From positions 1 to 32,309 of the IMG/VR virus record IMGVR_UViG_3300025120_000280: 32,309 nt of DNA. The stretch is one strand, 5' to 3'. Each line of letters opens with the position of its first letter. The stretch's first letter is position 1. This DNA comes from a virus. Position numbers and translations under genes: made by a program. This document shows, in pieces, positions 1 to 32,309 of this stretch. The notes under the pieces were generated by a model. It saw nothing but the letters and a program-made list of their open reading frames with translations, ran no database searches and was not told the DNA's origin.

Positions 1-756
1 GCTGCGCAACATACCTTCCAATAGCCATATCGCTAGAAAAAATACTAGGTAAAGTGTCATCAGTATCAACCAGAACACAACTAGCATACTGTTTGAGAGG
101 CGTTCTAACACCTGCCATAACCGGAGTAGGAATATTGATTTTGAATTGTGAAATTGCGTCATAATATTTTTTAACATAAGTCATTCTCTTTTCTTTTGGA
201 TAGTTCATAAAGACAGATGCGGCAATCATCATATACATAAATTGTGGTGTTTCAAATATCTCGCCATTACTTCTGTCTTGTACTAGATACTTGTCAATTA
301 CTTGTCTTAAACCAGCGTATGTGAAAGTATAATCTCTCTCGTGGTTTAACCAATTTTCCATTCTATCAAAATCTTTCTTTTGATATTTTTCTATTAGTTC
401 ACCATCATATAAATTTTTATCAACAGCTTTCTTTACATGGTCGTACATATGTGGGTGATCCCAAAGTCTTCCAATAACTTGTTTTCTTAAGCTGTAAAGT
501 AGTAGTCTTGCCGCAACATATTGATAGTTTGGATTATCTAAATCAATTAAGTCTGCTGCTGATTTAATAAGGATTGCTTGAATATCATTTGTAGTTATGC
601 CATCATAAAATTGTAGACCACTTGACATCTCAACCTGAGATGATGAAACACCAGAGATGCCTTCAACTGCATACTCTACCATCTCGTGGATTTTTTCAAT
701 GTTCAATGGCTCTTTGCCTCGTTCACCTCTTTTAAGTACATTTATATTCTCGGCCA
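1..756 (-). CDS. nrdA: Ribonucleoside-diphosphate reductase alpha subunit, N-terminal part (runs off the left edge)
   Basis: Class Ia ribonucleotide reductase large subunit, which reduces NDPs to dNDPs for phage DNA synthesis. I translated the 252 codons present by hand: ATG at 756 to the window edge with no stop. The segment PTPVMAGVRTP followed by ASCVLVD matches the NrdA region holding the redox-active Cys (Cys227 here, equivalent to E. coli Cys225). An ATP-cone-like N-terminus (LNIEKIHEMVEYAVEGISG) precedes it. A ribosome site GGAG sits 4 nt before the ATG, and primase ends 8 nt upstream, so the two are probably co-transcribed. The catalytic thiyl Cys and the C-terminal Cys pair lie outside the window, so completeness cannot be judged. 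Confidence 0.93.
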
Positions 757-764
757 TTGGTCTC

Positions 765-1766
765 CTATATCTTTTTATATTCGTTAAGTTTTGTTAATGC
801 GGATAGTTTTGAAAATGTGTTATTATGTATAATATCAGATAACTCAGTCTTTGTCAACCCTGCCATTATCATATCGTTAATGTCTTTATGTCGCATATCT
901 TCTGGCCACACTACTAGGTTGTAATCTTTCTCTACTACATCATACATACGCTTTATGATTTCTTTATTTCTTGGCTCGTTGTCAAATATATAAGTCACTT
1001 CATCATTACTAATTTTATTTTTTAATACTAAATCTGCGCCAGCAGCAGCCAGACAATTATCAACAAATAAACTATCAATCGGACCTTCAACGATATAAAC
1101 CTGTCGCTGAAAATTGACTCTTTCCAAGCCGTAAACCTTTTGTTTGTTTTCATCTAATTTTACCGTTAGATACTTTGGTTGTTCATTTCCAAAAGCACGA
1201 CCTTGAAAAGCAAATACTTTTCCAGTCGTATCATAAAAAGGTATAATTAATCTAGGATGGTCTTGTTTAGTATTATAAGTTTTAGGTTTAACTTTATTTA
1301 CTAACTCACCAAACTTATCACAGAAATATAACTTATCAAAAAATTCAACAGGTATCTTTCTATTGACACAATATTTCTTTGCTGGGTGTTCATCATCTAG
1401 TTTCGTAATACTTTTCAAATCAGTTATAATATTAGTTTCTTCAAACACAGGTTTGAAGTCAAACATAGTTGGCTTCGGTGTCGCTGGAGCCGACTTCTTA
1501 TATCTTTCTAAAAGATATTCAGAATACATTTTTGGGTCCACATACTTTATAAAGTTTGCCAGATTTTGACCCATGCCACAATTATGACATTTGAAGAACA
1601 TATCATTTTTTACTCTATAAAGATACGCTCTACTTTTTAATTTTGATTTCTTCGAATCACCACAATGTGGACAACGAAAATTGAATAGGTAGTCATTCTT
1701 TTGTTTGAACTGACTTAGCCTAGATTTTAGATTGGATATAAATTTTAGATCAATATAACTGGACAT
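765..1766 (-). CDS. 61: DNA primase, T4 gp61-like
   Basis: Makes RNA primers for lagging-strand synthesis together with the gp41 helicase. The 333-aa protein has an N-terminal zinc ribbon with Cys32-x2-Cys35 and Cys60-x2-Cys63. A toprim-type domain follows, with VEGPIDSLF (Glu227) and FDNEP (Asp262/Glu264) as the metal-binding elements. Size and order match T4 gp61. The start MSSYIDLKF agrees with the family N-terminus, yet no Shine-Dalgarno is seen. The sigma70-type promoter just upstream predicts a transcript start only about 6 nt before the ATG, so translation may be nearly leaderless. nrdA follows after 8 nt. Confidence 0.9.
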   Translation of the reverse strand: MSSYIDLKFISNLKSRLSQFKQKNDYLFNFRCPHCGDSKKSKLKSRAYLYRVKNDMFFKCHNCGMGQNLANFIKYVDPKMYSEYLLERYKKSAPATPKPTMFDFKPVFEETNIITDLKSITKLDDEHPAKKYCVNRKIPVEFFDKLYFCDKFGELVNKVKPKTYNTKQDHPRLIIPFYDTTGKVFAFQGRAFGNEQPKYLTVKLDENKQKVYGLERVNFQRQVYIVEGPIDSLFVDNCLAAAGADLVLKNKISNDEVTYIFDNEPRNKEIIKRMYDVVEKDYNLVVWPEDMRHKDINDMIMAGLTKTELSDIIHNNTFSKLSALTKLNEYKKI

Positions 1767-1778
1767 AACACAAATACT

Positions 1779-1807
1779 AATATACCATACTTATGTATAA
1801 AAGTCAA
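1779..1807 (-). promoter_or_regulatory. Sigma70-type early promoter of primase-nrdA
   Basis: On the minus strand: TTGACT (1802-1807), a 17-bp spacer, then TATATT (1779-1784). The spacer ends TATGG, giving an extended -10 (TGn). The 3' half of the spacer resembles that of the uvsX promoter (ATAAGTATG). The predicted start is near 1772, about 6 nt before the primase ATG. Confidence 0.75.
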
Positions 1808-1809
1808 TG

Positions 1810-2244
1810 TTAATTTGCGGCCATCATATGCATTATAGGCATAAAGTTCTTTGATAAAACCCACCCTAATACAATCGCTCCACCTATGATAATCCACCTG
1901 TATTTTTCTAAAACACCAACTCTAGCGCCTATATCGTTCTTTAATGACTTGATTTCAATGAGTAATCTCTTTTCACTTAATGATACATCATTCTTTAATT
2001 CTCTATAAACATCAGATATTTCTTCTGCTCTATCTTTTAGTTTATCAAATATAACTTCGTCTATTTTTTCTTGCCTTTGGATTTTTTCTTCATGTACAGC
2101 TAACATACTTTTGATAGATGAAGATACATCTGTCAACTTATCAATGGCAGTATCTATTCTACCATTAATTGTATTAACATTTTCTATATCTCTTTTAAGA
2201 GATTCTACATCTACTTTTAAATCTAGTGTATCTTTTTCTGCCAT
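1810..2244 (-). CDS. Coiled-coil protein with C-terminal membrane anchor
   Basis: This 144-aa protein is not recognised as a named family. Residues 1-115 are charged and heptad-like (repeated LKxDIE, IKSLKNDI), predicting a long coiled coil. A single transmembrane helix follows near 118-135 (WIIIGGAIVLGWVL), then a short tail. This layout recalls the XhlA-type haemolysin/holin-accessory proteins and many small phage membrane proteins, but no specific motif settles it. ATG at 2244 is preceded by AGGAAC. The gene lies downstream of the cyclase after a 286-bp gap and before the primase promoter. It might be transcribed by read-through from the curli/cyclase operon. Confidence 0.7.
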   Translation of the reverse strand: MAEKDTLDLKVDVESLKRDIENVNTINGRIDTAIDKLTDVSSSIKSMLAVHEEKIQRQEKIDEVIFDKLKDRAEEISDVYRELKNDVSLSEKRLLIEIKSLKNDIGARVGVLEKYRWIIIGGAIVLGWVLSKNFMPIMHMMAAN

Positions 2245-2530
2245 AGTTTTGTTCCTGTTTTGTTCATAATATAATCTACCATAAAGGCGTTTAAAATAGT
2301 CGTAAGTCCCATTGGGAATTGTGCGTTGAAAGCACCATTGTATAAATTGACTACACTATTATTTATTTTTTTGAGAAATTGTATTTGACTAGGCTACCCA
2401 ACCATATCGTCTTAGAGTATTTAGTCTTTGTTGTTTCCACAACCTTATAAATGTCCTCTTTCGTCTTCGTAATTTTTGTTTCTTAATCCTGATCCAATGT
2501 AAATTGAGTAAATATAACTTTCTTTGTTTA
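2245..2530. other. Longest intergenic stretch; no confident gene
   Basis: This 286-bp stretch lies between the cyclase stop and the next start. On the minus strand it holds a highly basic frame that overlaps the cyclase 3' end (ATG at 2589, stop at 2389), which I do not trust. It also holds an open frame at 2223-2393 without a normal start before an ATG at 2312. A weak hairpin (GTGC/GCAC) occurs near 2321-2336, and AATAAATA, one base off the late-promoter motif, near 2353-2360. It may be the remains of a gene or an untranslated 3' region. Confidence 0.4.
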
Positions 2531-4228
2531 TCATTTCTTATTATCCTTTTTGCTATTAACTTTAACTTCTTCTTTTGAAGTAGTGTCATAACCCTCCGTT
2601 GTATAGATTGATACTTTGTTTGATTTACCTTTCACTTGAACATCATCTAACTTTCTAAACTTAAATAATTTTGAAACCTCACTATAAGTATCTTCCCCAA
2701 CTATCAATGTTGCGTCATAGTTTTTAGAAACACCTTCCAATCTACTTGCTAAATTAACAGCATCACCTAGCACTGAATAATCAAATCTCTGTTGTGATCC
2801 CATATTCCCTACTACGGCCTTTCCTGTGTTGATACCTATACCAATATTTATTTTAATACCTTTCCCAAAAGCATTACTTTCATTTAACATTTTTAGTTTT
2901 TGTATCATTTCATGCGCTGATTTTATGGCTGCTTCACGGTGTTTAGGTGTGTCAATTGGCGCATTCCAAAATGCCATTATGCAGTCACCCATATACTTGT
3001 CAATCGTTCCATTGTTCTTCATTATTATATCTGTCATTGGAGTTAAAAACTTGTTGATAACCACAGTCAATCCTTGTGGATTTTTTTGATACTTTTCTGA
3101 TATAGGAGTGAAACCTCTTATGTCACAAAATAGAAAAGTTAACTCTTTTGTTTCTCCACCTAGTTTTAGTAAGTCAGGATTTTGTTGTAGCTTCTTAACC
3201 ATCTTTGGCTCTAGGTAATGTTCAAATTGTTTTTTAATTTGTAGTTTTAATCTATTCTCTCTAGCAAAGTTATTATATATTAAATGTGTCCATACAATAG
3301 TTATTATAATAGCAATAGATGACCAATCTGTAATTATCATTTTACTATGCCATAGATAACCAGCAGACAAAGCCATATCAATATATGCACCAAATAATAA
3401 TATCGCTGACCATAACAATCCTACTCTAGGTATAATATACACAAATAAAATTAAACATATTATTAATCCTATCCATTCTAACTTAGGCAACCAATCAGGT
3501 CTTGTTATAAACTTACCTGATAGTAAAGTTTCAGTTGACAACGCCATAATTTCGTGTGTATTTTTTAAACCATTAGGAGTTAATACAAATGTTGAACCTG
3601 TAAATGTAGCACCTATGAATACTATTTTACCTTTTACTGATGACCAATCTAAATCAGCATGATCTATTCTAGGTATTTGATGTCTAAAATCAATCCATAT
3701 ATCATCTTGTTTAGGTAATGGAAACTTTATGACCTTCATTATAACAGATGGTACGGATTTGTCAAGTGGTAATTTTCTTATAGTACCATCAACATCAATA
3801 GGTACATCTACATTACCTACGCCTAATACTTTTCTCTTAATACTTTGTAGATTTTTTGCGTTATCAGTTTCTGTTAAGATAACAGGATACTTTGAAATCA
3901 TTTTCAAAAACATCTCATCACCACCTAGTCTATCTTTATGTACAAAAACTACATTTAAGAAAACTAAAGCAGCACCATTTTGATATGCTTTGATTATACT
4001 ACGACCTAGTTGATCTCTCTTCCATGGCCATTGACCTTTTAATGTTAATGCTGTATCTGATATGTCTATTAATACTAAACTTTTTGATAGATAGTTAGTA
4101 CCAAACTTTTGGTATAAATCAAATGTTTTTAATTGTAGGGTCTGTAAAGGTACAGGATTATATATCTTAATTGCTAATAATATAACCACACTTACCACTA
4201 CTGCCCAAGTGGAAGTTATCTTGCTCAT
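2531..4228 (-). CDS. CHASE2-domain class III adenylate/guanylate cyclase, membrane-bound
   Basis: Predicted to make a cyclic nucleotide from a nucleoside triphosphate in the cytoplasm under control of a periplasmic sensor. The order over 565 aa is TM helix (about 8-22), CHASE2-like extracytoplasmic domain (about 30-240, including VLIDISD and GKIVFIGAT), three TM helices (about 250-318), linker, then cyclase catalytic domain (about 362-545). The catalytic set is complete: metal aspartates in LFCDIRGFT (Asp369) and MGDCIMAFW (Asp415), base-contact Lys411 and Asp489, and transition-state Asn492 and Arg496 in NLASR. Lys411/Asp489 favours ATP as substrate. It is the last gene of the csgF-csgG-curlin-FecR block, 8 bp after FecR. 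CHASE2 cyclases next to FecR-domain proteins are a recurring bacterial arrangement. I know of no phage example with established function. Confidence 0.92.
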   Translation of the reverse strand: MSKITSTWAVVVSVVILLAIKIYNPVPLQTLQLKTFDLYQKFGTNYLSKSLVLIDISDTALTLKGQWPWKRDQLGRSIIKAYQNGAALVFLNVVFVHKDRLGGDEMFLKMISKYPVILTETDNAKNLQSIKRKVLGVGNVDVPIDVDGTIRKLPLDKSVPSVIMKVIKFPLPKQDDIWIDFRHQIPRIDHADLDWSSVKGKIVFIGATFTGSTFVLTPNGLKNTHEIMALSTETLLSGKFITRPDWLPKLEWIGLIICLILFVYIIPRVGLLWSAILLFGAYIDMALSAGYLWHSKMIITDWSSIAIIITIVWTHLIYNNFARENRLKLQIKKQFEHYLEPKMVKKLQQNPDLLKLGGETKELTFLFCDIRGFTPISEKYQKNPQGLTVVINKFLTPMTDIIMKNNGTIDKYMGDCIMAFWNAPIDTPKHREAAIKSAHEMIQKLKMLNESNAFGKGIKINIGIGINTGKAVVGNMGSQQRFDYSVLGDAVNLASRLEGVSKNYDATLIVGEDTYSEVSKLFKFRKLDDVQVKGKSNKVSIYTTEGYDTTSKEEVKVNSKKDNKK

Positions 4229-4236
4229 AAGACTAT

Positions 4237-6387
4237 TTAGTCTGTTTGTATGATAGTGATATTACTTTGATCGGCACTATTACCTACATCAAGGTGTTGT
4301 GCCTCAGAATCTTGTAATATTTGTATGTCTGCTTCTTTTGATGTTTCAGTTTGTACATATGCTGTATGATTATCATTGGTTCTATTTAAGATAGTAAAAT
4401 CACCACTTGTACTTGAATCAGCATCGTGCTCATTGTTTAATGTTGATACTCTTCCAGTAGAAGTCGCTGAAGATGAAGCACCTGTGACGCCAGATGTTGA
4501 AGTTAATGTTTGAGTCACATCTCCTGTTGAATAGTTAAGAGTTTCACCACTAGCAGTTAACTTTGTTTCATTACCCTCGTTATCAACATATTCAGTACCA
4601 CAAGATTGATTAGCAATGTCAAAATAATATCCGTATTTTAAACATTCTTCTTCATTATAACTTGCCAATAGTATTTCTAATTCTGCGTCTATGTCGTAAT
4701 CATCTTCATAAGCATATTCATCTTCCCAATTAGTTTCATCTGTTTCATTGTTATAATCATAACCTGAATACCACCAGTCATAGGCAGCGTCATAGTAAGT
4801 ATTGTAATCGTTATAATCCCATTCATTGATGTACTTGTCTTTTAAGTCTTTCATCTTCCAAGGTTTAGGTTGATTTTCACATAACTTAAAGTCTGGCCAA
4901 TTACCACACCAACCAAATAGTTTACCAAATATTTTTTTAGATTCCTTATCCCAACTAGTGGCAGTCACTTTTAAATACCAGTCATCTTTATAAAAGTCAT
5001 TTAGATAATCAACATACTCTTGGTTGCACCAATAATCTTCATAACCATTATACACACAATAGTTTTGTAGTGTCAATGTTGGAGGACCACCATTTGCTTT
5101 ATATTCTGCGTTAGAATAGTAATTGTCGTCCATCGTAAAATCTTCCCAACTATATCCTTCAACAACTGATTCAGTTTCTTCTTTTGTTGCTTCAACTACA
5201 TCAACTTCTTCAACTGTTGAGTTCCAAGATGTTAGACCATACTTCTCTAGTGTATCATTGTATGCCTCATCATAAGCATCCCAATCTACATTATCCCAAT
5301 CAATAGAATCCCAATCAATCGTATCATATGAACAACCTGACTCACAACCTATAGCGTCAAAGTATGCTTGGTCCATTTCTGCATACATTTTTTTAGCATC
5401 GTCCCAATCCATTTTACTTTCACCTTCAGCGTCCCATACTGAAATCTGATTGTCTTCATCTATATAACCCCACTCTTTTAAATCTGATTCATATTCATCA
5501 TAGTAAGATGTATCTATATCTGTTTCAGCTTCTAGTGCTGTTGCGTCTAAACCTTTTTCTTCTTTAGAATCCATTTCAATCATTGAGTCTGCCTCACTAA
5601 CTGACATATCAGTAGCAACTATATTATCATTAGTTTCATTGATAGTTGTTTCTTCACCAAAGATTGAGTCTTCACTATTTTGTGCTTTGTTAGATTTTTT
5701 ATCTACATCTCCAAAACCCTTTTCAGTTTCATCTCTTATATCTTCTTCAAAAGAATCTAACTGTATAATTTTTCTGTTGTCTGTTTCTATTCTAGGAGGT
5801 GTTGGTGCTAAATCATTAGATAAAACTGTCACCGAACTGAATGCGTTTGTGATTGTTTGAGAACCTGCGTCATTTGATACTGTCACTTGACCTACTACGC
5901 CATCACTATCTGGTAATAAAGTAATAGTTGCACTACCAAAACTATCTACTGTACCTGAGAATGCTGTACCTTGTACTGTGATTGAAGCATTACCAGCAGC
6001 AATATTAACTTCGCCACCTAAAGTAGATACACTACCTGATTCATATGTAAATGAACCTACATTAACAGATACATTCATTGCTAATTCTATTGGTACAACT
6101 GAAGTATCAAAAGCAAATTGGTCAATAGTTAATTCAGTATTAGGTCCCATTGTAAACTTTGTACCATCTATATAACTTAATATCATACCACCATCTTCAC
6201 CTGTTTGAAGAAAGTCCTTCATTTGTAATTCATAACCCATTAATGTATTTTGAGTTTCACCCTCACGCTCATTCCAAGTCGTACCCATTTGACCTGTAAT
6301 TTCTCCAACTTTAGGACTTGTAATTTGTGAGATTGTACTAGTACAGAAAAGTATCAGAAAAGATACTATAAAAAATATTCTTTGCAT
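4237..6387 (-). CDS. Secreted FecR-domain protein with acidic aromatic middle and curlin-like tail
   Basis: This 716-aa protein has a clear signal peptide (residues 1 to about 20). A FecR-type domain covers about 22-190: VGEITGQMGTTW, a GxxLxxxDxLxTGEDGG-like stretch, then SYIDGTKFTMGPNTEL. FecR domains act in the periplasm as ligand or partner sensors. Residues about 200-600 are extremely rich in Asp, Glu, Tyr and Trp, with tandem DWD units (IDWDSIDWDNVDWDAYDEAY). The last ~100 residues are Ser/Thr/Asn/Gln-rich and end in curlin-like units (DIQILQDSEAQ, NITIIQTD). It starts 1 nt after the curlin-like gene stop and precedes the cyclase by 8 bp, which suggests a sensor partner for CHASE2 or a surface subunit exported by CsgG. 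The domain combination is unusual. Confidence 0.8.
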   Translation of the reverse strand: MQRIFFIVSFLILFCTSTISQITSPKVGEITGQMGTTWNEREGETQNTLMGYELQMKDFLQTGEDGGMILSYIDGTKFTMGPNTELTIDQFAFDTSVVPIELAMNVSVNVGSFTYESGSVSTLGGEVNIAAGNASITVQGTAFSGTVDSFGSATITLLPDSDGVVGQVTVSNDAGSQTITNAFSSVTVLSNDLAPTPPRIETDNRKIIQLDSFEEDIRDETEKGFGDVDKKSNKAQNSEDSIFGEETTINETNDNIVATDMSVSEADSMIEMDSKEEKGLDATALEAETDIDTSYYDEYESDLKEWGYIDEDNQISVWDAEGESKMDWDDAKKMYAEMDQAYFDAIGCESGCSYDTIDWDSIDWDNVDWDAYDEAYNDTLEKYGLTSWNSTVEEVDVVEATKEETESVVEGYSWEDFTMDDNYYSNAEYKANGGPPTLTLQNYCVYNGYEDYWCNQEYVDYLNDFYKDDWYLKVTATSWDKESKKIFGKLFGWCGNWPDFKLCENQPKPWKMKDLKDKYINEWDYNDYNTYYDAAYDWWYSGYDYNNETDETNWEDEYAYEDDYDIDAELEILLASYNEEECLKYGYYFDIANQSCGTEYVDNEGNETKLTASGETLNYSTGDVTQTLTSTSGVTGASSSATSTGRVSTLNNEHDADSSTSGDFTILNRTNDNHTAYVQTETSKEADIQILQDSEAQHLDVGNSADQSNITIIQTD

Positions 6388-6388
6388 A

Positions 6389-7465
6389 TTAGCATCCGTT
6401 CGCTACATTAGCTGTCACATCTGCTGTTTGGTTGTTTCTGTTAAATGAATAATTACAAGTATCAGAACCATCTTGCGTGAAGTTTAAAGTGTAATCGTAA
6501 ATACTATCACCTGATACATTAATGTCTGCTGTATTTGCACCACCTACTTGTGCCATATTAATAGCAGAGTTAGATGTATAGATATAAATTCTAGCAGTAT
6601 TAGTACCACCCTCTTGGTGTAGTCTTAATACATTGTTATTACCATTAGTGACTGTTTTTAAATAGTTGTTATCGCCTTTGATAATTATTGTATCAAAGTC
6701 ACCACTGTGAGAAGCGTGTAAATCTAAAATGTTTGAATTACCTATAATGTCATGTACTTGATAGTTGCCTGTTCCGTAAGATGAAGTATCTAATCTATTT
6801 GAGTCACCAATAATATAGGCGTCAAGCGTTGCGCCTTCACTACCTGAAGAATCTGCGAACTGTCCATGTGAAGCAACATTGGGACCTATTGATACATTAG
6901 AATTTGTGTTCATACCTACTGAGTCTGTATGAGTATAGACATGGACTCTATTTGAGTCACCTGACATAAGAACATAAAAGAAGTGACCATCGCCTCTACT
7001 TTTTATCCAAAAATCATTTGAGTCGCCATCTAAATCTAAATCTATATTAGTTTTAGTAGTATTATCTGAATCTCTATTATCTATTCTTATTGTATTTGAA
7101 TCACCTCTAACATCTAAATCATACCAGTGACCAGTTGAATCTGTATCACCTTCAATTCTCAACTTATTACCATCACCTTTAGCGTCTAAATCAAGTGTCA
7201 TGTCTTCACCTGCAAACAATAAATGTGAAGATAGGTCAGTTAGATTGTTCTTACCTATTTGTCTAATAATAAGTGTTAGATTCTCGCCATCAATTACAAG
7301 TGGTGCGTTAGCAGATATACCTACTTTATTGCCTGATCCGTCTTGTTTTATGAATATTGTGGTATCTTTGTCTTGGTTTTGTTGTTTAACCCAAACAGAA
7401 TTACCAGCGTAAATTTTACTCGTCCACGCTAGAAGAATCACTATCGCTATCATTATCTGTTTCAT
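6389..7465 (-). CDS. Curlin-repeat-like secreted protein, probable amyloid subunit
   Basis: Probable substrate of the CsgG/CsgF exporter. The signal peptide is MKQIMIAIVILLAWTSKIYA. At least eleven short units of the type hydrophobic-x-GxxN follow, such as IKQDGSGNKVGI, IRQIGKNNLT, VRGDSNTIRI, IIGDSNRLDT, MAQVGGANTADI and FTQDGSDTCN. This spacing is that of the CsgA/CsgB strand-loop-strand repeat (QxGxxNxA), although most units have lost the Gln and carry GDSN. Two Cys near the C-terminus (DTCN, NGC) could form a disulfide. I chose ATG 7465 over ATG 7471 because GGAGGAG then lies at normal spacing. The gene begins inside csgG, overlapping it by 50 nt, so the two may be translationally coupled. 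Confidence 0.78.
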   Translation of the reverse strand: MKQIMIAIVILLAWTSKIYAGNSVWVKQQNQDKDTTIFIKQDGSGNKVGISANAPLVIDGENLTLIIRQIGKNNLTDLSSHLLFAGEDMTLDLDAKGDGNKLRIEGDTDSTGHWYDLDVRGDSNTIRIDNRDSDNTTKTNIDLDLDGDSNDFWIKSRGDGHFFYVLMSGDSNRVHVYTHTDSVGMNTNSNVSIGPNVASHGQFADSSGSEGATLDAYIIGDSNRLDTSSYGTGNYQVHDIIGNSNILDLHASHSGDFDTIIIKGDNNYLKTVTNGNNNVLRLHQEGGTNTARIYIYTSNSAINMAQVGGANTADINVSGDSIYDYTLNFTQDGSDTCNYSFNRNNQTADVTANVANGC

Positions 7466-8480
7466 CAGCATTCTCCTCCGTAGGTTTCTTTATCGGTATT
7501 ATTTTAACCGTTTCTTCTTCTAATTCTTTTTTTAATTTCTTTTCTTCAAGGTATTGTTCATAAGTTTTTTCTACTTTTTCACCCATATCAACACCATCAT
7601 CTTCAAATACTATATCACTATGTCTATTAACAGTTTCAACTTCTTTAGTTTCTACATCATTTTTACCGTCATCAATGTAATCTTTGATTTGAGGTACTTT
7701 AATTTCTTCTATTTTTTTAAATGCCCATAAGTCTTTCTTGGCACCTTGTTCTATAATTTCTACTACACCTTTTTCAATTGCTTTTCTTATAGCAAATGTC
7801 ACTGGTTCGTTCTTTGCATAACCAGCTTCTACTTCTAATAACATTGTATCAGTATCAAAGTATTTAAATATATCACCACCAACACTTGTTGAAACAATAG
7901 TCTTTTCAATAGTTGTTGTAATAACTACTTCACCTGTTTGTACATTTACCAATCTTAATATGATTGTGACAATATCTTCTCTGTATTGTTTGTTAGATTG
8001 TATACCTAATATTCTAGCACCAAAGCCACCTGATTTAATATCACTATCATAACCTACAATACCACCTGTGATATATGCACCAGCAAATAATAGTGGTGGT
8101 AATGGTTCTGCTTCTTCACCATCTACTTGTTGTCTAGTTGATCTAATTAGTTTTCTTTCTTGTAGTAAACTTGGTAAACTTGATCTCTCTACTACTCTAA
8201 ACCATTCGCCTTGACCTGCATCTGATAATGCCTTAATTAATAATTGATATGATCCTTGAGTCACTGCTGTACTCATTGACGCAAAAGATCCACCTGGTTT
8301 CTTTTGACCTGTCATATCTAAAAAATCATAAACAGCAATTACAATAGGTTCTCCATCTGGACTTTGAATTGTGTTTAGATCTTTGTAAGCAACTTGTTGC
8401 GTTCTAACATCAAACTTTGGTTTTCCTGCGCAGCCCACTAATATTAAAGATAGTAGGAATACTGCTATATACTTAAACAT
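7416..8480 (-). CDS. csgG: CsgG-like outer-membrane curli secretion channel (lipoprotein)
   Basis: CsgG forms a nine-subunit outer-membrane pore that exports curli subunits. This 354-aa protein has a lipoprotein signal with lipobox LVGC (Cys17). It then follows CsgG closely: PIVIAVYDFLDMTGQ, LLQERKLIRSTRQ, GGIVGYDSDIKSGGFGAR, LRLVNVQTGEVV and AGYAKNEPVTFAIRKAIEKG. E. coli CsgG is 277 aa; the extra ~80 residues here form an acidic, charged C-terminal tail. The loop matching the E. coli pore constriction (Tyr51, Asn55, Phe56) reads KKPGGSFASMSTAV, so those residues are apparently replaced. It overlaps the csgF stop by one base and contains the start of the curlin-like gene. Confidence 0.93.
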   Translation of the reverse strand: MFKYIAVFLLSLILVGCAGKPKFDVRTQQVAYKDLNTIQSPDGEPIVIAVYDFLDMTGQKKPGGSFASMSTAVTQGSYQLLIKALSDAGQGEWFRVVERSSLPSLLQERKLIRSTRQQVDGEEAEPLPPLLFAGAYITGGIVGYDSDIKSGGFGARILGIQSNKQYREDIVTIILRLVNVQTGEVVITTTIEKTIVSTSVGGDIFKYFDTDTMLLEVEAGYAKNEPVTFAIRKAIEKGVVEIIEQGAKKDLWAFKKIEEIKVPQIKDYIDDGKNDVETKEVETVNRHSDIVFEDDGVDMGEKVEKTYEQYLEEKKLKKELEEETVKIIPIKKPTEENADETDNDSDSDSSSVDE

Positions 8481-8938
8481 TAACTATTATCCTCTTTAGG
8501 CATTGTGAACACTGTTGTTGTTCCATCTGATTCTGTGACTGTGACAACTACATTACCTGTACCTGCTGGTGTTGTCCATTCAACTGTTTCACCACCAACT
8601 GGATTTGTAAATGTACCTGAGTCTTGTTGAAGACCATCTGTACCAAAAACATTGTCTGTAATTTGTTTCGCTAGAGCAGTGTAAAATCTACTCTCTATAT
8701 TCGCTTTGAATTTAGCAATAGGAGTGTTCTTTGCGTCTGATTCCGCTTTTTCTTTATCAGCTTTTGCTTGCGCTTTGATAGCGTCTTTACGAGTCTTCTC
8801 TATATTTTCAATCGTTAAGTAGTGTGATGACTTACCGTTGCCTGAAAATGATGGCGACCCAAACTTAAATGTCAATTCTGACGCACTTACATTAAAACAT
8901 AATGCGATTACTGACACGAATACTATTAATTTTAACAT
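8480..8938 (-). CDS. csgF: CsgF-like curli assembly factor
   Basis: CsgF binds the outer side of the CsgG pore and positions the nucleator. After the signal peptide, the mature N-terminus SELTFKFGSPSFSGN matches the CsgF segment that inserts into CsgG (TFQFRNPNFGGN in E. coli). The rest follows the family: FKANIESRFYTALAKQITDNVFG, shown here only as the helix that parallels the E. coli FTQAIQSQI helix, and a C-terminal beta hairpin (NVVVTVTESDGTTTVFTMP). ATG 8938 is preferred to the TTG at 8959 because it has GGAGAG at good spacing and starts a proper signal peptide. The gene is first after the late promoter. No csgE is recognisable nearby. Confidence 0.9.
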   Translation of the reverse strand: MLKLIVFVSVIALCFNVSASELTFKFGSPSFSGNGKSSHYLTIENIEKTRKDAIKAQAKADKEKAESDAKNTPIAKFKANIESRFYTALAKQITDNVFGTDGLQQDSGTFTNPVGGETVEWTTPAGTGNVVVTVTESDGTTTVFTMPKEDNS

Positions 8939-8960
8939 CTTCTCTCCTATATGATACAAC

Positions 8961-8968
8961 TATTTATA
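8961..8968 (-). promoter_or_regulatory. T4-type late promoter TATAAATA upstream of csgF
   Basis: Exact TATAAATA on the minus strand, 22 bp before the csgF ATG. In T4-like phages this octamer is the -10 recognised by the gp55 late sigma factor. Its position in a non-coding gap at the head of the curli block argues that it is functional and that the cassette is expressed late. Confidence 0.75.
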
Positions 8969-8981
8969 AGAGTTGATTCGT

Positions 8982-9143
8982 TTATTTTGATGTGAGTTTA
9001 TTGATAAGTTCAAAGGCTACTTTGACTTTTTCTTCCAAAACCTTGATTCTATAATGTGCTTGAGCAAGTGTGACAATTAGTAATATAAACGCCACAAATA
9101 TAGGCCATAATCTACTCAACATTAATACTGCTTCACTATCCAT
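8982..9143 (-). CDS. 53-aa single-TM microprotein
   Basis: ATG 9143 to TAA 8982. The protein has a hydrophilic N-terminus, one TM helix (about residues 12-28, WPIFVAFILLIVTLA), then a short amphipathic tail with a heptad-like LEEKVKVAFELINKL. It starts directly after the stop of the 32-aa frame, which suggests coupled translation. No clear Shine-Dalgarno is seen. Unknown function; possibly a membrane partner of the secreted proteins upstream or of the curli exporter. Support is the open frame, membrane topology and tight packing. Confidence 0.5.
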   Translation of the reverse strand: MDSEAVLMLSRLWPIFVAFILLIVTLAQAHYRIKVLEEKVKVAFELINKLTSK

Positions 9144-9242
9144 TTATTTTATCCAGTTGTAGGGGTTAATTTTATCTACAAATTTATCTAATTCATAATT
9201 CAAATATAATAAAAATATTATATAACAAACTATCCAAATCAT
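9144..9242 (-). CDS. 32-aa membrane microprotein
   Basis: ATG 9242 overlaps the stop of the upstream gene (TAATG), and the frame ends immediately before ATG 9143. It has a hydrophobic N-terminal helix (MIWIVCYIIFLLYLNY) and a charged tail ending NPYNWIK. Unknown function. The stop-start overlaps on both sides are the main reason to accept so short a frame. Confidence 0.4.
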   Translation of the reverse strand: MIWIVCYIIFLLYLNYELDKFVDKINPYNWIK

Positions 9243-9688
9243 TACTCGTAAACTTTTTTTCTTATATACGCTGGCTCATGTCTACCTGTAATCTCTAGTA
9301 TTTCCCACTCGCCATTTTCTAATACTTTTACTTTAGCATTTACTTTATCGCAAGTCATATTATAAACACCAGCTTTATCTTCACTCTCTTTATATTTTCT
9401 TTCTGCTAATCTTTTATTCTTTAAACAGTCCATTAAGTTTTCACTCGCTACATGATCTACTAATACTCTTGTACCATCTGCTGAAATTTCAAAGATACAT
9501 ACTGCGAATACAACACCATCCTCAGGTGTAGATGAAGACTCTTTATGTTCTTCTTTCATAAATGTTTTATGTGTATGTTTCTTTTCAATAGGACATACTT
9601 GGTGACCATCATCACCACAACCAGTACAATCAGCATATGCAAATGTACTAAACATTAAAAATAAAAATGTTAAAAATATATATCTCAT
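9242..9688 (-). CDS. Secreted cysteine-rich protein, paralogue of the next upstream gene
   Basis: Unrecognised family, 148 aa. A signal peptide (1 to about 19) leads to a mature N-terminus with CTGCGDDGHQVC and KKHTHK, a Cys/His pattern that could bind a metal. The C-terminal half contains MDCLKNKRLAERKY, then NMTCDKVNAKV. The same LxxCLKxKRxAxR then Cys order occurs in the adjacent 101-aa gene, so the two are probably diverged duplicates, each with one predicted disulfide. It overlaps its upstream neighbour by one base and is followed by two membrane microproteins and the curli block. It may act in the periplasm; no function is assigned. Confidence 0.65.
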   Translation of the reverse strand: MRYIFLTFLFLMFSTFAYADCTGCGDDGHQVCPIEKKHTHKTFMKEEHKESSSTPEDGVVFAVCIFEISADGTRVLVDHVASENLMDCLKNKRLAERKYKESEDKAGVYNMTCDKVNAKVKVLENGEWEILEITGRHEPAYIRKKVYE

Positions 9689-9993
9689 TAATCTATTATT
9701 TTAAGTAATCTAATTCCGTATTTTGATTGTTTATCTTCTTGTAATAATCCTTTGACTATCTCACAAGCAAAGATTACTCTATCGCCATTTACTTCTCTAG
9801 TAGCTACTCTTTTAGATTTTAAACATTGACCTAGACTTTCTTTAAATACCCATTCAATTCTTTTACCATCAAGTGTTAAAGTTAATGCGATTACTTTATC
9901 CTTTTCGTATTTCTCACCACCAGTATATAGTTTTGCCGCAAAAACACTTGAGGCAAACATCATTAAAAATAATATACTAATTAGTTTTTTCAT
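9688..9993 (-). CDS. Small secreted protein with CLKxKR motif
   Basis: Unrecognised, 101 aa. A signal peptide ends at VFAA (about residue 19). The mature part contains LGQCLKSKRVATREV and VIFACEIVKG, the same two-Cys core as the 148-aa neighbour but without its N-terminal Cys/His segment. It overlaps the upstream coiled-coil gene stop and the downstream gene start by one base each, so it sits within one operon. Function unknown; periplasmic location inferred. Confidence 0.65.
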   Translation of the reverse strand: MKKLISILFLMMFASSVFAAKLYTGGEKYEKDKVIALTLTLDGKRIEWVFKESLGQCLKSKRVATREVNGDRVIFACEIVKGLLQEDKQSKYGIRLLKIID

Positions 9994-10451
9994 TATTCTT
10001 TTTTCCCGCCGTTTTGATAGATCATATTTCTATTACTATCTTTTAATTTCTCAACATCATCACGCAAGATTTTTACATCTTCTTGTAGTCTTTTGATATT
10101 GACACCATTGTTCATCATATTTTCCATTTGATTTTGTACTGCCTCTAATTGACCAGCGATATGCTCAATCAACATATATTGCTCTGAGTCAGCTGGTAAA
10201 GAACCCATTTCTCCACGAGGCCACTTAATTCTAAATTCTGTATTCTTTTCTAAATCAGACCCTATACTTTCAACGGCTTGATTTAAGTCTTTTTCTGCTA
10301 GTGTACTTTTAGTTTCTAGCATTGTAATTCTTTCTAACACACCGAAGTATGCCCAAACGCCAACTGCAACAGCTGCCACTATGGAAAGCAAATTTCTCAT
10401 AGGCATACTAATAGCAGTGTTATCTGATATATCTAATCTATTCTTTGCCAT
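9993..10451 (-). CDS. Membrane-anchored coiled-coil protein
   Basis: This 152-aa protein has one TM helix near residues 20-38 (LLSIVAAVAVGVWAYFGVL). A long, mostly charged region with heptads follows (LEAVQNQMENMM, LQEDVKILRDDVEKL). It overlaps the 3' end of the o-spanin gene by 14 nt. The position directly after the spanins and the single N-terminal TM make a holin or lysis-accessory role possible, but there is no diagnostic motif. A similar but reversed layout (coil first, TM last) is seen in the 1810-2244 gene. Confidence 0.65.
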   Translation of the reverse strand: MAKNRLDISDNTAISMPMRNLLSIVAAVAVGVWAYFGVLERITMLETKSTLAEKDLNQAVESIGSDLEKNTEFRIKWPRGEMGSLPADSEQYMLIEHIAGQLEAVQNQMENMMNNGVNIKRLQEDVKILRDDVEKLKDSNRNMIYQNGGKKE

Positions 10452-10824
10452 TTTTCTTCACCTCAGGTTCGTAATACTCCTTATATTTATCCAATAAGTC
10501 ATTTGTAATTGCTAGTTGATTTCTAATTTGAGCAAAATTCTTCGCTAGTAATTCAAAATCTTTATCTGTCAAACCCCATAGAACAGGATCAATACCAGAT
10601 TCCTCTAGTTTTTTAAACACTTCTTCAGCGTTCTTACTAGTTATAATTATCCATTTTAGGTTCTCTAACTCTAGTGGAGTTGGGGTGTTCAAATTGAGTT
10701 CTTGTCTTTTAACTTCTTCTTTAAAGATACTTAACTTTTTGACACCTGCGCAATTAGTAAGGAATATACTTAGGATTAGCAAGCCCAGGACATTCAGAAT
10801 TAATCTCTGATTTCTTCGTAGCAT
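10438..10824 (-). CDS. Probable outer-membrane spanin subunit (o-spanin lipoprotein)
   Basis: 128 aa with a lipoprotein signal and lipobox FLTNC (Cys25), giving a short lipid-anchored periplasmic protein. The mature part has a TPTPLELENL segment and helical stretches. The start lies inside the preceding i-spanin gene in another frame, a 71-nt overlap; overlapping or embedded Rz/Rz1 pairs are a hallmark of two-component spanins, which fuse inner and outer membranes in the last step of lysis. It is longer than lambda Rz1, so the call rests on topology and arrangement rather than sequence identity. Confidence 0.7.
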   Translation of the reverse strand: MLRRNQRLILNVLGLLILSIFLTNCAGVKKLSIFKEEVKRQELNLNTPTPLELENLKWIIITSKNAEEVFKKLEESGIDPVLWGLTDKDFELLAKNFAQIRNQLAITNDLLDKYKEYYEPEVKKNGKE

Positions 10825-11212
10825 TTAATTCACTCTCAGTTAATGGTGATCCACTAGCAATCTCTATACATCTTGTCGCCAGTGCTGAAGCACCGTTTGT
10901 TATTCTTTCAATAGCTTCGGTTTTAGCAATAGCTAGTTTACCGACATCTCTATTTTTCTTATTGAATCTTTTATCCAAATTTTCTAAATCTTGTTTTAAA
11001 ACACCTACTAACTCATTCATCTTCTGGTTAGCCTCTAGTATTTCTTTAAAATCTTTTTGTTGATTCTCTATAAGTGCTTTTTGTTCACCTATAGCAGATT
11101 CTAATTTAATAGCATTCGCTTTTAGAATACCATTATCTCTTTGTAATTTAAGCACATAGGCACCAGCACCTAATAGTGATGTGATGATGATGCCTATTAA
11201 AAATAATCTCAT
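10754..11212 (-). CDS. Probable inner-membrane spanin subunit (i-spanin, Rz-like)
   Basis: 152 aa with an N-terminal TM signal-anchor (LFLIGIIITSLLGAGAYVL). A long periplasmic coiled coil follows (LKQDLENLDKRFNKKNRDV), then a C-terminal region with two Cys (ATRCIEIAS, NSECPGL) that could form disulfides. This matches the N-in/C-out topology of Rz-type i-spanins. Its 3' end overlaps the lipoprotein gene by 71 nt. It is preceded by a 33-aa TM protein. No endolysin is seen in the window. Confidence 0.7.
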   Translation of the reverse strand: MRLFLIGIIITSLLGAGAYVLKLQRDNGILKANAIKLESAIGEQKALIENQQKDFKEILEANQKMNELVGVLKQDLENLDKRFNKKNRDVGKLAIAKTEAIERITNGASALATRCIEIASGSPLTESELNATKKSEINSECPGLANPKYIPY

Positions 11213-11215
11213 TGT

Positions 11216-11317
11216 TTACTTTTTCCAAAATACTGCTTTAGATTTTACCCAGTCCCATTTATCGTTTACGAACCAACCTATAACAAATCCTATAATTATT
11301 CCTATTGTAAAAAACAT
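11216..11317 (-). CDS. 33-aa single-TM microprotein, holin candidate
   Basis: Frame from ATG 11317 to TAA 11216 with a good ribosome site (GGAGAACTT before the ATG). Nearly the whole N-terminal half is a TM helix with glycine spacing (MFFTIGIIIGFVIGWFV). The tail is Lys/Trp-rich (NDKWDWVKSKAVFWKK). It lies directly before the i-spanin gene. Small TM proteins in such a place are often holins or their regulators, but a membrane anchor of unrelated role is equally possible. Confidence 0.6.
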   Translation of the reverse strand: MFFTIGIIIGFVIGWFVNDKWDWVKSKAVFWKK

Positions 11318-11326
11318 AAGTTCTCC

Positions 11327-11902
11327 TTATTTTTTATCTCTTTTTCTATGACCATTCCAAGCAACAAAGCCACCTATTCTTAATGACCAGTATGCTAAAT
11401 TATTCATACTATAAAATCCATTTACTGTGATGTTTATATCTCTAAAGATTTGGTCTGCTCTTTTTTGATCTACAACAAGTAATGCATCTTTCGTACTCAC
11501 TGGTTTACAGTGTGTGTACTTATACATATAATCGTGTACAAGTCCACCAATAAGTAATACACCTACTGGTGAGAAAAATGTTCTTAAAAATTTAGGTATA
11601 CTTGCGCCGTCAAATGTAAAACCTTTTGGTATTACATATTCAGTACCATCTATTTCATATGTCCAATCTTGCGTTAGTTCCCAATTTCTAGTTGACAACA
11701 ACCACATTACGATTGCTTTCCAAAAACCTTTACCTTTTGTTTTGATTGGTAATGGTTTTATGTGAGGCATACCTGTATAACTAAATTTAAGTTTTGGTTT
11801 TGCTCTCTTATCTGTGAAGTTGATAATCGCTCCAATGATTACAACAGCTATTAATATACTCCACTGCCAAAATTTCATTGCTAAAGCTACTATTATTTCC
11901 AT
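11327..11902 (-). CDS. DUF1353-type phage protein with N-terminal TM
   Basis: 191 aa. An N-terminal TM helix (about 12-28) precedes a domain with YVIPKGFTFDGASIP and GLVHDYMYKY, the signature pair of the DUF1353 family, common in tailed-phage genomes near lysis or tail genes. Histidine and aspartate in the second motif are conserved in the family, but the biochemical role is not established. ATG 11902 has AGGATTAAAG upstream. It is the first gene of the apparent lysis cassette. Confidence 0.8.
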   Translation of the reverse strand: MEIIVALAMKFWQWSILIAVVIIGAIINFTDKRAKPKLKFSYTGMPHIKPLPIKTKGKGFWKAIVMWLLSTRNWELTQDWTYEIDGTEYVIPKGFTFDGASIPKFLRTFFSPVGVLLIGGLVHDYMYKYTHCKPVSTKDALLVVDQKRADQIFRDINITVNGFYSMNNLAYWSLRIGGFVAWNGHRKRDKK

Positions 11903-11904
11903 CT

Positions 11905-12228
11905 TTAATCCTTTATAATTTTTCTATCAACCATATGTTTATATAGAGTTGACTCTTTTATCTTCTTACTTACTTGTCTAACCACATCAGGTCCAAAACC
12001 TTTTGATGACCAATTCTTCTTTTGTAATTTTTTAGCGTCTGCGTTAATTGGTTTAATAGTACCAACGCCTTGAGTAGTATAATTAGCAACTAGTCCTACT
12101 GCTCTACTGTCTCTACCACCTTGACCTTTTGGTGGTGTATCTCCTAGACTAGCCATAGGTTTTATATTATCTATATAACCTATTCTGTGTCCACCCAAAC
12201 CAAGATATTCTTTAAATGATTTAGTCAT
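11905..12228 (-). CDS. Short protein with FKEYL leader
   Basis: Unrecognised, 107 aa. It begins MTKSFKEYLGLGGHR, one of several N-termini here of the form M-(x)-K-x-F-K-x-(F/Y/H). It is rich in Gly/Lys and has KKNWSSKGFGPDVVRQVSKK. No signal peptide, no TM. It overlaps the upstream gene by 8 nt. Possibly a minor virion or internal head protein (see the leader finding). Confidence 0.65.
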   Translation of the reverse strand: MTKSFKEYLGLGGHRIGYIDNIKPMASLGDTPPKGQGGRDSRAVGLVANYTTQGVGTIKPINADAKKLQKKNWSSKGFGPDVVRQVSKKIKESTLYKHMVDRKIIKD

Positions 12229-12580
12229 ATGCTTTTGAGCTTTCTTTAATAGACTTCTTTTCTTCTTCAGGTACTAAATCTACTTCATTTGTAATACCAT
12301 TCTTTTCATCTATTTTCATCTCAACTTTATCAATACCATCTAATACTTGTTTTAACATAATGTTATTGTTATCGTTATTCTCTTTTAATTTTCTTTTAAA
12401 AGTTTTATACTTACCAAACATTAATGGATCTTTTTCGTCTTTTTTCTTTTTAGGATTTACGCCTGGTTCACCATCAGGACCAACGCCTACACCGGCAATG
12501 TTCCCTCCACCAACAGCATTTGCTGGTGCGTCTTCCATTTTATTAACAATGTCTTCTGCGACTTCTTTAAATCGTTTCAT
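12221..12580 (-). CDS. Short virion-type protein with VGGGNIAG motif
   Basis: 119 aa from ATG 12580, chosen over upstream in-frame starts because AGAGGACAAAT gives a strong ribosome site and the protein then begins with the local leader type (MKRFKEVAED). ANAVGGGNIAGVGVGPDGEP is followed by DEKDPLMFGKYKTFKRK; similar Asn-Val-Gly-x-Gly-Asn-Ile-Ala-Gly segments recur in short proteins of T4-like marine phages. Function unknown, probably virion-associated. It overlaps the upstream gene by 14 nt and the downstream gene by 8 nt. Confidence 0.65.
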   Translation of the reverse strand: MKRFKEVAEDIVNKMEDAPANAVGGGNIAGVGVGPDGEPGVNPKKKKDEKDPLMFGKYKTFKRKLKENNDNNNIMLKQVLDGIDKVEMKIDEKNGITNEVDLVPEEEKKSIKESSKAYD

Positions 12581-13046
12581 ATTTGTCCTCTGGATATAGT
12601 TCGCCATCTTTTTCATATATATCAATACCAAAACAAGTCATATAAGGGTCTTGTTCATAATTTGATTTGACATCACCTTGTTCATTTAAAAGATTGTCGT
12701 ACTGTTTTGTTTCTTTTAAGTAAGATATGATAGTGCTTTCTATCAATGTCTTATATGGAACATACTCTTTGTTTTCTCTTAATAGTAAACCAAGAGCTAC
12801 AGCAAAAGAGCCAAGTCGTCCACCTAGACCAACTCTTTTAAGTATTCGTTTTAAATTAAAAACAAATCTGTGAAGTTGAGTATAGGCATTCTTTTCTTCT
12901 CTCTTTTGTAAAGAGGTATACTTCTTCAATACTTTTCCATCTTTATCAATTATACCATATTTAAACGCCGGTTGTCTTTCAAACGGTGTCACAAGCATTT
13001 TTACTACTCTATATGTTATAACCAAATCAATTGCTCTATTAGCCAT
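12567..13046 (-). CDS. Conserved T4-like marine phage protein, unknown role
   Basis: 159 aa, mostly helical and basic in the middle (HRFVFNLKRILKRVGLGGR), with FKYGIIDKDGKVLKKY near the N-terminus. The stretch resembles proteins I associate with structural-gene neighbourhoods of marine T4-like phages, but I cannot name a function. ATG 13046 overlaps the upstream stop (TAATG), with AGGAAC as ribosome site. No signal peptide or strong TM. Confidence 0.65.
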   Translation of the reverse strand: MANRAIDLVITYRVVKMLVTPFERQPAFKYGIIDKDGKVLKKYTSLQKREEKNAYTQLHRFVFNLKRILKRVGLGGRLGSFAVALGLLLRENKEYVPYKTLIESTIISYLKETKQYDNLLNEQGDVKSNYEQDPYMTCFGIDIYEKDGELYPEDKYETI

Positions 13047-13408
13047 TATAGTTCCTGTAAAAGTTTTCTAATACTCATATCCACTTTTTCACTATTTAAT
13101 TCATGTGGATAAAGATAACCAAGATATATCAATATTGTTTTTAGTTGAGACCAATAAACTTTATCTACTTTATATAATAGTAAAGTACATGCTGCTTCTA
13201 CACCAAAAACATTTGATAAGACAATTACATGATTGACTGCCAATCGTACTTTTATCTTACCAGTGATACGGTACTTACGAAAGAGTCTTTTAAGATATTT
13301 AAATCTTTTAAGATCATCATAAAATTCTTGCTCTTTTGACAATGTTGGATTGTCGTAATAGTGCTGAGCAAAAAGTAGCCAGTTATCCTTCGTTATCTCT
13401 TTGAACAT
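13046..13408 (-). CDS. Conserved small helical phage protein
   Basis: 120 aa, beginning MFKEITKDNWLLFAQHYYDNP. A strongly basic helix (FKYLKRLFRKYRITGKIK) is followed by a hydrophobic segment (VRLAVNHVIVLSNVFGVEAA). This pattern is familiar from short conserved proteins of cyanomyovirus-like phages, where the function is unknown. It is followed by a one-base overlap and preceded by a 3-bp gap, so it belongs to the late operon. Confidence 0.65.
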   Translation of the reverse strand: MFKEITKDNWLLFAQHYYDNPTLSKEQEFYDDLKRFKYLKRLFRKYRITGKIKVRLAVNHVIVLSNVFGVEAACTLLLYKVDKVYWSQLKTILIYLGYLYPHELNSEKVDMSIRKLLQEL

Positions 13409-13411
13409 TAA

Positions 13412-13855
13412 CTACACTAATTTAGCGTAGACCTTTGATGTTCCGTTTTTTAGAGTTTCATAAGATACTTCCATCTTTAATCCACCCTCTTTTTTATGAG
13501 ATATACCATCATCATTAATATCAGAACCATCGGTATCTTTACCAAATCTACCACCAAATTGTTTCACTTCAGCTGTCACTTTTCCGTTGTCGCCTTCAAG
13601 AGCTACAGGATCAACTGTTAAGCCAATTCTTTGTAGTTTTTCTCTTAAAGTATCAATAGCGTGTTGTGGTTTTAAATATTCACAATCAGCTACTGAACCA
13701 ACGAAAGCATTTACTCTTTTTAAGACTTCAGAATCGTGTATATTGTGCACACCGATTGCTGAATCTTCTACACCATTTGCGGTGCTAGTTCCAACAGCAG
13801 CAGCAGTTTTATCACTACCTGTTCCTTCTTTTATATGTTGTTTAAATGTTTTCAT
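13412..13855 (-). CDS. Leader-bearing conserved phage protein (MKTFKQHIKEG)
   Basis: 147 aa. The N-terminus MKTFKQHIKEGTG closely resembles the capsid-targeting leader of T4 internal proteins (MKTYQEFIAEA as I recall). It contains an I-x-E|G site of the kind cut by the T4 head protease gp21. The rest has IHDSEVLKRVNAFVGSVADC and FGGRFGKDTDGSDINDDG, a pattern I associate with marine T4-like phages. Function unknown; packaging in the head is an inference from the leader. Confidence 0.65.
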   Translation of the reverse strand: MKTFKQHIKEGTGSDKTAAAVGTSTANGVEDSAIGVHNIHDSEVLKRVNAFVGSVADCEYLKPQHAIDTLREKLQRIGLTVDPVALEGDNGKVTAEVKQFGGRFGKDTDGSDINDDGISHKKEGGLKMEVSYETLKNGTSKVYAKLV

Positions 13856-13866
13856 TTAATTTTCCT

Positions 13867-14073
13867 TTATTTGTACTTGTCAGATTTTCTTTTAGTACCA
13901 TCACTTCTTTTGATTAGACCTTTTGCTTTCAAATGAGTTGTATCGCCAAATCCTGCCTTACCAGCTTTATGACGCTTCATAGCGTCTGCTGTGTTAGGTG
14001 GAGTTTCGCCTAATACATCTTCTTCAAAATCTTCAAAGTCTTGTTCTTTACTAAAAGTTTTAAATCTTTTCAT
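13867..14073 (-). CDS. 68-aa basic protein with MKRFKTF leader
   Basis: It starts MKRFKTFSKEQDFEDFEED, then TADAMKRHKAGKAGFGD and LKAKGLIKRSDGTKRKSDK. The lysine-rich C-terminal half suggests nucleic-acid or capsid-interior binding. The ATG overlaps the upstream stop by one base. Function unknown. Confidence 0.6.
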   Translation of the reverse strand: MKRFKTFSKEQDFEDFEEDVLGETPPNTADAMKRHKAGKAGFGDTTHLKAKGLIKRSDGTKRKSDKYK

Positions 14074-14297
14074 TAACTTGTCGCTAAGTTTAGCGCCTTT
14101 TCTTTATCTTCGGGCATACCCTCAGAGTTTAGTTTAATAAATTTATCAACTTGTTGTAGCGCTCCGTAGATTGCATTTAAATTACCTTTCATAGTCACTA
14201 AGTCTTGTTCCACTTTAGTAATTTGACTGTTGAGTTTATCAAAGTCTGCCTTTAATACTTCTCTTTCAGCTGATAATGTTTTTTCATCAATACTCAT
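14073..14297 (-). CDS. 74-aa coiled-coil protein
   Basis: Almost entirely heptad-like (REVLKADFDKLNSQITKVEQ and onward), predicting one long coiled coil, with an acidic end. There is an ATTTACTCCT-type ribosome site (AGGAGTAAATT) before ATG 14297. Unknown role, possibly a small chaperone or scaffold for neighbouring virion proteins. Confidence 0.6.
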   Translation of the reverse strand: MSIDEKTLSAEREVLKADFDKLNSQITKVEQDLVTMKGNLNAIYGALQQVDKFIKLNSEGMPEDKEKALNLATS

Positions 14298-14316
14298 AAT
14301 TTACTCCTATTTAATA

Positions 14317-14778
14317 TTAAGCTAATGCTGCGCCATTGTTAGCGATAACATTCCAATTTGAATTTTTGAATAACAAAGTCGCAGTTTCACCTGGCGCATT
14401 TAGAGTAATAGTTGAGTATCCTCTTAAATTAGCTGGTGTAATAACTATATTGTTTGTACCACCTGTTGATACATTGATAATAGTTTTAACTTGACCATCT
14501 GCTCCATCAGCTATAGCACATGCGTGTGTTGCTGCTGTTGCATTAATTTCTGTTATTGCTGAAGTCACATCTATTGCAGTTGCTGTAGAGCCATCTGCTG
14601 TGATTGCTTGTGATGTTTGTTTTAATCCTAACCAAGATGGTATATTATTAAAAACATCTTCTGCTGCGATCTTTTTATTGATTGGTGTACCAGTTGGATC
14701 GTCCACTACATGGAATAAATCTGCTGCTACAATTGCATCACCCATATTAGATAATGCTGTTATTTTCTTGTCTGCCAT
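14317..14778 (-). CDS. Virion structural protein (MADKKITAL type)
   Basis: 153 aa. It begins MADKKITALSNMGDAIVAADLFHVVDDPTG in two parts typical of marine phage tail-fibre or appendage N-termini. A Ala/Thr/Asn-rich beta-type region follows (VKTIINVSTGGTNNIVITP), ending in LLFKNSNWNVIANNG, a common final strand of such proteins. No signal peptide. GGAGAAAAGAA precedes the ATG. Likely a decoration or fibre-related component. Confidence 0.7.
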   Translation of the reverse strand: MADKKITALSNMGDAIVAADLFHVVDDPTGTPINKKIAAEDVFNNIPSWLGLKQTSQAITADGSTATAIDVTSAITEINATAATHACAIADGADGQVKTIINVSTGGTNNIVITPANLRGYSTITLNAPGETATLLFKNSNWNVIANNGAALA

Positions 14779-14858
14779 TTCTTTTCTCCTGTTAACCCTT
14801 TCGGGAATGCTACTCTAGGTATTTTCCTAGATCACTGTTGTCATAGTATTATATATAA

Positions 14859-14875
14859 GGGCGCTAAATGCGCCC
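14859..14875 (-). terminator. Hairpin after the MSLWG gene, possible terminator
   Basis: The perfect stem GGGCGC/GCGCCC with a 5-nt loop is the strongest G+C hairpin in the window. It lies 18 bp past the stop of the 14894 gene. The following minus-strand sequence is TTATATATAATAC, so the U-tract is weak and termination may be partial. Two smaller hairpins follow before the next start: CTAGG/CCTAG (14814-14829) and CCC-GAAA-GGG (about 14798-14807). Confidence 0.55.
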
Positions 14876-14893
14876 CTATAAATTATTTAATTA

Positions 14894-15466
14894 TTATGCA
14901 CTTACTGTACAAGTACCAGCCGCTGTACCAATAGCTCCACTATTAGTGATAGTAGATACTGTTGAAGTACCTGTATCTTTAATAGTTCCACTATTTAATC
15001 CAGTTGCGTTAGTACCAATTACTAAAATATCTCCATCATTAGTTGCTGCGTTAGCTCCTGCTAATGTGAATCTAAATGTAAGTTCATTAGTTGTAGAACC
15101 TGATAAGTAAGACGCCAAGTGTGGACCTCTACCTGTACCAGTACCTTGGTTTCCATTAGTAATAGAAACTTGAGGTGTTCCAGTCACTGTGACTGGCTCA
15201 TTGAATCTTACTAATACATCAATGTTTCCACCAGCTGATTTATCAAATGCTGTAGTCACAAATTCTATTTCTGTGATGTTTGCAGTTCCCATTTTCACAT
15301 TTAATCCTCTTAATGCTACTAATACTTCTGGATCTGCTCCTGTGTTTCCGTTTCCGGATAATACTGAACCTGCTTCTCTTACCCAACCTTTTGTGTTAGC
15401 AAAGACTTCTTTTTGCTCTGCGGTTGTTAAGTTTTTAGGTTTAATATCTGCGCCCCATAAAGACAT
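14894..15466 (-). CDS. Virion decoration-type protein with Ig-like adhesin domain
   Basis: 190 aa. MSLWGADIKPKN is the N-terminal form typical of small virion proteins in marine T4-like phages. Residues about 60-185 form a beta-rich repeat-type domain (VLVRFNEPVTVTGTPQVSI, LTFRFTLAG, GLNSGTIKDTGT). This resembles the SwmB/bacterial Ig-like strands of surface adhesins. It has its own late promoter at 15534-15541 and AGGGAGAAATAT before the ATG. Likely exposed on the capsid or tail; the ligand is unknown. Confidence 0.7.
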   Translation of the reverse strand: MSLWGADIKPKNLTTAEQKEVFANTKGWVREAGSVLSGNGNTGADPEVLVALRGLNVKMGTANITEIEFVTTAFDKSAGGNIDVLVRFNEPVTVTGTPQVSITNGNQGTGTGRGPHLASYLSGSTTNELTFRFTLAGANAATNDGDILVIGTNATGLNSGTIKDTGTSTVSTITNSGAIGTAAGTCTVSA

Positions 15467-15533
15467 ATATTTCTCCCTTTAAATCTAGTCGCTTTAAATC
15501 TACGACTGTTTGATTATAGTTAATTAACTTGAC

Positions 15534-15541
15534 TATTTATA
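15534..15541 (-). promoter_or_regulatory. T4-type late promoter TATAAATA for the 15466 gene
   Basis: Exact octamer on the minus strand, 67 bp before ATG 15466 and just past the HAD gene stop. The following leader contains a perfect GTTAATTAAC palindrome and a direct repeat of AGATTTAAAG. Confidence 0.75.
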
Positions 15542-15545
15542 ATGA

Positions 15546-16040
15546 TTAGAACCCTAGTTTTTTCAACTGGGATATTACTTGGCCTGCGGACTTGAAAGTG
15601 ATACCTATGCCGCCTTTTCGTGTGAATTGTGATGTATTTTTATCGTAATCGTCTATTAGTATCGCAGGTTGACCGGCGACCATAGAGTAGTTTTGTTTGT
15701 CTTTTCTTCTTACTAGATTAATCTTTGTTTGAGATATACCTAAGTTCTTCTTACACCATGCTGATTTGCCTGGTATACAATTAGGGTCATGTGTTTTTTC
15801 TAAGTATGCTGATAGTATATGTGGATTAAACTTTTTGATATAGTTCCACATTACTTTTCCTTGAGGATTCCAAGGCATTGTGTGCCAGAATTTTGTATTG
15901 TTTAAGACAGGTTGCCACATTTCTTCTCTACTTTGTTGCATCCATCTTTGTTTAGACATACCAGATGTTTTTCTGATAGCGGCACCAAAGTCACATAGAA
16001 CGCCGTCCATATCAATGTATAATCGTGGTAAATTTTTCAT
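15546..16040 (-). CDS. HAD-superfamily 5'(3')-deoxyribonucleotidase-like protein
   Basis: 164 aa, cytoplasmic. Motif I is YIDMDGVLCDF (Asp10 nucleophile, Asp12). A lysine follows in the middle region and motif IV-like ILIDDYDKN lies near the C-terminus, as in NT5C-type nucleotidases that dephosphorylate (deoxy)nucleoside monophosphates. Length and cap pattern fit phage homologues. It has its own sigma70-type promoter only a few bases before the ATG, and no Shine-Dalgarno is visible. An alternative is a phosphatase acting on another small substrate. Confidence 0.8.
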   Translation of the reverse strand: MKNLPRLYIDMDGVLCDFGAAIRKTSGMSKQRWMQQSREEMWQPVLNNTKFWHTMPWNPQGKVMWNYIKKFNPHILSAYLEKTHDPNCIPGKSAWCKKNLGISQTKINLVRRKDKQNYSMVAGQPAILIDDYDKNTSQFTRKGGIGITFKSAGQVISQLKKLGF

Positions 16041-16051
16041 AGTGTACTTAT

Positions 16052-16080
16052 ACTATAACATATAACTAGCCCTTTGTCAA
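16052..16080 (-). promoter_or_regulatory. Sigma70-type promoter of the HAD gene
   Basis: TTGACA (16075-16080), 17-bp spacer, TATAGT (16052-16057), with TGT before the -10 (extended -10). The predicted start near 16045 leaves about 5 nt before ATG 16040, so the message would be nearly leaderless. Confidence 0.75.
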
Positions 16081-16100
16081 GGGAAAAAAGACTAGTTATA
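16061..16100. repeat. Nested inverted repeat around the -35 box
   Basis: TATAACTAG (16061-16069) is repeated inverted as CTAGTTATA (16092-16100). Inside it is CCCTT-TGTC-AAGGG (16070-16083), whose centre is the -35 box. It could be an operator or an RNA hairpin in read-through transcripts; there is no T-run on the proper side for an intrinsic terminator. Confidence 0.6.
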
Positions 16101-16109
16101 GTGTAATTT

Positions 16110-16805
16110 TTAGTTCTTGTAATCTACTTTTGGGTCAACATCAACTTTTGTTTCTTTTGAACCTGTGTCAGCTTTACCTTTATCTTCTTTTTTAGATTTA
16201 GGTTTTTCATCATCTTTGTCGTAAGCGTCTTCTTCTTTTACTTCGTCAGCTCTTTCGCCATACTGTTTAAGTCTATTTGCTTTCATATACTTAGCTTCAC
16301 TTTGAATTTTCTCTAAGTCTTCAGCAGATAGTTGCCATACAGATTTAATTGAATCGTTGATTGATTCTGCTTTTGGTAAAGCAGGTGTTTCTTTATCACC
16401 TTTAGCATCTTTTCTTGCTTTGTTTTGAGCATGAGCAGTTGAAGCATGAGTTTCTTCTACTTCTTCTTTCTCATCTTTTTTAATTGCTTTAGCAATATCA
16501 TGTGCTTTAGTGATAGTAGATTTATCTAAAGGTGGCGTGTCGCCAGTCTTTTTCATAGCTTGTGACATACCAACTGCGTATGCGTTATCTACTGCTTCTT
16601 TTACTTCGTCTTTAGCTTTGTATTTTGAATCTATTTTGTTAAAGAAATCTTTTTTTTCTTTAGGTGTCATAGAGCCAATACCTTTACCAGCTTTATCTAG
16701 TTCTTTTTTAAACATATCTTGGTAGCCAGCTTCGTTTTGTGATTTACTCATGTTCGCAGCTATTTCTTCAATACTACCCGGTTTCGTATTTAAGTATTTT
16801 GTCAT
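16110..16805 (-). CDS. Lysine/glutamate-rich protein, probable virion or internal protein
   Basis: 231 aa, without signal or TM. It starts MTKYLNTKPGSIEEIAANMS, then has MTPKEKKDFFNKIDSKYKAK, both patterns I associate with marine T4-like phages. The C-terminal 50 residues are almost all Lys, Asp and Glu, likely disordered. It contains an alanine-rich helical centre (NAYAVGMSQAMKK). ATG overlaps the upstream stop (TAATG). Function unknown; high charge suits a head-interior or assembly role. Confidence 0.65.
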   Translation of the reverse strand: MTKYLNTKPGSIEEIAANMSKSQNEAGYQDMFKKELDKAGKGIGSMTPKEKKDFFNKIDSKYKAKDEVKEAVDNAYAVGMSQAMKKTGDTPPLDKSTITKAHDIAKAIKKDEKEEVEETHASTAHAQNKARKDAKGDKETPALPKAESINDSIKSVWQLSAEDLEKIQSEAKYMKANRLKQYGERADEVKEEDAYDKDDEKPKSKKEDKGKADTGSKETKVDVDPKVDYKN

Positions 16806-18787
16806 TACTTACTTCCTTTTACTTTAGCCGCTAAATCTTTGTCAGCGCCTCCCCAAGTTCCTGAGGATTTTGTTATAAATGAATTGACTCTAGCGTATGC
16901 CCACTGTTGTTGACTTGCGCCTGGTCTATGGCCTGATTTCCAAGCGGCCATTCCTCTGTTATATACTTGCTTTAGAATAGAATAAGACATACCACTCTTG
17001 TCAGCTTTCTTTTGTAAACCTGCCATTGCTTCTACTCTTAATCTCATTTCTTCAAACTTACCAGTCTTCTTATAGATTTTGTTTCTAGCAAGTGATGTAA
17101 TAAAAGGTATATTAGCTTTTACTAATTGTCTTAATGAAGTTGTATCTAGTCTATCTAAATGTTTTGATAAAGCAGTTGCCTTTTCAGGTGACATTGTTTT
17201 ACCTTTTAAATCAGCGTAAGATATTTGTAATCTTTTAATCATATTACTAGTAAACTCATCTAACTTAATATCATGTTCAACTTCGTTTTTCAACATCTTT
17301 TTAGCCAACTCTTTATTCTTACCTTGTAAAGCTGCTTTCTTTTGAGCATCATAATACTTAATCATATCTTTTGCTCTTTTTTCTCTAGCTGCTTTCTCTT
17401 TATCTTTACTTGCGAATAAAGGAGATTGTATTGTTGACATAGTTTTTTTGAATACTTTGTCTTTGTATTGTTTAATTTTTTTACCCAAATTTTTAGATTT
17501 TTGAATAGCTACTTTCATTTTAAGTTTATCAGATATTTCATTCATCAATTTTTCATTGACTAGTTTATTTTCTTTTAACTTATCAAAATTCTTTTTCCAA
17601 TAATCTTGTGCTAGTCTTTGGTCAGTTGATCTAAAAGCTTCTTTTTCATCTTTGTCTAATACAACATAATTCATCTTACCATCTTTACCTTTTTGCATAG
17701 ATACATATGGTTTGATACCTTCTGTCTTTAGAGCTTTTTCTAAATCTTTAGCTTGTTTAGTGTGTGCTTTTACTGCACCTTTTAATTGACCAATTACATC
17801 TTTAACAGTTGGTTTATCTTTATTATCTAAATCTTCTTTTTTAGTTTCTTTAATGTTGTATAATTTTTTCGCTTGTGCTATTTTATCTTCTAATTGTTTT
17901 AATTCTTTCTTATCTTTAATCATAATAGTACCACTCATACCACCAGATTTAGAAATCATTAAACCTTTTTTAGTTGGATCAACAGCATTTTTATAAGCTT
18001 TGATTGAAACATTTTCTTTAACTTCTTTTTCTTTTTTATCTTTTTCTTTTGTAAACTCTGCGTGAGCAACACCAATAGTTAAAGGTACTTCGCCTGTTTG
18101 TGGATTAGGCTCTGGTTTAACAGCTTTGTGTTTTTCGTTTTCTAATTTTTGTTTTAGTAAAGTAATTTGATCTTTCAAAGACGCAATCGCAGCTTCTTTA
18201 TTCTTCATCTCTGCGTTATCTTTTTCGTCTTCTACTTTCTTAGGTTCTTCTTGTGCTTCACCCATTAATCTTTTGACCATTGACTTAGATAGTTTTAATC
18301 TCTTAGCAATATCATCTATACTTTCGCCTTCTTTATTTGACTTAAATATATCACTAATTTTGTTTTCATCTACCCATTCAATATCTTCATTTGCTTTTTG
18401 TAAAGCTGATAAGACTGATGGGTCATTAGATAAACCTTTACTTAATTTTTCTATTTTTTGTACTGCGCCACTCATATCGTTTGCCATTCTGTGAGCAATT
18501 TCTTTTGCCTTTGCTATTAAATGAGATGCATATGCTTCTGTGACTGCCTCAGGTTTGTACATCATATAATCTGAAACTGAATTGATATAGTCTTTTGCTT
18601 TTGTAATTTTAGATTGTACCCAAGCTTCTAGTGGGTTGCCATCATCTGACTTTCCGTCTAATGCTGATGATAGTTGAGTAGCTTTATCTGCGATTGCTTC
18701 TAACTCACCTCTCGCCATAGAAATTTCGTGGTCTTTATCTTGTTCTCTTACCTGGTTTAAGGCTTCTATCATTGAAAATTTAGCCAT
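16805..18787 (-). CDS. Large lysine-rich helical protein with C-terminal GHRPG domain
   Basis: 660 aa from ATG 18787, preferred over the start at 18814 because it gives a TAATG junction with the upstream gene. N-terminal LEAWVQSKITKAKDYINS (about 53-70) recurs in marine T4-like phage proteins. A possible helix-turn-helix covers about 156-178 (IDDIAKRLKLSKSMVKRLMG). Long Lys-rich coiled-coil segments fill 180-540. The C-terminal ~80 residues contain RGMAAWKSGHRPGASQQQWA and ARVNSFI, resembling the DUF5824-type phage domain. No enzyme motif was found. Its size, charge and place beside leader-bearing proteins suggest a packaged internal protein, but this is inference. Confidence 0.65.
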   Translation of the reverse strand: MAKFSMIEALNQVREQDKDHEISMARGELEAIADKATQLSSALDGKSDDGNPLEAWVQSKITKAKDYINSVSDYMMYKPEAVTEAYASHLIAKAKEIAHRMANDMSGAVQKIEKLSKGLSNDPSVLSALQKANEDIEWVDENKISDIFKSNKEGESIDDIAKRLKLSKSMVKRLMGEAQEEPKKVEDEKDNAEMKNKEAAIASLKDQITLLKQKLENEKHKAVKPEPNPQTGEVPLTIGVAHAEFTKEKDKKEKEVKENVSIKAYKNAVDPTKKGLMISKSGGMSGTIMIKDKKELKQLEDKIAQAKKLYNIKETKKEDLDNKDKPTVKDVIGQLKGAVKAHTKQAKDLEKALKTEGIKPYVSMQKGKDGKMNYVVLDKDEKEAFRSTDQRLAQDYWKKNFDKLKENKLVNEKLMNEISDKLKMKVAIQKSKNLGKKIKQYKDKVFKKTMSTIQSPLFASKDKEKAAREKRAKDMIKYYDAQKKAALQGKNKELAKKMLKNEVEHDIKLDEFTSNMIKRLQISYADLKGKTMSPEKATALSKHLDRLDTTSLRQLVKANIPFITSLARNKIYKKTGKFEEMRLRVEAMAGLQKKADKSGMSYSILKQVYNRGMAAWKSGHRPGASQQQWAYARVNSFITKSSGTWGGADKDLAAKVKGSK

Positions 18788-19098
18788 TATAATGTGCTCC
18801 ATACTTCGTCCCAATTTGAAACTTTTTGTTTTAATTGATTTTTCAAAGTTGTTTCCAATCTTTGTCTAATTGTTATTGCGTCATTCCCTATAACTCTAGC
18901 GAAATCGTTATGTATCATTTCTAATGCTTTGTAAGCGTCTGCTAATTTCTTATCTTTTAAAATTTCAGCAGCGATATATCTTCTAGTTTCAAAATGATCA
19001 TTTCTAGCAGTCTTTGCTCTAAGAAATTGTAGATTAGTTTTTGTTGCTGTTGCTTCGCCTAACAGCTTTCTAAATTCTTTTAAAGTTTTTTTAGTCAT
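18787..19098 (-). CDS. Small helical protein with LKEFRKLLGEA leader
   Basis: 103 aa. MTKKTLKEFRKLLGEATATK contains an L-G-E|A site like those cut by the T4 head protease. The remainder is helical (RRYIAAEILKDKKLADAYKA). Unknown function. The 3' end overlaps the next start (TAATG). Confidence 0.6.
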   Translation of the reverse strand: MTKKTLKEFRKLLGEATATKTNLQFLRAKTARNDHFETRRYIAAEILKDKKLADAYKALEMIHNDFARVIGNDAITIRQRLETTLKNQLKQKVSNWDEVWSTL

Positions 19099-19102
19099 AT
19101 AC

Positions 19103-19450
19103 TTAATTATTTACCTTTGCTCCAGCTCTCCATTGATAACAAGACCAATATCTTGCCATAGTTTTTGGTCCTGGATCAGCGCAATTATGTCTTGCTCTAA
19201 ATGACTTTCTTCTCGCTGGATTATCTCTCTTAATAGATAGACCAGTCGTATCACCAAATGATACTTTCTTAATCTTATCGCCATCTTTTACATACACATA
19301 AAACTTTTTAGAACCTCCTCTAATAGGGTCGTTTAATTTTACTGTCTTTCCTTGATACTCAGCCTCTTGTAAAGGTTCGTTTTCATGTTCAAATATTACT
19401 TCTTCGCATCGTATATCATAATCTTCAAATTGTTTAAATGTTTTAGCCAT
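19103..19450 (-). CDS. Short conserved phage protein with HNCADPGPKTMARYWSC motif
   Basis: 115 aa from ATG 19450 (GGAGAAAATTG upstream). Leader MAKTFKQFEDYD, a central beta-type stretch (KKFYVYVKDGDKIKKVSFGD), and a C-terminal RHNCADPGPKTMARYWSC that recurs in short proteins of cyanomyovirus-like phages. The two Cys and His could coordinate a metal. Function unknown. It overlaps the end of the upstream nucleotidyltransferase gene by 8 nt. Confidence 0.7.
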   Translation of the reverse strand: MAKTFKQFEDYDIRCEEVIFEHENEPLQEAEYQGKTVKLNDPIRGGSKKFYVYVKDGDKIKKVSFGDTTGLSIKRDNPARRKSFRARHNCADPGPKTMARYWSCYQWRAGAKVNN

Positions 19451-21803
19451 CAATTTTCTCCATCATTCTTTGTACGACTTCACTTAGTTTAGAACGCCAT
19501 TCTTCTCTGTATCGTTGTCTATATTTATCTATTGTAGCATCCGATAAAGCCCATTCTTCAATATCTTTTTTCTTTATATTATCTTCGGGTTTTCCTCTAT
19601 CTTTAGCGTCAACAGCCTTTCCAGCTGGTACTTGACCAGGTGTCACCTCTTTTGTATGATTGGCGTAATCTGCCCCTATTTCATACGATTCAGGTACACA
19701 ATTTGGTACTTGTCTATCACCTTTTTTCTTCATACCTACTTGTTTATATCCTTTCCAACAAGCATCGGATAGTTCTTTTTTAAACTCCCCAAACATTTTC
19801 TTATACTTTAATGTATGTTTAGATGGTTTAGTTTTAGCGTCTTTATCACCTGGAGCTGTTTTGTAATCATCTTCGTCATCAGATTTTTTATATTTCTGTT
19901 TTGCGAAATGGTCAGCTCTCTTATCTTTCTCACCTTTTGATAAATCTTTGTAATACTTCTTAGGTTGAGTTCCTGGTTTTTTAGCAACTGTTTTGTCTTG
20001 TGGTGTTTTATCTTCTTCCATAGTTGATACCGCCTTAAATCCGTAGTCTATGTTTAAATTATATTCTCTTACTTCAGCTTCTCTATTAGCAGCCTCTGGA
20101 ATACAATCCCATATCCATGCTTTGTGTAAATTGTTATTGTTATCTTCTAGTACAATATAGTTTGTACCTCGTCTTTTTACTATTCCTTGTATGTCTTCTT
20201 TTACATACTTGATTTTATCATTGATGTTAAAGATTATTTCTCTAACATATAAATCTCTTATTTGGTTTTGTTCAAACTCTTGTAATGACGCAACTGGTTT
20301 CTTATTATCTACATTAATCATTCCACCATACGAAGCAGCCAATTTAGTTTTGATACCCATTCCTACTCTCACATTGCTCATTAATCTATCTACATCAGCT
20401 GGATTTCTGTATGACGCTGGTAATCCTTTTTTAAAAGATTCTTTATCATTCTTAGCAGCGGCATCTCTCATCTTACTTGCTGACATACCAGTAGTTCCTT
20501 CAGCGTCAGGGTCTCTTTCGCCAGCAGATACTACTTTAATACTTTTGAAGTCGTAAAAGCCATGTCTATTACTTTCACCATTATACTTGTTTAGTATACC
20601 TTCAAATTCTCTAACTCTATCACTACCTACAACCATAGTAATATCTGTAAAACCTGTTTTATGTAATTTAGTCATTAAATCTAATATCATATTTGTAGCA
20701 ACTATCTCTAAATTTGGTCTTGCGTATTTAAACATATCTCTCATAGTTCTAAACTTAACATCTGGTGATAGTGGATTCTTTTTACTATCTTGCGATCTAC
20801 TTAAATATATTTTCTTTACATTTCCAGGAGTTGATAAAACTTTTCTAATTAGTTTTTCATGTCCAATAGTTGGTGGATTAAATCTACCAAATGTAAACGC
20901 AATAGATTTATCTCTAGCTTCATGTATTTCTAAATCTTTTACTTCTTTATCTGTCACAATACCATCTTCTAAAATCTTCTTACATTTTTTATAGAATTTT
21001 AGATAGTGATATTTTTCTAACATTTTGTAAATAACATTCTTAGGTAATCTATTCTTAATACCATAAGCTCTTATTTGGTCTGGCGTCATATCTGTATTAA
21101 ATGCTGCTCTTCTTTCAGCATCAACACCATCACCAATCTTAACAATGTCCTCTATACTATCTTCTATTTCTTCTAACTTATCTTTTATCTTTTCTTGTAA
21201 GTCTAAAATCTCATTTGGTTTTAATTCTATTAGTTCGTTGTAATCTATAATATCTCTTTTTAGTTCACCTTTAATTACATCTAATTCTTGTACTTTTCTT
21301 TCAAAGTCTTTTAAATATAAGTTCATATCAAAAGTAAAATCATCTGGTCTTTTGATAAACTTATTAGCTTGAATATCAAACACAGCATCAGCTTTCTTAT
21401 TTTGATCATCATAAGTTGCTTGATCTGTAATAAAGTAATAGTTGATTGGGTGTTTAGAATCAGGTATTAATTTACCTTGTATGTTATTTGGATTTTTTGC
21501 TGACAAATATTTAAGAGAAAGATCAACTCTTTCTTGTTCTTGTTTTTCTTTTGGTACATCAAATAATACATTGATGTCTAAGTCAGCATCATTTCTATAT
21601 CTCTTTGTAAGTATAGAGCCAATCAATGCTATTTTGATAACAGGATATTCTTTAAACTCTTTAACTTGGTCGTTAATTTGTTTTAGAACACTCTCTTTAA
21701 TTTTAGGATTTTTAGTATCAGCATCATCAAACACAGCTGGCGCATATGTTTGTCTAGGTATATCTATGATACTTTCGTTTTTTACAAAATCTTTAAATCT
21801 CAT
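19443..21803 (-). CDS. Double nucleotidyltransferase: pol-beta-like plus NMNAT/cytidylyltransferase-like domains
   Basis: 786 aa from ATG 21803, which overlaps the upstream stop as ATGA and begins with the local leader MRFKDFVKNES. The first domain has IGS (61-63) then DADLDINV (Asp74-x-Asp76), the pol-beta-superfamily nucleotidyltransferase signature. The second domain (from about 300) has AFTFGRFNPPTIGH (residues 302-315), VVGSDR and TGMSASKMRDAA, matching HxGH-type adenylyl/cytidylyltransferases (first His is Thr). Residues about 610-672 (KKYYKDLSKGEKDKRADH and onward) resemble DUF5872, followed by SDACWKGYKQVGMKKKGDR. The substrate is unknown; NAD metabolism or nucleotidyl tagging of a host target is possible. 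Confidence 0.8.
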   Translation of the reverse strand: MRFKDFVKNESIIDIPRQTYAPAVFDDADTKNPKIKESVLKQINDQVKEFKEYPVIKIALIGSILTKRYRNDADLDINVLFDVPKEKQEQERVDLSLKYLSAKNPNNIQGKLIPDSKHPINYYFITDQATYDDQNKKADAVFDIQANKFIKRPDDFTFDMNLYLKDFERKVQELDVIKGELKRDIIDYNELIELKPNEILDLQEKIKDKLEEIEDSIEDIVKIGDGVDAERRAAFNTDMTPDQIRAYGIKNRLPKNVIYKMLEKYHYLKFYKKCKKILEDGIVTDKEVKDLEIHEARDKSIAFTFGRFNPPTIGHEKLIRKVLSTPGNVKKIYLSRSQDSKKNPLSPDVKFRTMRDMFKYARPNLEIVATNMILDLMTKLHKTGFTDITMVVGSDRVREFEGILNKYNGESNRHGFYDFKSIKVVSAGERDPDAEGTTGMSASKMRDAAAKNDKESFKKGLPASYRNPADVDRLMSNVRVGMGIKTKLAASYGGMINVDNKKPVASLQEFEQNQIRDLYVREIIFNINDKIKYVKEDIQGIVKRRGTNYIVLEDNNNNLHKAWIWDCIPEAANREAEVREYNLNIDYGFKAVSTMEEDKTPQDKTVAKKPGTQPKKYYKDLSKGEKDKRADHFAKQKYKKSDDEDDYKTAPGDKDAKTKPSKHTLKYKKMFGEFKKELSDACWKGYKQVGMKKKGDRQVPNCVPESYEIGADYANHTKEVTPGQVPAGKAVDAKDRGKPEDNIKKKDIEEWALSDATIDKYRQRYREEWRSKLSEVVQRMMEKIDG

Positions 21804-23017
21804 CTTTTCTTTAACTCTAACTCTCTCTTTATCCATGACATTGCCATGCTTGTTTGTGGTTTAGTTCTTAATTTAGTTCTAATAAATTTAGAAGCTTGAC
21901 TTAAAACCATAGTCACTAATTCTTTTTCACTTCTGTTGTTATCAACAATTAACATTTTACCAGGACTGAATACTCTTTGAAATGCTCCAATATTAGATTG
22001 AACGCCATCCCAACTTCTCTTTACAATGTATTCAGGTATTGTTCTAGGTCTGTTCTTGTTTCTTTCTATAGCAACATCTAAACTTGTATTTACAAAGACC
22101 ATATAACAATCATAACCAAGATGTGTTAACATACTCACTTGTCTTTGTACAAGTGGTAAATCTCTTCCAGTGGCGTCTATAATTAAACCTAATCGCCCCT
22201 CCACATATTTATCTAATTGATTGCTTGTTGTTGTCTTTGCTCTTTGTCTAATTATGTTTCTAAAGTATTCTTCATTATCAGGCATCTTCGCAGATAACCC
22301 AGCCTTCTTTAATCCTCTTTCAAATGAGTTATCAGAATTAACTAATTTTAATCCTGTACCAGCAAATGCTGATGAAGTCACAAATGTTTTACCTGAACCT
22401 GGACCCCCAGCTAAAAAGAATGCTTTGAATATACCAGGGTCATAAACACCTTCATTTAAATACTCTCTAAATTCTCTCAATGACTTAACTTTTAGTTGTT
22501 TAATAATTTTACTAGCAATAGCTTTTGGTTCACCACCTTCTGCTTTTACTTCTATGAAACCAGGTTTCTTTCTGTAATATTCTATTACTGGTCCTGTTTC
22601 TTTCTTATATAAATCAATTCTATTTTTAATAACCTCTGGTTTATCATCTGCTCTACCTCTTGCTGTAAGTCTTTTTATTACTTCTTGTTCACTTACATTT
22701 AGATAAACCACTTTGTCTATTTTAATATTCTTCTTTTCTAAATCTCTAACTTGTTGCATGTATCTAGGAAACCCATCAAATACAAATCCATTCTTTGCTT
22801 TTTCTACAGCATCAAATACAAGTTTTAAAACTATGTCATTAGGAGCGAAACCACCTTTACCTAAATTAGATAATCGTTTTGCTATCTCACCACCTTTTTC
22901 TTTTTCTTTTCTTAATAGTTCTCCTGGATAGATATGTTCTATATCAAACTCTTTTTTTACAAACTCAGAATAAGTTGACTTACCTGAACCTGGACCACCT
23001 ATCAAAATTATATTCAT
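21800..23017 (-). CDS. Adenylate kinase fused to zeta-toxin-like kinase
   Basis: 405 aa from ATG 23017, which overlaps the upstream stop (TAATG); the TTG further upstream is less likely. Domain 1 (1 to about 178): P-loop GGPGSGKST, NMP-site FDGFPR (80-85), short LID and RLTARGRADD (116-125), as in short-LID adenylate kinases. Domain 2 (about 195-400): second P-loop LAGGPGSGKTF, VNSDNSFE and IIDATGRD, as in zeta-type/polynucleotide-kinase-like P-loop kinases. Between them, residues 180-195 (LREFREYLNEGVYDPG) look like the N-terminal leader seen on other proteins here, as though a free-standing kinase was joined behind adenylate kinase. Joint operation on nucleotides is inferred. Confidence 0.82.
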   Translation of the reverse strand: MNIILIGGPGSGKSTYSEFVKKEFDIEHIYPGELLRKEKEKGGEIAKRLSNLGKGGFAPNDIVLKLVFDAVEKAKNGFVFDGFPRYMQQVRDLEKKNIKIDKVVYLNVSEQEVIKRLTARGRADDKPEVIKNRIDLYKKETGPVIEYYRKKPGFIEVKAEGGEPKAIASKIIKQLKVKSLREFREYLNEGVYDPGIFKAFFLAGGPGSGKTFVTSSAFAGTGLKLVNSDNSFERGLKKAGLSAKMPDNEEYFRNIIRQRAKTTTSNQLDKYVEGRLGLIIDATGRDLPLVQRQVSMLTHLGYDCYMVFVNTSLDVAIERNKNRPRTIPEYIVKRSWDGVQSNIGAFQRVFSPGKMLIVDNNRSEKELVTMVLSQASKFIRTKLRTKPQTSMAMSWIKRELELKKR

Positions 23018-24231
23018 TAGTTCCAACCTTTCGGCATAGTAAAGTTTGCTCTACTAAATTCCATTCTATCAACTAATTTAACTGCGCCTGCCACTCTATC
23101 TACAGCAACAAATCCCTCTGGTGCTGTCACCCTATATCCACTGGCTGTTTTAAGAAAGTGTCCGATACTTTGTATCTCACTCATCTTACTTACTAAAAAA
23201 TTCTTAGCGTTTTGTAAAGTGACATGCGAAGCGATTGCCATAACCAAAGAAGGTCTATTTCTATCAATAAATTTTAAATTCTTTTGAAGTATATCTTTAT
23301 ACTTTTGTTTTCCTTTATCAGATTTCTTACTATCAATCTCAGCTTGTAAAGTATTGATATAATAATCTCTAAACATATCTGCTAGTTCTCTTACTTTAGC
23401 CATATGACCTTGCGTATTTCTTATGTAGTAATTAAAGAAAGTTTTTAATCTAAATGGAATACCTAAAGCATCTGCTGTTGATTTATTCATTTCATCTAAC
23501 ATAGGTCCAGCTTTTTGTAAAGAGCCTTCTGCCATTCTTAGTCTTGCGTTAAATGTTGCTAGTTCACTCTTAGTTAGTTTCGCAGAACCAGATACATCTT
23601 TATAACCAGCACTTGCTAAGAATACATTTCTTGCTGACCCTCTAACTGTACCAAACCCAGCTGTCATACTTTGTAAATCTTTACCTGAATATTTTGTGTG
23701 AAATACTATACCCATTCTTGCGCTTGATATTCTTTTACCAATATTTGAAGATGACGGTACAGCATATGTAATAGTATTTGGTGTAAATGAAATCATACTT
23801 TCACCATCTATAACTACTTTCTTTAAATCTGATTGTGAGAATAGAAAGTCACCTTGTAATACACCATTGATACCTAAACGACCAAGTTCTCTCAAAGCAA
23901 TAGATAGTTTTTCTGCTAAAGCACCTGAGTGATTTTTTCTTATGTCGCCGGTTGTGTAATTGATTTTTGGATTTTTATTGAATACTGATTTAGTACCGAC
24001 AAAGAATTTGCCGTTCTCTGGGTTAGTACCACAGATTATAGCAGGCGCACCGTCCCACTTCACAGTCATGTTAACCTTCTTGCCAGATGACCCAGCAAGC
24101 ATATCTCTAACTGACTTTAAAAAATTGATAGCATTTTCCCCACCCTTTGATCCACGATTTATTATATCGTCTTCTAGGTGTTCTAAATGTACATTTCTTT
24201 CTTTTGTTATGAATCCCTTAAAACTAAACAC
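23017..24231 (-). CDS. Nucleotidyltransferase/ligase-like protein with KWDG motif (DUF6267-type)
   Basis: 404 aa. Leader MFSFKGFITKERN; then VKWDGAPAIICG (Lys58), which matches motif I (KxDG) of covalent nucleotidyltransferases such as RNA/DNA ligases. LQGDFLF (about 143) and MGIVFHTKY (about 194) sit where motifs III and IV would be expected. A helical C-terminal half has no recognised domain. I associate this layout with the DUF6267 family of marine phages, whose role is not established. The gene is the first after a combined early/late promoter and heads the block of leader-bearing proteins. Confidence 0.7.
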   Translation of the reverse strand: MFSFKGFITKERNVHLEHLEDDIINRGSKGGENAINFLKSVRDMLAGSSGKKVNMTVKWDGAPAIICGTNPENGKFFVGTKSVFNKNPKINYTTGDIRKNHSGALAEKLSIALRELGRLGINGVLQGDFLFSQSDLKKVVIDGESMISFTPNTITYAVPSSSNIGKRISSARMGIVFHTKYSGKDLQSMTAGFGTVRGSARNVFLASAGYKDVSGSAKLTKSELATFNARLRMAEGSLQKAGPMLDEMNKSTADALGIPFRLKTFFNYYIRNTQGHMAKVRELADMFRDYYINTLQAEIDSKKSDKGKQKYKDILQKNLKFIDRNRPSLVMAIASHVTLQNAKNFLVSKMSEIQSIGHFLKTASGYRVTAPEGFVAVDRVAGAVKLVDRMEFSRANFTMPKGWN

Positions 24232-24288
24232 TTTATCCTCATTAATTCCATAAACGAATACACTTTTCCCATATAATTCAACTGATAA

Positions 24289-24324
24289 TATTTATATTAT
24301 ATACTATTTATGACTGATTGTCAA
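24289..24324 (-). promoter_or_regulatory. Consensus sigma70 promoter abutting a late promoter
   Basis: TTGACA (24319-24324), 17-bp spacer, TATAAT (24296-24301) is a perfect consensus. The T4-type late octamer TATAAATA lies at 24289-24296, sharing one base with the -10. The -35 overlaps the stop of the upstream gene. Both would start transcripts with a leader of roughly 50-58 nt before ATG 24231. Confidence 0.8.
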
Positions 24325-25082
24325 GTGGTTTTTTGGTTAAAAAAGTCAATGATTTGTTCAGTATTACCGACTATTATACTATGTTTATGTGATAAACAAG
24401 TTTCTTTTAAACTATCAATGTGTTTTTCACCCTCTATTCCATCTAATTGAATAAAGAATATAACACTATCGTTATTTTGGTCACAATAAATCTTTGCTTG
24501 TTCAGCAAACATAACTGCCTCTGTCATTTGTTGAGTTTGAATTGAACCAGAATCTTTTGAGTATTTTAAAAAACCATATGCTGTAAAACTATAATCATAT
24601 GGTTGTATCTTAACATCTATGCTTCTTGCTTCACCTATACCAGATGTGGCACTATCTATCTTACCATTTCTTAAAGTAAGAGAGCCACTTGATAAATTTA
24701 TGACTTCTTTGTCATCATTAATATATTTCTTTAGTGTTTCGTATTGTACTATTTCATCTACACCTTGGCGTGTACTATCTCTACACAAAGATATTTGAAT
24801 TGACTTTGGACAAACCAAATAATCTTTTGCCAATGATTTTATGTGAGTGTGAGTTATATCTTCTTCACTTTTTAAACCATGAAATTGTAAATTTTTAATT
24901 AATCTATTTCTTAAACCTTTGACAACATTTCTTAAATCTTTATCTAAATCTTCTTCTTCACAATGTAATATTTGTTGCCACTTTTGTAAATCTTCTACTA
25001 AATTTGATTCGTTAGTTGCCTGACGACTTCTTTCTATATTGAAAGTTCCGTTTTTAGTTTCAACTATAATTTGTTTGGACAC
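24321..25082 (-). CDS. Probable type II-like restriction endonuclease
   Basis: 253 aa, no signal or TM. DSTRQGVDEIVQYETLKKY is followed about 45 residues later by EARSIDVKI (a D-x-K core). A TAYGFLKYSKDSG and QTQQMTEAVMFAEQA segment then precedes a hydrophobic strand VIFFIQLDG and a final strand with IIVGNTEQIIDFF. This order, (S/T)RQGxxDE - S(I/F)DxKI - Gln/Glu-rich helix - ILID-type strand, is that of a group of type II restriction enzymes I recall from algal viruses and bacteria. No cognate methyltransferase is adjacent, but two DNA methyltransferases lie 4-6 kb upstream. It could instead be another PD-(D/E)xK nuclease. Confidence 0.5.
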   Translation of the reverse strand: MSKQIIVETKNGTFNIERSRQATNESNLVEDLQKWQQILHCEEEDLDKDLRNVVKGLRNRLIKNLQFHGLKSEEDITHTHIKSLAKDYLVCPKSIQISLCRDSTRQGVDEIVQYETLKKYINDDKEVINLSSGSLTLRNGKIDSATSGIGEARSIDVKIQPYDYSFTAYGFLKYSKDSGSIQTQQMTEAVMFAEQAKIYCDQNNDSVIFFIQLDGIEGEKHIDSLKETCLSHKHSIIVGNTEQIIDFFNQKTT

Positions 25083-25342
25083 TACAACGATATGTGTAAA
25101 AACTTAGGTATGCCACCTTCTAAGTTAAATACTTTGTTTTTGTTTTGAAATTTTACTAGTTTGTGAGCATCTTCTTCAAAAAAATATTCTGCTACAACAA
25201 CTTTGTTTGGAAACTCTAAAACTTGCCAAATGATTTCACCATTCTTCTTTGTCATCTTTTTACGATAATGTAAATCTTTTTTCTGTTGGTCACCAGGTCG
25301 TTTATCACCTTTATAGAATCTAACTTTTTGTTTTTTAGCCAT
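25082..25342 (-). CDS. 86-aa basic protein between helicase and nuclease genes
   Basis: Unrecognised. Lys-rich N-terminus (KVRFYKGDKRPGDQQKKD), then EIIWQVLEFPNKVVVAEYFF, a beta-type segment. It overlaps the neighbouring genes by one base at each end, so it is translated as part of the helicase operon. Basic charge suggests nucleic-acid binding or a helper for the downstream nuclease; both are guesses. Confidence 0.6.
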   Translation of the reverse strand: MAKKQKVRFYKGDKRPGDQQKKDLHYRKKMTKKNGEIIWQVLEFPNKVVVAEYFFEEDAHKLVKFQNKNKVFNLEGGIPKFLHISL

Positions 25343-26724
25343 TATAATTTAAAGTCTGAAAACTTCTCATACGATTGTTCTGGTGTGGGATAGCTTTCAT
25401 CTTGTTTTAATTGTTTACCACCTACTATATTTTGTGCTGAATTTTCTGTATCATACAATCTCATTTTTGCCTTATCAACACCTACGATAAATGATCTATT
25501 AATACCAGGGTCATTATATCTATTCTTTAATTGTTTTACTTTCATTTGACCTAGACTTTCTAATTCTTCGTTTGACATAAGAGCAAACATAAAGTCAGCA
25601 GTCGCTGGTAAACCAAAAGACTCTGATGTATCTTCTAAACCAATATCTGTACTTACAAAACCTGTTCTAGTTGTTTGTGTCGCACTAAAGATAGGAACAT
25701 CAAACTCAACAGCAAGACCTCTTAGTTCTTCAGCAATTGCTTTGATATAGAAATAAGATGATATATTACCACCTTTAAACCGACTAGACGCACATATATT
25801 AAGATAATCAATAAAGATAACTTGTGGTCTAAATGATTTCTTCAACGCTAGTTCATTTAATAGACTTCTAAAATGACCAGAGTGAGCAGATGCTGTAGGA
25901 TATTCTTTGATAATTAAATTACCATTTGTTTTATCTTCTAATTTTTTAACTTTGTTATCGTATAATTCTTTTGGCATAGTTCTAATATCGTCCATAGAAA
26001 TATCAAATAGATTAGCGTCTATTCTTTCAGCAATTCTTTCTTCAGCCATCTCTAGTGTGATGTATAATACATTCAAACCTTGAGTTAAAAATGATGAAGC
26101 ACAATGACACATAAACAAAGACTTACCAACACCAGTACCAGCCAGTGCGATATTTAAAGTCTTACTTGGTATACCACCTTTTGTAATTCTATTGAAGTAT
26201 GATAAATCAAATGGGTATCTTTTTTCTTTTGTGTGGTACCAATCAAATCTTCTTTGAGCATCTCCAATATAATCGTGCCCAATATGATTATCAAATGAAA
26301 CTGCTAGAGCGTCAGAAAGAATACTTGGTATCGCCTCTGGTGTTCTAGTTTTATCTTTGTTATCTAATATCTTAATACCATCAAGTACAGCATTGTGTAC
26401 TGCTCTATCTTTACAAAACTTTTCTGTTGTATCTAACAACCATTGTAAATCTGTTTCTTCGTGTATTAATGAATCAATTAATGTTTTAACATTTTTGTAT
26501 TCTTCTTCGTTAATATCTTTTCTACTATTGATTTCAATAGCGATTGATTCTTTAGTAGGAACATTCTTATATTTTAAAACAAACTTTTCTATTTCTTCAA
26601 ATAATATCTTCTCATCTCTTTTGTTAAAGTATAAAGGTTTTAAGAAAGGTAAAGTCTTTCTAGTAAAATCTTCATTGTAAAAAAGATTAGTTAATATTGT
26701 GGATTCTATTCTTTCATTATTCAT
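25342..26724 (-). CDS. 41: Replicative DNA helicase, T4 gp41-like (DnaB family)
   Basis: Hexameric 5'-3' helicase of the replisome, partner of the gp61 primase also in this window. 460 aa: N-terminal helical domain (1 to about 150), linker, RecA-like ATPase with Walker A AGTGVGKS (195-202), LYITLEMAEERIAERIDA, Walker B VIFIDYLNI (about 302-310) and the motif ATQTTR. Length equals the T4 family. It is downstream of uvsX and one small gene, as in T4-like replication clusters. Confidence 0.93.
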   Translation of the reverse strand: MNNERIESTILTNLFYNEDFTRKTLPFLKPLYFNKRDEKILFEEIEKFVLKYKNVPTKESIAIEINSRKDINEEEYKNVKTLIDSLIHEETDLQWLLDTTEKFCKDRAVHNAVLDGIKILDNKDKTRTPEAIPSILSDALAVSFDNHIGHDYIGDAQRRFDWYHTKEKRYPFDLSYFNRITKGGIPSKTLNIALAGTGVGKSLFMCHCASSFLTQGLNVLYITLEMAEERIAERIDANLFDISMDDIRTMPKELYDNKVKKLEDKTNGNLIIKEYPTASAHSGHFRSLLNELALKKSFRPQVIFIDYLNICASSRFKGGNISSYFYIKAIAEELRGLAVEFDVPIFSATQTTRTGFVSTDIGLEDTSESFGLPATADFMFALMSNEELESLGQMKVKQLKNRYNDPGINRSFIVGVDKAKMRLYDTENSAQNIVGGKQLKQDESYPTPEQSYEKFSDFKL

Positions 26725-27046
26725 TTATTTCAAGTGTCCCATTTTGTAATTGTTCTTCAACTAACTCAATTAATATATCACCGATATAATTTCTAAATTC
26801 TGTATCTTCTACTTCTAATTTACTAGGATTAAGATGTATGTCGTAAGTAAACTTTAATGGTATCTGACCATCTGCGTTTTCAGTTTCAGAAAATTTAACA
26901 TTGTTGTATTTGTAGATTATATCTTTATACTTGCCTTCGGTTAACTTTATACAACTAAAGTCATCACCTTTTTTTTGAGCAAAGATATATCTTTTATTCT
27001 TCTGATTCTTCTGTTCCGTAGCTGAATTTTCGTTTTGCGATTTCAT
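26717..27046 (-). CDS. Small conserved protein between uvsX and helicase
   Basis: 109 aa if started at ATG 27046, which lies 53 nt inside uvsX; no nearer normal start exists, and no strong ribosome site is seen. The frame after the overlap ([47 protein letters not shown]) is well-formed and of the type found at this site in cyanomyovirus-like phages. The N-terminal 18 residues may be non-conserved. It overlaps the helicase start by 8 nt. Function unknown; location suggests a replication/recombination helper analogous to T4 gene 40. Confidence 0.65.
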
Positions 27047-28025
27047 CTATCTTGTCTAATACCTCTTTTGTAAAATACTTGTCAGGATTATCATTTATAT
27101 TCTTACCAAAGACTTTAGACCCATCTGGCATTTCGTATCTTGTAGATACTTTCTTAAAGATACCACCTTCTTCAGCGAGACCAATAAGACCATAATACTT
27201 GTCTAAACCTTTTTTGTAAGTAAGTTTTACATCTATTTGTGCGTTTTCTTTTGTTAACCTTGACTTGTAATTTTTACAATGTATGATATTACCAACAACT
27301 TCGGTACCGTCTTTTTCTTTTCGTTTACCTAAGTAGATGATTGATGAAGCTGCGTATTTCAAACCACTACCGCCGCCCATTTCTTTTTGAGGGAACATTG
27401 AACCAATGACATCATAAGTGTGGTTAGTCATTATCATAGGTACATTTGCTTTACCTAGTTTCAATGTTAATACTCTAAATGTTGATTTAACAATTTGTGA
27501 ACGAGTCATATCTCTTGTTTCTTTACCAGCTGCTGTATCTTCCATTTCTTTTGTAGTAGATAACATACCTAAACTATCTAATACAAACAACAAAGGTTTT
27601 CTACCAGACTCTGGTTGCTCGTTATACTTGTCTAAAATTTTTATTGATTGATTTCTAAATTCTTGTACTGTGGCAACTGGTACGATAACCATTCTTTTAG
27701 AATCAATACCTCTACTCTCAATCATATCTTTTGAGATAGCACTTTCTGATTCAAAATATATCACACCAGCGTCTTTGTCTTTATCTAAGAACGCTTTACA
27801 TATACCTAATGCGAAAAATGTTTTACCTGTTGCGGCCTCACCAGCGATTGCTGTGATTTTGTTTCCTGGCATACCTTTATAGATACTACCAGATAATAGT
27901 GCGTTAAAAGAATATGAACCTGTGTCAATAAAACTAGTGACATCAGCGCTGTCAATACCATCACTTACTAAACCAGCATATTCATTACCAGTTTCTTTAA
28001 TTATATCTTTTAAAAAATTACTCAT
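26994..28025 (-). CDS. uvsX: UvsX RecA-like recombinase
   Basis: Strand-exchange ATPase for recombination-dependent replication and repair. 343 aa from ATG 28025 (AAGGAG 8 nt upstream; the TTG two codons earlier is less likely). Walker A GEAATGKT (62-69), catalytic FESES, Walker [10 protein letters not shown] (about 144-152) and the DNA-binding loop region MIMTNHTYD...[13 protein letters not shown]. Length is close to T4 UvsX (about 390). It has its own early promoter and leads the uvsX-helicase-nuclease unit. Confidence 0.94.
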
Positions 28026-28049
28026 ATTCAATCTCCTTATTTGTATTAC

Positions 28050-28078
28050 AATATATCATACTTATACGCTTTTGTCAA
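28050..28078 (-). promoter_or_regulatory. Sigma70-type early promoter of uvsX
   Basis: TTGACA (28073-28078), 17-bp spacer ending TATGA, TATATT (28050-28055). The predicted start near 28043 gives an 18-nt leader holding AAGGAG. Confidence 0.82.
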
Positions 28079-28080
28079 TG

Positions 28081-28386
28081 TTAATTATTAAAGTCTTTAT
28101 CATATGGAAGTAAGTGTGTTGGCAAATATGGCTCACCCTCTCCTTCAATTCTTAACTTTGGGTCTTCTGGTACATAACCTTTTTTAGGGTCTTCAAAATC
28201 TTCTGACTTCACTCTTTCCCATAATACTTTCTTCATTTCATCTATACTGACCATACCAAAATCATTATAAACTCTACCCTTAAATTTACCAGCTAGATAG
28301 TGTACAATTTCTTTGTTGTATGCTATTTTACGCTGATAGTCCCAATACTCTTTTAAATCTATGTATGATTTTTTCGTAATCGCCAT
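28081..28386 (-). CDS. Conserved small phage protein, unknown
   Basis: 101 aa. YIDLKEYWDYQRKIAYNKEI leads, followed by GMVSIDEMKKVLWERVKSED and a proline-rich acidic end (YVPEDPKLRIEGEGEP, LPTHLLPYDKD). No signal, TM or enzyme motif. It sits between the CmoA-like gene (8-bp gap) and the uvsX promoter. Function unknown. Confidence 0.6.
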   Translation of the reverse strand: MAITKKSYIDLKEYWDYQRKIAYNKEIVHYLAGKFKGRVYNDFGMVSIDEMKKVLWERVKSEDFEDPKKGYVPEDPKLRIEGEGEPYLPTHLLPYDKDFNN

Positions 28387-28394
28387 AGAAGTAT

Positions 28395-29072
28395 TTATTT
28401 CTTTAGAGCAATGGCTCCTATAAAATTAAAGTTCTGCCAGAAATTATGTACTTCAAAACCTGCCTTGTTTAACATATCATATATTTCTGTCTTAGTATTT
28501 AATTTCATCATGTGCCTTAATTGTACTTCCTTATCTAATATTTCTTTATCACTAAAATATTTTCTTTTATAATCATAAAAAGTAAAAGTCATCATGTCTT
28601 GTATTTTAGGATTACAACTAAAAGTCTTTTCACTAAAGATAAAAGCGCCACCTGTATTAAGACCATTGTAAACTTTATTCAATACTTCTTGTCTATCTTT
28701 TGGCGACATAAATTGTAAAGTAAATATAGAAGTGACTAGTGAACAATTATTAAAACTATAATCTCTTACATCACCTTTATAATAACTTAGTTGTTGATAC
28801 TTTTCCTCATCAAAATTATAGTCACCATAGAAATCATCTTCTATTTCAATACCAGTGTATTGTGCGTTTGGAATATGTGCTTGGTTTTGTTCAATCATAC
28901 CCTTTAATAATTTACCTGTTGAACAACCAATGTCAACAACTTGGGTATAGTCTTCTACAAAATATTTTGATAGTGAAAGTATATCACCCCATAAGTGAGA
29001 ATACCCTCTAACGGATTTATCAATGTGATTATCAAATCCTTCTTTGTCTGTGGCAAATGTAAACTTAGTCAT
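28395..29072 (-). CDS. CmoA-like SAM-dependent methyltransferase
   Basis: CmoA makes carboxy-SAM used for wobble-uridine (cmo5U34) modification of tRNA. This 225-aa protein follows it in order: HIDKSVRGYSHLWGDI, SAM-binding VVDIGCSTGKLLKG, the acidic strand GIEIEDD, GDVRDYSFNNCSLV, then SIFTLQFMSPKDRQEVLNKV, YNGLNTGGAFIFSEK and KAGFEVHNFW. The FTLQF, GLNxGGAFxxSEK and final KAGF motifs are shared with E. coli CmoA. No CmoB partner is seen. It overlaps the C5-methyltransferase gene by 8 nt. Another small-molecule or tRNA methyltransferase remains possible. Confidence 0.75.
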   Translation of the reverse strand: MTKFTFATDKEGFDNHIDKSVRGYSHLWGDILSLSKYFVEDYTQVVDIGCSTGKLLKGMIEQNQAHIPNAQYTGIEIEDDFYGDYNFDEEKYQQLSYYKGDVRDYSFNNCSLVTSIFTLQFMSPKDRQEVLNKVYNGLNTGGAFIFSEKTFSCNPKIQDMMTFTFYDYKRKYFSDKEILDKEVQLRHMMKLNTKTEIYDMLNKAGFEVHNFWQNFNFIGAIALKK

Positions 29073-30228
29073 TATTTAACTCCTTATATGGTTTCAATAC
29101 TTTATTGTAAACACTTTCAGCAAGTGCTTTCATCATCAACGGTGGTACCATACGACCAATCCTTTCTGATTGTTGTTTATGTTTACCTGTCAATTTAAAG
29201 TCTTCAGGTAAAGACATAATTCTTTTTAGTTCTTTGATAGTAAACTTTCTATCTTCTATTGGGTGGCAAGTACCAGCAACACCAGCAAGATTACCCATCG
29301 CAGTAATTGTTGGACAAGGTTTTCTTAAACTACTTCTCTTTAAATTAAAGTGATGACCTTTAACATGATAGTCCATACCAGTCAATACTTTGTCTGGATC
29401 CTTTGGCATTTTCATTAATGTTTTACCAACAGCTTTTTCTGGACTTATCTTATCAATTAAATAATCTAATTCTTCTTTATCTTCATTTACAATATCATTA
29501 ATTGCTTCGCCAAGTGTAGTTCTAAAATCATTCTTATCAGGATATAGTTGATACATAGTCATAAAATTTAAACCAATCGCATCTGCCACATCTTCTCTTA
29601 CACCTATGAAGAAACATCTTTTACGAGATTGTGGTACACCAAAATAACTTGCGTCTAATACATTAGCAACTATAAGATAACCAATTTGTTCAAATGTATT
29701 TTGTATCTTATGAAAATACTCTTTGGCTTCACCCATAGTCAAACCTTCAACATTCTCACCAATAATAACTCTTGGTTTTATATCTTTTGCCACTCTTAAA
29801 AATTCAAAAAATAAATCTTCAACATTTTCTACACCTTTTATATCTGAGTATTGTTTAGTTTTATTGAACGCATCAGCGTGTGTATTACCTCCACCGTGCG
29901 ATATAGAACCTGCCATACTGAACGCTGAACAAGGTGGAGAGCCATCTAATATGTCTAACTCACTTATTTTAACACCAGCTTTTTCCATAAGGTATGTACC
30001 TGTTAGTTCTTTTATATCACCTGGTACGATAACTGTATTAGGATAATTTTCTCTATATGTATTTTGTGCTTCTTCAACAAATTCATTTACAGCTAGTATC
30101 TTACCACCAGCCAATCTATAACCAGTTGATGAACCACCACCACCAGCGAAAGTTGATACCACATTGAATAGTGCTCTTTTCTCACTATCTAAAGTATCTT
30201 GTAATGTATATCTTTTATAATTGTTCAT
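29065..30228 (-). CDS. DNA (cytosine-5) methyltransferase
   Basis: 387 aa, methylates C5 of cytosine in a specific DNA site. Motif I STFAGGGGSSTGY, motif IV DGSPPCSAFSMAG with catalytic Cys100, motif VI IIGENVEGL, motif VIII-like QSRKRCFFIGVRED, then a C-terminal target region and motifs IX-X (RKPCPTITAMGN, REL-type IKELKRIMSLPEDF). All key elements are present. It has its own early promoter and no adjacent endonuclease gene, so it is a solitary methyltransferase or a distant partner of the 24321 nuclease. The likely use is protecting phage DNA or marking it. Confidence 0.93.
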   Translation of the reverse strand: MNNYKRYTLQDTLDSEKRALFNVVSTFAGGGGSSTGYRLAGGKILAVNEFVEEAQNTYRENYPNTVIVPGDIKELTGTYLMEKAGVKISELDILDGSPPCSAFSMAGSISHGGGNTHADAFNKTKQYSDIKGVENVEDLFFEFLRVAKDIKPRVIIGENVEGLTMGEAKEYFHKIQNTFEQIGYLIVANVLDASYFGVPQSRKRCFFIGVREDVADAIGLNFMTMYQLYPDKNDFRTTLGEAINDIVNEDKEELDYLIDKISPEKAVGKTLMKMPKDPDKVLTGMDYHVKGHHFNLKRSSLRKPCPTITAMGNLAGVAGTCHPIEDRKFTIKELKRIMSLPEDFKLTGKHKQQSERIGRMVPPLMMKALAESVYNKVLKPYKELNND

Positions 30229-30269
30229 TATTCCATTTCATTAATAACCATACGACAAAACCGAATATC

Positions 30270-30298
30270 ATTATAACATATAATATTGAAAGAGTCAA
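30270..30298 (-). promoter_or_regulatory. Sigma70-type promoter of the C5-methyltransferase gene
   Basis: TTGACT (30293-30298), 17-bp spacer ending ATGT, TATAAT (30270-30275), with an extended -10. The predicted start near 30263 gives a leader of about 35 nt with a GGAAT ribosome site. Confidence 0.8.
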
Positions 30299-30306
30299 GT
30301 CCCAAA

Positions 30307-30843
30307 TCATACTTCATTTCCCCAACTGTTCCAGCCTTCTCGTTTTCTACGAGCAAATAGTTCAATATATGGGCCATCTAACATCTTCTCAATATGGCTA
30401 TATACTATATCTGGTTTTCTACTGTGTTCTCGTCTTTGATCAACCACTAATTGTGGTATACTTTTATTTAGCCGTTTAGGTTTACCTCTTGTAGCTAATA
30501 AGCACATTTCTGGATTGCCTCTAGTCCAATATCCTAGACCTGTAAAGAAACCCATTTTAACTCGATTCGTTTTTGCCCAAGTAAAACCTACTGTCTTGTA
30601 TTTGAAGCCCCAAGCTTTGATGACTTCAAATGCCTTATCTAATAAAGGGTCAACTACCCACATTAATAAGACTGCATCGTCCTTAGCAATTCTGTCAACA
30701 GGTAGCCGAATAATGTCAGATAAAGACATACAAGGATAATGTTTTTCAGGACTTTTATCTTTGCCTTTGTCACTAAATGTTTTAAAGGTCCAAGGTGGAT
30801 CCGCATATATTACTCCATGTTTTTGTGTTGTATTAAATTCCAT
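30307..30843 (-). CDS. MT-A70-family N6-adenine methyltransferase
   Basis: 178 aa. Catalytic DPPW (15-18) in VIYADPPWTF; MSLSDIIRLPVDRI; AVLLMWVVDP; WGFKYKTVGFTWAK; CLLATRGKPKR; HSRKPDIVYSHIE; and FARRKREGWNSWGNE. These are the ordered motifs of phage and bacterial MT-A70 enzymes, which methylate adenine in DNA. It overlaps the 50-aa gene 3' end by 11 nt and is followed by the C5-methyltransferase promoter. Confidence 0.92.
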   Translation of the reverse strand: MEFNTTQKHGVIYADPPWTFKTFSDKGKDKSPEKHYPCMSLSDIIRLPVDRIAKDDAVLLMWVVDPLLDKAFEVIKAWGFKYKTVGFTWAKTNRVKMGFFTGLGYWTRGNPEMCLLATRGKPKRLNKSIPQLVVDQRREHSRKPDIVYSHIEKMLDGPYIELFARRKREGWNSWGNEV

Positions 30844-30985
30844 AAGTTATCAAAAAATATTTCATCAATATAACGATTAATATAAATCTAGGTATACTCC
30901 AATCTGTTTTATACGCCAATAAACCACCAGTGGCAAATCCCCAATGAAGACAAATCAAAAGTATAAACATACTATCTATACTCAT
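30833..30985 (-). CDS. 50-aa hydrophobic microprotein
   Basis: ATG 30985 overlaps the DNA polymerase stop (ATGA), and the frame runs into the MT-A70 start. One TM helix (MFILLICLHWGFATGGLL) and a second hydrophobic stretch (FILIVILMKYFLITYGI) give a hairpin membrane topology. Unknown function. Both flanking overlaps and the topology support it. Confidence 0.5.
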   Translation of the reverse strand: MSIDSMFILLICLHWGFATGGLLAYKTDWSIPRFILIVILMKYFLITYGI

Positions 30986-32309
30986 ACGAAAAAATCCTCC
31001 AGACTAGCTGTCTTTTCAGCTGACCAACCAATAGAGTTTAATATAAAACTCATAGGGTCTAAAAATGTTTTTTGAAACATAATATCATAGTCAATATATT
31101 CTTGTAGTTTAAATTCACTTGGTAATTTAGTGACATAACTTATTACATCAAACTTAAATGGGTTTGCTTCTTTTAGTTTTAGAAACTTAATTTTATCACC
31201 TTCTTGTATCAATGGATACTTTCTACTTAATTTAAATTGTTTTAATTGATGATTGTATATTAACGCACCTTTAACATGAATAGGTGTACCTTTGATAAAG
31301 ATATTACTACTATGCATATATTTTTTTAAGTTATTACAAGACCTAGGAAATGATATTTGTTCTGCTGTCATATTATAGAAGTCTGTTTTAAAGTCAGCAA
31401 TAAAATTTTGTAAACTGTCTTGGTCTTTAGTCATTATAAGTTTGATTGCTTGTCTAATTTTTCCTCTACAAACTTCAGGTGTAGATGACTTGACAGCTTC
31501 AATACCCATAATCTTTAGTTTAGGTTCTTCAAAAGTAATGCCTTCTTCATCTAATACATTTAACATATATCTTTTTTTCGCAGTCCATATACCTTTGTCA
31601 GCAATTACTTCTCGTTTCATAACCATTTTTTGGTCAATGGCATTTGTATAGTCTGCTAGTTCAGCAAAACACTTATCTATAAATGGCTCTATTCTACTAC
31701 TAACAACTTTGTTTAGAAACTTTAATATATCTGCTTTTGATTTATCTTTACAAGTTGCTTCAACTAGTTTATCTAATGTAAGATAAATTGAATCTGTATC
31801 TGACGCAACAACATAATCAACTTTATCATGTGTCTTTAATATTCTATTCATATATTCATTTACATTCTTTTCAATAAATCTAATTACGAATTGACCAGAT
31901 GATGTAATAGCAGTTGCTTGTCTTACATCATAATATCTAAAGTATTGATTACCTATCGCACCATAAGCTGAGTTAAGAGCAATCTTCTTTGCCCATTGTA
32001 TATTGTGACAACGAGATATTTCTTTAGCAGTCGCAGGGTCTTTTGTCTTTTGATATTCTTTCTTTGCTTGAAACGCAAGAGTTTTAAACTTAACTCTATC
32101 ATTGTACATACTTTCCATAAGTCTAGGTAGAAACCCTGGACTATCTGTTTTAAACATAGCACCATTTGGTGTAATACAAGCGCCTTCAGTTTTTAAATGT
32201 GTCAACGGTGTCGCATGATTTAACAATCTATCAACTGAAATGCCTGATGGTTTTACACCAATGATTTTTTCTGGTGAGATATTATACTGCATAATTAAAT
32301 GTGGATATA
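30982..32309 (-). CDS. 43: DNA polymerase, family B, T4 gp43-like, C-terminal part (runs off the right edge)
   Basis: Replicative polymerase. The reading frame continues to the window edge, so the ATG at 32292 is internal: the codons before it read YPHLI, part of motif A (SLYPxII type). Motif B is KKIALNSAYGAIGN and motif C is ASDTDSIYLT with the two catalytic Asp. The C-terminus ends SLEDFFV, matching the sliding-clamp-binding tail of T4 gp43. The exonuclease domain and part of the palm lie outside the window. About 442 residues are present. Confidence 0.95.
   Translation of the reverse strand, partial: YPHLIMQYNISPEKIIGVKPSGISVDRLLNHATPLTHLKTEGACITPNGAMFKTDSPGFLPRLMESMYNDRVKFKTLAFQAKKEYQKTKDPATAKEISRCHNIQWAKKIALNSAYGAIGNQYFRYYDVRQATAITSSGQFVIRFIEKNVNEYMNRILKTHDKVDYVVASDTDSIYLTLDKLVEATCKDKSKADILKFLNKVVSSRIEPFIDKCFAELADYTNAIDQKMVMKREVIADKGIWTAKKRYMLNVLDEEGITFEEPKLKIMGIEAVKSSTPEVCRGKIRQAIKLIMTKDQDSLQNFIADFKTDFYNMTAEQISFPRSCNNLKKYMHSSNIFIKGTPIHVKGALIYNHQLKQFKLSRKYPLIQEGDKIKFLKLKEANPFKFDVISYVTKLPSEFKLQEYIDYDIMFQKTFLDPMSFILNSIGWSAEKTASLEDFFV

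Follow-up and report, generated by a model that had tools for sequence, protein, structure and literature searches.

Curli genes in marine phages have been described before. Wittmers et al. 2022 (PMC9599517) described a pelagiphage type VIII secretion system (T8SS) cassette, also found in myoviruses, that contains FecR and adenylate cyclase (AC) genes. There, a role in curli regulation is proposed and an alphaproteobacterial origin is argued for. The csgF and csgG genes of pelagimyophages were described by Zaragoza-Solas 2020. Receptors with CHASE2 sensor domains are known from cellular bacteria. The Sinorhizobium meliloti cyclases CyaD1, CyaD2 and CyaK likewise combine CHASE2 with a class III cyclase and read an outer-membrane signal: an extracellular protein activates them by way of NsrA, an outer-membrane barrel. 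Their output is sensed by Clr, a regulator of the CRP family, and curli genes lie outside the described pathway (PMC13001267). In Burkholderia, a LysM-FecR/CHASE2-kinase operon regulates biofilm (PMC5192318).

We analysed a linear virus DNA of 32,309 bases, the whole of which we refer to as the window. Its gene content (ribonucleotide reductase large subunit, DNA primase, UvsX-type recombinase and B-family DNA polymerase) is that of a T4-like phage, and the window is a fragment of such a marine phage. The best isolate match of the DNA polymerase is SAR11 phage Mosig (69.9%), and those of UvsX are OM43 phage Melnitz (70.4%) and SAR11 phage HTVC008M (69.5%); a SAR11 host is likely. The csgF, csgG, curlin-repeat, FecR and AC genes are co-located, with the cyclase gene as the last in the run csgF-csgG-curlin-fecR-cyclase (Table 1). 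The window is thus a further member of the cassette already published for pelagiphages (HTVC008M; Wittmers et al. 2022). An earlier interpretation of this DNA, made without database searches (the sequence-only reading), had overlooked the membership of the cyclase in a curli cassette. An isolated single acquisition is ruled out, as the gene sits in a five-gene cassette.

Table 1 Positions of the cassette features, and of two other gene pairs, in the window
Feature	Position	Strand	Length	Details
CHASE2-domain class III (IIIb-type) nucleotidyl cyclase	2531..4228	-	565 aa	single open frame
Cyclase catalytic domain (Guanylate_cyc)	2603..3151	-	aa 360-542	Pfam E 7.1e-22; D369, K411, D415, S485, N492, R496
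CHASE2 periplasmic sensor domain	3440..4183	-	aa 16-263	Pfam E 1.4e-28; flanked by one predicted membrane helix on one side and three on the other
FecR-like secreted protein	4237..6387	-	716 aa	phrog_37870 E 1.3e-20; long D/W/Y-rich insert; curlin-like tail ...NITIIQTD
Curlin-repeat protein (CsgA/B-like)	6389..7471	-	360 aa	Pfam Curlin_rpt E 5.3e-5; profile of other phage curlins E 5e-27
CsgG outer-membrane secretion pore	7416..8480	-		Pfam CsgG E 2.8e-51
CsgF	8480..8959	-		Pfam CsgF E 1.8e-12; likely start ATG at 8938, preceded by GGAG ribosome site
T4-type late promoter, TATAAATA	8961..8968	-		22 nt before csgF ATG 8938
Rz-like spanin gene pair, overlapping	10438-11212
Two DNA methyltransferase genes	29065-30843			near DNA polymerase; cytosine type; adenine-like MTase_II matches

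The HTVC008M cyclase (AGE60353.1 in KC465899, gene order csgF-csgG-curlin-FecR-curlin-AC) resembles that of the window in neighbourhood, order, domains and active-site residues, at 32.6% identity. The two cassettes differ in that the FecR of HTVC008M is about 370 aa long and its curlins are encoded by two ORFs, whereas the window and its clade have a FecR of 714-799 aa and a single curlin ORF.

Both halves of the cyclase score above curated Pfam cut-offs (Guanylate_cyc, 78.3 bits versus 21.9; CHASE2, 100.6 versus 26.3), identifying it as a class III cyclase and a CHASE2 receptor. An AlphaFold2 model of the monomer, built from 51 aligned sequences (mean pLDDT 86.8, with low confidence at 416-420 and 479-481), places a single N-terminal helix before a mixed alpha/beta CHASE2 domain, followed by three more membrane helices and the cyclase domain; the membrane helices are predicted at 2-23, 246-268, 271-296 and 302-335. 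The claim of the sequence-only reading that the transmembrane and CHASE2 sensor parts are intact agrees with the Pfam match and with these modelled helices. The modelled catalytic domain superposes on solved adenylyl cyclases (VIA-align: 3r5g, Z 20.7; 4yus, Z 20.9; 1wc1, Z 20.4), and Foldseek aligns it to 3r5g with a TM score of 0.82 of the target. Pseudomonas aeruginosa CyaB, S. platensis CyaC and OaPAC thus have a catalytic fold in common with the window cyclase (Z about 20), whereas their sensor domains differ and the window has Ser rather than Thr at position 485. Since guanylyl cyclases such as Cya2 score equally well, the substrate cannot be named from the fold alone.

The active-site residues are more informative. 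Both metal-binding residues (D369 and D415), the purine-contacting K411 and the transition-state pair N492 and R496 are present, as in class III cyclases, at columns that match CyaB and OaPAC. D369, K411, D415 and R496 are invariant in 83/83 viral sequences, and N492 is kept in 82. Of the six canonical residues listed in the sequence-only reading, these five hold and D489 does not. D489 sits in 'GDAVN', at a column occupied by Arg in P. aeruginosa CyaB and by Ala in 6fht; it is conserved in the subfamily (80/80 viral and 74/74 cellular sequences) yet lies outside the canonical six. The sixth, purine-specifying position, seven residues ahead of the catalytic Asn, is filled by Ser485. Class IIIb cyclases have Lys together with Thr or Ser replacing the substrate Asp, a pattern formed here by K411 and S485; in our alignment, the corresponding residues of CyaB and OaPAC are Lys and Thr. 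Position 485 is Ser in 76, Thr in six and Asp in one of the 83 viral sequences, and Ser or Thr in all 74 cellular relatives. Because the substrate positions follow the class IIIb pattern and Ser or Thr is kept in relatives, cAMP is the more likely product. Judged by its residues and domains, the protein is probably a catalytically active, phage-encoded cyclase with an intact membrane sensor. The lone exception at both variable positions is the cyclase of isolate Melnitz, a Methylophilales phage, in which Ser stands in for N492 and Asp for S485. That enzyme may be inactive or altered, and given these replacements activity may not persist in every phage.

The gene is under purifying selection. 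Comparisons with close relatives give dN of 0.08-0.23 and dS of 0.47-1.8, with dN/dS of about 0.13-0.18, ratios that are rough because they come from simple NG86 counts with dS near saturation in the more distant pairs. The frame is open in relatives, dN is far below dS and the active site is nearly invariant, in keeping with the view of the sequence-only reading that this is not a decayed acquisition. The cyclase could instead be a passenger, carried along with the curli cassette and having little function of its own, as might be suspected from the altered Melnitz active site and from cassettes that lack AC (noted by Wittmers et al. 2022, PMC9599517). Counter to this are the low dN/dS, an active site preserved across very divergent viruses and a linkage to curli genes that is kept after rearrangement, and we think the passenger explanation very unlikely.

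IMG/VR contains at least 599 matching stretches. Where a viral locus extends 7 kb or more upstream of the cyclase, csgF or csgG lies near it in 32 of 33 cases, versus none of 75 cellular loci. Two arrangements occur: 47 viral loci are colinear, and 12 (L011 and L014-L024) are divergent, with the cyclase head to head with csgF and the other curli genes on the opposite strand. Arrangement changed at least twice on the cyclase tree. That the linkage survives rearrangement suggests functional coupling of the cyclase to the curli genes over mere co-transcription. Repeats within the cassette form only weak, chance-like families.

In a tree of 154 rows, a branch with support of 100 separates viral cyclases, together with those of five contigs from bacterial metagenome-assembled genomes (MAGs), from cellular cyclases. 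Of the phylogeny against host lineages proposed in the sequence-only reading, this delivers the split between viral and cellular forms; as the tree is unrooted and its rows were picked by similarity, the direction of transfer is outside its reach. With the same bounds on sampling and rooting, the fully supported branch leaves recent capture from a host unsupported. The window cyclase belongs to a separate 25-member clade that includes no isolate. The five MAG contigs (L084, L085, L093, L097 and L111) carry viral-type cyclases, and two of them, L085 and L097, have the full viral curli cassette. Since every one of the five falls among the viruses, these contigs probably represent phage sequence misbinned into the MAGs as contamination.

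The FecR-like protein may connect the cyclase to the curli machinery. The window protein falls below the Pfam FecR cut-off (16.4 bits versus 24). The phage versions align with Pfam-FecR proteins that adjoin Thalassospira-type CHASE2 cyclases, and the FecR/CHASE2-cyclase pair exists outside phages, since fecR is directly upstream of the cyclase in eight cellular loci that lack curli. A C-terminal [IVTL]x[IVLF]xQ motif ends 40 of 43 phage FecR proteins (the window and loci L004-L083, L085 and L097) and 37 of 76 phage curlins. Among other viral ORFs it ends 7 of 732, and it is absent from all 20 cellular FecR proteins; these counts are descriptive, because the motif was set after inspecting the sequences and the phage rows are related, but the contrast is still large. 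In a model of a shorter phage FecR homologue (pLDDT 69.7, moderate confidence), the chain ends in a ladder of short strands, and the model matches PupR, an anti-sigma regulator (E 7e-5), and a putative anti-sigma factor (E 3e-4), both at cell-surface-signalling domains. We infer that the FecR tail may dock on curlin or on the curlin export route. In the FecR model from L052:6025-7152, 63 columns match 5ix9, a domain for anchoring at the cell surface (E 7.6e-3, rmsd 1.2, TM 0.75 of target). A fusion of FecR with a second curlin was also considered and rejected, as the second-curlin profile gave no match to the FecR protein.

The timing of expression bears on what such a sensor could do. The motif NATAAATA occurs near csgF in 20 of 43 homologous loci, versus 4% of random 220-nt stretches, and upstream of csgG and of fecR in none of the 43. 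In the annotated HTVC008M genome, which encodes a late sigma factor, the motif lies within 60 nt of 10 of 28 late structural genes and none of 18 replication genes; csgF has it too, in the form TATAAATA, which is the core of the T4 late promoter. In the window, the total of TATAAATA is not enriched (three observed versus 7.6 expected), and what is informative is where it stands. Terminators and sigma-70-like sites occur no more often than chance predicts. In colinear phages the cyclase is probably transcribed from this putative csgF late promoter.

Late expression would also suit a part in lysis. The authors of the Melnitz description proposed csgGF as a lysis-related pore (PMC9004378), and a CsgG/F pore with a cyclase sensor could help to set the moment of lysis. 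Rz-like spanin genes 1.5-2.3 kb upstream of csgF favour this idea, as does the late promoter, but the curlin repeats, the FecR tail and the need for a cyclic nucleotide are left unexplained, and we regard lysis timing as improbable.

A late-type promoter is a poor fit with early counter-defence. The sequence-only reading had raised interference with nucleotide-based antiphage signalling, in which the cyclase would flood or decoy immunity of the Pycsar or CBASS-like kind, and PADLOC PycC profiles do match (best E 4.1e-28). These matches, however, span only the shared class III domain, the Lys411/Ser485 pair indicates an adenine-type pocket and linkage to curli genes is strict. The cyclase adjoins curli and phage replication genes rather than a PycTM or PycTIR effector, and no Pycsar effector was noticed in the window. 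Counter-defence therefore lacks specific support and appears highly improbable.

Another possible use of phage cAMP is host takeover, in which the messenger drives a CRP-type regulator and thereby reprogrammes transcription or switches on curli genes as happens in enterobacteria, which is how Wittmers et al. 2022 read it. Arguing for this are the conserved active site, the membership of the cyclase in the cassette and the action of cAMP on curli via CsgD in gammaproteobacteria (cited in PMC9599517). Counter to this, the csgF promoter resembles a phage late promoter, and readers of cAMP are scarce. Across 117 SAR11-order genomes, which may be incomplete, we found no class III cyclase, no class I cyclase and no CRP (HTH_Crp_2 above cut-off). 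Among cAMP-binding folds the search covered the cNMP_binding domain (PF00027), which is present in seven of these genomes and in none of 11 phage records. The seven (L167 and six others) hold the only cNMP-binding candidates, and the one scanned is a large protein with an acyltransferase-domain fusion. Genomes G251 and G340, which belong to this order, match four SAR11 16S probe sites exactly. A literature search found no statement on CRP in Pelagibacter. With CRP missing from the SAR11-order genomes and most of them lacking a cNMP-binding domain, no obvious way of reading the signal presents itself. The suggestion in the sequence-only reading that a phage cyclic nucleotide could steer host transcription is weakened accordingly, given that SAR11 is the likely host, and we consider host takeover unlikely.

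The reading we prefer, with about even confidence, is that the protein is a late trans-envelope sensor, a competent class IIIb CHASE2 receptor-cyclase that forms the inner-membrane arm of the phage curli (type VIII secretion) module. CsgG/CsgF and curlin would operate in the outer membrane and on the cell surface. The secreted FecR-domain protein, with its curlin-like tail, would convey the condition of the fibre or pore through the periplasm to CHASE2, which would in turn determine how fast cyclic nucleotide is made inside the infected cell, most likely with cAMP as the output. Catalysis, the identity of the product, signalling from FecR to CHASE2 and the stimulus are here deduced from anatomy and precedent, and the nearest precedent known to work for such a route is S. 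meliloti CHASE2-NsrA signalling. We consider it possible, if doubtful, that the tailed FecR couples the phage curli pore or fibre to the cyclase and so produces a messenger in hosts without recognisable machinery for making or reading it, implying a novel reader or use.

New here are the late promoter before csgF, the linkage that persists when the genes are arranged divergently, the phage FecR tail and the SAR11-order survey. Neither the divergent order nor the FecR tail is seen in the available portion of Wittmers et al. 2022 (PMC9599517), and a word search of the paper gives no mention of a promoter, catalytic residues or C-termini. The curli cassette occurs widely among ocean viruses, and the range of functions open to it is narrowed by a cyclase that is constrained, tied to curli genes across gene orders and placed behind a late-type promoter. 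HTVC008M infects SAR11 and its cyclase active site is intact. If the window phage also infects SAR11, its cAMP would arise in cells that lack CRP, and the question of what reads it becomes concrete for the culturable HTVC008M.
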